Positions 1-64,000 of a stretch of 64,000 nucleotides of DNA are shown here, in pieces (positions within the stretch are counted from its first letter, which is position 1; each line of letters begins with the position of its first letter). Origin of the DNA: Sordariomycetes sp. S80-01Y (taxonomy: Eukaryota > Ascomycota > Sordariomycetes); NCBI GenBank assembly GCA_037042185.1, contig JAXQJY010000024.1, positions 496,001 to 560,000 on the forward strand, in the 5' to 3' direction. The position numbers and the translations under genes are program-made. Below the pieces are notes generated by a model, which worked only from the letters and a program-made list of their open reading frames with translations, did no database searches and was not told where the DNA came from.

Positions 1-1393
1 CCTGCCAAGATCTCCATCCCTCATACTCGGGGCGCAGGTCGACTGTGCTCGAGTCGCACAGCCAGCAGCAGGAGCCAAACCAAAAGCACGAACAGCCCAC
101 CTCCCCCGCGCAACGAGCTCGCTTGCAACTCCAAAATCCAAATGGGGACTCATCATTCGGGAGGGGCCCAAGCTGCAGGCGCGCCCCAAACGCGCTTGAC
201 GCTGGCAGGGCTGACTTGCGGGGCGGGTTGCGGCGAGTAAGCCTCGTGGCCAAGCTAGAGAGGTCCCTAGCGCCCCCCCTCTGAGATGTCCGCTGCAGCA
301 GGCTTCTGCGAGCAAAATATGGCACAATCCGAGCAGACCAGACGTTTGCTTTTTTGAGTTGTTGAGCTTGAAGGCTTGAAGACTACGCGGTTGGGTAATA
401 TTGTAAGAAGAGCCTGGACGGCAGCTGAAGAGGCGTCCGACGTAGGGGCTATTGCCAACGGCTCAACGCCATGCAGGCTACGCACTCGGCCATGGAGACT
501 GCACAAGATCTGTCCAAACAATTTCCTCACCCTGGCTATTCCTGGACTGCATGCACTTCCCATCCTTGGTCGACATATTAACAGGCTCAGCCTGCGGAGC
601 CGGATCCTTTCTCACCAACAGCCTCAGCATGTACTTGCGTCCCCACCGAGTCACCGACATCTGACCCAGACAATTTCCCGCCATGCTATTTTTCGCATCA
701 GCGTGGTCCCAATACCATTACCTGCCTGCAGGTTCGGGCCACGGCCGCATGTTTCAACTTTGGCCCGGCCATCTGCCTGCTTGCCCCCATTGGCGAGGCC
801 TTGCACTTCTCCCCGAGGAGCTTCGACTAAGAAGGCGTGCTGTAGATGCACTCTCCAGTAGGCCCCGTCATTTAGGCGCAGCCTCAGCACTAAGACGCTC
901 CGTCGTGGCCTCACTTTGCCTACTTCCGCGCGCCTAAGTTCGGCTGTCCGGCTGGGGCACCTTAGCACCCTGGCCTGGCTAGGGGCCTCGGGGCTGACAT
1001 GGCATCACAAGTCCACCTCTCATTTGTCCAGTCGTCGTGGAACATGGAGACGGCGCTGCGGCTGAGTTGCGCTCCTCATCTGCGAGATTTGCTGTACCCT
1101 TCGTAGGGCTGCCTGCAATGGATGAGACGGGCATTAAAGAGCTGACGGCCCCAGCTGCACGGTAGGTGGTCTAGAAAGACCGGTTCTTCGACGCTTGTCT
1201 CCTCTTTGTACACAAGTACCACTTGATACGACCCTTTGATGCAATGATACCGCCCTAACGACTTTTTCGGGACCTTTTCTTTTCTACCATTTGGCATAGA
1301 CCGACGGGATAGACTCCACGACTACCCCCTCACCGACGACGACCGTAGTAGACTATCGCACGAGCAGCCGAGTCCTGATAGAGCACCTTTACA
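1..1393. other. gene-free stretch upstream of the four-pass membrane protein gene
   Basis: Several short open frames overlap here on both strands, but none has a recognisable domain, a convincing start or consistent splice sites. The last 100 bases before position 1394 are the likely promoter and 5' leader of the next gene. Confidence 0.5.
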
Positions 1394-2513
1394 ATGGGGA
1401 GTCTTCGATCCCAAGCACAGTTCGATCGCGCAAGGTGGCGCCTTCGCCTCCTTTTGCCGCTCTGGGCCCTTCAGCTAGCCCTCACACTCACCATGGCTGG
1501 CCTGTTCGCGTGGCGAGTGGGCGACTCGATGAAGCACTATGACGAACGTGATTCGGACGGCGAGATCCCAACGTTGGAGCTCGTGTAAGTGCCAAGCCTC
1601 CGGCTGTCCTGCTGCGGCGTAGACGAAGCATACTGACAGCAGTAGCTGGGAAACTACCAACGTGGCCCTGTCTGGGCTGGCCACCCTTTGCACGGTCTTC
1701 GAGATCGCCAGGTTTCTGGCCGAAGCTTTGACGCCGTGGACCGTCTTGTTCACGCATGTCATCAAGCTGACATGTGCCGTGTCCTTGCTGATACTCGATG
1801 TCGTGGCGCATACTCGAGGCATTGATGGACACTACTCAACCATCGGCCTGGCTCTCGATGCGGCCTTCCTGTAAGATTGTCAACACGAAGGTATGTGATC
1901 ACGCACTGACCTAAACAGGGTGACTGCCGCGGGCCTGCTCATCTATGCCGTTATGACCTACCGCCGCCTCGTCGCCGAAAGCCACCACCATCACGTCAAG
2001 GGATACGGATTCAACGACGACATCGAGACGCAGAGGCTCGGGGTTTATCCCACCCTCGAGAAGCGCATGTCGTTGGCCTCTTCACGCCTGAGTTTCAGCT
2101 CCCAGCGCGGGCCGCGTGAGTCCTTCGAAGCCGTGCCGCTCGACACCGTCTACCGAACACCGAGCTTCTACAGCCACGAGCGAGATACGAAATTCGACGA
2201 CTTCGTCCAGAGACGGTCCTCGATGGACAAGGGCATCGTCGAGGGGAGGATAAGTCCCAAAGCTCAGCAAGAGGGTGTCACTTTCGGCACGGTGCCGAGT
2301 GGCAGGCCCAGGGGTCCAAGCATGCATAGGGAAGTGAGCTGGCAGAGCGATCATGTGCTCGTGGCGGTGCCGGAAGAAGAGGACGACGACCCAAAGGCGC
2401 ACGGCAGGAAGGACAGGCAGGCATTGCTGAGGGACGACCAGCGCGACAGCGAGGACAGAGAAAGGGTGCCGCAAGAGGTTGACATCGCGGAGCCGCGGTG
2501 GGCGAAAGAGTAG
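1394..2513 (+). CDS. four-pass integral membrane protein, function unknown
   Basis: Three exons, 1394-1584, 1646-1870 and 1919-2513, give 336 residues. Introns of 61 and 48 bp have GTAAGT and GTAAGA donors, branch-like TACTGAC and CACTGAC, and CAG/TAG acceptors, and both junctions keep frame. Four hydrophobic helices are visible: one at about residues 20-45 (LLLPLWALQLALTLTMAG), one after the first junction, one around FTHVIKLTCAVSLLIL, and one spanning the second junction (LVTAAGLLIYAVMTY). A polar C-terminal tail of about 170 residues, rich in Ser, Arg and Asp, follows and probably faces the cytosol. The layout resembles the small tetraspan (MARVEL-like) proteins common in filamentous ascomycetes, but I see no diagnostic motif. 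The splice model is well supported; the function is unknown. Confidence 0.8.
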
Positions 2514-4404
2514 CATTTGGGGTGTTCCTAGAAGCCCCGGCAGCCGGTGTCATCCGTAATGATCATGAAGGCGTTTGGGTTGCATCTGACTTGTTGCTTT
2601 TCCGCGTATCAATGCCTAGCGGATCATTGTCGGCCTTACATAACATGACTTATACCTCCTGATACCACTATCAATTGTCAACCGTGATGACCAAGTTATT
2701 TGACGTGATGAGCAACACGTCTCAAGATAGCAGATCAGCTTGAACTGAGACACCAAGAAGAAAAGAAGCCAGCACTGCCACCGATGCGGTGGAAGTGACG
2801 CGAAAGCAGTCGTCAAAGGTCTCAAACATCGGCATTGGTGTCGATACCCACAGCAGTGACAGCGCGCGGCCGGTCGAGTTCCCGGTCGAGCCCAGAGACG
2901 CGGGTTGTCAGAGATGATCATGAGAGCTCATTGGTAAAGCAAGGCTGCTGCAACCCAATCGACACGATGAGAGAGCGAAAAGCAATTGATTAGCAGAAGG
3001 CGTATCTGCCGCGTAACAAAGGAGCGAGAATAGAATCGACGCGTGGAGGGAGCCACTTGTCGCAATGCGCCATCTCATGCCCAAGCTGGAAGCCACAAGA
3101 TCGTCCATGATCGCTGCGCCAGCCACAGCGTAGCATCATGGAAATTGGAGAAGCTGGCACGAGCCCCCGGGCCCCCGATGCGGACGCGAGCCCGAGTCAG
3201 TGGCATGGCATGCCGTGTTGCAGGTTCCCGCGTACGTATCACCGCAGATCAGCGGGCGGCGTCACCGTGGTCTGTGCAGCGGGAAGAAGGGATGAGCGTG
3301 GATGCAAGTCCCGTACTGGACTCCTTTTTCCCAGGGAAATTTGGAATAGGCAGCAGTCTGGGGAGAGCAGGTCCCTTGGGATCCATGATGCCGCAAAGGA
3401 TGGTGCGCGTTTTTGACATCGCGAATCAAGAGCCAAGGGCCCGGACCGCCCCCTCCGACCATCTTTGGACTCGGCGGCGCAACTCGGCGGCGCAACGCGG
3501 CGTTTATGGGGGAGCAGACGAAATCGAAAATGGCAGAGTTGGGGAAGGTGCAGGCGTGGCCGATCCTTCCCGATGGCGAATCCGGGCTGTTTGGGGGTGT
3601 TAGCGCTGTTTGCCAGGGTTTAACCATTCAGGCTGTGGGCAAACACATCCAGCATCGCGACGGGGCGTGGGCAGCAGGAAGTCGCGCGGGCAGCAACACG
3701 ACTGCTGGGAGCCTTTTTGGCCCGCAAAGAAGCTTAAAATTAAGGTTGGCCGGATGGCGATGGAGCCTCATCGACTCCCGTCAGACGGCATTCCTCTCGT
3801 GTCACCCAGGAATTGGATGACACAAGCCCAGCATGCGCATCTGGAGCTCTACCGTGAGTGATTTGGAACCTGGAATTGCTGATGAATGGAATTCCCTCGA
3901 GTGGTGTGCGGCGAGCTTGGACCGGACGCCAGCCAGCGGGCTCCATTGGCTCAGGCTCAGGCTTCCTTCCACTCGGGGCGACCGCCAAGCACTCCCCAGG
4001 GCTCCCCACGGCGCCTCAGGCCTCATCAGCGCTGAGACACGTCCAGCAGCGCCCCTGGAATCCCTGCTGCCCGTCATCTGGGCAGACGTACTCGTACCTA
4101 CAGGTACGCATCACTGCAGTCTGCGGTGCCGCTGAGAGGCCATGTGGGGGGACCGCGAAGCATCCACCTCGAGTCGCATCGGGGGGGCCACCACTGACGC
4201 AGTTGCTTGCGACTTTTAATTCCAACCCGGCCTCTTGACCTCTGCTCCTCTCCTCCCCCAAGCTTTCCCTTTGCTCTCTGCTCTCTGCTCTCCGTTGCTG
4301 CCAGCCTTTTATGCATAGATTATCCCAGGGCATGTATATCGACTACGTACCGAGACTCGGCCATTGCGACTTCGTGGACGGCGCCGACCCTCCAGACCAC
4401 CACC
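2514..4404. other. long gene-free stretch with HET-gene promoter
   Basis: About 1.9 kb without a supportable gene. It holds a 13-bp tandem direct repeat at 3470-3495 and a strongly pyrimidine-rich tract at about 4238-4300 (repeats of CTCTGCTCT). Such tracts often mark core promoters or 5' leaders in filamentous fungi, so this is the probable transcription start area of the HET gene at 4405. Confidence 0.45.
3470..3495. repeat. 13-bp tandem direct repeat (two copies)
   Basis: CTCGGCGGCGCAA occurs twice head to tail, followed by a third partial GCGGCG. It is non-coding as far as I can see, and its function is unknown. Confidence 0.7.
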
Positions 4405-6861
4405 ATGCCCGCCCGCCAGTCTCGCGGCATGAGCTTCATGAAGCGCACCCTCGACAAGATCGCCCCGAACCGCGACAAGGCTCAGTCCCAGTCCCATTCC
4501 AATAGCAAGGGTTCTTCGCAACGCGCGAAGCCTCTCACCTCGGCGTCGTCCACCACCCTGGCCAACAGCGTCTATTCGGAGAAGCTCGAGGACTTCTCCA
4601 GGACCATGGTCGGCCAGCCCACCGATGCGGACAAATACTCGGTTCTCAAGCTCAACGACAACTTGAGCGTGGCTATTGGGGATAGCTTCGAGGCGAACCC
4701 CAGTGGGCACATCGAGGCCACGGCCAAGTTCGACTATGGGTCCGTCAGGGAGCCCAAGAAGATCCGGCTGCTGCTGATCTTCCCTGCCGCGGGAAGAAAT
4801 GACATGTTGGAGACCATCATGTTCCATGCTGATCTGGACGAGGTTCCCTACCAGGCCCTGTCGCACACTTGCCTGGAAAAGGGGCGCATCAAGCATGTCC
4901 ACTGCAACGGGCGGGGTCTTGCTGTCAGCGAGAGCATGTACCAGGCCCTGGTTGATGTGCGCAACGTCGCCGAGCCGGATGCCTTCTCGATCGTCTGGGC
5001 AGAAGCCGTCTGTATCGATCAGGACGATGTGCGGGACCGTGAGAGGCATCTCCGTCTGGTCAGAGACATTTTCAGTTCGGCGCATGTCACTCTCGCTCAT
5101 CTGGGTGGAACCGAGGACATGGCCGAGCGCGCCTTTGAAACTGTCGACAAGCTTCATGAAGCCTGCAAGTACGACGAGTTCCGCGACCGTCTCGAGCAGG
5201 ATGAGATTGATCTTTCCTCGCTGTCTCATCTCTGCATTGAGGACATCAACCTCGACATCCCCCCTGAGAACCGCCTCGAGGTGACACGGCTGTTCTCGCA
5301 CCACTGGTTTGAGCGCATCTGGAACTGGCAGGAGGTCGGCCTGTCAAGGAAGGTCTGCATCATGTACGGTGGCGAGTTGAGGACTTGGGGTTACTTTGCC
5401 GACGTGGCGTGGTGCATGTACCAGCTGCGCTGGGAGACGAGCATTGGGGACGACTGTCTTGCGCCGGGACGCACAAGGGAGGAACTGAAGCACTACCACA
5501 TTCTTCATCTCGACGAACATCGAGATGGTGCTCTGCACGGCAGCACCTTCAGTCTGCTTAGTCTGTTGACCGAGTCGCGTCACTTCTCTGCCGCCAATCC
5601 CCTGGATCGCATCTTCGCACTCTACTCCCACATTGGCAACTCTCGAGAGCAAGATATCGTCGAGGCTTTCTTCGACTACAGCCTGCCTCGCCTGGACATG
5701 TACTTGAACATCACGCTCAACTGCATCCTGTCGCACCGTACGCTTGATGTGCTGCACTTGGCGCACAATAACGATGTCGCCGAAAACTGGCCTTCCTTCG
5801 TGCCGGATTTGTCGACCCGCGACAACATGCGCATCTTGGGCTCGAAGAATGGCCGTCGCACATGGGAGTACCACGCAAGTGCCGACACCGCTCCTCAGCT
5901 TACCATCCTCAACCACCCCGGTACCACGCGCGAGGGCATCCCGTGGTTCAGCGATGACGTTCACATCGTCCTCAAGGGTATCATGGTCGACGAGATTGTT
6001 GCCGTTGGCAGTGAAATGAAGGGTCCCACGCTCGGATCCAACTCTTTCCTCGCAGACTGGGTCAACACGGCTCTCATGACTGGCGATGGGGAGAAGTTCT
6101 ACACCACCCCCGAGCTGAAGCGCGCCCGTGAACTCCTTCAGTCCACAATGAAGGACCACAAACTCAACGGCGGCAAGTCAGCTGAGTCCAACGGCATGTG
6201 GGTGGCTCGGAGGACCTCCCTCGCCAGCGGTTCAAACCGTCGTCCCAGCGCCGGCGCAGAATCAAGGACGTACCTGCGCAACACCTTCGCTCCGGCCCTG
6301 ATCGAGGCCTTGCAGAAACTCGACATCGACAACGAAGCCGCTCGCGATGCGTCCGGGGACATGGACCCCCACGCCATCCTGCCACACTCCAAGCGGTATC
6401 CCGTCTGGGACATGTCTGTCGTTGAAGCATTCTGGCGCACATTGATAAAGAATCAAGACGAGAACGGCAAGGAACCAGACCCAGCGATGGGGTCTACCCA
6501 CTTCCGGCCCTGGTTCAAAGCTATGTCTGGATCTGTCTCACATATGCTCGAGGCACTCGCTCACGGTCAGAGCGACTCTGGCCCCCGGCCGGAACCTCTG
6601 TTCAACGACCTCGTGCACATATCCTGCAACGGCACGCGCATAGTACGCACCGAGAAGGGCTTCATCGGCACCGTGCCTAGGACCACCAAGAAGGGCGATC
6701 TAATCTGCGTCTTGTTTGGCGGCCAGACGCCGTTTGTCTTGAGGAGGGACCCCCAGCGGGAGGGGCTGTACCGCCTAGTGGGGGATTGCTACGTGCATGG
6801 CTTGATGCACGGAGAGGCGTTGAGCATGGATCTTGACGAGCAGAAGTTTGAGATGCATTAG
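4405..6861 (+). CDS. heterokaryon incompatibility (HET) domain protein
   Basis: Intronless, 818 residues. I chose the ATG at 4405 because it has a strong context (CACCATGCC) and follows a pyrimidine-rich leader; the frame stays open upstream to 4207. The HET domain starts near residue 148. YQALSHTCLEKG stands where the family has YxALSYxWG, followed by a CNG-GLAVSESMYQAL segment, VWAEAVCIDQDD (family: LWIDAICINQxD), an AHVTLAHLGG segment and the WFERIWNWQEV motif. The C-terminus carries the RIVRTEKGFIG...GDLICVLFGG...YVHGLMHGEAL block typical of long HET proteins. HET proteins trigger incompatibility-linked cell death after non-self recognition. The loss of the aromatic-Trp-Gly in the first motif makes this a divergent member, so activity is uncertain. 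The basic Ser-rich N-terminus (1-60) looks disordered. Confidence 0.9.
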   Translation: MPARQSRGMSFMKRTLDKIAPNRDKAQSQSHSNSKGSSQRAKPLTSASSTTLANSVYSEKLEDFSRTMVGQPTDADKYSVLKLNDNLSVAIGDSFEANPSGHIEATAKFDYGSVREPKKIRLLLIFPAAGRNDMLETIMFHADLDEVPYQALSHTCLEKGRIKHVHCNGRGLAVSESMYQALVDVRNVAEPDAFSIVWAEAVCIDQDDVRDRERHLRLVRDIFSSAHVTLAHLGGTEDMAERAFETVDKLHEACKYDEFRDRLEQDEIDLSSLSHLCIEDINLDIPPENRLEVTRLFSHHWFERIWNWQEVGLSRKVCIMYGGELRTWGYFADVAWCMYQLRWETSIGDDCLAPGRTREELKHYHILHLDEHRDGALHGSTFSLLSLLTESRHFSAANPLDRIFALYSHIGNSREQDIVEAFFDYSLPRLDMYLNITLNCILSHRTLDVLHLAHNNDVAENWPSFVPDLSTRDNMRILGSKNGRRTWEYHASADTAPQLTILNHPGTTREGIPWFSDDVHIVLKGIMVDEIVAVGSEMKGPTLGSNSFLADWVNTALMTGDGEKFYTTPELKRARELLQSTMKDHKLNGGKSAESNGMWVARRTSLASGSNRRPSAGAESRTYLRNTFAPALIEALQKLDIDNEAARDASGDMDPHAILPHSKRYPVWDMSVVEAFWRTLIKNQDENGKEPDPAMGSTHFRPWFKAMSGSVSHMLEALAHGQSDSGPRPEPLFNDLVHISCNGTRIVRTEKGFIGTVPRTTKKGDLICVLFGGQTPFVLRRDPQREGLYRLVGDCYVHGLMHGEALSMDLDEQKFEMH

Positions 6862-7084
6862 AAAGCGACCTTATAGAAATGCAAAGGCGTATAGTACGAG
6901 TGATGGTGTGATGGAGAGGGAGGTTGGATCTGGATATTCTATTTTTGTTGCTTCCTGCATACTTCGTATAGATCATAGATCATAGCGCGCACGGTCATCA
7001 TGCATTTAAATACTATACATTCCCCCCTTCCCATATCCCTTCCGTAGTCTTTGCGCCGACAGCTTCACCCCCTTTTCACCCCCC

Positions 7085-7903
7085 CTATCTTGCTTTCCAT
7101 CTCAACTTCCCAACCCAATTTGCCCACTTCTGCACCTCTTCCTGCTCCGTCAACAACTCGACCGTGTAAAAGTCTCTCGCCAGCTCCTCGTTCGTCTTGA
7201 ACTGGTGCACAAACTTGTGGCAAGCGCCGCACAGCCACGCCACGTTCTGCAGGTCCTCCTTGGCATGCCACTGCCTCTTCACGGCCTTCTCGTGCACAGC
7301 CCTGGGTATGAGATGATGATACGATAGGGGAATCCACCACCGCCCGCAGATCTCGCAGTGATCCGTCCGCGTGGACTTGTCCTTTGGCGGGGGGATGGTG
7401 AAGGGCGTGATGTACTCGCTCAGCACCGGCAGCAGGAAAGCCTCCGGTGAGGATGGGAGGCGGGACTCGAGGTCGTCAGGCTTTGCAATGAGATCATACG
7501 TCTGCAGGTTTTCTTCAATCGAAGGGTCCAGGATGAGTGGTGGAAGACAGTCTAGGGTCAGGGGAAAGGTGTATTGCTTCTGCATCTTTCCGTCCTCCCG
7601 CCATTTCCTGTGCGTCAGCGTCCTCAGCTCATCGGGCAGGCACTCCCAGATCTCCCCCGCCAGGTACTCCATGAAGTCCGCCATGTCGGCTGCGTTGCGC
7701 CGCGCGAGCCATTCCTCGGTGGACTGCTGGCCGGAGGGGTGTTTTCGACAGCCGCCGCGTCTGCGGCAGCAGGGGGGTTTTGGAGGCAGGTGAAGGATGG
7801 AGTCGGAGAGGACTGTCTGGAAGTGCGTGTAATTTTCATCCGTTCCGTGGGGTTCTGATTCCGAAGAGCCCGAGGACGAGGGGCGCGTATTCATTTGTGG
7901 CAT
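7085..7903 (-). CDS. HNH-domain protein (putative nuclease fold)
   Basis: Single exon, 272 residues, transcribed leftwards. The C-terminal third has a zinc-type HNH layout: C183-x2-C186, the H196-H197 pair in SYHHLIP, then C225-x2-C228-H229 and H233. This paired-Cys arrangement is typical of small HNH proteins that bind a structural zinc and use the His pair at the active site. The N-terminal half is acidic and Ser-rich, then helical, with no recognised domain. Two in-frame ATGs lie close together at 7903 and 7894; either could be used. The DNA substrate and cellular role are unknown. Members of this type are widespread in ascomycetes as uncharacterised proteins. Confidence 0.8.
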   Translation of the reverse strand: MPQMNTRPSSSGSSESEPHGTDENYTHFQTVLSDSILHLPPKPPCCRRRGGCRKHPSGQQSTEEWLARRNAADMADFMEYLAGEIWECLPDELRTLTHRKWREDGKMQKQYTFPLTLDCLPPLILDPSIEENLQTYDLIAKPDDLESRLPSSPEAFLLPVLSEYITPFTIPPPKDKSTRTDHCEICGRWWIPLSYHHLIPRAVHEKAVKRQWHAKEDLQNVAWLCGACHKFVHQFKTNEELARDFYTVELLTEQEEVQKWANWVGKLRWKAR

Positions 7904-8246
7904 AATTATTGTGGATATTGTCCTCCGAGAGTGGCGGTCGAAAGGAGGTGTATGCGAGGTTCCAGTAAGGCTAAGGCGGTTGGAGAGGGACGATGTGAGG
8001 GGGTCGATGACGTTTTCGTTGGTGGGTGGGCGTGTAAGTGAGGAGTTGGAGAACTTGAGTCAGATTGTCGCTTCTGTTTCTTCAAACCATCTGTTGAAAC
8101 TGAACCAGCTTCATTTCCAGACACAAAATTCGGCATCCGTTCGAGCTGAATCTCTCGAGAATCTTCTTCACGATCCCAAGCGGACTGGGTGACTCATCTC
8201 GCCGGCGCCTTCGTTGGTCAACCTTGCCTCCACGATAAGCATCATC
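7904..8246. other. divergent promoter region between the HNH and HAD genes
   Basis: 343 bp separate the divergent start codons of the HNH gene (left) and the dehalogenase-like gene (right). I see no gene and no clear TATA box. Confidence 0.4.
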
Positions 8247-9054
8247 ATGGCCAAAACAGTAATCGCATTCGACCTCTTCGGCACTATCCTGTCGACAGAT
8301 TCCATTGCCAAAGAGCTCGCCGAGATCTACGGCGAAGATGCCGCCAATAAGATAGCGCCGTTGGCACGGAGGTATCAGCTAGAGTACACATGGCGATGCA
8401 ACAGCATGGGTAAGATGCACGCTTATCGATCCTGGCTAGCACTCACACGATGCAGGCGTCTATAGGCCGTTTGACGCTTTGACTAAGTGGTCATTTCACC
8501 AGGCCATTTCCGAGACCGTTGGCCTGAAGGATGGCTGGCCCGAGAAGGACCAGGAACGCATCATGAATGCCTACAACGGGCTCAAGCCATACGATGACGT
8601 TCTGGAAACCCTCAACATACTGCGCGAAACCCCGAATCTAGATGTGTACATATTCTCGAATGGCACCCGCCAGATGATCTCCTCTTGCCTGGCCAACTGC
8701 CAGCCCGCGGAAGTGAGCACGCAGCTGGACGGCATCTTCCCGCAGCACCGGCATCTCAGCGTCGACGACGAGGCGCTGCGGGTGTACAAGCCGGACAAGA
8801 GGACTTACGACTACGTTAAGACTCTGACGGGCATGCATTTCACGGCATCCAAGGTCTGGCTGATCAGCTCGAACATGTTCGACATCGTCGGGGCGAGCGA
8901 TGCTGGGCTCAGCACCGTCTTTGTTGACAGGCGCGGCATGGGACACACGGACGGCCTGGGTGCTTGTCTTGGACTCCCCCGGGGAGGAGGGCTGGAAGCT
9001 GCAGGCCTAGCTGATGCCGTGAAGACTATCGTAGAGCATAGTCGGCATGAGTAA
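8247..9054 (+). CDS. haloacid dehalogenase-like hydrolase, (S)-2-haloacid dehalogenase type
   Basis: Two exons, 8247-8409 and 8456-9054 (46-bp intron, GTAAGA donor, TGCAG acceptor), 253 residues. HAD motif I is AFDLFGT with nucleophile D9. Motif II is the FSNGT segment. The VYKPDKRTY segment supplies the conserved Lys, and SSNMFDIVGASDAG is the motif III/IV region. EYTWRCNSMGVYRPF, which spans the splice junction, is typical of L-2-haloacid dehalogenases, which displace halide through an aspartyl ester. Fungal members probably act on undetermined small phosphates or haloacids in the cytosol. The joined junction reads straight through a conserved segment, which supports the intron. Confidence 0.88.
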
Positions 9055-9579
9055 GGATACATTGTCAAGGATTCAAGAGATAGATCGTCACCTAGCAGAA
9101 TTGAAAGCTACACCTTCTTTGGGAATGCGGCCCACCCGGTTCATCTCAGATCTAAGACAGCCCTCATCATAACCCCGAGTATCGCGCCCATCACGCACTC
9201 ACGTATCGTCTTAAGATAAGATCCCTCCCTGCGAGAGGCTGAACCCTCTTGGCCGGTGAGGTCATCGTCCCCCCACACTGGGATATCGGCCCCTGCAGTC
9301 GGGCATTGGCTGACGCGGATCCCCCGCGACCCTGCGGCGTGTCTGCACCAACATTCCTGGCCGGTGCAGTGGGAGGCTGAGGGTGACGAGGGACTGGGAG
9401 CTGGTCTGCAGGAGGCATTTGGGGTCGGATCACGCGGCCAGGTGTGAGCTGGTGCCTTGTGTGAAGGATTGGGATAAAGGGTTGGCGCTGGCACTTCCTA
9501 CATTTGGGATATACTTACCTTTATGCACGTGTATTCGTTCACTCTTGAGTCCCCGGAAAGAATACATCGAGAAGCTACC
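9055..9579. other. intergenic stretch, no gene seen
   Basis: 525 bp with only short overlapping open frames. The right end is presumably the promoter of the gene at 9580. Confidence 0.4.
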
Positions 9580-10188
9580 ATGTCCCCATCAGCAATAACA
9601 CAAACGACCTCGCAGGTCGGGGAAGAGACCATCGTCGAGCTCTCGCCCTACCTCAACGACCTCTCCTCTCTCGACCCCCTCATCAGCCTCCTCGCCATAA
9701 CCTACCGAACCAAAACACCCTCGCCATCGAAGCAGGATCGTCTCCTGACCCTCATGCAAACCCTCGCCGAGCCATCATGCTGCAAGCTCTACGCCCACGA
9801 GGAGATCCGCAACTCCTTCATCCGGTTCCTCTCCCCCGTGCTGAACGGCATGGCAGGCTTGCAGGACTTTGAGAAGGCGGTTTCGGCAGAGATGAGGGAG
9901 GATCCGGAGGGCTTCAGGAGTTTTTGGCAGCTGGAAGAACGGAATCTGTTCCAGGAGATGGTGCAAAACGGCTTCATGGGGGGTGCCAGTCCGGGCGCCG
10001 ACGTCGTGTTTCTGGATACCTTTGTCTCGGAGGATGCGAAGTCGACGAGTAGGATAGCGCTGGGCAGAGAGGGTACCTTGCTCAAGGTGGATGGTAGCTG
10101 TAAAGTTGGTGACAAGGTGATGGTCTGCAAAGACGACAACCCGATTGAGGGACGCGTTGTCTACCATGCAGCTACGTTGGGGAGCTGA
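9580..10188 (+). CDS. conserved-looking hypothetical protein
   Basis: Single exon, 202 residues from the ATG at 9580, whose context ACCATGT is better than that of the in-frame ATG at 9523. I do not recognise the family. The middle is helical and charged (residues about 60-150). The end is a probable small beta domain (EGTLLKVDGSCKVGDKVMVC), vaguely like the C-terminal barrel segment of HET proteins, but too short to assign. There is no signal peptide or membrane segment. The uninterrupted frame and third-position GC bias argue for a real gene. Confidence 0.65.
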   Translation: MSPSAITQTTSQVGEETIVELSPYLNDLSSLDPLISLLAITYRTKTPSPSKQDRLLTLMQTLAEPSCCKLYAHEEIRNSFIRFLSPVLNGMAGLQDFEKAVSAEMREDPEGFRSFWQLEERNLFQEMVQNGFMGGASPGADVVFLDTFVSEDAKSTSRIALGREGTLLKVDGSCKVGDKVMVCKDDNPIEGRVVYHAATLGS

Positions 10189-10467
10189 TCAAAAGTTTGC
10201 AGTTACGAATTGAAACGATAATGACGGAAAATGATACATCGGCCTCACGAGAGCTGTGCACGCTTTTAGGTGATGTTGTGAACTTACAGTTCAAGACGGT
10301 GAGTGGCGTCGATGGCCCCTCCAATTGAGGTCGTACCCAGAAAAATAGCGATGTGACGTCGATTTGTTTTCCACCTCCGACACATGCAACTACGGGCTCT
10401 GCGCGAACGTCAAGCCACCGCCACGCCCGAGCACTGAACCAGCTCACGACGTTTCGGAACCTCAATC

Positions 10468-11343
10468 ATGGGCTCACCCGGCGAAGACGAGCGTGCCAGT
10501 CATTCGCGCCGGCACAGACACCGGGACGACAAGGACGACCGTGACCGAGACGAACGTCGAAGCCGTCGCAAGGATTCAGACCGCGACCGTGACCGCGACC
10601 ACGACCGCCGCCGACGCGACAGACGACGATCCCGAACCCCAGATTCCTCCAGAAGACGAGATGGCGACGGGGAGCGCGAGAGGGACAGAAAACGACGCAG
10701 GTCACGCTCACGGGACCGCCGACACCGCCGCCGTGACGATGCCGGCGAGGTCGAGTCCGAAAGCAAACGCGCCGAGCCCATAAAGCGCTCGGGTCCGCTG
10801 CCCTCGCAAGAGGACTCCTGGGCCGTCACAAAGGGCGAAGACCCGGAGAAGCCAAAGGAGAAGCCGAACTTCGGCACCACGGGCGTCCTTGCCGCAGCGT
10901 CCAACTCAGTTGCACAGGCCGACGGATCAACAGTAACACTGAAATACCACGAGCCGCCCGAAGCCAGGAAGCCACCTGCAAAGGATCAGTGGAAGATGTT
11001 CATCTTCAAGGACGGAGACATCGTCGACGCGATCGATGTTGGACTGCGGACGTGCTGGCTCGTCGGCCGGGACTCCGCGGTCGTTGACCTGCCGGCTGAG
11101 CATCCCAGCATCAGCAAGCAGCACGCTGTCATTCAGTTCCGCTACACAGAGAAGCGCAACGAGTTTGGGGACAAGATCGGGAAGGTCAAGCCGTACATCA
11201 TCGATCTGGAGAGCGCGAACGGGACCATATTGAATGGGGAGAGGATACCCGACAGTCGGTACTTGGAGATCAGGAACAAGGACATGGTGCAATTCGGACA
11301 CAGTTCCAGGGAGTACGTGTTCGTGCTGGCGCCGAGGGAATAA
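10468..11343 (+). CDS. PML1: SNIP1/Pml1-like FHA-domain splicing factor (RES complex)
   Basis: Single exon, 291 residues. Residues 1-100 are an extreme Arg/Asp/Ser-rich tail (RD, RS and DRDRD runs) like those of splicing proteins. A linker leads to a FHA domain at about 195-290. The phosphopeptide-binding residues are visible: G200-R201, the S214-x-S216-K-x-H219 segment (SISKQHA) and N251-G-T (SANGTILNG). This matches SNIP1 of animals and Pml1 of yeast, a subunit with Bud13 and Ist3/Snu17 of the nuclear RES (pre-mRNA retention and splicing) complex. The KYHEPPEARKP segment just before the FHA domain is a typical position for the family's conserved linker. Confidence 0.93.
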   Translation: MGSPGEDERASHSRRHRHRDDKDDRDRDERRSRRKDSDRDRDRDHDRRRRDRRRSRTPDSSRRRDGDGERERDRKRRRSRSRDRRHRRRDDAGEVESESKRAEPIKRSGPLPSQEDSWAVTKGEDPEKPKEKPNFGTTGVLAAASNSVAQADGSTVTLKYHEPPEARKPPAKDQWKMFIFKDGDIVDAIDVGLRTCWLVGRDSAVVDLPAEHPSISKQHAVIQFRYTEKRNEFGDKIGKVKPYIIDLESANGTILNGERIPDSRYLEIRNKDMVQFGHSSREYVFVLAPRE

Positions 11344-12190
11344 GGCGCGCCCTGCGAGCACTGGCCATTTCTTCCATGGCCACATTATCTCGCCCGCAGA
11401 AGCGAAGCGTCACACCATGGCGTACTGGGCGAGAAACTGATAAGTGACGCGCCACACTGGAAAGGGCATCGCATTTAGTCGGCCCTTGGGGGAGACGGAG
11501 GTCAACGTTCAGCGGGCAGGTTATGAACGCGGAAGACCCTTTATGGGACAAGCTATCAAGTGGCAGCCCGGTCGCAGTGAAACGCAGGATGGCCATCACA
11601 ATAGAGGCTCCCCGAGGCTGTGGACGGATCGAATTGCTCACTATCACTCTCGGTACACCCAGAGCGTCTGTGTGCTTGGTTACTGGTGGATATGTGCTTT
11701 ACACCGGGTCTGAGCTGTCGTTGAAAACGCCCTGGATGAGGACTCGCTGGGGACATGGCCGCAAGAATTGACTTGTTGGCGAGTTGGCGATGACTCTTAC
11801 CATGGGGCGGCGCAGAAGGCCCGAGTCGCGTCATGAGTAACAGTTCACGGGGTTCTTCTGGATCATAAAGGGAATTAATCGCAGGAGGAAGCAGGATGTC
11901 CACTAGAAAGAGTGACAACGCTACAGTGTGCGCTTCAAGACCACCTGTCGTACGGTTGGTAGCTTCAGAAACCCCGATCAATGACGCCTCGATTGGAGAG
12001 CAATACCACCACGCCAAGCGCCCACAGCCGGGCGTGCACCCTCGTAACCGCAGCAAGCAACTCCTAAAACCGTATGAAGTGAATGATCAACCTTTTTCAG
12101 AGTGAGAGAGGCTGGCGTTCCAGTGATGAAAATTCTGAACAGTTTCACAGCTATATGTACTGCAACATCAGTGCTCCTTCCAATCACACG
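11344..12190. other. intergenic stretch, no gene seen
   Basis: About 850 bp between the SNIP1/Pml1 gene and the tRNA. Several open frames of 70-165 codons overlap on both strands without any recognisable domain, so I annotate none. Confidence 0.45.
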
Positions 12191-12278
12191 TCCGTCGTGG
12201 TGTAGTGGTCAACATTTTACGTTTTCAAAGTCATTTGAAAGTTCCGTGAAGCCCGGGGTTCGATTCCCCGCGACGGAG
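12191..12278 (+). tRNA. tRNA-Glu (anticodon UUC) with a 16-nt intron
   Basis: A full cloverleaf can be drawn. The acceptor stem TCCGTCG (12191-12197) pairs with CGACGGA (12271-12277), with discriminator G at 12278. The D arm contains the A box TGGTGTAGTGG. The anticodon stem TTACG (12217-12221) pairs with CGTGA (12245-12249, one G-U). The T stem CGGGG (12254-12258) pairs with CCCCG (12266-12270) around TTCGATT. The anticodon loop holds TTC at 12224-12226, then an intron at 12228-12243 in the canonical 37/38 position. The mature length is 72 nt. A T-rich run follows at about 12298-12313. Confidence 0.92.
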
Positions 12279-12295
12279 TACAACTCCATCAATGT

Positions 12296-12315
12296 TTCTT
12301 TTTTTGTCTTTTTTC
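12296..12315 (+). terminator. Pol III terminator T-runs after tRNA-Glu
   Basis: Two T tracts separated by G or C start about 18 bases after the tRNA 3' end, as expected for RNA polymerase III termination. Confidence 0.7.
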
Positions 12316-13078
12316 TTTTGCTTTTCTCTCTATCCTCCGGAAAGATATCAGCATTATAATTATTTTGGACGTTTCAAAGAATACATCTAGCAAGTGTTCA
12401 TTCTCACGTGTTGGGTCCCCAGCGTTGGGCCGGGCGAGACATGAGCTGTGAAGATGAGCACGGGGCGCCTTAGACACCAGCGCGGCCCCGCGCGGCCTTC
12501 GAATGTGACTGAAAGTACCTCTAGATGCTGAGGCTCTGATTTCATGACGAGCCCGTTCTCTCCTCGCTTAAAGATGCCGAGCACCCTCCACGGAGTGACA
12601 ATTTTCGCAAGCGAAGCGCTAGAGTTCCAGTTGACGAACCCTCCGAAGCATGGCCGCAGAAGGACTCCGTGGCACAGACCAAGTCCTAAAGAAGTGATAG
12701 GTCTTCCCCGGAATGTTTCAGAGCGAAAGTAGGCGAGAACAGTGGCGCGGCGACGCATCAAGTGCCGTCTTCTGCCAACGGTGGCGGCCCTGCGCTGCGC
12801 GGCGCGTCTGGGCGCGCTTGTTAGCCGAAGAAGGGTCTTTTCCTGATGGCAATGTGAGAATGCGATGAATACCTCAACGAGGTCCTTTTGCTTCCACCTC
12901 ATGTGATGAAAGCTGCACTCGTCGCGGGGACGAGGCTGATCGAAGTGGCCATGTGGATGGGAGCGCCTCGCTTGGGATATATGAGCGCTGAACCGGTATA
13001 AGAAACGAGGCTTCTCGCTGATGCTGAATGCGCGATTCTTTCTTCAAGTCGATCGCGGAAGTAATTTTGCTCTACAAG
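12316..13078. other. intergenic stretch, no gene seen
   Basis: About 760 bp of mixed short frames. The right end is the promoter and leader of the hydrolase gene. An alternative in-frame ATG for that gene lies at 13028. Confidence 0.4.
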
Positions 13079-14272
13079 ATGGCTTCCACAAGTACCGGTC
13101 CAGGTCCTAACACGGACGGGGACATCTCCCGCTACGAGACCACGGCGGTCCATACCCATCCCGATGCCAAAGTCGACATCATTCTCATCCATGGTCTGAA
13201 TGGGCATCCAGAAAAGACCTGGACTGCTTCAAATGGTGTGTTCTGGCCGACCGACCTTCTGCCTGCGGCCCTACGTGGCGTGCCCGTGAATATACTGGTC
13301 TACGGCTACAACGCCGACGTCTACTCTGGAAGACCAGACCGAAGCCCCAGCGACAACTTCATCTACCAGCACTCGCAGACCTTGATCACTTCTCTCACCC
13401 TCTTCCGCAGAGGCGAGGGCACGAGCAGAAACCCCATAGTCTGGGTCTGCCACTCTCTCGGCGGTATTCTCCTAAAGAGAGCGCTGCTCTACTCCAACGA
13501 TGTGCGCTCGGCGCAGCATGAATGTTACAGATCGATCTACGTCTGCACCTACGGTATCATCTTCCTCGGAACGCCGCATACAGGCTCTGACGCAGCGAGC
13601 TGGGGTCTCATGCTCCAGGGCATGGCCGACGCAGTCGTGCCACGCTGGTTCTTCCAGTCCGAGAGCGTGTTGCTGAGGACTTTGAAGAGGGACAACGAGA
13701 TATTGGCGAACATCAACAGCCACTTCTTAGACATCTACCAGCGGTTTCAGATACACATGGCTCACGAGAACCACAAGACCGACCTCAAAGGAACCAAGTG
13801 AGCCGCATGCACCGTTCGCTGCTACGCGGTGACTGTCAGCTGACATGACAGCAGGGTAATCATTGTAGATGCCAGCTCTGCGAGCCCGCCGCTTCCCGGC
13901 GTGACGTACTACGGAGTTGAAGCTACGCATTCTCAGATGTGCAAGTTCGCCAACGCCCACGCCCCTGGCTTTCGAGCGCTGGCCACGGATGTGAGACAGT
14001 GGACTATGGATGCACCTGCTGTCGTCGCGAGGAGGTGGACGGTTGAAATGCAGGAGATTCGCGAGAGGGTGAGGGAGGAGATGCGAGAACGCGTCGCACC
14101 CTTTGTGAGCGCTCCCCCCCATGGTCAGTTGCATTTGAAGGGAGCTGTGGTTAACTCAAAGTGCAGGCCGATCGATATCGAGATGTCGAAGCTGGCTTGC
14201 GAATTCAACGTCGAAATGATGGATGTTGAACAGCAGGAAATTCCTGTACGACGGCTGGATAGAAACTCTTAG
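13079..14272 (+). CDS. SERAC1-like alpha/beta hydrolase (lipase/esterase fold)
   Basis: Two exons, 13079-13797 and 13855-14272, with a 57-bp intron (GTGAGC donor, CTGAC branch, CAGCAG acceptor). The joined reading continues as GTKVIIVDASSAS, a conserved segment of the family. The protein has a DIILIHGLNGHPEKTW oxyanion-loop motif, the nucleophile elbow VCHSLGG, FLGTPHTGS and a His in THSQMCKF. In fungi this domain often forms the N-terminal effector of NACHT or NB-ARC plus TPR proteins; here it stands alone. A second possible intron (14124-14166) would shift frame and end the protein sooner. After the stop at 14272 the same frame resumes open (see 14273-14908). The substrate is unknown, perhaps lipid. 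The start at 13079 has the better context (ATGGCT). Confidence 0.8.
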
Positions 14273-14908
14273 AGATGCCGTCGTGGGGGCTCGACGCGTA
14301 GTCTCAGGCCGCTGACGAAGCTGAACGTGTCATCTGCAAGCTCACAAGGTCGCCCGCCTCTGGCTGTGCCGAACAAGTCGTACGATCCTGCTTCGTTCGA
14401 AAAGACGAAGCAGGACATCGTCCCGTTCGCCTCAAAGACTAAGGCAGACGTCTCGATGGAGCGTGTGGCGAGGATAGAAGAGCTAGTCAGCACCGCTTCG
14501 AGTCAGGCGATGAGCAGCAGGTAGATGTCCAGTAGCAAAGGCAACTTCACAAAACCATCAGAATTCGGGAAGAACAGGCCGAGATTGACAGTCGTCCCGG
14601 GCTCGCTGAGTCTTCCCTCGACCGCAACAACCCGAGCATCTCGATGTAAGCCCCTCTTACACGAGCCCCTTTCCCAGCTCGTCCCGAAACAGCCTCGGTC
14701 AGCCCATTTCCCATCACCCGCCGCAGCCGCATTCACCTTGTTTCCGTTTCCGAGGTTAACAAGTGGTTCGACCGGGCCCCTGGCGTCGCTCCGTAACATG
14801 ACTCTGCCAAGACCCACGTCCGCCGTCGCAGGCCCGACGCCAAGGCTGAGCGGCGGTGGGTCCCGGTCCACACCCTCTCGGTCCGTCTCCGATCGCTGGT
14901 TCGCTTGA
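14273..14908 (+). other. open frame continuing the hydrolase frame, interrupted by stops; coding status uncertain
   Basis: The reading frame of the second hydrolase exon stays open past 14272 except for the stops at 14270-14272 and 14522-14524, the second followed directly by an in-frame ATG, and ends at 14908. The translated text is Ser/Pro/Arg-rich with a segment VPNKSYDPASFEKTKQD that looks like ordinary protein. It could be a degraded 3' extension of the hydrolase gene, an undetected spliced tail, or chance. The opposite strand is also open over part of it, so confidence is low. Confidence 0.25.
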
Positions 14909-15390
14909 GGTTTCTGGAAGGAAAAACACTTTTTCGCTTCGGTAACGGCGGACGACGTCATCGCTCATGTCTGTCCTCTGGGTTGGGGAGGCTGGGCAGG
15001 GGGATTTTCCGGGGATGGGTCGGTGCTTTGCTTTTGGGGTTGGACAGTTGTTTGACTGGCAGTCTAGACCTGGATGTAATGAAAATTCATAGGTGAGATT
15101 CACTTGGAATGACAAGAGATGATGTTCTTCAGATAATTTTATCTTTTGAAAGCAATGCTATCTATCCTATGCAAGAGAGATCCGTTGTCTCTGTCTATAA
15201 CTCTAAACCCTTATCATTGCGACCATATAGGTCGGCGCCATGACTGGCGATGGGGTCTTGTCTCCACCGCGGTTGCAGACGATTCTCTATGTCATGATGT
15301 TGATGTTCCATCGCAAGAGATAACCCCTGACTTGTAAAAAAAGAAGAATCGTAAAAAGGGAGGTCGTAAAATCATAATCTGGCGAGGCGC
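14909..15390. other. intergenic stretch, no gene seen
   Basis: Holds the presumed 3' untranslated ends of the hydrolase (from the left) and of the aldo-keto reductase (from the right). AT-rich near 15120-15170. No feature recognised. Confidence 0.4.
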
Positions 15391-16329
15391 TCAGTCCTTG
15401 GACTTGTGCATGGAGCCGGTGACGTAGTTCTCGGCGCCGAGCTGGTTGATGGTCTCAATGTCCTCCTTCTCGAGCTGGAAGTCGAAGGAGTCGAGGTTGC
15501 TCTGGATGCGGCTGGGGGTCAAGCTCTTGGGCAGGACGATGTTGCCGCGGCTGGCGTTCCAGTTGAGGAGGATCTGAGCAGGGGACTTGCCGTACTTCTT
15601 GGCGATGGCGCCGATGGTAGGGTCCTCGAGCTTGTTGCCGCGGGCCAGAGGGGAGTAGGCCTCGATCTTGATGCCGTGCTTGGCGCAGAGCTCGACAAGG
15701 GCCTCGCGCTGGCAGAAGGGGTGGACCTCGACCTGGTTGACGGCGGGAACGATGGTGCAGTTGGCGAGGAGGTGCTCCATGTGGCCGGCGCCGAAGTTGG
15801 AGACACCGATGGACTTGACCTTTCCGAGACGCTGGGCGGTCTCGAGGGCGCGCCACGAGGCAAGACGCTTCTCGTCGTCGTCGGCGGGGGAGTGGATCAG
15901 GTAGAGGTCGAGGTAGTCAAGGCCGGTCTTCTCGAGGGAGTCGCAGAGGGCCTTGAAGGTGGCCTCGTAGCCGTGGTCGGCATCCCAGAGCTTGGAGCAG
16001 ACGAAGACCTCCTCGCGGGGGGTGCCGGTCTTCTCGAGCCAGGCACGGATGGCGCGGCCGCAAGCCTCCTCGTTGGCGTAGCGGGCGGCAGAGTCGATGT
16101 GGCGGTAGCCGGCATCGAGGGCGGCGGTGACGGCGTCCTCGGTCTCCTGGCCGTTGGGGGCCTTGTAGACGCCGAGGGCGACCTGGGGGATCATGTTGCC
16201 ATCGTTGAGCTTGACGCTGGCGGTGGAGGAGGCGCGGCTGCGGGTGTCCTGGACACCGATGGACTTCTTGACCTTGTCGAAGACCGAGCGCTCGGGGGAG
16301 GTCTCGGGGGTGATAGCGGAGGGAGCCAT
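15391..16329 (-). CDS. aldo-keto reductase
   Basis: Single exon, 312 residues, from the ATG at 16329 (context ACAATGGCT). After a disordered Ser-rich lead of about 38 residues comes the (beta/alpha)8 barrel. The tetrad is visible: D79 (RHIDSAARY), Y84, K113 (VCSKLW) and H146 (YLIHSP). VKSIGVSNFG and the NAD(P)-binding end IVLPKSLTPSRIQSNL are also present. The protein should reduce aldehydes or ketones with NAD(P)H in the cytosol; the substrate is not predictable from sequence. The frame is open upstream to 16581, but a TATA element lies inside that extension, so I reject the longer start. The C-terminus NYVTGSMHKSKD lacks a peroxisomal SKL. Confidence 0.92.
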   Translation of the reverse strand: MAPSAITPETSPERSVFDKVKKSIGVQDTRSRASSTASVKLNDGNMIPQVALGVYKAPNGQETEDAVTAALDAGYRHIDSAARYANEEACGRAIRAWLEKTGTPREEVFVCSKLWDADHGYEATFKALCDSLEKTGLDYLDLYLIHSPADDDEKRLASWRALETAQRLGKVKSIGVSNFGAGHMEHLLANCTIVPAVNQVEVHPFCQREALVELCAKHGIKIEAYSPLARGNKLEDPTIGAIAKKYGKSPAQILLNWNASRGNIVLPKSLTPSRIQSNLDSFDFQLEKEDIETINQLGAENYVTGSMHKSKD

Positions 16330-16496
16330 TGTGGATGTTGTTGAGGTGGTGGTAGGTATCGCTTGTCTATGTGATGGGAAAATGGGGTGAAGTCGATGTG
16401 CGACTGCAAAAGGCGTTTCTTGGGGTATCAAAAGAAGGATAGTTGTCAGGATGATGAGATAGATGGGTCGAGACTCGAGGTGGACTTGAGGCAGTC

Positions 16497-16503
16497 TTAT
16501 ATA
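16497..16503 (-). promoter_or_regulatory. TATA box of the aldo-keto reductase gene
   Basis: TATATAA on the minus strand lies 168 bases before the start codon at 16329, leaving room for a leader of about 130 nt. It lies inside the upstream in-frame extension and therefore argues for the shorter start. Confidence 0.6.
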
Positions 16504-19500
16504 GCTTTGGAGCCTCTTTGGCATCGGGGATCTTTTCGCTGGTGCCAACTCGATTCGTCCCCGATGCCGAAGGCTACTCATGGCCCCTTCGCTCGACAGA
16601 CCCGAGCAGGCTGATGCTGATGGCCGTGATTGCCGCCTGTATCAGGCTCATGCCAGGGGTACAAGCCGAATGTACCTCTCGGGTTTGAGGCGCCATCTGC
16701 GCCTGTCAGTGTAAGTTTGTGGTTGGAATGATTATCCTCGACGCCGGTGTGGGTCCGGGATCCAGGAAAGAAGGCTGCCACCAGTGCGGTGCGCGCGGTA
16801 CGTATCTCTCGGGACAGGAACAACAAGCGTTAGCAGGGCCGGGCTGCCTGGCGCCGTCAGAGGATGGTTGGGAGCACGCATACGCATTCTTCTGGCGAGG
16901 TACGTACTCTGCGCACGCCGCTGCACGAGAGCGCGCACGTCCCGTCCGTACCAGTTCGCTGCGTCGTCGTCGTCTGGGTTATGGAGACAGCTGTGGGTAT
17001 CGCGGTGGATGCGCTCGCGATAACGCGCTGCGGCATTTTATCAGGAGGTCCAGTGTTTTGTTTTCGTGTCTCCAGAAATGACGAGCGCTCGACCGGTGAG
17101 GATCGAGAGCTGGGCTGGCGGTTGCATCGCAGGATGAGGTTGAAGCGTATCTGGCCTCTTGGCCGTTGCTTCGTGTGCCCTCCCTCTCACCCAGCGGCCG
17201 CAGTTCCGGGGGCTCTGATTTGCCTTTGGGGAGAGAGTCCCTGAGAGTGATCTTCGGGGTCCTCGCTAAGCGGTGGCTCCCCCTCGCCCCCAAGGGGTCC
17301 GTCCCACCAGCAAGAGAGCAGCTCTGGAAGTTTTCGGCGTGCCCACGTCCCGACGAGAACTGACGTAGTTGAAGATGCCGGGGATGCGCAACGGCCACGG
17401 CCAGATCTGACGGGCACCCACGGGCCACGAGGCGTCAGGCGTGCGCGCCCCCCTTTCCGTCCCGCTCCCTCACGTCTGTCGACGCCATTTCGAGCGAACA
17501 GGCCCAAGCGCACCGGCATGAAAAAGAGCCGCACGGCGGCAGCTGTAGGCAGGATGACGGCAGTGTGGAGGCTCGAGGCTTGACGCCGACGGCAAGATCC
17601 TGACTAGCTGCATCTGAGGCTCCGCTTTTGACGTCCAATAAGCCAGGACGGGCGAAGGATGTGCAAAAGAGATTTCACTTTTTCCCCGAGCTGCTGTCTG
17701 GAAATGCAACAACTCCGCTGCAATGAATGCTTGCTTGCTTGCGCTTTGGGTTTCGGTGCATACGGCCAGCAAAGCAGCTGCTGGCACGGACGACCGCTAG
17801 GGTTTCAAGAGCACACCGCGCGAGAACAAAGTTTGCATTCGGACTCCGCGATGTGGAGGTTTGATCGAGGACATCTGGGACGTCATTTGTTTTAGTCCCG
17901 AGATTTTGCTCTGCAATCAATTACTCGCATTAGCAGCTCACTATACCGCAAAGGACTTGGAGGTCCATTCGTCGGAACCTCCACGTGGGCCAATCATTGC
18001 GAGACGCCGGCGTGAGCACTACGAGAATCTTTAGGGCGGCTCATGCTCCTCTGAGTTCCTGTTCCTCGCCCGCTACCTAATCAGAGGCCGCAGATTATCG
18101 ATAACGACGCCGCATCCGCCAGGGGGGGGGGAGGGTCGCTGAGGGAGAACAGCACTGTGCAGGCACCGTCTTTGGGGGCTGTCGGTGGGCGGGAGGCACA
18201 GTGCTTGCATGACAGATAGTCGCCCACACTGTTTCCACTTTGGGACCACATCCCCCATACTGATAGGCTGCGGCGCAATCTCTGCACGAACTGCCTCATG
18301 CTTATGCATGCATGCAAGATACAGATACGTCCGCCGTGACGCCTCGCTCGGCTGCTCAGGGTGCTCAACCAGCGCCAGTGCCTGTGCCTGCGCCTGCGCT
18401 CGGTCGCAAACGCCGCTGAACCGCTGTCGATCATCCCTGGACCTGCAATCTGACTAGCATCTGAGGCTTATTTGCGTATCTCGACGCCTCCCGTCCGACG
18501 AGGCCAAGACTGCGCTCAAGGCCACCCCGGTCCACCCTCGTGCAGCCTCGTCGCCCTCATCCCGACCACTGAGGACCGCCCAGCGTCTCACGGCCAGGCA
18601 CGATGACACGTGAAAAGCCTCGCAACTGGCCGCTATCGACTCTCGACACATCGAGCGCTGCCCCAGCTTGACGTCAGAGGGAAAATAGCGGTCACAGCAG
18701 GTACAAGGCCCGCGACCTGCCTTGCGCAGGCGCTTGGCCTATTCGGCAAGTGAAGCGACGCGAGATTGCTGAGGGACAGCGATCATCTTGGCGTGTCATG
18801 ACCGCCAAGCCAAAGATTGACCACAGTCAGCCAGCTGGGCCTTGCTTTGAGACCTTTTGACGCTCCGAGGTTCACAAACCACCAATGTCTCACGCTTCAT
18901 TGGCTGGCACGCATAGACTCCGGCATCAACTGTCAACCAAATGTCTCATTGTGCCTTCAAAAGTATCGATGTGAATGTGGACCCTAGAGACGACTCGGGT
19001 CTATTCACCTTGCCGCTCAGCTCGTCGGTCGAGGTCGGTCGGTAAGGGGGGAAAAGCCCATGGTGATGATGTGTCTAGATAGTATCACGATCCCGTCCAG
19101 CAGCTGCCAGCCGTGCACCACAACCGTGAGGCCTCTCAGATAAGTGACGGCTCTGCCTTCTCGTCCCCAAACCAGCGGTGGCCGTCCCGCCGTCCGCAAT
19201 CTCGACGGCTCGCGTTGGGCGCGACTCATGCTGGTTGCCAGTGTCTCCAGTCTTTCAGCAGGCATCTCTGCATGCGCTCGGCGCTTCGACCTCGCAGCTT
19301 CCAACCGCGTCCCTTGGCGCTGACTTCCTCCCGCCGAGGAGCGCTGCCGGGGGCCTGTGTGCAACGGCGGAGGCGGCCTTGTGTGCTCTTCATTTCCATC
19401 TTGTGCTGTCCCACCGCTAGTGAGGCAATGCACGGCCTTGGTCAGAGATACACATTATTGCCGATCCCGAGACAAGCGATCAGCATCTTGCGCCCGGTCG

Positions 19501-19953
19501 CGAGGGATGGGACGTTTGGGAACTTGGCGCATCGGTGATTTTTGGCGAGAAGTGCGGTTTGCGAAGAAATAGAGTTTTCTCCTCAGGAAGGGCAAGCCTT
19601 GGTTGGCCTTCCCAGACGAGGGCGGACGCCAAGGGAGCACCTTCATCTCGGACCTGGTCAAACGTTGAGATAGCATCAGCTATGCTTCCTGGTCAGTGTC
19701 TCGCTACAGCTTCCCTCGTTGACGGGGCCGTCTCAAGAGCCCCGGCTGTGAGAGCAAGAAGGAGCCAGGACCGGGTATCAGCTTGACAGCTGAGACCTTC
19801 AGGCTTCGCTTCGCGACGGAGACTATCGAACTTCACCTGGAATTTGTTCTCCTCACAAAGACGAGTGTCTAGCCCCAGACCGAGCCTTCAGCCAGGCAGT
19901 CTCAGCATCCAGCTCAACGCCGAACTTGCTCGCAGAGGCATTTCACGATGTGC

Positions 19954-19959
19954 TATAAA
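19954..19959 (+). promoter_or_regulatory. TATA box of the cysteine-rich secreted protein gene
   Basis: TATAAA lies 110 bases before the ATG at 20069, a usual spacing for a filamentous fungal promoter. Confidence 0.5.
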
Positions 19960-20068
19960 CTCCCAGCTCGAGACATGATTTTCGTCTCTCGAACGACAAG
20001 TTCAACTTCCAGAACTTGCTCTGATCGATAACCTTCTGCCCCTTGAGCCTTCCCCCCAAACCTGCACG

Positions 20069-21005
20069 ATGAGGACGTCCATATTGGCCGGCACGAGCAT
20101 GCTTCTCAGCATGGCCACGGCCGATTGCTCTGGAGACAACTGCGCAAACCACGTCACCGGTTCCTGGCTGGGGATTGGGGTGCCCATGGAGTCCCGCATC
20201 TCCATTTGCAACTCCTTTCTGCGGGCCACGATCCAGCCCCCAACGACGTGAGCCTCCTCTACCGGTGATCTAGCACAAACCAATCCCAGACCACGTCCAC
20301 ACTAAATATCGTCGCTTCCAGTAGACCTCGGAAGCTACTCTTGAATTGGAAAGCTGATGGGAAAGTAGGACCGTAACCAGCACCATCACAAAGTTCACCA
20401 CTAACCCCGTCCCCTCTCCCTCGACCTCGGCCGCCTTCAGCACTCTCAATACTACGCTGACTACAACAATCACCCGCATCGGCAATTCGACCCTCCTCCC
20501 ATCCGCAGTACCCACCTTTGCCTCCGCCCACTGCTCCTCCCCCGGTCAATTCTCCAGCGCATGCGCCTGCTGGGCCAACGTCACAGCCGGAACCACGACA
20601 CTCCCAGCTCCTACCTCTACGGTCACCTCCACCGTCACGGCCAATATTGGCTGCGGCCCGGCAGCCAGCAGCGTTGCAGAGCCTGATTCTTCCTCCGGCG
20701 ATGCGACGCACTTCCCGTGCTCTCGCCAGTGGGGCACGTGTAGCTGCCTCTTCTCCGGCGACGGCGCCGACGAGGTCTGCGTGAGGGTTGGGCCGTTCGG
20801 CGGCGTGTACGGGAATTTGACTCGCGGGCCTTGCCAGGAAGTCGAGGAGTGCGACGCGCAGGGCGGGTGCCAGGAGGGCGACGTCTGCGTGTTTGACGCG
20901 AGCTGTAAGTGTGGGAAGCGGAGGTGCTACAGGGCTGCGAGGGATGGCTGTGAGTACCAGGGGCTGCCTATGGAGGAGGCTGTTGAGCTGAAGGCTATCG
21001 AGTGA
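20069..21005 (+). CDS. cysteine-rich secreted protein
   Basis: Two exons, 20069-20247 and 20369-21005 (121-bp intron, GTGAGC donor, TAG acceptor), 271 residues. The first 19 residues form a signal peptide (MRTSILAGTSMLLSMATA). The mature protein has 19 cysteines. A middle Thr/Ser-rich section with likely O-glycosylation (TTTVTSTITKFTTNP, PAPTSTVTSTVT) separates an N-terminal part with three Cys from a dense C-terminal block. That block has pairs such as CSCLF, CDAQGGC and CKCGKRRC. I recognise no named family. The layout fits a cell-wall or extracellular disulfide-rich protein and a possible effector. The exon 2 frame has no ATG upstream, which supports the splice; the exact acceptor is the least certain point. 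Confidence 0.75.
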
Positions 21006-22017
21006 GGATTAGTCACCCACTAGTCGTCCGAGGACGTCATGAGATAGTCTTTGTTGCTTGCGCTCGAAGGATATTGCAGAGTTGTGGGCGCTGTTTCTCT
21101 GCGCATAGATAAAAGGGCAGGGTAGGGGCCATAAGGGGTAGATACACTAGTAACAATCAGAAGCTGCCTTTTACCGTATGCCTTCTAGATCATGATCGCA
21201 TTCATTGCTTCCTATCACAGTAGTTGTCCCTTTCTCGTGTGGTATCAATCGAAAACTGACACTGAATCTAGGTCAACACCACACCACCTGCCGAATTCAT
21301 TGAAGGAAGTTGTCTAACAATGTTCTTTGCACATCTTTCGTGCTTGAAAAAGAGGAGATCAAGTAAAGAAAAAAAGACCCCCGTGATCTTCAGGTATTAG
21401 TTGTCATCTCCAAAGACCTCCTGCCTCGGTGAGCGTGGATATCTCGACGATTTCACACTTGGTACAGGGTAGGTGGCATTACTCGGGTGACAGGGCCTCC
21501 CAAACGCCTCCACTATTACACGTACTCGAGTGCCGTACCTCGTCCATCTTATCCCTCGTACGAAGCTTCGGAGTTCCCATCTCGCTGCTGACGACCTCAT
21601 CTCACCTGCTTCATACCATCTGCAAAGAAGAGTTTTTCATTCAGCTCATCAGCCACGATGTCAGCAATCGCACTGCTCGTCCCAGCCTCACCGCGCTTGG
21701 CGCCTGCCGTGTTCGTCCAGGGCTGACGCGTGGTCAAATGACGTCTCGACACTCCGCGACTCCTCACCGCACAGCACGCGACCTCTCCCGCAAAACCATA
21801 ACCCTCGCGACAGCCTCATGACCGCCACTCAGAGTCTCACTCAGCCCAGCGCAGGCATGTGATTGCGTCTGCTCCTCTCGCTTTGCCCGGACTGCCTCAG
21901 CTGTCGCTTTCGATGCTGTCGTTGCTGTTGTTTCCTCTTGCACATCGTCCCTATAACAGTCCCAACAACACTGTTCCAACGCATCCTCGTGGTCAACAAT
22001 CTTCCTCAGCCGTCATC
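21006..22017. other. intergenic stretch, no gene seen
   Basis: About 1 kb. Open frames of 110-130 codons at 21429-21862 overlap in two phases and look like chance. The right end is a pyrimidine-rich leader of the next gene; its frame is also open upstream to 21859. Confidence 0.45.
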
Positions 22018-23591
22018 ATGGATGGCTTCACGGAGCTGTATCGCTCCCAGATCGGCGGCGCGAGCGTCATCAACTACTCGTACACCGATATGCCCCTCAG
22101 GCTCCTGGGATGGGACGTTTACTACTTCTTCGTCTACGCGTGGGCCCTCCCCTGGGTCCTGTGGCCCATGTTCACGTACGGCTCCGGCGAAATGGACGAA
22201 CTGTATCCCACCTGGCAGAATGGCTTCTGCATCCTGATTCATGTGGTTCTGGGGGTGCTGCAACTGGCGTTCCTGGTAGCGATTCCTTGCGCTGTGCTGC
22301 TGCCCGTCTGGATGGCGGCTGCGGGCTTCGGTGCGTGCATGGTGGGCAACTGGTTGCTGTGCAAGCTGTTGAATGGGAGCGAAAGGACCTTCCAGTCGGA
22401 TGATGTGTATGCAAAGGAAGTTCCGGAGCATGCGCATGAGCAGTGGGTGTTTATCAACGGCGTCGCCGTTGGGTAAGTTGCGTTGCCATTCGATACGGGG
22501 TTAGGCTAACCAGGGGCAGCCAACACTGGTTCAAGAGCAACTTGAACAGGCTGGCCATCACCTTCAAGCGACCCATCTTGGGCATCCACAACCAAACTTC
22601 AGGTGTTGTCTTCGATGTGATCGAGTGCCTCATCCAGCGTAACTTCAACTACGCTACGTCGGATGTGCGCATTGCGTATCGCTTACTGAAAGAGGTCCTC
22701 TACAACCCGGAAAAGTCAAAGGTTGTCTTGATCATGCACTCGCAGGGAGGCATCGAGGGCGGTCTGGCCCTCGATTGGCTTCTCCAAGAGGTGCCGCAGG
22801 ATCTGCTCGCCAAGCTCGAGGTGTACACCTTCGGCAACGCAGCGAACCACTCCAATAACCCCCATCGCCACGCCTTTTCTCAGAGTCTCATGCGCGACAA
22901 GCCCACCGTCGCCGTGACGACCCTTGTCACCGAGACGAGCTCGGTCTCGTCAGTCACCAGCCCCGTGGAGGTTAAGAATGACCTTGCAGTCAAGATTCCA
23001 CCGCTCTCCAAGGAGAATTCCTCATCGCTGTCCTCTTCGCATACGATGCCTGCGGCTCATGACCGTGCCATCGGTCACATCGAGCATTATGCGCACAGCA
23101 CCGACTTCGTCGCCATATGGGGCGTCCTCCACTTCGCAACCAACCGCACTCATTCGCCCCAAATTCCTCGCTTCCTCGGTCGCCTCTTCATGCGCTCCAC
23201 CGGCAAAGGTGGCCACCAATTTAACCAGCACTACCTCGACGGAATGTTTCCTCTCGAGAAAGACGCCAAGGGCAATTTCATCGGCGCAAGCGAAAACAAC
23301 CCCTTCATGGAAGAGGTCATCAAGCTCGGCAAGGAAGGCGACGCCATGGAGAACGTCCGCGAGGCTTTCGACATCACCTATACGGGCACCCGTGGGTTTG
23401 GCTCTGGAGACGTCAGCACTCCTGTGGAGGTCCACGGTCTGTCCAAGAAGAAGAAGAAGGCAGCCAAGCACGAGGATGTGAAGATGAAGGAGCTGAGTCG
23501 ACTGTGGAGTTATCGCAATGGTAGGGTTCCGAGAGAGGTGCCGCCAATGTTGACAGCGGAGGGAGGCGTGGTGAGGAACGCGACCATGTAG
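22018..23591 (+). CDS. membrane-associated alpha/beta hydrolase-like protein
   Basis: Two exons, 22018-22472 and 22520-23591 (47-bp intron, GTAAGT donor, GGCTAAC branch, GGCAG acceptor), 508 residues. The N-terminal 130 residues carry three hydrophobic stretches (DVYYFFVYAWALPWVLWP; CILIHVVLGVLQLAFLVAIP; VLLPVWMAAAGFGACMV). A lipase-type nucleophile motif VVLIMHSQGG follows, with H225-S226-Q-G-G, and then VYTFGNAANH. The histidine-rich HIEHYAHSTDFVAIWG is placed where the catalytic His is expected. The C-terminus has a KKKKK run. This is a fungus-wide type of uncharacterised membrane hydrolase, and a lipid or ester substrate is my inference. The start at 22018 is the first ATG with a good context (ATCATGG). 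Confidence 0.85.
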
Positions 23592-23884
23592 GGATGTGGG
23601 AGGCATCGGGGCAAAGGAGGGTCGGGGGGCTGACGTGAAGAGACGGATGGGCGGTGAACCTGCATACGAAGTCATGATGGATTTTGGGCAGTTAGCGTTA
23701 GCAGCAGCATTTGCGCACACGAGTTACGGTATTGTTTTGAACACGAATAACCTCATCCATATTGAATCTCTCCGTCAACAACATGTACGTAGGCGCGAAT
23801 GAAACTTCGAAAACTAGCGATGACTTGTCACATACGCATTTTGCAGCTGCGCGACTGCAAAATCCAAACTACACCGACGACAAC

Positions 23885-24400
23885 TCAATCCACCTTGTTG
23901 TTAGACAACACCTGTGGGGGACAGATTCGAAGGGTCCCCGCAGCCAACTGCTCCCTCTCCTCGCGATACAGCGTGCGATTCCGTTCGAGTACCTCCTCGT
24001 CGCGCTCTCTATGTTCCTCGGCCAACGGAAGCGGTCGAATATCCTGCGGCGGGTCAAACCACTGTTCCCTGGGCACAGTCCTCCCGTCGACGCCCCTGAA
24101 AATGGCCTCTGACTCCTCATCATACGGGAGCAGGTCGAGATACGCCTTGATCATGGCCGGGCGCAGCGGGACAGCGTCGACAACGTCTCGGTCCGCTGTC
24201 CAGGAGCGCAGCACACCGTCCTTTCCCAGACCAGATATCCCCATGAGCGATGGATCTTGTTCCATGCTGTAGAGGATAGTTTGGATTTCTTCGTGGGTGC
24301 TGTTGGGGCTGGTGCTGGGGGCGCATTTACCCGTGCTGGGGGCGTCTGCGATGCGGTCCTGTGACGTGGCGGAGGAAGGAGTGGCGGCAGTGTGCGACAT
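23885..24400 (-). CDS. small hypothetical protein
   Basis: Single exon, 171 residues from the ATG at 24400; the frame is open upstream to 24562 but that part is low-complexity and likely leader. The protein is Ser/Thr/Pro-rich for the first 45 residues, then has a compact segment (EIQTILYSMEQDPSLMGISG) and a charged helix near the end (EEHRERDEEVLERNRTLYREE). No signal peptide or membrane segment. I do not recognise the family. Confidence 0.6.
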   Translation of the reverse strand: MSHTAATPSSATSQDRIADAPSTGKCAPSTSPNSTHEEIQTILYSMEQDPSLMGISGLGKDGVLRSWTADRDVVDAVPLRPAMIKAYLDLLPYDEESEAIFRGVDGRTVPREQWFDPPQDIRPLPLAEEHRERDEEVLERNRTLYREEREQLAAGTLRICPPQVLSNNKVD

Positions 24401-25483
24401 CGTAGGCTGTTGCGTTTGAGGCAGGAATCTATGTTGCCCTTGTCGTCTTGAACTAGTGTTTTGACATGTCGTCAAGGGGGGTAAATGCACATTATAACTA
24501 CGTAGTGGCCCCCAGCTCACCTGACGCGATCGGCATGAGGTGCGCGTGCGTTCGGCCCCCAAACCGTGTTACACTGCTGGCGGTCTCGAACATATTAGGG
24601 CTGAATCCCCTCATCAGATAAGATGGAGTGGACGAATGGGATTTGTGCCAAGGACTGTTGGTGGACGGCGCAAGCCACCTGCCAAGGATACTATAAAAGC
24701 CCCTCTCATCGTTCCGAAGATGCTAAACCTCACTCTTTTTATAAATAGCGGGGAGACGCTCCATATGTTGCAAGCAAGCTCGAGCTAGATTAACTCAGCT
24801 CTCTGTCCTCGGCCGCGTCTTCCTCGCGAGGTTCAGAAACAGCCTCGTCAGGCCATAGCAAGGCGCTATTCACCTCGGTGACTTGTAGCTCACTGGATTC
24901 ATCCCAAAACTATCTATACTTTCGAAATAAATACCAGCTGTGTACTCATATTCTTCCTCCGTTCTGTCGCCTAATCTTTGGTTCAGGAAAAGCGACAACG
25001 AGTACGAAAGGGTCTCACGCGAAATCTTCTCAAGCCACTCCTTGTCTAAGTCTGCAGCAATGAGTACTTGATTGAGGGTTCAAAGGTAGTGTGGAGATAG
25101 AACACAAATAACTCGGGTTATTAAAGAATCGAGTAGACAAGGGAAAACAAAGGCTTGCATCTGCATGCATGTGTACACTGGTTCTGAGCATCACTACTAG
25201 CTTCGTCAGTAGCGAGTCAACAGAGTCTCCCAAAGACTCAAGTATGCTGCCATTTTAACAGAATCAAAACGTCTATCGAGTTCAGACTGTTGGGCCTACG
25301 AGTTTGAGGGATGCTTCTGGGTCGTCACGATCACGTCGTTCAAGCGGCCTGATAAAAAGTACTGAAGATAGACTGACTCCTAACAAAGCTATGCAAATGA
25401 GTGACGCTGGTGCAGAAGCGAAGAAACCAAGAGAATCAGAGAAATAGGCCGTAAAGAGGTGCTGGTCAGAGCACGCCCAGTCA
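24401..25483. other. intergenic stretch, no gene seen
   Basis: About 1.1 kb holding the promoter of the small hypothetical gene (left) and the 3' end of the monooxygenase (right). Locally AT-rich (24880-25260). No repeat, RNA gene or domain-bearing frame seen. Confidence 0.4.
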
Positions 25484-27513
25484 TTACCAACATGTCTGGC
25501 TCTCAACGTCATTGCTGTTGGCATGTCCATTCACCTTCGCCATACCATTTCCGTTCATCTTCCCGTTCGCCATCTCAGCCTCCGCCTTCAACCTGAGATG
25601 CTCCTTCATAGCCAGCTCCTCAAACTTCCTCTTCACGTCGTTCCTCTTTGGCAAGGGCCTGCACAGCCTCATGAACGCCAAAGCCCCCCAGAAGTTGGCA
25701 TAGAGATAGTAGTAGAGATTGATGCCCCCCAGATACAAGATAGGAAGCACACTCAAGGGAATGTTGCCGAACAGCCCGCTTCTCCTCGTGATGGTTTCCC
25801 ACATCTCCCCCGTCAGGACCTCGGCGGCGCTGTCAGACCTCCACGGTCCGATCAGCCTGAACTTGGCGTTGAAGCTGCTGCCGCAACCCCAGACGTACGG
25901 GAGACGCCAGCCGGATTTGGTGTGGAATGCGAGCTTGATGACCTGCCAGAAAGAGGGTGCTTGGTTCATGTCCTTTGCGAGTTGGTACGCGTAGGAATCG
26001 TGCTCGACACCATAGGTGATGCGGCTGGACGGGGGGTGAATGATGCGGTAGTGCCACTCATCGTCGGGATCGAGCCTGGTAGGTACCTTGCCCAAGAGGT
26101 TCTCGGTAAAGAGCATCGACTGCAGCTCAGCCAGGGGAGGAATCGCGCCGAAGCCAGGGCGGATGAAGCCGATGAAGCCAACGGTAGGATCGTCGGACTT
26201 CCAGATTTGTCTGACATCGCACTCCCAGCTATTCGGATACGGCCTCCTTCCTTCGTTTTTCTCCGTATGCAGGAACGGGAAGCTCGGGACGTACCCTGTC
26301 GCAAAGATTGCGACGTCAGGCTTGACCTCGATCTCCTGGATGCGCTCGGCTTCTGGCCGGCCGTTGTTGGGGAAGTGCGCCACGCCGTCGGGGGTCACAT
26401 GGCTAGGAAAGGGGGCCACGTCGATGGTGCGGCTGACGGTGGGAATGCGCGTGTGGAAGAAGAAGCGGCGGATGCGAGTAGCCAGGGGCCACTTCGTCGG
26501 TCGGTAGGGCTGGGAGACGTAAGAGGAGATGCGCTGCCAGGCTTTGTTCCAGAAGACTTTGGATGTTAGTGCACAGATCGAAACGACAAGGAAGGGGGCT
26601 ACCTACGACGTGAGCAATGGAAGCGCTCGCTGAAGATTTGACCAACGTATTGGTCGACTCCGTGCTGTGAACCACTGCACAACCAACATCCAGCAGTCAG
26701 GGCAACAAAGTGGTAGTAGTCCCATACAATCATGGAGTCCCTCACCATGGGATGCACGTACATGGTATCGAAAAGGGTGACCTGGCTCACATCGACCGGA
26801 GGCTGAGGCTTTTCGTACTCTTCATCGCCAAACAACCAGGGTAAGAACCGCTGGCCCGGGTTTCGCTTCGGAGCCCCAATCCATCCATCCTTATGGCAGA
26901 GAACGACTCGCTTGGTGGGTGATGTGATGCCCAGGTAGGCCATGTCTGCTCCCGTCTCGCCGCTTCCGAGCACCATGACGGTGGTGTCCTTCCCCATCTG
27001 CTCTCTCTTCTTGAATTCCGAAGAGTGCATGACGGTGGGGATGTTTTCGATGCCCGGTATGTCGGGGATATGGGGCTGGGAGTGGACGCCGGAGCAGACC
27101 GCCAGAGCGTCGCATTCCCATTCGATTTCCTTTCCGTCTGGTCCTTTGTAGCTGATGACATGTTCGCTTGCATCGCCCCTTCTCACGCCTGTCACGGCTG
27201 TGTTGAGATGGATATAGGGCCATAGCCGGAAGAACGTCGCATACTCGGTCAGATACTCCTGATATCTTGACGAAGAGAAGAAGTCTGGGTCATCGGGCCT
27301 TGGCCTGAAGTCAGAGAAGGTAGTCAAAAACTTGGACGACACAAGCTCGGCATCCTCATAAACGTGGTGCAAGAACACCCCGCCAACCTGATCGTACGAT
27401 TCGAAGAGCTTGCACTCGAAGGGCTCGGTCCCGGGAAAGTGCTGGTGCGCAGAGAGAAGTGTCTTCAGTTGAACCAGGCCCGAGGGGCCGCCTCCGATGA
27501 TAGCTACACGCAT
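25484..27513 (-). CDS. flavin-containing monooxygenase (FMO-like)
   Basis: Two exons on the minus strand, 27513-26607 and 26556-25484. The 50-bp intron has a GTAGGT donor, a CTAAC branch and an AAAG acceptor. The product is 659 residues. The FAD site is IIGGGPSGLV at residues 5-14. The NADPH site is LGSGETGADMA (G183-G188). An FMO-identifying-like segment is IPTVMHSSEFK, and the FATGY motif lies in exon 2. These define the class B flavoprotein monooxygenases that oxygenate N, S or carbonyl substrates. The C-terminus has hydrophobic stretches (VLPILYLGGINLYYYLYANF) suggesting membrane association. The start at 27513 begins with the conserved MRVAIIGGG; an in-frame ATG at 27537 would add eight residues. 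The substrate is unknown. Confidence 0.88.
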
Positions 27514-30500
27514 ATCGGCGCTGAAGCTGCGATGCAAACGTTGCCGGAGTTTCGAGTCGATGTGGGGATTGTTCTACGGGAGGCCGAGATGAGGGGAGCC
27601 TTCAAGGATATAGAGAAGGAAGCCTGCCCGGGCGGCCGGTCGATGAGCGGATGCGGACAACAGGAGCTGCAAGCAGGTGCTCGTGTAATGCTACGGCGTG
27701 ATCGGCCGTGAGTATGAGCTGGTTGGCTTTCCCTTCCACAGGAGGCTCGTGGTAGGATGAGCCGGAAACACAAGCCTGTAGAGACCTCGAACGGGTGAAA
27801 TGAAGAGTAAGGAGCAGGCCAGCGAGGGTCCTGGTAATGTAGAGACGGGGATTCCGGTATTCCGCCCACCCCAGCTGAGCCGTCCTCCTCTTATCAAACC
27901 CCGAGCTTCGACACGTCGACACTCGACTGCCATAAGCACCCTGTTTTCTGGGCTACTGCACAGGATCGAGTCCTGCGTCGTTGACACTCGCGAACCGCGA
28001 CGCTCCGTCGAGTAACAATCATCCATTCCAGCGTGGAGTCCAAGCTCAGTTCGCCCGTCCCCACCATCCATGGATGACCCGTCTTTCCCACAGCCCAGGA
28101 AACCATGCTGACCGGTTGGCGGCAAAACCAATTACATTCACGTAAGCCAGGACCCATCAAGGCCTTGCAGAGCTCGGGACAATCACGACCAGGCCGTCTG
28201 GGTGGCCGTCCATCGTACTCGAACTCGAAGTGGACAGCACATGTCGACAGACGTCCATTCGTGGAACAGGGGTTTGAAGTTTGTCCCTCCCTCCCCGAGC
28301 CAGGATGAGTGGATGGACGCGTGGGGACTGGGACCGGGGCTAATGCATGAACAACCTCAGGCCCGGGATCCCGGACTTCTCAGTCGCTGTCCCAGGCATC
28401 AGCTCCTCGTGAAGTGGTGACCCGAAGCGGGCTGTGAAGGATATTGGCAACCAGAGCAAACACAAGTGACGAGATGCAGTCGCGCCCAGCGTGTACGACA
28501 AAACGCCACACACCATTGGACGGCATTGTCGTTGGGAGAAGCTGCCAACACTCAAGGAACATGCCGTGCGACCAGAACTCCGGGTTCAATCCACACCACA
28601 TACGAGTCCTCCAACCGTCCGTTGTCCCGGTTGACTGGGTGTGTTGTGGACTGGCCGCCGCCGCCGTCGCCGCCACCACACATGCTAATGCGCGTGGGAT
28701 GTACGTACTGCGTCTACGGTCCGCGACATGAGGATCTTCGAGAAGCCGTCCCACGCCCCTTCTAGCCTCATCCTGATGGTAGTTCGCGGAAGTGATAGTG
28801 CGAATCGCCGCAACCACCCTCATCGATCGTGCTCTGCGCCGAAACGAGCCCTCGATCGTGCGAACGCTCATGACGAGAGACAGAGGCAGACGAGAAACCT
28901 CGGCAAGCAAGTTGCGGTCAGAACGCATGGCGCTGCTGCAGCTCAGACCGGGGTCGCATTGACCCCTAATTGGACGACTTCCACCTCCCTCAAACTTCCT
29001 GGACACGTTCTCCATAGACGAGGGCATTACTCACCTGAAATGATCACTTACATTGCTAGCTCTCTCACTAATCTTTAGTGGCGTCGATTCCCATGCTGCA
29101 AATGATAGCCACCGACGAGGGCCGTTCCGCGACTTCTCCGCTCCCGCGCCGGCTAACCCATTCCCCGGCGTGAGGTTGATGCTTTCGTGTCCGGACCCAT
29201 AATCCCTCGTCCAAGAAGCAGTCTGCAATGCCAAATTCGTCAGCATCAAGATGGCTAGCGTTAGACCAGAGTGGGTTAAGACGATGCATTTGCTGGTTTC
29301 TTTTGTCGATCCCCAGCCTTCGTGTCGTCTTCAACAGGGTGTTTTCTGATAAACTAATCATCTTTATATCTGCCTTGCCTCATTGCCGAGAACAGCGTAG
29401 ACATACACTGGTATGAGCGTCTGCCAGAGGGATTGCAAGAAACCAACAGATTGGCTCAGCAGACGTCACGAGTCCCGTTGACCTCGTCGAATCGTTCGTC
29501 GACATCCAGTCCGCCCACTGACCGAAGGGCCTTGCATGAACCCGCCCAAACCAGCTTCGCCATCCAGACAGACCGTGGGCTCTTCCCGCCTTCTCCTCCA
29601 AGTATCTTGTAGTCATCCATGGTGGACTGGATTTATCGCATAAACCGTCCTCTCGATTCTTCTCTCTTCCCTCAACGCGTCCATCCGGATTGCCCCCCTG
29701 CAAACCAGACAGATGCTTACAAGGGACGGACGTCCGGACGGCCCGACATGAGGGGAGCGAATGGAATGAATCCCTGGAGCCAAGGCATTACGCCTTCATG
29801 CAAGGCATAAAGCACCCAGAAGGCAGGCCTGCTGTGATATGACATGATGATTCAAATACCCCCACGAGAAGCCGCACCGGTTGCGACGCCAGCTGGCTGC
29901 CTCGTTGGCCAGAAAATGTCTCGAGTCCCTTCCACACACATGCTACCGTCGGCAGTTGCTGTCCCAAGGCCAAGGTGTTGGGAGCTGATTTGTTACAGCT
30001 CAGCTGTTGACCACAACGCTGGGACGTCGCGCCAACTCTCACGGCGAAACCCGTTCTTACAGAGCCTGTGGCTAAACTGTGGCAGTTTTGCGACGGCAAC
30101 AAGGTCGCTCGACGAATGCTTGTCCTTGGAGTGGCACCTCGCTCCCGCCGGGACCAAGCATGGCTTTCCGTCGCAGGGGTCGTATGATCCTTGCCTGACC
30201 GAAGACATGGGTTGACGGGCTGCGATGCAACATCAGAGGCAGGGGAATGCTGCCTGGCTGGTGGCAGCGACCACAACAACTAATACCTGCTTGAACACCT
30301 TCGACTGAGAGTTAAGAAGAATTTCCGTTCCGGAGCAAAGCTGCTGTCATCGTCAGTCCCACATACAATCCGGCACTCTGGGACGCCATCGTGCAAATAT
30401 TGAATCAGATCTCGGCATATGATCAGTTCTGGGATCTCAACATCCTCAGGGCGATGCTTCGTGGACTTCGTATCGTATTGATCTAATACCTATATACAAA

Positions 30501-30521
30501 CAGTCATGCCGGTAGTGTTGA
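27514..30521. other. 3-kb gene-free stretch
   Basis: Between the monooxygenase promoter and the 3' end of the polyol dehydrogenase I can support no gene. The longest frame (28380-29027, minus, 215 codons) has no domain and is overlapped by frames on the other strand. A GCC-type microsatellite lies near 28655-28675. No repeat family or RNA gene seen. Confidence 0.45.
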
Positions 30522-31996
30522 TCAGAAATACGTTGTCTCCGTTTCGTCGACGATTTGCACCTTAATGCACCCATTCTTCGGATCAGAGCTGAGCGTCAAC
30601 CCCTCGAGCGCCTTTTCGAGCGGGAATACATGCGACACGAGCTTCTTCACATCCACAAGTCCCCCCTCGATACAAGCAATCCCCGCCGGCCAAGTGTCTC
30701 TGTACCTATTGATGAAGCGAAGGTCAATCTATGACGGGCGTCAGTGTGGCTGTCCCTCGCGATGACCTGAGCGCGCATTGGTTGTGATCCACCAGGTCTT
30801 TGGTACACAGAGGGGTCGAAAGAGAAGGGATAGACTCAGACTCACCTCAGCCAAGCTCAGATGCATGAAGGGCAAGTTGTTCATAACCGCCTTACCCACA
30901 CCTACAACCATCAAGACTCCCCCCCTCCTGACGCTCCAGGCCGCTGTGCAGACACTGCTCTCCGCGCCCGTGCACTCCAACGCAACCCGCGGCATCTGGT
31001 ACTCGCTCTCACCAAACAACCTCTTGATCTCCTTTCCGTTTTCCTCGCTGCTCTTTGTGGTATTGAATTGGTAGGTCTTGCACTCGGGGACGATGGTCTT
31101 GGCGAACTCGAGACGCGAGGGCTCTACGTCAGTGATGACAATGGGGTGAGCGCCCGAGGCGCGTGCGGAGGATAGTGCGAGCAGTCCTATAGGCCCGGCC
31201 CCGCAGATCAGGACAGGATGGCCGAGGGTGAGGCGTGCGGAGGATATGCCGTGTAGCACGACGGAGAGGGGTTCGAGTAAGGCGCCTTCTGCGAAAGAGA
31301 CGCTGTCGGGGAGTCTGGGGCATGTCAGCCTGCCGTTCCCTGCATGCATAAGGCCGATTATGGAAAGTGACTGAGCTTACTTGTGAAGCCATTTCGCTGG
31401 ATGGACCTTGTAGCGTTGTAACGTCCCAGCATACGGGTATACGCCCGCGAACTGCACGTCCTCGCAGAGGTTGTAGCGGCCCTCGAGGCAGAGGAAGCAA
31501 CTCCCGCATGGCACGCCGGGCTCAACCGCTACGCGGTCACCTACAAGCCGTCAGTATCTCAAGCTCGTTGCGGCTAGCGATCCCAGGCATACCGGGCTTG
31601 AAGTCCTCAACACCTTCGCCACACCTCAATACCACACCTGCAGCCTCGTGTCCAATGATGCAGTCGCCTTCGAACACCAAAGACCCTATCCTCCCCGTCT
31701 TCCAGAAATGTACATCCGATCTGCCGTATCATCAGCCCCGTTTCCTTCACTGCCAACCACGGGAGGACGTACCCGCAGATTCCCGTCGCCTTGATGTGCA
31801 GCAACACCTCACCCGCTCGCGGGGCGTAGACTGGCGCTTCGGCAGCTTTGAGTTGATGATCCGCCGTCACTTGCAATGAAGGATTGGGCAGCGGCGCTGT
31901 GAGGGTACTTGGCGTCGCAGATGCCCTGACGTGTCTCTTTAGCTCCTCGACCGTAAGATGACCATTGGTCGACTGTGGCTCTGCGATGGGCGCCAT
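30522..31996 (-). CDS. zinc-dependent polyol dehydrogenase (L-arabinitol 4-/sorbitol dehydrogenase type)
   Basis: Five exons on the minus strand: 31996-31773, 31720-31593, 31540-31381, 31314-30846 and 30728-30522, giving 395 residues. All four introns (52, 52, 66, 117 bp) have GT-AG ends and keep frame. Catalytic zinc ligands are C74 (ATGICGSDVHFW), H99-E100 (CIIGHEAAG) and E185 (LLEPLSV). The structural zinc loop is C129, C132, C135 and C143. The Rossmann motif is CGAGPIG, followed by VITD with D233, which favours NAD+. RFINRYRDTWPAGI near the end is the signature region of fungal L-arabinitol dehydrogenases. The protein probably oxidises a pentitol or hexitol in the cytosol. An extended N-terminus of about 45 residues precedes the domain. 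It could be a paralogue rather than the main LAD. Confidence 0.9.
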
Positions 31997-32735
31997 TGTG
32001 ATACCGCCACACATCACTCTGAGCACAAGGAGAATGCAAGAATGTGAATTTCAGGTAGATGTACGTGGTAAAACAAAGACCACAGCTAGAACAATCCCAT
32101 CAAGAGCCCGTAGGGTCCGTCATTTTATCCCTAGGCTAAACCCGGTGCTCCCTCGCGGTGCCGTCTAGACCCTTGGGAGCGGCTCGGCTTTCCCCATGCG
32201 ATTTTCCATTAGCCTCTCAGTGGAAATGGCTACGATGGCTGCTCTCAATTGGAGAATTCTGATTTGAAGGAGATGGTCCGTTTGGAGGGACTGATAAGTC
32301 GACCCCGCAACTGTGGTGCTGTGGGCCGGCGGGTGGTTAGAGTTACCTACTTGGGTAACGTAGTCTCCCGCGAATTCCAACTGGATGACCAGCGCCTTGG
32401 CCTGGCCAGTTTATAGCGCTGTGCTTCGCCCAGACTTCTATTGCTTTTAATCTGCGATGTCCACCTCAGTTTGTTTTCCCATCTGACCGGAGACCCTTTG
32501 GCTTTTCTCCTACCGTCTTGTCTCTTGCATAAGGCAACGAGTAGGTTATGACCAAGGGGCTGTCTACCTAAGGCTCCAATGTCTTCATTGAACTACATAA
32601 CGACACCTACATATCTACACATCCAAAAAGTTGCGCCTCTCCAGGAGCGTGAGACAGAGTACACAACGAGAACGTCTCCCAGTGTGTGCCAGAAGAACAG
32701 CACGAGTCTCTGTAGAGATTTGACTTGTTATCATT
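31997..32735. other. intergenic stretch, no gene seen
   Basis: About 740 bp holding the promoter of the polyol dehydrogenase on the left and the 3' end of the HeLo-pseudokinase gene on the right. No further feature recognised. Confidence 0.4.
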
Positions 32736-34476
32736 TCAAAGAGTCTCACAGAGTGCATCTAGATACTCCAGTCCCTGGGAGACCTTCTCCATCATGAACT
32801 GCTCCTCAGCGTCATTGGCCGGCCGCTCGACAGACAAACAGAACACGACAAACTCGGCGTATCTGCTTCCCATGTAAAATTCCAGCCTTCGGTTTGCATG
32901 CTTCAATAGACGTTGGCGAACGGCGTCTGGCTGGTCCGCCATTTCTGGCGCCAGGAGAGCGCCTCTATCTATGTCTTTGGCACGTTCCCAAATACCGATC
33001 TCGAGGAGAATAACGCCCAAAGCTAGAGAGTTGTGCACGTCAGCATGGGGCACAGGAAAGGGTGCAGGCCAGGGGCCTTGACATTGCAAGCCCACAAAAC
33101 GTACCGTAGAGATCGTGGATCTTGCCGAACCTCTCGGTTGGGATACCCCACCGTGCGGGGTGACGGTAGAGATTCTGGGCATGGTCGTGTTGTTGCCGGA
33201 CACTGGAGAAGTCTGTTTCGCGGCGCGAGTACTCAAACCCAACGATCCTCGGATCCTCCAGGCTGGCCGCGGGGTTGACGGAGCTCTCATTGGCGGTCCG
33301 AGGGCTTGCTACGGACGGGAATATGGCGTTGTCGCTTCGGAGTGACTTGTGTAGCCATCCGTAGATGTGCAGCCGGCGGACGACACGAAGGAGCGCAAGG
33401 GCCAGCCGCACTCGACTGAGAAGGCGGGGACGGAGGCCCTTGCTGGACAGCAACGACGAGAGAGACACTATCTCGCTGGGATCGGCTTCGGCGGAGATGG
33501 GAAGCTGGCTGACCAGCCCGATGCGAGACTGGGCGGCGTCGTGAAAGTAACCCTCGCACTTGCAGATCTTGAGTTGAGGGTCGGCATCAGGGCCAGTGTT
33601 GAGAAGACCTGCTAGCTGGATGATCCTCTCCTGTCCAACCTTGTCTGGACCGTCGCCGTAGGATCTGTATTCAACCATGTACCACATGTCTGGCTTCCCA
33701 TCAAGGTGGCCGTACTGGATGGTGGCGCCGCTCTTGTCCACAGCCTGCTGGAAGCTCGTGCGAGCCATCTCCAAGAGCTGTGCGGATCTGCCGGGACTGG
33801 CAAGTGACGGCTCGAGTATGAGCTTCCTGATGCCGATGCCGCGGGATAGGCCCGTGTTCGCCGCGTCTGGGTCGCTCTCCAAGGGCGCAACGGCAGATAG
33901 GGACCGGAACAGCGGCAGCGGCCAGAATGCCAGCTCAACCAGCGACCCCAGCCGCTCGGTGTACTGCTCGCATTCGACGACGAGCTTCTCCATGGCCCTC
34001 TTGTCTTTGAGCACCCATGTCACCTTGCTCAGCAGGTCCGTCGCCTTCTGCCTCTCGCCAGCGCCCTTCCTGCCGAGGGCGAGCAGCATGGCCATGTTCT
34101 CCTGAGACGTGGTGCCGGCATCTCCCAGCGCGGCCACGAGCTCATCGGAGGGCGGATTCTGGAGGACGTAGCGGCGGTCCCGCGCAACGTAGTCCTGCAT
34201 CAAGCCGTAGAGCTCGCATAGAAGGCCGGCGAGGCCGTGACAGACGTGGTCAGGTAAGCTGTCGATGAGGCGGCCGGGCACGGGGGGCTTGAACTTGCCG
34301 CGCTCGAAGAGGACCTTCTCGAAGGACTCGATGCGCGAGGTCTGCACGGAGAAGCGGAGTCGGAGCTTCTCTGACTCGTGGCCGTACAGACGGAAGCCCT
34401 GCCATGTCTCGTGGATGGTTTTGCAGATGGGCTTGATGAGCACGATGGCCCCGAGGGCGAGCCCGGCGGGCTCCAT
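32736..34476 (-). CDS. HeLo-domain protein with C-terminal pseudokinase (MLKL-like architecture)
   Basis: Two exons, 34476-33105 and 33022-32736 (82-bp intron, GTACGT donor, CTCTCTAG acceptor), 552 residues. The N-terminus (1 to about 195) starts MEPAGLALGAIVLIKPICKT and continues as a helical bundle, the hallmark of the HeLo (prion-inhibition and propagation) domain. In HET-S this domain forms membrane pores. Residues about 215-550 have a kinase outline but lack the key residues. VEYR (R271) stands at the VAVK position, WLHKSLRSDN (S at the catalytic Asp) replaces HRDLKxxN, and VGFEYS replaces DFG. The spliced segment KIHDLYALGVILLEIGIW matches the kinase helix F region, which proves the junction. 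It is divergently paired with the kinase-ankyrin-TPR gene. Role inferred: cell-death effector controlled through the pseudokinase. The start follows the family's usual beginning; an in-frame ATG at 34557 would add 27 residues. Confidence 0.88.
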
Positions 34477-34919
34477 GGGAGGTGAGGAGTGGACAGAGGT
34501 TGCTTCTCCCCGCCCAGCCTCAAGACCTTGACTACTGCTATCCGGTAGAAGTAACAATGGTACTGTAGCAGAAGGAAGGCATTCGGGCGATACGACGCTA
34601 AATCTTGTGGTATGTAACTGTCATGTGCTCGTAAGCGTAACATATCAACGTGTATGCGGCTGAATTCCGCTGCAGCTCAACCCCGACAACAGCCAATAGT
34701 CTGCTCAGTTGGTGGCTGCAGAACGAGGCGCAGGGACAGAAATCCATCGACCTCGGGAAGTTAAGACCGTCCCACATACTTGAGCGCGCACAATGTTCGT
34801 TTACAAAGTCAAGAGCTGTGGATCTGAGACGTCCATGTTCACCTAGGAGTGCCGTGCGGGTCGTGTTATCACAGCCGGGACCCTAAACCCAGAGAGGGCC
34901 AACTTACGTTCACGCCAAA
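34477..34919. promoter_or_regulatory. shared 443-bp divergent promoter of the HeLo-pseudokinase and kinase-ANK-TPR genes
   Basis: The two start codons face away from each other across 443 bp with no intervening gene. A CCAAT box lies at 34693-34697 on the plus strand. No clear TATA box. The arrangement would permit co-regulation. Confidence 0.6.
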
Positions 34920-37900
34920 ATGAGCGTCGAGAGCGCTCTTTTCTCGAGTCGGACTGTGCTGTCGGACCTCTCCGACGTCTTTAGTCCTTCCAAACCCATC
35001 TCATCGGCCACCGAAGAAGGCGGAGAATCGTCCGACAATGGAGCGCCTCGTCTCCAGCCCAACTCGTCCACCTCGGGACAGGCAACGGACGATTCCAGAT
35101 CGGTTCAGCCGGAGGTCTCGCGCATTTGGAGCCTGATCTTCTCTAAAACGGAGCCAACGCCCATTGCGCCCTTGAGCATAGCGCCCCTCACGCCGGGAAA
35201 GTTGGCATCCTTCTCGGCGTCGCATTTTGAGCTCGTCCATGAAGGGGACAGGTCCACGACCTCGGAACGAGTGGGAGAAGGAGCCTGCTACCTCGTCGAG
35301 AAGCGCACGCTGTCTTCAGTTCACGGCAGTCTCGTGGTCGCCGTTAAGACACCCAAGCTCCGAGGCTCAACACCATCAAGACAGGTTGCGTCTCTGATCT
35401 TGCGGGAACTCCAGGTTCTCACCCACTCGCCCCTCCAGGCGCACCCCAATATTGCATCCATCATCGGCTATCTGCCTCATCTTGACCATGGAAGCTCCCT
35501 GGGACTGAGCATCGTGGCGGAGCTGGCGGGTCACGGGACGTTGAGAGAGTACCTCCGCCAGCCATTGACCCAAGGCGAGAGCCCGCGCTCGCTCATGGCA
35601 AAGCTGAGTCTTCTCCACGACGTGGCCAGCGGCCTCGAAGCGCTTCATGCCTGTGGAATCGTCCAAGGCGATGTCAAGACGGAGAACGTTCTGGTCTTTG
35701 CCGCCGGAGGGGGTCAGACTGGTGAGGTCGTGGCGAAACTGTCGGACTTCGGACACGCCATCATCCTTGACCGTGGGGAGCCGAGACACTATCTAGGAAC
35801 GGCAGTCCTCAACAGTCCCGAGGCGAGGCAGCGGAATAGTCTCGCCGTCGCTGACCTCTGCAAGTGCGATGTATTTTCATACGGACTGATCGTCTGGGAG
35901 ACTGTCGTCAATGGCGCTCGGTACTTATCCTGCTGTGAGGTGTCTACATCTAGCGAGCAAGATGGTGTTCTTGGCTGGCTGCAGAGCCTCCCCGAGGATG
36001 AGCTGCTTCGCCTCGCCCTCGAGTCCATCCATTATTCCCACGGCGCCTCGGAACCGCCGCTGGTTGACATTTTACGACGCCTGGTAAAGGCTTCGCTCCG
36101 CGATGACCGCAATAAGCGGAGCACGATGGGAGACATCGTCAAGACATTCCGCCGTCAAGCTTTTTTCGCGGCCATTTCTAGGTGAATTTTGAGGCCTTTC
36201 TCCGATAGAAAGCCTCCTGTACTGATAAACGTATCTTCCAGAAGTCGAAGTGCGAACAAGGGGTTCTCACCGCATCCACTCATTCAAGTGGACGAAAGGG
36301 GGCCCGGTGAGCTAGACCCCCAGGTATGGCAACGATGTGGTCCCGAATTATCATTTGCATTGCTAACATTGCCGTTCAGGATGACTTCGGCGTGTCGCCT
36401 ATGCCAGTACGGCACTCCATCATACAGCAGCTGGAAGAACTATCACGTAGTTCCCTTGGATCGTCAAGGAGCCGACAGCGTGTGTGCTTGAACCTCGCGC
36501 TCGCGTCCTTCTCCAACTTCATAGGCAAGGCAGATCCCGCGAGTGGCATGGAGAAGCTCCGAGAAGGAGCATCAATGGGCTCTGTCACAGCCCTCGCCAT
36601 CCACTGCCGACTGCGCAACGTCTTCGATGCACAAGAGGAGCTTCTTCCGAGTCTTGACCCTCACTCCGCCATGTCTGAGCTAGCCAGACAGCTCATGGCA
36701 CTTCCAGAAGACTCCGATCTCTCAACCTGGCTCCGAGCCCTGGAGAGTCACCGCCGGCGCCAGGCCTGGAAGACCAAGATCCGAGTCTCCATAGGGGATC
36801 GCTTGCTTGCAGATGGCGTGCTAATGGCGGATCTCCCAGGTGACCTGGAACGTTTGAATAACTTGGATGTCTCGAACCTGAAGATTGGCGTCGTTGGTCA
36901 GACTGAAAACATCGATGGAGAGGAGAACCCATGCTTTGAATCTCCTTTGCTGCTTGCCGTTGCCTGTCGAATTGGCCATCTCGATATTGTCCGAACACTT
37001 CTCGGCCCAAGTTTTCAACAGCAGCAGCAACATTACGGGCGTTCAAGGGAACTGGTTGCGTCCAGTCTTCTCCAAGCTTGCCGTGGTGGTCACATTGATG
37101 TTGTAGAGCACATCATAAGAAATGCCGCCGACGGTCTAGGGCCTATGTTGTGGCCAGACAACGAAACAGGCATCCATTGGCTCTTCATGTTTCCGCCCGA
37201 TGGCCAGAAAAGAGCCCTAGAACTCATGGTTGATGATGATGCTCACCACTGGCACACTGGTTTGCTCGACAGTGTTCCCGAACCCGAGGTCCGCCTCGGG
37301 CTGACGACGGTCTCGGGCACGCCAGTCGAGCTCGCCACGTCTGTCGGGGCCACTTCTACGGTAGAAATTCTCGTGGAGAAGATAAAAGCGTTGCAAGGCC
37401 AAGGTCGCATTGGCGAGATAAGCGAGAACACATTCCGCCGAGCCGTTACGAGCCACATGGCGGCTGCTGTTAGGACCTTGCTTCCCCTGGAGCTACGCCG
37501 CCGCAGAGCCAACCGGGTCGATGCGGCGCTGGCTCGGCTGAGGTTGTCCCAGGGACAGACGGAATTCGAGTCGTTTGGCATCTTTGACGTGGGTCGCTCG
37601 GTGGGATCTCTCTCGCTGGCTCTACTACATGGCTCGACGGAAGCTGTGACCAAAGCAGCGGGCGATACCATTGACGTGCTAATCAAGTCAGGGGTCGCCG
37701 TTGTCAACGACATTGTTAGCCGTCACGAGATGGGCCACACCCCGCTGGCCGACGCGGTACGCTGGGCGCCGTGCTCCTTCGATGCCGACGTTCTAGCCGC
37801 TTTTATCTCACGGGGCGCCAACTTCGGGGATATGCCCTCGGCTGTGGTCCTCTCCCGGCTTGTGGCACCAAGGCCAGGAGGCACGAAGGGGGTTGTCATG

Positions 37901-40900
37901 GGAGAACTTCTGAGAGCTGGTCTTTTGAAGATCGACCCTGTCTTGGTCTTTCAAGCCGTCCAGACGGGCGACGCCGAGATAGTAGGCGCGATCCTAGACC
38001 ACACCCCAAGTGGCATCTCGCCCAACTATGTTTTGAAGGAAGGAGATGATGCCACTGAAATCACTCTCCTACAGGCGGCGGCTCTAGTGCCAGGCGCGGC
38101 AGAGCTCGTTCAGTTGCTTCTCGATCGAGGGGCGAGTATTGACGAGACACTGGGGGGCCTCTCGCCGCTAGAGCTGGCCATCGCAAAGCCGTCCGACGCA
38201 CTGGTCATCGACGTTCTGATTGAGAGGGGGGCTTCGCTCAGGTCCTCCAACTATCCTACAGTCATCCACTTTGCCGCCAGTCTCTGGGTCACCATCAACG
38301 GTACCCATATCCTGTCGCATCTCTTGGGCTATGCACGGGTTCGGGGGATGCTGAACGCGCTACCTACAGAATTTGATGAGCAGCAGCTCTCTCCCGTTCA
38401 CATGGCCTGCTTTTCAGCAAATGTGGCAGCCATTGCTGCGCTTCTGGAGGTAGGGGTTGAGCTGCCTCATTCCAACGACACATGGGACGTGCTCACTATG
38501 AGTGTGTTCATTGGCAAACGCCCGCACATGAATGTGCTATCTCCAATCTCGGAGCAAGACGAAGATGCCATATATGATTGGAAGCTCAAGTCGGAACGAC
38601 TCATTCTCTATCTCCTTGACCGGCTTGAGCCTGGCCATGGTCGGACGCCACTCCACGTTGCCTGTCAGGTCGGAAACCTGCGTCGCGTCCGGCAACTGAT
38701 TCGGGAGGACATTGAAGCTCTGAACGCTCAGGACGCTAACGGCAGTCTTCCAGTGGACTTCATCGAAGATGCCAACGCGCTTGAGGCACAACAGCTGACC
38801 CGAGAGGATATCACGGAACATACAGTTGCCAATGCTCGGCGGGTCTACGAATGCGTTGAAACCGCCCTGCGAGACGAGATTGCCGCTGCAGAAAGAGACA
38901 TGGAACAACAATTAGAGGCTACTTTCAAGATGCTTGATCTGGGACAGCATGATGCTACCGTACCTGAATCGCCCCAAGGCCCGATGTTCGATATGACATC
39001 TGAATCAGTCGATACCTCTGTTGCGGATGCAGAAAGAGTGATAAGTTCGTTCTGGAAGCTCTTGGAGGAGGCGGAAGTAGAGATGACGGATTCAGCTCTG
39101 GAAATGTTCGTACCGAGCCCAGATGAGGGCGACAAGGAAGGACTCGCAACGCTCAATCAGTGCGAAACGGTCATTCTCGATGGGTATGACGGGCCGGAAG
39201 ATGTCCTGCCCAAGGCGAAAAGCCTCCTTGACAGAAAGACCCAAGAGCTTGGTGAGCTGCATGAAGACACCCTGGAGGCGACCGAGGTTGTCGTGGACCT
39301 GCTGGGGATTCTCAACAAACAGGAAGAAGTCTCTGAAATGGTAAACCAGCTGTTAGAGCGGCGCAGACTCAGCCTTCCCGAGAATGATCCACGGATCTAC
39401 TACACGTGGCGAGACCGTATTATTGTGCTTATGAACGGCGGCCAAGGCGAAGATGCCGTTCGGGAGACACACGAGGCTGTAGCTGATGCAAGTCGCTGCT
39501 TGGGAAACTCGCACACGGCCTATTTGACATTCGTGCCGACACTGGCAGCGTTGAAATGCGTTGAAGGCAAATACGACGAATGTGTGTCAATGAATAGGCG
39601 GCTCTTGGAGACTCTGAAGGCCCCAGAGTTTCAGAGCCGGCGTGGGATCGGGGTCAGGTCTGAGGCTGTGGTGCACCTATGTTATCACTCTATGAACCAG
39701 GGTGATCTAGACGGCATCAAACGAGGAATCGACGGCTGCCTGGACTGTCTGGCCAGTGCTGACCCCAAAGACTTCCTCGCCAGGTTCGACGCGGCTGTCA
39801 GCCTCGCCCGTACCGCGGAGCAGGTCGAAGCCGGTCTCGCCAATGACATGTGGACAAGACTAATCCAAGTCTGCGCAAGCCGCCTCGCGCCCCGAAGTCA
39901 CTGCGAGCTTGAGGTGCGCCGACACCTTGCGGCACAGTTGATGGCCCGCGACATGTTTGAAGATGCGCGGGTTCAATACCAGAAGCTCATCGAGGATTTG
40001 ATTCTGCGAAAGGGCCCGAAACATCTCGAGACATTACTCGTTATCGTCGATGACGCTCGTGCTCTTCACAAACAGCGCCTTACCCCGGCCGCCCTTCAGC
40101 TCCTCCGCCCGGCAATACGAGAACTTGAAGATAGACATCCCATGGGGACCGGTGATGAGCACACCCTCCGAGCAAAGACACTGCTAGCGGAAATGCTTCT
40201 GGAGCAGGAAGATATCGACGACTGGGAGCCTGTGGCCCGTGAAGTGGCCAGCGGGTACGCGCGACTGGACAGTAAGAGCGACGCAGCGGTGGACGCGAAA
40301 CGTGCTCTGGCTACTACGCTGGGCAGAACGGAGCGGGCTTCCGAGGCAGCTCAGATAGCTCAAGAATGCCTGGAGTTAACGCAAGAGGTGCATGGCGAGA
40401 ACCATGACCGGACGCTGGCCGTTGCCGGCGAGGTGCAACTCTATTTGACTGGCTGCGGACGGTGGGCAGATAGTGTAGCCATATGCGAGCGAGCGCTGGC
40501 TATTGCTAAGGCTGTCTGTGGAGAGTCTAGCAGCCAAGTCGCGGACTGGCTGTATCTTCTAGGGACATCTTTGGGCTTGGCCGAGAGGGAAGGGGGCCTC
40601 GACAAACTGCTCCAGTCAATTGATCTGGCCGTGAAGCTGAACGGTGGAGTGCACAGCCGTTCGTCCCTGACGAGCATGTGGTCCGCGGCCGTCCACATGA
40701 GGGAGAAGACGCCCGCGAAGGCTCTCGAGATGCTGACGGAGGCCCTCGGCTCCTGCAAAGATGTCATCACGGACGAGCCGCACAGTCTGAAAGTCCGCAT
40801 CCGCACAGACGTCGGCCGTTGCTACATCGACTTGGAGCAGTACGAAGATGCCTTTGCTCATCTCGAGCAGGCGCATCGCGAATCGAGACAGCTCTGGGGA

Positions 40901-41980
40901 GACTCGAGTAAAGAGACCATTTCTGCCGCCGAATCTCTCGTAACGGTGCTTTCGTTCCTCGAAAGATACAAGGAAGCCCTCCCGCTCGCACACGAGGTGC
41001 TTGAGTACGCGGAATCGACGGCCGGGTCGTCTGACAATGACACCATACTCGCCGCGAGCAACCTCGCGCACTTGTACTTTGCGTTGGATAAATGCTCCGC
41101 CGCCGAGCGCCTCTGGGAGCAAGCTCTCAAAGGATTAGCCGCGCAAGGCGAAGCTGCCGACCAGGACAAGGTCGCGAGTTGTCGTCACAACCACGCGCTG
41201 GCCCTCATCGGCATCTTGGACTTTGAAGCCGCCCGAGATCTCTTAGCTTTGTCGGTTGATCACTATAGCCAGGCAAAGGGGCCGGACGCTAAGGAAACGC
41301 TGACTACATCGATAACAAGGGCACAAGTCGAGCGCCTCTTGGAGAACCCTGCTGCTGCCGAGACCATTCTTCTCACCGTCATGGACGCAGCCAGGAAGGA
41401 TACCAATCTCTCTGAAGTCCTTGAGAACGCCGAAGCAAGGCTGGGTGGCTTGTGGGTTGAAATGGGTCGATACGAAGACGCTGAAGAGGTGCTGGCTAAA
41501 GCTGTCGAACGAAAAGGGGATGACTTTACGGCTCGGGCCCAGCTTTGCATGGTCTACAAGAAGCAAATGAAGTACGACGAAGCCGAGGAGCAAGCTGTCA
41601 TTCTCCTCTCGATGGTGCCGGAGCACCTCGATGAGCAGGCCATAGATGCTGAGCTCCGCCTGCTGAGACTGTACATGGATACGGGCGACAGCGATCACGC
41701 CCAAGCGTGGGCGGACGCGCTCTTTGTCCGCATGAAGGGCCTTACCGACTATCAAGGCAACCCTCTCGATCTCTTGAGGGCCTTGGAGAGTCTGATCGAA
41801 TATTTTGAACAGACGCAAGACGAAGAGCGATTATTCGAGGCGCGTTTGCTTGTGAGTCGCGAATCTTCTTATATCACGGCACTTTATTCTATTGTTCTTC
41901 ACTTTTTGGTCTTGATATTTGAGTCTCTGCCATTCCTTCTTCAGTCGAAGCGAACAAAAGAAGCCTTGGGCAAATACTAA
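34920..41980 (+). CDS. giant protein kinase - ankyrin - TPR protein
   Basis: Four exons, 34920-36181, 36242-36323, 36380-41851 and 41945-41980, give 2,283 residues. Introns are 60, 56 and 93 bp, with CTGAT and GCTAAC branches; phases match exactly. Kinase domain at about 115-440: GEGACYLV loop, K143 (VVAVK), E163, D251 and N256 (VQGDVKTEN), D277-F-G, and SPEA. All catalytic residues are present, so it should be active. Ankyrin-like repeats fill about 630-1240 (ESPLLLAVACRIGHLDIV; GRTPLHVACQVGNLRRV). TPR-like helices run from about 1380 to the end (for example NLAHLYFALDKCSAAERLWEQAL). The first 110 residues are Ser-rich and disordered. No NACHT or NB-ARC domain. An ATG at 36326 lies within intron 2 and is not the start. 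Inferred role: sensor kinase acting on the neighbouring HeLo-pseudokinase. Confidence 0.85.
41852..41944 (+). other. 93-bp terminal intron of the kinase-ANK-TPR gene, readable in frame
   Basis: It has a GTGAGT donor, a pyrimidine-rich end and CTTCAG acceptor. Its length is a multiple of three and it contains no stop. If retained, it would insert 31 residues including the hydrophobic run ALYSIVLHFLVLIFESLPFL near the C-terminus. The pyrimidine bias of an intron alone can produce such a run. Confidence 0.65.
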
Positions 41981-42215
41981 TGCAACGTGCGCAGCTTGAG
42001 ACCATTCGGCAGCAGTTACCCTTACGTTTACACGGGAATTTATATACGCGGATATCTAGAAGCAAAGGGGAAGAGTAAACTGCTATCTCCCTTCTCCGTC
42101 AGAAAGGCTCAGTGGGTATGCCCATAAGTCCAAGGTCAGCATGGCAAGGGCAATTCAATGCCTATAGGTTAAGGGTTTTATCTAGGTAGATGATGCCTAT
42201 TGACCGTTGTTCTAC

Positions 42216-43248
42216 TCATGCGAAGATGCGCAATGGGTGGTTGGGCAGGTAAGTGCCCGGGTCGTTGAACCTCAAGCCCCTGTCCAGTGCCGATATCTGC
42301 CTCATCTCCTCCGAGCTCAAGTCAAAAGCCAGGACATCCAGATTCTGTGCTAGTCGTCCGGGGTTTTTACTCTTGGGAATCACTGCGATGCCCCGCTGGG
42401 TGGCCCACCTCAACAGCACCTGCGCGGCAGTCTTGTCGTGTTTGGTAGCAATGCCCTTGATGAGGTCGCTGTCCATCAACAAAGGCGTTTCTCCAGCCTT
42501 CTCCCCGAAAATGCCATTCAATTCAACAAAGCTTTGAGGTCCGAATGACGAGTAGGCTGTCACGGCGATGCCGTTCTCCTGCGCCATCGCCACGAGGCTG
42601 GGCTGGACGAGGTAAGGGTGGTGCTCGATTTGCAGGGCCGAGACGGGGTGGCGAGCGTAGGACTGCAGGTCGTACAGAGACTGGGTGCTGAAGTTGGAGA
42701 CGCCAATTGAGCGGGCGATGCCAGAATCAACAGCAGCTTCCAAGGCTTCCCATGTCTCGCGGATGGGGACCTTGGCAAGAGACACAGTGCCCTTGTCATC
42801 CATCCACCAGGCCGGGTATCGCCTCTCCTCGGGAGAGATGTATTCCAGCGCGACAGGGAAGTGTATCAGGTACAAGTCGATGTATCCCAAGCCCCAAGCC
42901 TGGTTCTGTGCCTTGGCCATCGCAATAGCGTGCTCGCGCTTGTGGTAGTTGTTCCAAAGCTTGGTAGTGACGAAAATATCCTCGCGCTTGACTAGGCCGT
43001 CGGATATGGCTCTCTGGATGCCCTCTCCCGCCTCCTTTTCGTTCTGGTAGTCGTACGCGCCATCGAAGCAACGGTAGCCGGCCTTAATAGCCTGTAGTTG
43101 GTCAGAATCGAGCACGTCGTCCCAAGACTTTTGGATGACAAACATTATAGACGGTATCAGCAGCCTGGTGAGCGGGAACCTTCCAGAGTCCGAAGCCCAC
43201 AAGGGGCATCTGGTATCCGGAGGCAAGCTTGACGGTAGACTGGACCAT
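42216..43248 (-). CDS. xyl1: xylose reductase-type aldo-keto reductase
   Basis: Two exons, 43248-43144 and 43091-42216 (52-bp intron, donor GTTTGT, CTACAG acceptor), 326 residues, the usual length for fungal D-xylose reductases. The N-terminus [20 protein letters not shown] closely follows the family consensus. The tetrad is D45 ([11 protein letters not shown]), Y50, K79 (TTKLW) and H112 (YLIHFP). The [11 protein letters not shown] stretch is xylose-reductase-like. The coenzyme motif [14 protein letters not shown] has K277 where xylose reductases usually have Asn (KSN), followed by R281. The protein would reduce xylose or arabinose to the pentitol with NAD(P)H in the cytosol. It is divergent from the Zn2Cys6 regulator at 43633 and close to a polyol dehydrogenase, which fits pentose catabolism. 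Confidence 0.88.
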
Positions 43249-43632
43249 GTTGAAGCACACTTCTAGTGTATTGATGTTTGAATGATGCTGAACATCTCGG
43301 AGGCACAGGCATGTGAGCGCAAGCGCCTTGCCCTTTATCAATCTTCCACAGACTCACCCACTCTCTCCATCGCCTGCAAGGAGTCTTGACTTGTCACAAG
43401 TATCGTCAATGCCCCGAGTGCTTAATACTGCCTAATCAGGTAGCCTTGGCAGGCGTGTAGTGGGCTTCCCCACAGCGCGCCTCATTGGCTGTGCCCGCGC
43501 GGGTCTAAATGGGGAGGGGATGGCTCAACTTACCGTCTTGAGTCAAGTAAAGTTCCCGGTTCTCCCCTTCAATTGCTCCATCTTTCCACAAGATTGTCTC
43601 TGTCGACTGAACGCAGTATCTGCAATGCGATC
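43249..43632. promoter_or_regulatory. divergent promoter between xylose reductase and Zn2Cys6 regulator
   Basis: 384 bp separate the two start codons. It contains an inverted CCAAT box (ATTGG, 43484-43488) and CCCCAC at 43468-43473, which on the minus strand reads GTGGGG and fits the CreA carbon-repressor consensus SYGGRG. Single short matches like these are weak evidence. Confidence 0.4.
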
Positions 43633-45626
43633 ATGGCAGAAGATGGTAGTAGCAGCAAGACCCGCCTTAAGAGGACCCGAACTGGGTGTCTGAAATGCCG
43701 GGTGCGAAGACGGAAGTGTGAGTGAAGCCCACTCATCCGGGCCGTGCGTATGTGCAGTGGCTAATCCTTCCCCAGGCGACGAGAAGAAGCCGAGCTGCCA
43801 GAGGTGTGTTGACGGTGGGTTTGACTGCCAGTATGGGACGAAGCTGTCTTTCCTGGACAAGAACGCCATCACGGCCGATGCCAGTAAGCTTGGCAAGCGG
43901 CAGGGATACTCAAAACTGCGCGTGAGTCTGCCCTCTAGTGAGGAGAATGCGCCGCTTGTGTACTGATGGCATCTCCAGTTTGTTGATACTCGGTCCAGCA
44001 GGTCAAAGTCGACGTCTGTGGCGCAGCCGAAGCAGTCACAGAGGGGTGGAGGTCTCAGTATTGGCGACTTAACGACTTCATCTACGATTGGGACCAGTAT
44101 CAGCTTTGATGATGCTGTTCCACTGCCTGAAGCAGAATTCCGGCCGACACCACCAGCGGCATCATTCGAGGGTCTTCAGCCAGTACTGAACACGCCAGTG
44201 CCAGTTGCTTCGAATGCTTCGCCCAGCAACGCAGCTTATGAGACAGCGTTGCACGTTCTACTCTCTTTAGGCACAAGAAATGGGGAAGGAGACGGCGCGA
44301 GAACTTCCACTCCTAAGGTTCAAAACGGAGTCGAGGGCTATTTCCCAGCGCTTCCCAACGCCAGTCGCGACGCTCTTGCAGGTGTCGGAACCCCCGTGAC
44401 GGAACTGACAGAGCAGTTTTCCACGTGTGCTCTTCTTCCTCAGGATACTGTGGTGCAGCTTCTCCGACATTACCGATACAACATTGCACCGTGGGTAAGT
44501 ACCCTCAAACCAAGCCGAGGACACCAACGAAATGTTTACATTGCTAACCTGCCGTCCCAGCTCGATGTGGGCGATCCAGCTCAGACTTTTGGCCTCGAGG
44601 TGTCACGCTTGGCCATGAGCTCCAATCCATTGCTTGAGTCGATGTTGGCACTTTCCGCTGCTTCGCTCAACAGACATGCCGAGGTTGATTTGAAGGAGCT
44701 CGTGGCATCACAAACTGAGGCGTCTGAAATTACCCTTGTGGAGAGTCTGATCATAATAGCATTCGCTGGAGTCAAGCAATTCACAGCCAGCTCGCCTCGT
44801 GAATGGCAGAGTCCGTTCAGTAACATCGGCCTCGGATCCATGGACGCGGCGCTTGCACACCGGGACTTCTTTGACGTCCGACTAGGGGTCTCATGGATTA
44901 TGCTCCGACTTGGTACGTCTGATTCAATTCAATTGGTGTGGACATCGCTAATGAGAAGCAGATGTCGCTGTGGGCCTATTGAACAGCACATCGGTCTCGA
45001 TACCGAGTCTGTTGTCGTTCGGCGTCACTTCGCCGGCTGCTTCACAGCTGTTCCACGACTCGCTGAAAGTCGACCGAGAACCGATGCTCCTGTGCGCGCA
45101 AGTCTTGAACTATTGCTATGGTCAAGACTCAGCGAGCAGCCCCGAAATCCAACTGGGCCTGGGAACCACTCACATATGGAAGACTTTATCCGAGTCCCTG
45201 ATGATTTGGTATAACAACCGCCCCAGAGATTTCAAGCCGATGCTGGAGCTAGACGAGAATGAGCAATTCTTCCCACTCATTCTCTTTAGTAGTGGTACAG
45301 CGACACTGGCAAATCAAATGTTCCACACAGCCATGCTACTGTTACTCCAGAACCAGCCACGGACGCTCTTGAACGAACACGGTCGATCCGTGACCATGTC
45401 ACCGCTTTGGCACGCCCAGCGAATATGTGGTATTAGCCTCAACAACGACAGTCGAAATACCTGGGACTTTGGCATGCTCAGTTCGTTGTTTGTCGCTGCG
45501 AGGAGAATGACCTATGAGCCGCAGCAGCGGGCCATTCTTGCTGGTATCGACCGCATTTCCACAATCACCAGGTGGGACTTGGGCTCTTTGAAGGCACAGC
45601 TGATTCAAGAATGGCCGCCTGAGTGA
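43633..45626 (+). CDS. Zn2Cys6 transcription factor
   Basis: Five exons, 43633-43717, 43776-43921, 43979-44494, 44561-44912 and 44962-45626, give 587 residues. Splicing of exons 1 and 2 creates a perfect binuclear cluster: C19, C22, C29, C36, C39 and C46 (spacing 2-6-6-2-6), which supports the first junction. A Ser/Thr-rich linker precedes a fungal-specific regulatory domain (from about RHYRYNIAPW to the end) with the WHAQRICGISL motif. Intron 3 (44495-44560, 66 bp) has canonical ends but can be read through in frame. The protein is nuclear and presumably binds CGG triplets. Divergence from the xylose reductase suggests, but does not prove, that it regulates pentose use. Its 3' end faces a related gene 28 bp away. 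Confidence 0.88.
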
Positions 45627-45654
45627 AGAAGTACGACCGGACCAGGAGAAATCT

Positions 45655-47119
45655 TCAGCCCTTAAGCTTGTATCCCCATGTCAGTTCCAGGTCTGCAATC
45701 CGCCATGAAGTAGCCCAACCAGTCATGGACTCGATGCTGCGAATCAGCTTGGCAAGGAGCATGTGCTCGGACCTGTGGCTCAGTAGCCTCCCAGCTATCC
45801 AAAGTGGTTGAATGGCGTTGTTTAGACAGCCTTGATGTGGATTCGTAAGAGATATACCACAGATGCGTTTGGCATGCCATATCGCGGAGCCGGTGAGGCC
45901 AGGATCAGGATTCATACCACGGGGGAGGCTGTTAAGAAGTAAGATTGAAGCGGTGTGATAGAGCTGATTCGAAGAGATACCGGCCCAATGAATAAACAGG
46001 ATCTGGGGGAACGGTCGGCTGTCAAGGGACTTCACCGGAACGATCTCAGCGGGACGCTCTTGGAGCCAGTTCTGGAGGTCGTGCCAAAGTTCTAGCCACC
46101 GCTTTTCAAATGTAATGGAGTCGCAGCCGTTCTGTTCGCCGAGTTCTGCGAAGCGTGTGCGGTCAGCGATCAGCTCCGTTACTTTGGAACATAGATAGAC
46201 AGCGTAGTTGGCGTGCATGTCCGGAGAGCGATTCTGCCGGAAAAGCTCCGACGAGGCAGCGTGTTCCATAGTAGGCAGCAGCCATTTGTCCATAGGTACA
46301 AGCGGGGCTTGCGTGCCATCCGAGATGAGTGCACCGCAAAGATCTAATAGACTTAGTACGGGTAATTCAAGTTTGGTACATGGAACAAGCATACCCATGC
46401 GCGCGAAGCACCAGAAGACTGACTGCAGAAGGCCACCGCTGAAACCGTTGACGCCAAATGCATCGAATAGGGCTGCACAACCCTCCAGGTGCCGCCGCCA
46501 GTCCCTTGGGCTGGCGGACATCATCTCAAGACAGCAGAGGATGACGCAAATGGGGATAATGGTCAAATCCCGAGATTGAAGAAGCGGGTTGAGGAGGCGT
46601 ATAGCTTCTTGGTAAAGTTCGAGCGAGTCAAATGAAGACTGAGTGCCCTCTTTTCTCTCGAGCTGGCGAGCGGACAAAGCCAAGATGGCATACAACAAGG
46701 CAGGACAGCGGCGAGCCAGCAGAGGTACCTGGATAGCGAAGGCACCATTGCTGTCAAACATGTCAAGCTACAGCCTGTCAGCTCTGTGGGCTATGCAAAG
46801 AAAAGGCCCTTACCCAAGGTGCAACTTCAGCAACGTAGTTCTTCAGGTACTCCAGCCTCCGTCCCACAGCCAGAGCCGACCTCGTCTGTGCTTGGGCCTC
46901 AAAATCATCGTCGTTGGCCGCGCCGTTGGGGACATCAGCATCTCCGGCAGGCACAGGCGACCCTTCACGCGTCGGTGCGGCAGTCTGGGCCGTGTTGAAG
47001 ATGAGACACCGCAGCTCTTCCTGGTAAGCGAGGTAACCGGGGTCCTGGACGAACTGATCGAGCGGCCAGCTGTTGGCAGGCGAGGAGTTGGCGTCCGAAA
47101 AGCCATACGAGGCATCCAT
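45655..47119 (-). CDS. fungal-specific transcription-factor-domain protein without a zinc cluster
   Basis: Two exons, 47119-46814 and 46767-45655 (46-bp intron, GTAAGG donor, CTGACAGGCTGTAG end), 472 residues. The regulatory domain is clearly related to the neighbour's: VAEVAPW|LDMFDSNGAF against YNIAPW|LDVGDPAQTF, with the intron at the same point and phase, and IWHAKRICGISL against LWHAQRICGISL. No CxxC zinc cluster is visible in the 102-residue first exon or upstream to 47760. A possible acceptor (CAAATACAG, with CTAAC before it) lies just upstream of the ATG, so a 5' leader intron or an unseen first exon is possible. It may be a regulator that acts by dimerisation, or a decayed Zn2Cys6 gene. 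Confidence 0.78.
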
Positions 47120-49178
47120 AGCGCCAATCCAAACACCTCTGTATTTGGTGATGGTTAGTTGCAGGGGCTACGTGACGTCGATGTGCTGTGCATCGTGTGA
47201 CGAATGTTTGTAGGGAAGACAAGTTGGAGATAAATTAAGCTGGGGTTGCGACATGTGGCTTCCCCAGAGCAGTGACCACTCTGGTGCTACAGGTTGGATT
47301 TTGCGGGGAAGTCGTGGTTCAGGGCCCCTTTGAGACTTCAGCACATGGTTTCGGAGAACCACGGTTCGTTTCACCGCTGACAACGTCGCAGGGCTTGAAA
47401 TTACTTGTCATTTGAATCTACGACATGTTTGAAGCTTTCTCAACCGTCTGACAAACGACGTTTGACCGAGGTGGAAATGTTCTCAACTTCTAACGGTGGA
47501 CGTAGGGTAGTCTCTATACGGTGGATCATCCGAACAGCACTCTCCAAATCCAAAAGAGCTCCAATTGTTAGAGAGGAGTTCCAAGCTGACACGGCACTCA
47601 GTCCAGACCACGGTTTGTCTCAAAATGCATCGAAGCTCCGGTCTCGACTTAGTTCGCACATCACGACATTAGCCAGTGGCTGGCCTGTAAAGATGTCTCA
47701 ACGATGGAAGGAATCTGGGACTTGAGTTCTCGTGATATCCCAAGAAAGCATCCGCCATGGCTCATAATTGAGGCCAATATCACGATGCAGGTTGCTGCAC
47801 GCCCTGCCTTAGCGCACGCGTCAAGAGGCAACTTGCGGCAACGATTGGGCGAAGTGACGCTGTGAAGATAGTGGGTGTGCCCTGGCGCCCGGCACCGGTA
47901 TCAAAAGCGAAGGTGAATCAAGGTAGTGGCGAGGAGGTTTTCGACGATGTTCAACGGCATGGCATGCCCATTGAGGACTCGGGTTGGAAGACGTTTTGAC
48001 AGCATCGTTGTCGCCTGGCTGCGTGGGGATAAGATGATGAGCAACGACAAAATTTCGCTAATGCCAGCAGATGCAGGAACAAGCGCAGATTGACGCAGGT
48101 CCCAACTTGAAGTCTGTTTATTAGTGTCTCTGATCGATGCGCGAGCTTTGGAATACTAATCACGGCCGAGCGAAAGGGGCGAGGACGAAAAAGGAGAGAG
48201 AATCCTCTGGTCAAGAATGGCTTGGTGCAGCCACATAACGTACAAGTTAGGTACTCGTGCGTACCGAATAAGGCAAGGTACAGTAGCTCAGATGCACAAG
48301 ATGATCCGCAGTTGTGCAATTTGTGCTGCATCCCATCCCCAGGTGAGGAAGAAAAGGGGAGCCAATCACCGACCAGAGGTGGACACTCAGCGTGTCGACG
48401 GCTAAGTGGCTGGCTGGCACTGGCTTGACTGGCTGCTGCCCCCAAAGGGAACAGCCCAGAAGAACTTCATTAGCAGAAAAAAAAATATCGCCATTGTCTG
48501 TTGAGCTTCTTCACCAGGGGGGCAACCTGTTGACCTGTTGCATTGGATCTTCACCTACTCATTTCCGCCGTCACGTTTATTCTCCTTTCTTCTTTCCTCC
48601 CGCGCCTGTATGATTTGTGCCAGTGCTGCACAACGGCATGCACTATCAGGGACATTCTATCCACCAGGGAAACCCACCCGCCGCCACTGGACCCTGAAGG
48701 CGACATTCCCACCGCGAGCTTGCCAGCCAGACCAGCCAGGCTCCCTGTGGTCGCATGTGTCAGGACTCGCAGGCGTTTCACATTATTATCGCGGATTGAC
48801 GACGGCCAAACGGACACAAGAAGCGGTCAATCCCTCTCATAATAATTAGTCGCAACCGTTCCCGACGCTGTGCGCGCCTCATCAGCACCACATCCACGAG
48901 CCTCACGAGCCTTGCGTGCCCTCAATCGCGTCTGAAGCGCGGCTGGCCACCTCCTACAGCGAACACCACCTCGACTTCACTGCACTAAACCGGTCGCCGG
49001 CAGATTGACGCTGCCCATCCCTGTCTGCACCACCAACTGAGACCTCCCATGCCGTTGCGACTGGCACCGCGGCGATACAAGATCACCCCCAGACGGGCGC
49101 GGCAGAGACGGTGATACGGTGACGCGCTGTGACCGTGGCGCTGCCAGGAACAGGCTTCCAATTGCACAAGTCGGCACC
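47120..49178. other. 2-kb gene-free stretch
   Basis: Lies between the zinc-less regulator (pointing left) and the Sec7 gene (pointing right), so it holds two promoters. Frames such as 47951-48445 (minus) have no domain. The 200 bases before 49179 are C-rich and look like a long 5' leader. Confidence 0.4.
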
Positions 49179-52100
49179 ATGCCGTCCTCGTCGACGAACC
49201 AGTCCTCGCAGCATCACAGCCAGCAGCCGAAGCACTCCAAGCCGCATCAGAAGCAGAAGCAGAAGCAGAAGCACCAGAACCACAATCATCTGCACATCGA
49301 TACTGCCCTGTCCGCTCGAGACATCGCTCCACAATCTGTCTCTTCCTCGAATAAGCACGAGCCAAGCCCCCATAGCCTTGCGCCTACGCCCAGCACAACG
49401 GGCGACTCCTTTCACGACGCTCGCACGAGTCACGACCCCAATGAATCTTTTTTAGACACGCAGACTCCCGTCGACGCCGACATGGCCGACCAGCGCCTGT
49501 CTCGCGTCCTCCAGAGAGACTCGCACGACCTGTCCCTCAACCCGCGAAATGTCACCCGGGACTCCTTGGTCACCAACATGCTCATGTCCCTCGATCAATT
49601 TTCTATAACAAGAGACAACAGCGCGCCGCAATACGACGAAGACGACGATTCGCCGCGATTCTTTGACGTACCGAGATACCGATCGAACAACGACCTCACT
49701 GCCCAGTCCAACGACTGGCAAGGCCGCGGTCACGGGCACCAGCATTCGTACAGTTCGGATATCGACAGCGTCGCGGATGATTCGAGTCGGAAGCCATCTC
49801 GTGGCAGGCGGAGCAACTCAAGCACTGCCTACAACCAAGACGCCTATTCGAGGCTGAACAGCGCCCGTCCACCGCCGTCCCGCGGCAACCACGCGCGTGG
49901 GGGACGAGGCAGTAAGAGCAGCAGCGTAACAAGTCTCGAGCAGCCCCAGGCGAACAGCAACGGTCGCTCGAACAAGGGCTTCAGCCGTTCCGCCAGCTTC
50001 GACGAGAGGCCATCGCAGTCCAGAGCCCAAGCGTACCCCCAGCTCGAAGACGTACCGCAGTCGCCATTCAAGACCGACTTCATCCACAGCTTCCTGAACG
50101 ACGATTTAGACGCCGCTCCCACCCCGACAGTGCCAGGAGGCCCGAGACGGACACCATCCACACCGACTACCGCAAAAGCAGCCGAACCGACCGATCGATC
50201 CTCGTCGTTCCGGAATCGCAGTACCAGTCGCTCAGTCAAGAGCTCTGCCGGGCGCGGCAAAGCTCAAACACGGGAACCGGCACCTCCCATGCCTTCGACG
50301 CCAGCAGCCGTGGACCTTGAGTCCGCACCCGCTCCTGCAGTCGGATATGGCAAGCCAAAGGCTGCGTCACCAGCAGCCACACCAGTACCGAAGGAGCGGC
50401 CTGGCTTCTTCAAGCGGGTCTTTGGCGGTGGCTCTTCCAAAACGAGCACTCCTGCTCTGGACTCGAACCGATCTTCGCGATTGAACAACGTGGAGCAAGG
50501 GGCCGACAGTCCAAGCAGCAACGGCATGCAAACGCCGAATCAGAAAACTGGTTCGGCGCCTCCTTCTCGAGACACCACTTCCTCGCACTCGAACCACCCG
50601 ACACTGCAAAAGAAGTCATCATCCTTCTTCCGCCGACGTAAGAAGTCCTCGGCCGACCAGGCGCCCCCGGTGCCGTCACAGACCGATGCTCCTCCAGTAC
50701 CACCGATCTCGACTTCCAATTGGGACAAGGACAAAGAGCAGAGCATCCCGAAGCCCGAGCCCAGCCCCGTCAGCAGTTTGCGGCAGGTTATGAACCCATA
50801 CCTGCGCGAGACGGCAGCGTCGCCCAACACGCCGAGGAAGGAGACCGCACCGTTGAGCGATATCACGAACACGCCTGACCGTAAGCCCTCCGACCAACAG
50901 GAGTACAAGCGGGAGTTCTCGCCCGATTACGAGCCGAGCCCGAACGCGCGCATTCGAAAAGTTCGTTCCACAAACCTGGAAACCAGCCGGACCGAGGAAA
51001 CCATCGTGAAGCCCTCCGGCGAACCGAGGAACAACTCGTTCCTCAATCTCGACAACGGCAGCGATAATGATGACGACGCAACGCCGACAAAGAAGAGATC
51101 AAGCCGACAGAGGTCGAAGACGGAGGGCAGGGAGCCTGGCAGGGACGACACTTTAAGGCCGAGGAAGAAGAAGTCGTCCAAGCGACTGCCAATCCAGGTT
51201 GATAGCCCCGTCAACTCGAACCTTACTCTGCCAATGGAAGGGGCCAAGAGGAGTGGCTCTGCTTCCCCGAGATCGACTCAAAGCGGCACGCCTGATGTGC
51301 GGGTAGAGAGTCTGGACAAGTCTACTCCCAAGGCTCTCAGCACCGTCAACACAAGGTCCTTGGATGAACCCGAGACCTTTGTTGTTGGCGAGCCTACCGA
51401 AGATGACAGATCAAAGGCGCAGAAGATCTACGACGGGAACGAGGATTTCATTTCGAAGGAGAAGGCGGCGGCGTGGATGGGCGAGGAGGGACCAATCCGC
51501 CAGCGTACACTTCAGGCATACATTGAGCTGTACGACTTCGCAAATCAGAGCATTGTCTATTCGCTGCGCCAGTTGTGCGGTCGGCTGATATTCAGGGCCG
51601 AGACTCAACAGATGGATCGCATCCTGGTGGCTTTTTCGAAGAGATGGTGTGAATGCAATCCCAATCATGGTTTCAAAGCGACTGGTAAGTTTATTGAGGT
51701 CAGAGGAGAGGATAGCAAGCTGACCTGGACAGATGTCATACACACCATATGCTACTCCATCATGCTTCTCAACACCGACCTCCACATGGCCGACATTGAG
51801 CAGAATATGACCCGTAGTCAGTTCGTCAAGAACACCATGGGCACCATCACACAAGCTGTCACCGAAGCAGCACCAGATGCTTTCGAGCGGAGACCATCCA
51901 TGCTGACCGTAGACGAGCCTAACACTCCAACGCCGACAGAGGAGCGCAAGTCTTTCCGCCACTCATTCCGCCCACCACCTCGCGTGGATTCACAAGTTGG
52001 CGGCGAGGGTGTCGAAGACTGCGGACCCCTTGTTAAGTCACCCCACAATGGCTCAAAGAAAAGCTGGGAAGAGCAGGTTGAGATCGTCTTGAAGGGAATA

Positions 52101-53687
52101 TATACCTCCATCCGCGACGAGCGACTGCCGCTGTTCGGGGCGGACCCTGTGAAATCAATCCCATCCGCACCCTCCCAAAGCAGCCTGTCCGTTATGGGCA
52201 TGCTCAAGCGCACGCCCAGCGTCCTAAGCAAAGCACCCTCGGAGGGTAATTTGTCCGTGCGTGGCCGGGTCACTGAGAGCCGCGGTACTACCTCACGCTG
52301 GACGTCGAAGAGCAGGTCGCGCCCCGCGGTGGCCAGAGCCGGATTCAACTCGAGTAGGACCAGTTTCGACGACGGCAACTCGATGTGGAGTCCTGCGATG
52401 TCCTCTTCGGCAACCTGGAGCCGACAGTCTCTGGGTAGAACTCAGCCATCCATTTCACAGGATTCCTTCGGCTCGGCGATGCCACGCGGTGACTACCAGC
52501 AATCAATTGGATTCGCAAATGCGTTGAGTCAGGCCATCATTCGGGACGAGGAAAATGAGGGCGCACCTTCAATTCTTAGCCAGGACATGTCGTCCGCCCA
52601 ACTCCTCGAGGACGAATCGCTTGAAATTACCGGTCCGCCTTGGGTCAAGGAGGGCATGGTCATCCACAAGCACCACCTTGATGGTGTTGACAAGAAGGCT
52701 AAGGAGCGGAATTGGTCCGAGGTCTTCGCTGTCCTTCAAAAGGGGCAAATGAGTCTCTTCTCTTTTACAGCGAACAAGTCACAACGGCAGAAGAGTCGCT
52801 CTCGCGCTGCAGGTCCCGTCGGGGGTGGAAACTGGCAAGACAATGCCACCAACGTAGGATCGTTCAGCCTTCGCCAAACCCTCGCATCCGCGCTCCCACC
52901 GCCAGGTTATTCCCGCACGCGCCCTCACGTCTGGGCCTTGAGTCTTCCCACTGGAGCAGTGCACCTCTTCCAAGTTGGCACTCCTGAACTCATCAAGGAG
53001 TTCGTGACTACAGCCAACTATTGGTCCGCTCGGCTCAGCACGCACCCTCTCATCGGTGGTATCAGCAACATCGAATACGGATGGAGCGATTCCATCGTTA
53101 ATAACGCACTTGTCAGTGCGATCAATGACACCCCACCTGTTACTACCGGTGGTGGCCGGCCAAGTAGCAGTGCGACACATCACGGGCGCAAGTCAAGTGT
53201 TAGCAGCTTCAGGTCCGCTAGTATCGACCAAGCAGCTGCAGCATTCACCAACGCTACCGGTCGTGGGAAACTCCCGGGTGACAGAATTCACATCGCCAGC
53301 TGGGCGCCGCCCTCTCAGTCTTTGCGGCCATCCAATGCCCCCGAGCACGAACAACTTGAGACGCTACAAGCCTATGTCAAATCCATCGGCGACGAGCTCG
53401 AGACGCACAATCAGCTTCGCTCTCCCATGCTTCTAGCCTTCACGCCTCGCGGCCACAATGCTGGAAAGGCAATGGCGAACTGGGAGCGGAAGAGCGCATA
53501 CCTGTTGAGGGAGATTGTCAAGTTCAGAACATACGTTGACTGCTTGACTGCTGCCGAGGCGAGGAAACAGGAAATCTATGCAGAGAGGGAATTGGCTCAG
53601 AGAGCGGCGAGGGGTGAGCTGAGTGACGGGGAGATGGAGGTCAGTGGCAGTGAAGATGGTGACGGAGATGTCACGCTCAAGCCGTAA
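49179..53687 (+). CDS. Sec7-PH guanine nucleotide exchange factor (Syt1/Sec74-like)
   Basis: Single long exon, 1,502 residues; ATG at 49179 in the context CACCATGCC. The first 700 residues are disordered, Ser/Pro-rich, with a QKQKQK run encoded by a CAGAAG hexanucleotide repeat (about 49252-49275). The Sec7 domain spans about residues 740-890. It has the glutamic finger E808 in FRAETQQMDRIL and the ICYSIMLLNTDLHMADI segment that forms the groove for Arf switch regions. A PH domain (about 1150-1300) begins WVKEGMVIHKHHLDG and has an insertion. A C-terminal helix follows (NWERKSAYLLREIVKF). The Sec7-PH order and sequence fit yeast Syt1 and fission-yeast Sec74, which activate Arf/Arl GTPases at the Golgi or endosome. 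Confidence 0.9.
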   Translation: MPSSSTNQSSQHHSQQPKHSKPHQKQKQKQKHQNHNHLHIDTALSARDIAPQSVSSSNKHEPSPHSLAPTPSTTGDSFHDARTSHDPNESFLDTQTPVDADMADQRLSRVLQRDSHDLSLNPRNVTRDSLVTNMLMSLDQFSITRDNSAPQYDEDDDSPRFFDVPRYRSNNDLTAQSNDWQGRGHGHQHSYSSDIDSVADDSSRKPSRGRRSNSSTAYNQDAYSRLNSARPPPSRGNHARGGRGSKSSSVTSLEQPQANSNGRSNKGFSRSASFDERPSQSRAQAYPQLEDVPQSPFKTDFIHSFLNDDLDAAPTPTVPGGPRRTPSTPTTAKAAEPTDRSSSFRNRSTSRSVKSSAGRGKAQTREPAPPMPSTPAAVDLESAPAPAVGYGKPKAASPAATPVPKERPGFFKRVFGGGSSKTSTPALDSNRSSRLNNVEQGADSPSSNGMQTPNQKTGSAPPSRDTTSSHSNHPTLQKKSSSFFRRRKKSSADQAPPVPSQTDAPPVPPISTSNWDKDKEQSIPKPEPSPVSSLRQVMNPYLRETAASPNTPRKETAPLSDITNTPDRKPSDQQEYKREFSPDYEPSPNARIRKVRSTNLETSRTEETIVKPSGEPRNNSFLNLDNGSDNDDDATPTKKRSSRQRSKTEGREPGRDDTLRPRKKKSSKRLPIQVDSPVNSNLTLPMEGAKRSGSASPRSTQSGTPDVRVESLDKSTPKALSTVNTRSLDEPETFVVGEPTEDDRSKAQKIYDGNEDFISKEKAAAWMGEEGPIRQRTLQAYIELYDFANQSIVYSLRQLCGRLIFRAETQQMDRILVAFSKRWCECNPNHGFKATGKFIEVRGEDSKLTWTDVIHTICYSIMLLNTDLHMADIEQNMTRSQFVKNTMGTITQAVTEAAPDAFERRPSMLTVDEPNTPTPTEERKSFRHSFRPPPRVDSQVGGEGVEDCGPLVKSPHNGSKKSWEEQVEIVLKGIYTSIRDERLPLFGADPVKSIPSAPSQSSLSVMGMLKRTPSVLSKAPSEGNLSVRGRVTESRGTTSRWTSKSRSRPAVARAGFNSSRTSFDDGNSMWSPAMSSSATWSRQSLGRTQPSISQDSFGSAMPRGDYQQSIGFANALSQAIIRDEENEGAPSILSQDMSSAQLLEDESLEITGPPWVKEGMVIHKHHLDGVDKKAKERNWSEVFAVLQKGQMSLFSFTANKSQRQKSRSRAAGPVGGGNWQDNATNVGSFSLRQTLASALPPPGYSRTRPHVWALSLPTGAVHLFQVGTPELIKEFVTTANYWSARLSTHPLIGGISNIEYGWSDSIVNNALVSAINDTPPVTTGGGRPSSSATHHGRKSSVSSFRSASIDQAAAAFTNATGRGKLPGDRIHIASWAPPSQSLRPSNAPEHEQLETLQAYVKSIGDELETHNQLRSPMLLAFTPRGHNAGKAMANWERKSAYLLREIVKFRTYVDCLTAAEARKQEIYAERELAQRAARGELSDGEMEVSGSEDGDGDVTLKP
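49252..49275 (+). repeat. CAGAAG hexanucleotide microsatellite (coding)
   Basis: About four tandem copies of CAGAAG inside the disordered start of the Sec7 protein, encoding alternating Gln-Lys. The length may vary among isolates. Confidence 0.7.
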
Positions 53688-54132
53688 ACCCTCATCCTGT
53701 TGAAAGGATAGGCGGGAGGCGTACGATGGAGCTTGTCGTGGGTTCGGGGCGGTACGCCTGAGATGACGAAGTTTGGATAGCATAACGGACACGACATACT
53801 TGCATGCAAGCAGATAACGACGAGCATGGCTTGGGATTTGATGATGGGAGACGATTTAATATGTACTGTACACTTACGGATACCCGGAGCGTGAAAACAT
53901 CTTGTATTTCATTGAAGACGTAACACCTGCATTGGACCGAGAGTTACGGGAAGTTGAACGTTCGTGCCTAGCAACTTGCTTAGACACGCTTTGTCAGTGA
54001 CCAAGTCAATCGAGCATGGAGACACTACAGCGGGTGCTGAGAATCAAAGCGCAGATATAAAGGCCATGGTTGGCGTCCGAAAGAGCTCCTCTAATCATGC
54101 CGAGTAGTCTTAGGGGCGTACGGTCGATGATG
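53688..54132. other. convergent 3' intergenic stretch
   Basis: 445 bp between the stop codons of the Sec7 gene and the second Zn2Cys6 gene. It should contain both 3' untranslated regions. No other feature seen. Confidence 0.4.
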
Positions 54133-55823
54133 CTACTCGGCTGTGACGAGCTCCAATTCCCCTGAGTTCCGGCCGAGGGCGCCGTGCATTGTTGGGGGCA
54201 CGGCACAGTTCGAGCGAAGCGGGCTGACTCTCCGGTCAAAAAAGCCTTGTGAACTGAGTGTCCGATGCTTGGTATTTGGCTGATCGCAGGCGTGCAACGT
54301 CCACACGCGCGTGTTGACATCAACCATCGCAACAACGCCACTTATCCCTTCCTGTCGCCCGAGATCCACCCCCGCGCCGCTAGTCGCGCTGTTCGCTTGT
54401 CTTTCTTCCATCTCGAGAATCTGCCGTGATACCCTGGCGGCCTCGATGCTGTCCCATATGCCCTCCCGTCGTGGCGTTGCGCCCAGGAGAGATATCGCCC
54501 GGCGTCGGATCGATGGATGGCGGCACTTTAACCCTACGAAGTACAGGATGGCGACTATGGAAAGCTCGGCGCAGAAGAAGGAACATCCTCGTCGGTGGAG
54601 TTCCTCGGTGAGATCGACGATAGTTGCGAATCCGGGTGTGTACTCGTCGCAAGCGGCGTCTTCGTCGGAGTCCTTGACGTTGATCATGATGGTAGTCACT
54701 GCGAGCCATATCTTCAGTACAAGCGCCCCTAGCTCCCCTTCGAGACGAGGGTGCGCTGAAAACATGCCGTCGAGTCTAGCGGACCATTGTGCGAGCTCCT
54801 GGTCTGGTCGTCTTGGTGTCCTTCGGTAGGTACTGCGTCTCTTTTGTCCCTTCTTCCGCTGCTCTTCTTGTGAGAGCCGGTTGAATGAGTATGTGGCGCA
54901 AATGATATCGTAGAGACATTCGCGCGCCTCGTAGAAGGTCTCAAACGGCTGATCAACGCCTTGTGTTGGCCTCTCCTCCGGCGGTGGCAGCGCAAGTCCC
55001 TGTTGCGGTAGCAGCGACTGCGCCTGAAGGTATATCCTCGTGTATGCCGGTGCTAGGGCGAACCGGATCAGATGCCCACCCGGAGACGAGAAGGAGGTCC
55101 AGGTCGAGCAGGCTTGGAACTTGGCTGTCCGGTACCACTGCCCCAAGAGTTCGATGCCGGCCGTGAGGTGAACCTCGGCGCCACGGAGATTGCCCCGAAG
55201 CCACTCGAACGTCACGCACAGCATAGTGCAGAGAAGCGTCACCTCCAGCCTGGAATTTTTATTTAGGTTGATGTGTCGATTAAGGAGTCGCAAGCCCTGC
55301 GTGTAGTGGCGACCAGCGTCGTTCGCAAGGTCAACCTGCTCCGGAAGGGTCAAGCTCTGGTGCAGCGACGACAGAGCGAGGACAACTTGGCGCACGCATT
55401 CCTCCCGATGGCTCACCTGCAGGACCAGCTGTGTCCAAAAGCTATCTCTAAGCGGCCCGGCGAGCTCGATCGAGGTCTCGATTCTGAAGAAGGCGAAGGA
55501 CCTGGCTCCCGCTGGGGTCAGCCCCGAAGCATCTTGCACGCTGGGTGCGATCGCGACAGGGCGAATATGGGCTCTCGAGTCGCCGAAGTTGAACGGTGCA
55601 GTCGTGCGCTCCGATGCTGGAGGGTAACCGTCACATTTGCGTCCGGTGCTAGAACACTTGGTGCACGATGGCCGCGTTTGGTCGCACCGCACCCGACGGA
55701 TCCTGCTGGCGTAAGTACGTGTTGAGGGATTGAACGTAATGAGCAATCTAACCGACAAACGCCGCACCCGAGTCGTGAACGCGTGTGTTTTGCCCTCTGA
55801 CGGACGACTGGTTCTCTGGACAT
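54133..55823 (-). CDS. Zn2Cys6 transcription factor
   Basis: Two exons, 55823-55753 and 55702-54133 (50-bp intron, GTTAGA donor, CCAGCAG acceptor), 546 residues. Joining the exons makes a perfect zinc cluster: C20, C23, C30, C37, C40 and C47 (RLGCGVCRIRRVRCDQTRPS), which confirms the splice although the donor is weak. The rest is the fungal-specific regulatory domain of the type seen in ARCA-like regulators, with FAFFRIETSIELAGPL and the helical LVLQVSHREECVRQVVLALSSLH. Read without the intron, the frame is open to 55872 but lacks the first two cysteines. Nuclear regulator with unknown targets. The nearest candidate target is the short-chain dehydrogenase next door. Confidence 0.87.
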
Positions 55824-56687
55824 CTAGGCACGCCCCTGTGGTCGAAAGGCGCAGGCTTGTGTCCGTGGGCAACTTGTCTCAGAAGTACCGAATGGCAGAC
55901 TGGGCATGATGAAATTATTTGACTGTTTGAAAAGGGAAGAAAGTCCGCGAAGACTTGTCGATTCTGAACCTCATGCCTGCAGTGAGGCGCAGCCATCTGT
56001 CGCGTGTCGGGGAACAGATGGAGGCTTACGCATAATGTGTACCTGCAGGAGGAGGAGGTACGCTCGGACCAGAATTGACGCTCTCTTATTGGTCTGTTCG
56101 TCTATCTTGAGTCCCCGGCCAATCACGTTACACGAATTCCTCCTCCGACCGCGTGCCCTGTGATCACGCCGCTGCACAGGAATTGCTCAATGTTCTCAAA
56201 CATGCGATTTGCGGTTTGCCGGGTGATAATGGACTTTGCAATGAAACAGCTTACGGCTGGGCTTCTTGCCCATGAGATGCTAGGTGTTGTCTGAGGACGT
56301 GGAACAGGTAGAATCTGAGTTCAAGAACACAGTTGGAAAACTCTCATTGAGGCAATGTTGTTTCAGTAACACTTATCAAGGTGAGACTGTGGACTTTTAC
56401 CATTTGAATAAAAGAAGCACCATCGTATTCACTGATTTGTTTGTCTTTAGATTTGCTTCTTGTATAGTGCTGAGATCAAAGCAGTTTGTGCCCAAACAGC
56501 TCAAGGCGAGAAGTACAGGGTAGTTTAAAGCCGGAAAACATCATCCAGACTAGTGCGGAGTCGTTTCACAACGTTTTCAATTCGACATCGTGCGGTTGCT
56601 TGCCCAGTATCAGCTTCAGTGAGGGTCATGATGTTGCAAAAATTATGTTATCAATTCTCCCTTGTGCGGGCACTCAACACGACTGTG
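55824..56687. other. intergenic stretch, no gene seen
   Basis: About 860 bp holding the promoter of the Zn2Cys6 gene and the 3' end of the dehydrogenase. Locally AT-rich (56180-56560). No other feature recognised. Confidence 0.4.
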
Positions 56688-57667
56688 CTACGCTGTCACG
56701 TGCTCGACATGTTGACTCGTCACCGAGGCCTTCTCCGCGGCCTTCCTCTTCTTCGCCTCGTCGAAAGCAGCCTGCTGATTCGACATGCTCGTCGCCGCCA
56801 TGATCTGACGCATGTCGTCGTCGCAGAATGGAACATGGTCCCTGAAGTAGTGCTTCTGGCCGTGCACCTCGACCGCCAGCCCGTAATCCTTGCCCTTTGC
56901 AATCTTGCGACCTGCGGCGTCCTCCATGTCACCCCCGTTGACGAGCATCTCAACAGTCGAAGCGATCTTGGTCAGTGGCGTGAAGAACTCCTGAGGGAAG
57001 ACGTTCCACTCGTCTGACAGGAGGAGGTTGGTTCGTACGGTGCCCGGACAGATGGCGTAGGCGCGGATGCCCTCCTGGTGCAGAGAATAGGCAAGCGAAC
57101 GCATGAAGTTGACGACACCCGCCTTTGAGGCCGCGTAAACAGGGGTGTACTCGCTGGGGTACTAGATTTTGTCAGTGATTACCAGCCTGGGAAAGGTGTG
57201 TAAATACTGACCAGACCACCGACACTTGCCGTCATGACGATCGAAGCACCCTGACCCTTGTGAGGACTCAGCCGCATATAGTGCATCGCCAGGTAAGTCG
57301 TAGTGATGACACCATTCATGTTGATGTCCAGCGTAGCCAGATTGGGCTCTGGCGGCGGCTCGCTCCCCTTTGTCACAGCTGGCTCGTAGAAACTGTGCCT
57401 CTCAACGATTCCAGCATTGGCGAAGACGAAGTCGATCTGGCCATCGCTGTCGAAGATCTTCTGGAAGACCTTGGCCAAGGACTCGTACTTTGTGACATTC
57501 ACTTGGTGGAACGTGGCACCCGGCACGACCTGGAGAGCTGCTTCGGCAGCCGCCTGGTTGAAGTCGAGCAGATGCAGTTTCCAATTGCCCGACGCTGCGA
57601 GCTTCTTAGCGGTCTCGAGACCCATGCCCGAGGCCCCGCCGGTGATGACTCCTATCTTCTGGCTCAT
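56688..57667 (-). CDS. short-chain dehydrogenase/reductase
   Basis: Two exons, 57667-57212 and 57161-56688 (50-bp intron, GTCAGT donor, ATCTAG acceptor), 309 residues. The Rossmann motif is TGGASGMG near residue 9, followed by LLDFN (an Asp, favouring NAD). FANAGIV is the NAG motif. The catalytic residues are S148 (MTASVGG), Y161 and K165 (YAASK, created in exon 2). PGTVRTNLL follows the active site. It resembles the 15-hydroxyprostaglandin dehydrogenase-like group found in many fungi and should oxidise or reduce a hydroxyl group. The start at 57667 begins at the Rossmann strand; the in-frame extension to 57757 overlaps the TATA box and is rejected. Confidence 0.9.
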
Positions 57668-57728
57668 GGTGGCGATATATAGCGATGCGACTGTACTTGG
57701 AGAGGAAGGCATCCAGGCTGGGATGATA

Positions 57729-57736
57729 TTTATATA
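57729..57736 (-). promoter_or_regulatory. TATA box of the short-chain dehydrogenase gene
   Basis: TATATAAA on the minus strand ends 62 bases before the start codon at 57667, implying a short leader. Confidence 0.6.
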
Positions 57737-58064
57737 GCAGAGATATGGTAAAGCCAATTCTGCGCTAGGAGAATGTCAGCCCCGAACCCCGCAACTCTTA
57801 TTTGTCTCAGGCCCTGAACTCGGATATCTGAAGGCGAGGGCTATACGGCGACGTCACTAGCTGATGGAGGTTGGCGATCGGCTGGCTATATCCGGAAAAG
57901 GGCACCCTGACTCCGGCACGGATCTGACTGCCTCACCGTCCGATTCAGAATCCTGGTATCTTAAATCTTTGCAGAGAGAAGGGTTAGATTTAATTTCTTC
58001 GATATTAAAACCCCAATCATATCTTGGCCAAGCCCATTCTGTCAACAACGCATTCAACAGCGCC
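57737..58064. other. intergenic stretch, no gene seen
   Basis: About 330 bp upstream of the dehydrogenase and downstream of the GH16 gene, partly AT-rich. No other feature recognised. Confidence 0.35.
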
Positions 58065-59341
58065 TTACAGCATGGCCATGGAACCGGCCACAAGAGCAGC
58101 GGCAGCCAGCAACCAAGGCTGCAAGCTCATCGCCGTCGCATTGTCTTCATCTCTGCCTTTCGTTCCTTGAGGTGGCGCTTCAAGCTCATCAGTAGACGTC
58201 GGGCTATCGTCACTCCCTTCCCTGGTTTCACCATCACTCGCGGTTGGCTCAGCTTGACGATCCGCAGCGTTGGTAACATCACTGGGCTCTGGGTATCCTC
58301 CTCCGGTAACAGTCGTGATTGAATCGCCACCAGAAGGAACTTGGGGCGTTAGCATCCCCTGCTGCTTGTACTTGCATCCGCTGATGGTGACCTGGCGCCA
58401 GTCTACCATCCTCTCGTCGTAGGCGTACTCGACCTTGCCGTCGACCTCCTTGCAGTAGCCAGTGTAGTCCTCAACCTCGACCTGGCGGAAGTGTGCTTTG
58501 AAGGGCCCATCGTCCCAGTTGGGAAGACCGCCCGCCCAAGCATCAACGCCGGGGTAATCGTCCTCGGCTACTGCCCAGACGCTGAGTGACACGTGCATGG
58601 GGGCGTGAGGCCACTTCTCAGGGGGGATGTCATCAGGATATTGCGTCCTGCGCTCCTCGCCGTCAATCGAGATAATAATCTTTTCCTGCGTCCACTCGAC
58701 GGCGTATGTATGCCAGCTGGAGAAGACGGACGAGGAGATATCGTAAGTGTCGTTGTACTGGTTGAACTCGGCTTCGCCGTTGTAGAAGTAGTTTGTCTGG
58801 GCTTCGTTGTCGAAAGCCCCTAGGATCTCCTTTGAACGATTAGCACCAGAAGTCACGCGATGAGTTCAGACATGTCTGACCCAGTCAATCTCGTTACCGG
58901 AGTCGGACTTGAGCATGACCTTCGTGATGACACCCCGTCCTTTCGCTGCCTTCACCTGAATGCTGACCTTGCCGAAGAATAAGTACTTGCTGGTCGTCAG
59001 CCTAGTACTCTCCCCGGCCTTTGAAATACCAAGAGAGACCCCTCCATCTTCACCCTCAAAGTTTACACGCGTTTTGTCTTCAACATATTCTTCGTCGACG
59101 GTCCAGAAAGTCTCAAGGTCGTCGTTCCAGCTGGCGGCTGTGAAGTCGTAGACAGCTTTGCTTGCAAATCCGGCATTAGGTGGACAGTCTAGAAGGAGAT
59201 TAGTGACAGTAACTCCAGAGAGATTGGACTTGAGAGCATACGCTCGTCCTTGTCGCTAGGATCGCACCGTGCGGTGTCCTCGACCGTGGCCAGCGTTGGG
59301 GTTAGCAGGCAGAGGGAAATAACCCAAAATTGACGATACAT
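58065..59341 (-). CDS. GPI-anchored glycoside hydrolase family 16 (Crh-like transglycosylase)
   Basis: Three exons, 59341-59242, 59188-58881 and 58829-58065 (introns 53 and 51 bp), 390 residues. A signal peptide is present (MYRQFWVISLCLLTPTLATV). The GH16 catalytic motif is created at the second junction: E133-I-D135-W-E137 (GNEIDWEILG), with nucleophile and acid/base glutamates both present. WTVDEEYVEDK, KSDSGNEIDW and WHTYAVEW are family strands. The C-terminus has a Ser/Thr/Glu-rich stalk and a hydrophobic tail (AMSLQPWLLAAAALVAGSMA) that signals GPI attachment. Crh enzymes join chitin to beta-1,6/1,3-glucan in the cell wall. The residue before the motif is Asn rather than the usual Asp of Crh proteins (DEIDIE), so specificity may differ. 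Confidence 0.92.
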
Positions 59342-59931
59342 GACGTCCGATACAAGTAGAGTGACAACGCAAAGGCGCAAAAGATGGGCCAGGAAGAAGT
59401 GCGGGTGCTTCTAATGATGGACCGACACACGAACGGTATTTAGAGCAAGTGAGCTGCTGCAATGACTCTGATCAAGAGACCGTACCCAAGGCGCCCTCGT
59501 CTCGTTCCATGAACGCTCATGTTTGCTCCCATTTCGCGCCCCGCGTTGCCTTCATGCAGCTCGCCGTCGGGTTGGACGTCTCTGAATCAACCGGCCTCTG
59601 CGGTCCGCGGCGTTTTCTGTACCACCAGCGCCCATCTGTTTCAATTGAGAGATGGTGCAGGAGTGATATGACAATACTTCATCGCCAGTTTGTGGTTCGT
59701 GGAATTGTTCCGACCACGTTGCTGAGCCGCGTCGGGCAAGTGACATCAAACAGAGCCTCGTGGAGCTCTGGGCGGTGTTGCCAAAGCAGCAGCCCTGTTG
59801 CCTGCAAAAGCAATGAAAGACCAACTCAGCTGTGGAAAGATGCGAAGAGCAGTGGTGAGGAAATACGTCCATTGTCATGTCATCATGAAACTATTTGCTG
59901 CAAAAGAAAACACAAATCCCCTGCTACACGC
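59342..59931. other. intergenic stretch, no gene seen
   Basis: 590 bp between the GH16 gene promoter and the 3' end of the nuclease-like gene. No feature recognised. Confidence 0.4.
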
Positions 59932-60633
59932 TTAGCAAGAGCCAAGCATCTCCTCCAACGCAGACTGCTCAGCCGAGCTGATGCTCAAGCTGTAGTCGCT
60001 CTTGACCTGGATCCAGGCAGCGGCGTAATCGCAGTGGATGCTGGTAAGGGGAGGCTGCCACTCATCAGGGCTTTGGTCGCTCTTTTCCTGGTTGGTGTTG
60101 TCAGTGACGGCCCACAGCTGGGGACCCTCGATGTCGTTGGCGAAAGCCTCGCGTTCGGCTGTCGTCCACTCTGAGGCGCCGGAGATCCAAGCATTCTTGA
60201 GGGGGACCATATGGTCAACGTCAACGTCCGAGGGGAGGCTGTTTAACTGTCCGTCATAGGGACAGGTCCAGGTGCCTGCGGTGGGATAGCAGTCGTTGCC
60301 AACCTCAACGCCATCGCCATCACGGCGGAGCACGTACTCGCTAGAATGTGTTAGCCGTCGTGGACCGATGGCATTGAAGTGCTTGGCCAACTTACCGGGC
60401 GTTGCAGTTGCCCTCGACAGCCTCCCAGTGGGGGAAGAGGTCACGGTCGTAAGACCCATCATCGACAGGCTCAGAGACGGTCAAGGAAGAGAGCAGAGAG
60501 CGGGCTGTCGACTCGCTGGGGATTCCAGGCTGTATTCATTAGCATTTGGCTTATCCCAATCTGCAGATGGTCTCACGGGAATAGCCACCACCATGGTGGC
60601 GGCTGAGAGGATAGCAGCAGCAACGGCCTTCAT
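59932..60633 (-). CDS. secreted HNH nuclease-like protein (DUF1524/GmrSD C-terminal type)
   Basis: Three exons, 60633-60577, 60529-60396 and 60340-59932 (introns 47 and 55 bp), 199 residues. The signal peptide is MKAVAAAILSAATMVVAIP. Core motif VDVDHMVPLKNAW, with D106-H107 and N113, is the beta-beta-alpha metal site. The downstream AFANDIEGPQLWAV...NQEKSDQSPDEW region completes the family pattern, in which the last Asn/Lys block lies on the metal helix. C81 and C90 probably pair in a disulfide. The bacterial relatives are extracellular or restriction-like nucleases. Fungal copies are widespread, secreted and mostly untested. Roles could include nutrient scavenging or degrading extracellular DNA. 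All junctions keep frame. Confidence 0.9.
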
Positions 60634-61907
60634 CTTGGACGACTTCTGAATGGGGACCCGACGAGACAGAGCAAGGACAACCGGCAGAGCGACAGCGAAG
60701 TTGCGATGGCGAGGATGAGTGAGAAATGGTGAGGTCGAACGCGACGAGAGGCGCGCATTATAACCGTGGAATGTCTCAAGTGGCCCCCTCTACAACAATC
60801 GACAATCCTAAAGCGCACCTAACCCATCAGGCACAGCGTCCGCGTCAATTCATCCAACCTACCCTTTTCGACAATCTCTGCGGTCGCGCCCTCCAGCCCT
60901 CACCCACGCGCGACATTCCGCCCTGCGTACGCGCGCACGTCACTTCCTCATCCGACCAGAGATCTGCATCCCCTGTGCCGGAACACGCTGCGGCAATTGG
61001 CTGAGGGGGCCATCTCGCGCCAGCTGCGTCCAATTGCCGGGAGCTTGGCGGCTGGTCGCTGGAAGTCAAGTCAAGCCACGCCCGGAGGCCCGCGGCGGGG
61101 GCAGCCACTCACGGTCACAGATAAGGGCACATTGCCAGCTGCAACCCGCTTGAAACGCCGTGCACTAATTGCTTCCCTTCTCTCGGGATGGCATTGGCTC
61201 CCGCGCGTGGCTGTCGTGGATCGCGCGCGGGGACTACGACGTTGGCCTGCCTAAACGGGCAACCAGGTGCGGTAGGTAGATCTCATGCGGGAGCTATGGA
61301 CTTTTGAACTTCACGTGCCTGAAGATCGATGTGTTGAGAGGCTGAGTCTATGATGGGGGCGAGCGTATGGAGCTTGTGTCTTGTATTCATGTAGGGAACT
61401 CATACTAGGTGGCCGCGTACAGATGGCATTCCGCGTTCCAGCGTGTAATCAAGCGGAAAGCCCGGAATGTTGGGCACGTGGAAGGCTCGGGGGACGGAAT
61501 GCTAAGTTGGAAGTAGATGATAGGCGTTTTGTCTTATTCCGCAAGTTCTAATCTGGATGCACGTATTCGTTTGTTAGAAGGGAGTCTGTCTCGAAGCAGT
61601 GGGTCGCTTCCGGCTGCACGACGAAAAGGGACAGCTCTCCGCGGAAAGCAGCAGATAGTCAACCACTATAAGATCGGAGCTCTCCGAAATCTGAAGAGCA
61701 CACACCGAGCGACGTCACAGATAGACCATTCAGCACATCGGAAGCGCCCTTTCGGGCTTCATTGACCCCCGCCCTGGACGTCTTTTCTCGGAAGGTATCA
61801 TCAGCTCGTAGATTAAGAAGCCATGCTAACATGTGCTTCCGTAAAAGTATTGTGCTGGGCAACAGTCTTGGACAGGATGCGTTTGGAAAATGCGAGCACC
61901 TTCGCCA
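60634..61907. other. intergenic stretch, no gene seen
   Basis: About 1.3 kb. A TTATAA element lies at 60758-60763, about 125 bases before the nuclease-like gene's start. The remainder has only short, overlapping frames. No repeat or RNA gene seen. Confidence 0.4.
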
Positions 61908-63695
61908 TCACATCACAGTTCTGCCGGAAGACTCGATGCTGCTGACAATCGCCAACAGGGCCAGGATAACTAGCACGGTTAATTCACCATTGACAAGGTA
62001 TAGGTAAGGTAGCAGCGGGCTCAGACTTACTGGAGGCTGAGGTAAGGATGAAGCTCGCCACGGTGAACGCCGACTGCACATTCCCGCCAGCCGCTGTCCA
62101 GGCAATGCCAACGACGCAGGAGCTCAGCCACGGGATGGACCCAGCAATGGCGATGCGAGTCGAGTTCCACCCCTCGACAAACTCAACTGCGTGTCTTTTC
62201 TCCCTTCTACGAAGTCTGAAAACCCATTGGATCCAATCGTCTGTGCTCTCGACCTTGTCAGGGTTGAGGTACGCGAACATCATTTCCTGCAGCACGAAGT
62301 CGTCGAAGGGAACCACGACTGGCCTCGTCGTTGGCGTGTACTGTGACATGTCTCAGTAACTGTTATTTACCAGAGAATCATAGATAAAATACTCACAGCG
62401 AGAATTCGGAAAGCTTTGTGAGTCTTAAGCGAAAACCAGCGTCGTGTGAAGCTGCTCATGTGGCCGTCGAACAGCTTTCGCATCTCTCTGAAGAACTGCT
62501 GGTCCGTGTACACTAGACCTGGATTCGCATTGATGGTGATTTGAAAGGCTGAAGGATCCGTGAATTTGGACTGTAATATGCATTGTACTTGCTGAAGATC
62601 GCAGCCCTTTGCTCCGGATCTGTAGCACACCAAGTTCAAGGAGCAGGTTGGCTTAGTGATGTCGTACGGCCCAGATGGCGATGTGCGCGGTGCCGGCTTG
62701 ACCTCTAATTCTGAACCAGATCCTTGCATCAAAGTTGGCCTATGTGCGATATTTGGTGAGCTCATAGGATCTTGGGGGACTGGTGGCGCAAGGTTGCTGG
62801 ATGGGTTCGGGTTCGAGGACCACGTTACGGTGTTCACCTCGTCATCGCCCTCGAGGGGTCTTGCGTCTGAGTCTGAAGGTTCTTGCCTCTCAAGGAGGTT
62901 CGGATCCAAGACGATGGCCGGAGGAGGCTCCCTTCTGGCGACGGGCGGTGTGATGGCAGCTTGATAACCAATCTCTGCTGATAGACCATCAGAGCCCACA
63001 GAGCTCAAGACCTCTGAGACGACGTGGAACGCGCTTCCATGACGAATGGTTTCCGCATGATTGATGGCCTCATCTGGAGGCTTCATGTAGCCGATCTGAG
63101 GCGTAATCTTGTTGCCATCCGGATGCATTGTCTTCTGGACCGGCTTTCGTCTGAGAGTTTGCGATAGAGATGATCTATTTTGCACAATAGGGGCGGTAGC
63201 TTGCACCCTAGATTGGGATTCCGGAGAGCTGGTGCCAACACCAGCTTGCTGGCCATCTCTATGCCCGAGAGAACTCCCCATCTCCGCTATATCTTCCAGA
63301 GGCAGCGAGTCAACCCGTATAGCATGGGACGGAGGCATAGATGATCCATCAGACTGATACTCGACCGTATAGAGCTGGTAGTCTGGTGTCCAGTAAGCAG
63401 GCGACGGCGATGGGCCTAGCTTGTACACTGAGATTTGTGGCGGCTCAACCGACGGCGAAGGCCCGACACCGCCGTACGACTCAGTGTAATTGATATGCTG
63501 TGTAGAGGACCATCCTATGTTTGATCGTCGCTCTTGGTTGTGGAATGTCTGATCGGTACTGCCCTCCGCCTGACCACTCGATCCTGGAGTCGACGCGGAC
63601 GACAAAGCTTCCTCTCTTTTCCAGAAGCCACGTAGTCGGCTGTTGTAAGCGGCGAGCGGCCCCTGTCGAGCCGTCTTCTTCTCCTCAGCTGCCAT
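61908..63695 (-). CDS. fungal membrane protein with long disordered N-terminus
   Basis: Three exons, 63695-62397, 62340-62031 and 61969-61908 (introns 56 and 61 bp, GTGAGT and GTAAGT donors), 556 residues. The first 360 residues are Ser/Pro-rich and disordered. A folded segment follows, with CYRSGAKGCDLQQVQ and FREMRKLFDGHMSSFTRRW. The second exon continues RILAYTPTTRPVVVPFDDF, then WIQWVFRLRRREKRHAVEFV. The end has two hydrophobic stretches, one around IPWLSSCVVGIAWTAAGG and one that spans the last junction (FILTSASIILALLAIVSS), a hairpin membrane anchor. This general layout is common among uncharacterised ascomycete proteins. I recognise no named family. The splice model is well supported because each exon frame stops soon after its donor. 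Confidence 0.8.
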
Positions 63696-64000
63696 TGTAC
63701 GGGACTTCCAAGATGTTGAAACAGGGGTAGGTTTGAAATTGAAGGAACTTCAAGAAAAAGAACCCCCCAGCCTTTCGCACAATATATTTATGGGCAACCT
63801 CACGGCGTAGTGAGGCTGAACCCAACCCAGATGCCTGGTGGCGCAGCTCGAGAAGGCGTTTGACGGCTTCTGCAGGCGGAATCAATTTACAGGAATAAAG
63901 AAAAAGCACACAGAACCATGAGCATTTGAGACGTGCGGAACATGTTGCAAAATTGCTATTTACCTTCTGATGTATGAGCCCAACATATTTTAAGAATGCC
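63696..64000. other. window edge, no gene seen
   Basis: About 300 bp upstream of the membrane protein gene. No feature recognised; any gene to the right lies outside the window. Confidence 0.4.

Follow-up and report, generated by a model that had tools for sequence, protein, structure and literature searches.

A recurrent HeLo-pseudokinase and kinase-ankyrin gene pair in a sordariomycete genome: a possible cell-death module resembling RIPK3-MLKL

The window, a stretch of 64,000 nucleotides from contig JAXQJY010000024.1 of Sordariomycetes sp. S80-01Y, contains two divergently transcribed genes (Table 1). Gene A on the minus strand encodes a protein of 552 amino acids with a HeLo domain and a kinase fold, and gene B on the plus strand encodes a kinase-ankyrin-TPR protein of 2283 amino acids. 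The spliced models bore out the distance of 443 bp between the two start codons that had been given in a preliminary description of this DNA. Gene A is interrupted by a single GT-AG intron, and the join of its two exons yields DLYALGVILLEIGIW, which aligns through the homologues. Gene B has introns of 60, 56 and 93 nt, the last of which, in front of exon 4, is open in frame, so that its retention would lengthen the protein.

Table 1. Positions of the two genes, their parts and the paired loci (window coordinates unless given in kb).
Feature	Position	Strand	Content	Basis
Gene A	32736..34476	-	ATG 34476; stop at 32736	spliced model
Gene A exon 1	33105..34476	-	HeLo and most of pseudokinase, codons 1 to ~458	spliced model, ORF list
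Gene A intron	33023..33104	-	82 nt, GTACGT...CTAG	spliced model
Gene A exon 2	32736..33022	-	C-lobe end of pseudokinase; stop codon 32736-32738	spliced model
HeLo domain PF14479	33934..34410	-	residues 23-181	Pfam, HET-s profile match, model of residues 1-192
Pseudokinase region	32760..33729	-	approximate ends, intron included	alignments, motif tables, kinase fold in P0004 model
Intergenic region	34477..34919	.	443 bp between the two start codons	both gene models
Gene B	34920..41980	+	ATG 34920	spliced model
Gene B exon 1	34920..36181	+	N-terminal extension and kinase domain	spliced model
Active-looking kinase domain	35262..36143	+	K143, E163, D251, N256, D276	spliced model, Pfam
Gene B exon 2	36242..36323	+		spliced model
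Gene B exon 3	36380..41851	+	linker, ankyrin repeats, TPR repeats	spliced model, Pfam
Ankyrin-repeat region	36953..38755	+	approximate ends, set by eye around Pfam stretches	Pfam Ank families
TPR region	40304..41590	+	approximate ends	Pfam TPR_12, TPR_10, TPR_19
Gene B exon 4 and stop codon	41945..41980	+		spliced model; stop from ORF list
Paired loci	window; C14:2534.9-2541.0 kb; C16:3490.1-3496.5 kb; C10:2911.5-2918.2 kb			genome-wide searches

The N-terminus of gene A was matched by the Pfam HeLo family over residues 23-181 with 36.9 bits against a cut-off of 23.2 (E 4.5e-9), and by profile it matched the solved N-terminal domain of HET-s (2wvo, E 4.6e-14). Residues 1-192 were modelled as a HeLo-like helical bundle; the structural scores were soft and the sequence match was firm, and together they uphold the HeLo four-helix bundle that had been proposed. 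A cell-death or membrane-permeabilising activity of this domain is putative.

The pseudokinase part of gene A reads VEYR at the beta-3 position, HKS in place of HRD (HKSLRSDN over the catalytic-loop stretch of the motif alignment) and GFE in place of DFG, with RETDFSS at the activation-loop position, and VIA-align comparison found a kinase fold in the predicted structure of its homologue P0004. Thereby, the loss of the catalytic Asp and of DFG that had been described for this fold was confirmed. The loss of the Lys holds for gene A itself and not throughout its family, which often retains the beta-3 Lys as MLKL does (PMC6013482), since VEYK, LEWK or LEKK is present in several relatives. When gene A was aligned with 19 homologues, GFE occupied the DFG position in 15 of the 20 rows and a Ser or Thr followed at position +6 after GFE in 17; among the paralogues in the same genome, none of four has GFE and one has the +6 Ser/Thr. 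In human MLKL, DFG is replaced by GFE351 and the RIPK3 sites T357/S358 lie six to seven residues further on (PMC6013482, PMC5104457). Among the best 60 of 236 sequence matches, CLK and RAF kinases lead for the kinase part, and MLKL is absent from these 60. The structural rows for the pseudokinase in the P0004 model were tied among kinases, with MLKL absent from the best 50 and RIPK3 absent from the structural matches listed.

Gene B was matched by Pfam Pkinase (E 1.5e-20), followed by ankyrin and TPR families. The kinase residues K143, E163, D251 and N256 stand as previously assigned, whereas the DFG Asp is D276 and not D277, and by these residues gene B apparently encodes a catalytically complete kinase. 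The His of its HRD motif is replaced by Gln (QGD). A Pfam scan at E<=0.001 detected neither RHIM nor NACHT or NB-ARC in gene B. Because the scan gave no RHIM family, gene B was not filed as RIPK3, and because it gave no NACHT/NB-ARC domain, gene B was not filed as an NLR either, though it stands in the place of one; among the ANK, TPR or WD40 sensor repeats by which fungal NLRs are recognized, it carries ANK and TPR according to Pfam.

In the 30.9-Mb genome, five HeLo-pseudokinase genes were found, and four of them lie next to a kinase-ankyrin gene, both counts being lower bounds drawn from the best-scoring candidates only. Three of these pairs are oriented head-to-head and the one at C10 tail-to-tail; around the fifth HeLo-pseudokinase gene (C15), there was no kinase match within 6.5 kb. 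All four partner kinases have the beta-3 Lys, the alpha-C Glu, the catalytic Asp, the Asn and the DFG Asp (at C14, the beta-3 residue appeared as Arg in a first, shorter alignment and as Lys in a longer cut), and all five HeLo-pseudokinases have lost both the HRD Asp and DFG. Variants among the partner kinases are the QGD of the window and a DFC at C10. Chance adjacency of genes A and B was set aside after the genome-wide searches, and with four loci the pairing is beyond chance in this genome. The idea that the pseudokinase arose recently by duplication of the partner kinase was rejected as well, because the cross-similarity is only weak (best E 1.4e-6, between the two genes at C14; E 4 between those of the window).

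The partner kinases of C14, C16 and the window are mutual best matches in the genome, so that a single ancestral block could have given rise to the loci; block duplication of one original pair may account for all four pairs, which are therefore not four independent tests. That the neighbours are linked by such descent only, with no joint function, is nevertheless very improbable, considering that the domains of the paired genes are down to 26-38% identical between loci, that the flanking frames appear different, that adjacency was kept despite the differing orientation at C10, and that no kinase-ankyrin gene away from a HeLo-pseudokinase gene was among the candidates listed. In the same genome, three other HeLo genes are head-to-head with NLR-type receptor genes and two HeLo genes overlap NACHT-ankyrin frames, which indicates that the kinase-ankyrin gene stands in the position of a receptor gene. 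The four loci and these parallel HeLo/NLR-type pairs lend good support to the earlier proposal of a receptor-effector pair of live kinase and HeLo-pseudokinase.

We consider it fairly probable that genes A and B constitute a death module of receptor kinase and HeLo-pseudokinase that works like RIPK3-MLKL. Gene B would be a cytosolic receptor kinase, the ankyrin and TPR repeats of which may keep the kinase in an inactive or monomeric state until they encounter a ligand or a self protein that has been altered. The kinase would then engage and probably phosphorylate the pseudokinase domain of gene A, with the Ser/Thr-bearing activation-loop segment RETDFSS as the likeliest target, and the inhibition of the N-terminal HeLo bundle would thereby be lifted. 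The hydrophobic first helix of the bundle could then enter the plasma membrane and kill the cell or hyphal compartment. We infer the interaction of A and B, the phosphorylation, the HeLo release, the pore formation, the trigger and the role in allorecognition or defence from the domains, the live or dead state of the kinase residues, the four pairs found in a single genome and the fold models.

The pairing and the domain layout would fit equally well if gene B signalled to gene A by binding, as a kinase-pseudokinase heterodimer or by induced proximity, instead of by phosphorylation, and the pseudokinase might then also lure a pathogen factor directed against kinases. The loss of the +6 Ser/Thr in three of the four paralogues is in line with this, and a decoy role was proposed for kinase domains in NLRs of Sordariales (PMC12258605). 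The retention of the catalytic residues in all four partner kinases would be needless for a purely structural partner, and signalling by binding alone is thus possible but somewhat unlikely. The present data would fit either sign of the effect of B on A, and close head-to-head starts would permit the co-expression of an effector with a partner that controls it, as expected if B restrained A at rest like a guard or antidote and loss of B set A free. Such a restraining function is quite improbable, because the clusters described in fungi, both HeLo/NLR and gasdermin/protease, have a neighbour that activates the effector (PMC10197012, PMC12881547). Amyloid templating of the NWD2/HET-S type, from one short motif to another, is the classic firing mode of fungal HeLo effectors (PMC9815663, PMC7885112) and could carry the signal here with the kinase domains in a secondary role. 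However, the pseudokinase forms the C-terminal end of gene A, and no significant common motif was found when the four partner kinases were compared with one another at their N-termini (best match of 17 residues with 59%, window versus C16, E 0.17-0.24), which leaves templating hardly any probability.

Compared with animal RIPK3-MLKL, the module of receptor kinase and pseudokinase has in common the live kinase partner and the executioner N-terminus, a helical bundle fused to a pseudokinase. With MLKL it further shares GFE at the place of DFG, the loss of the HRD Asp and, in the homologue group of the window, a Ser/Thr a few residues past GFE. The killer bundle of MLKL is common to fungal HeLo proteins. 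RIPK3 carries a RHIM, and RIPK3 and MLKL are not known to be genomic neighbours. Gene B, in contrast, bears ankyrin and TPR repeats, gave no RHIM match with Pfam and resembles RIPK3 in its proposed job only. It is unlikely that HeLo-GFE-pseudokinases are fungal MLKL orthologues that go back to a shared ancestral executioner, with kinase-ankyrin receptors as RIPK-like activators; if this were true, fungi would have a kinase-to-pseudokinase necroptosis axis, with control by amyloids and by NLRs as alternatives to it.

The fungal HeLo/NLR clusters NWD2/HET-S, PNT1/HELLP and FNT1/HELLF also consist of a HeLo effector gene adjoining a gene for a repeat-bearing receptor, but in the pair described here a kinase replaces the NACHT/NB-ARC switch and a pseudokinase replaces the amyloid tail. 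Similarly, in fungal gasdermin/protease clusters an enzyme fused to ANK/TPR/WD repeats adjoins a pore-forming protein (PMC12881547), with a protease where gene B has a kinase and gasdermin where gene A has a HeLo bundle. HELL domains in kinase or pseudokinase proteins were noted in a 2025 review (PMC12881547, Fig. 6 legend) and have the architecture of gene A with HELL for HeLo, but an adjacent kinase-repeat receptor is not named in the available text of that review. By their description, plant MLKL-type proteins such as Pm13 (PMC10951266) can be set beside gene A for their N-terminal bundle and kinase-like domain, although they belong to another kingdom. HELL-pseudokinase proteins are thus already in print, and it is the adjacent kinase-repeat partner alone that seems to lack a description in the literature searched, outside which lay bioRxiv and most subscription papers. 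According to a review on amyloid signalling in fungi, the steps of action of fungal amyloid motifs and mammalian RHIMs are not equivalent (PMC5485727), and a fungal kinase step was not given in the literature searched. A recurring HeLo pair of live and dead kinase would supply this missing step, would define a class of fungal receptors with a kinase replacing the NOD switch, and would open the evolutionary relation of necroptosis to fungal incompatibility to tests in a model fungus.

For the homologues in Decorospora, Fusarium and Penicillium, kinase searches among the best ~8000 candidates each gave no demonstrable partner. The HeLo-pseudokinase homologue P0003 and the gene B homologue P0023 are from the same source, and for each of them the longest contig is given as 26,643 bases; the pairing in another species rests on this single coincidence. 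P0009 and P0032 of Penicillium canariense are on contigs differing in size. At C14, the HeLo half shows a frame change with no canonical intron to explain it. A literature search on DUF7580 (PF24476) found no paper; gene A was not matched by this family at E<=0.001, whereas its homologue P0009 reached 30.9 bits against a cut-off of 27, and the paralogues at C14 and C15 scored above and those at C10 and C16 below the cut-off.

The pairing of a HeLo-pseudokinase gene (gene A) with a kinase-ankyrin-TPR gene (gene B), proposed from one locus in the preliminary description, proved to be more than a single-locus oddity: a kinase-ankyrin gene adjoins a HeLo-pseudokinase gene at four loci of the genome, which comprises 30.87 Mb on 16 contigs (the window is C7:496001-560000). 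Since the genome searches score the best candidates, locus counts are lower bounds. The 15 HeLo matches in the genome were read as 13 genes. Gene A as query identified at least four more HeLo-pseudokinase genes, on contigs C14, C15, C16 and C10, as well as a distantly related 1221-aa frame on C8. Gene B and its relatives as queries recovered kinase kin on C14, C16 and C10, each beside the HeLo-pseudokinase gene there; the remaining kinases were far weaker (at most 34 bits with the C16 kinase as query). No Pkinase match lies within 6.5 kb of the C15 gene. When 140 Pkinase places were intersected with 59 ankyrin places, approximately one per gene and taken from the matches listed among 166, at least three kinase-ankyrin genes emerged, all paired; the fourth is gene B, by Pfam scan of its protein. 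The C16 HeLo gene also has a housekeeping-type kinase frame at a distance of 5 kb.

Positions of the gene pairs and associated features (window coordinates unless a contig, C, or a stretch cut from one, L, is named)
Feature	Position	Strand	Remarks
Gene A	34476 -> 32736	minus	one 82-nt intron; 552 aa
Gene B	34920 -> 41980	plus	three short introns; 2283 aa
Gene B, last intron	41852-41944		93 nt
Zinc-binding dehydrogenase frame	30741-32050	minus	flank of the pair
Aldo-keto reductase gene	42216-43262	minus	flank of the pair
HET-domain (PF06985) frame	4198-6858	plus	887 aa
C14 pair		HeLo-pseudokinase minus, kinase-ankyrin plus	starts 257 bp apart (ORF arithmetic)
C14 HeLo-pseudokinase	L001:4441-5996 (C14:2534940-2536495)		HeLo half split over two frames
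C16 pair		minus and plus	starts 347 bp apart; kinase-ankyrin is one 1421-aa frame
C10 pair		kinase-ankyrin plus, HeLo-pseudokinase minus	tail-to-tail
Frame at 3' end of C10 kinase-ankyrin	L007:7630-8238	plus	apparent WW domain (by eye)
C8 1221-aa frame	L009:3904-7566 (C8:143903-147565)	minus	HeLo match at Pfam cut-off, 23.2 bits
C14 DUF7580 matches	L021:3642-7163 (C14:429.6-433.2 kb)	minus	adjoin subtilisin-like protease frame (by eye); ankyrin repeats next door
C3 Pkinase match	C3:302969-303484		6.3 kb from C3:296.7-kb HeLo gene

The start codons of genes A and B confirmed the 443 bp between the divergent genes, and the HeLo-type N-terminus ascribed to gene A was borne out by a PF14479 match above cut-off (residues 23-181). 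Gene structure and homologues show the fungal character of both genes. Pfam matched no kinase family in gene A at E<=0.001; in gene B it found Pkinase (residues 115-408) and ankyrin and TPR families. The last intron of gene B is stop-free and in frame, so we infer its excision from splice signals; were it retained, the protein would be 31 residues longer near its C-terminus. Considering its flanks, the pair looks as if inserted in a small cluster for sugar or alcohol metabolism. Another incompatibility-type gene, with a HET domain, lies about 26 kb away.

Gene A indeed lacks the Lys, catalytic Asp and DFG reported missing: it has VEYR in beta-3 and HKSLRSDN in the catalytic loop, and GFE replaces DFG. 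In gene B, K143, E163, D251 and N256 are present as described, the last residue being D276 rather than D277, and the HRD place reads QGD. In human MLKL, according to PMC5104457 and PMC6013482, HGK likewise stands in place of HRD and GFE in place of DFG, the VAIK lysine is retained, and the RIPK3 phosphorylation sites T357/S358 lie at +6 and +7 from E351. Homologues of gene A gave 19 matches, including Decorospora, Fusarium and Penicillium; in the 20-row alignment of these with gene A exon 1, GFE occurs in 15 rows and a +6 Ser/Thr in 17. The paralogues of the genome have GFE in none of four and the +6 Ser/Thr in one (C16), indicating that the MLKL-like detail belongs to the homologue group of gene A, where the motifs may reflect convergence with MLKL.

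Pairwise comparison of the kinase domains from the four loci gives E 1.4e-13 or better with 30-38% identity (the C10 kinase sequence having been assembled by eye); among the pseudokinase domains, from five loci, identity is 26-33%. The chance of four such pairs being adjacent at random is negligible, of the order of 1e-12 (by hand, assuming about 10,000 genes); descent of all four from a single duplicated pair is the real alternative. Such an origin still needs linkage maintained across deep divergence and one orientation change. Outside this genome, the repeat part of gene B has close relatives in at least four proteins (53-99% identical), and at least 14 more distant kinase proteins, mostly kinase-ankyrin, occur in several fungi. 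P0003, a homologue of gene A, and P0023, a homologue of gene B, are both listed on a contig of 26,643 bases, which suggests one contig and hence the same pair in a second fungus. The C14 HeLo half lacks profile positions ~88-155, and no canonical intron accounts for its frame split; this gene, about 30 kb from the contig end, is possibly a decaying effector.

HeLo neighbourhoods were read in 10-kb stretches. Two HeLo-only genes, one at C3:296.7 kb and the other at C15:324.6 kb, stand head-to-head with NB-ARC/TPR-type genes (NB-ARC 26.3 bits on C3, cut-off 23.5; 22.6, below cut-off, on C15); a third, at C14:2111 kb, has an NPHP3_N (NACHT-type)-WD40 gene as its head-to-head neighbour. At C14:1571 and C14:2495 kb the HeLo frame overlaps one of NACHT-ankyrin type (NACHT by eye, ankyrin by search), and the HeLo genes at C7:819, C9:337 and C3:283 kb had no NLR among frames of at least 240 aa (by eye). 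Adding the five HeLo-pseudokinase genes, of which four are paired and one is unpaired, accounts for all 13. In HeLo/NLR-type pairs the NLR-type gene adjoins HeLo; here the kinase-ankyrin gene is in that position and thus occupies the place of the receptor. The C3 and C15 pairs are very alike by eye; a classical HeLo/NLR unit has apparently been duplicated recently.

A model in which gene B would activate gene A is supported by the domain layout, by the division into live and dead kinases in all four pairs and by the receptor-like position. Phosphorylation by gene B probably releases the HeLo bundle of gene A; action by binding, without phosphorylation, is rather unlikely, and restraint of A by B, mere linkage or amyloid signalling jointly take the remaining probability. 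Repeat-bearing fungal receptors are usually assigned to allorecognition, antiviral or antibacterial defence in PMC12881547 and PMC10197012. The former, a review from 2025, had already pointed to HELL domains in kinase- or pseudokinase-bearing proteins reminiscent of MLKL, so that gene A's kind is not new; the literature searched, with bioRxiv and most subscription papers outside its scope, contained no description of an adjacent active kinase-repeat receptor. We file the pair with the known fungal HeLo two-gene death modules, the active kinase-repeat partner being the apparently new part.

A DUF7580 search added one place on C14 (431 kb) and one on C16 (870 kb), neither with a HeLo match. The C8 frame carries a pseudokinase-like stretch akin to gene A and, by eye, a C-terminal protease-like GDSG segment, making it a possible HeLo-pseudokinase-protease fusion.
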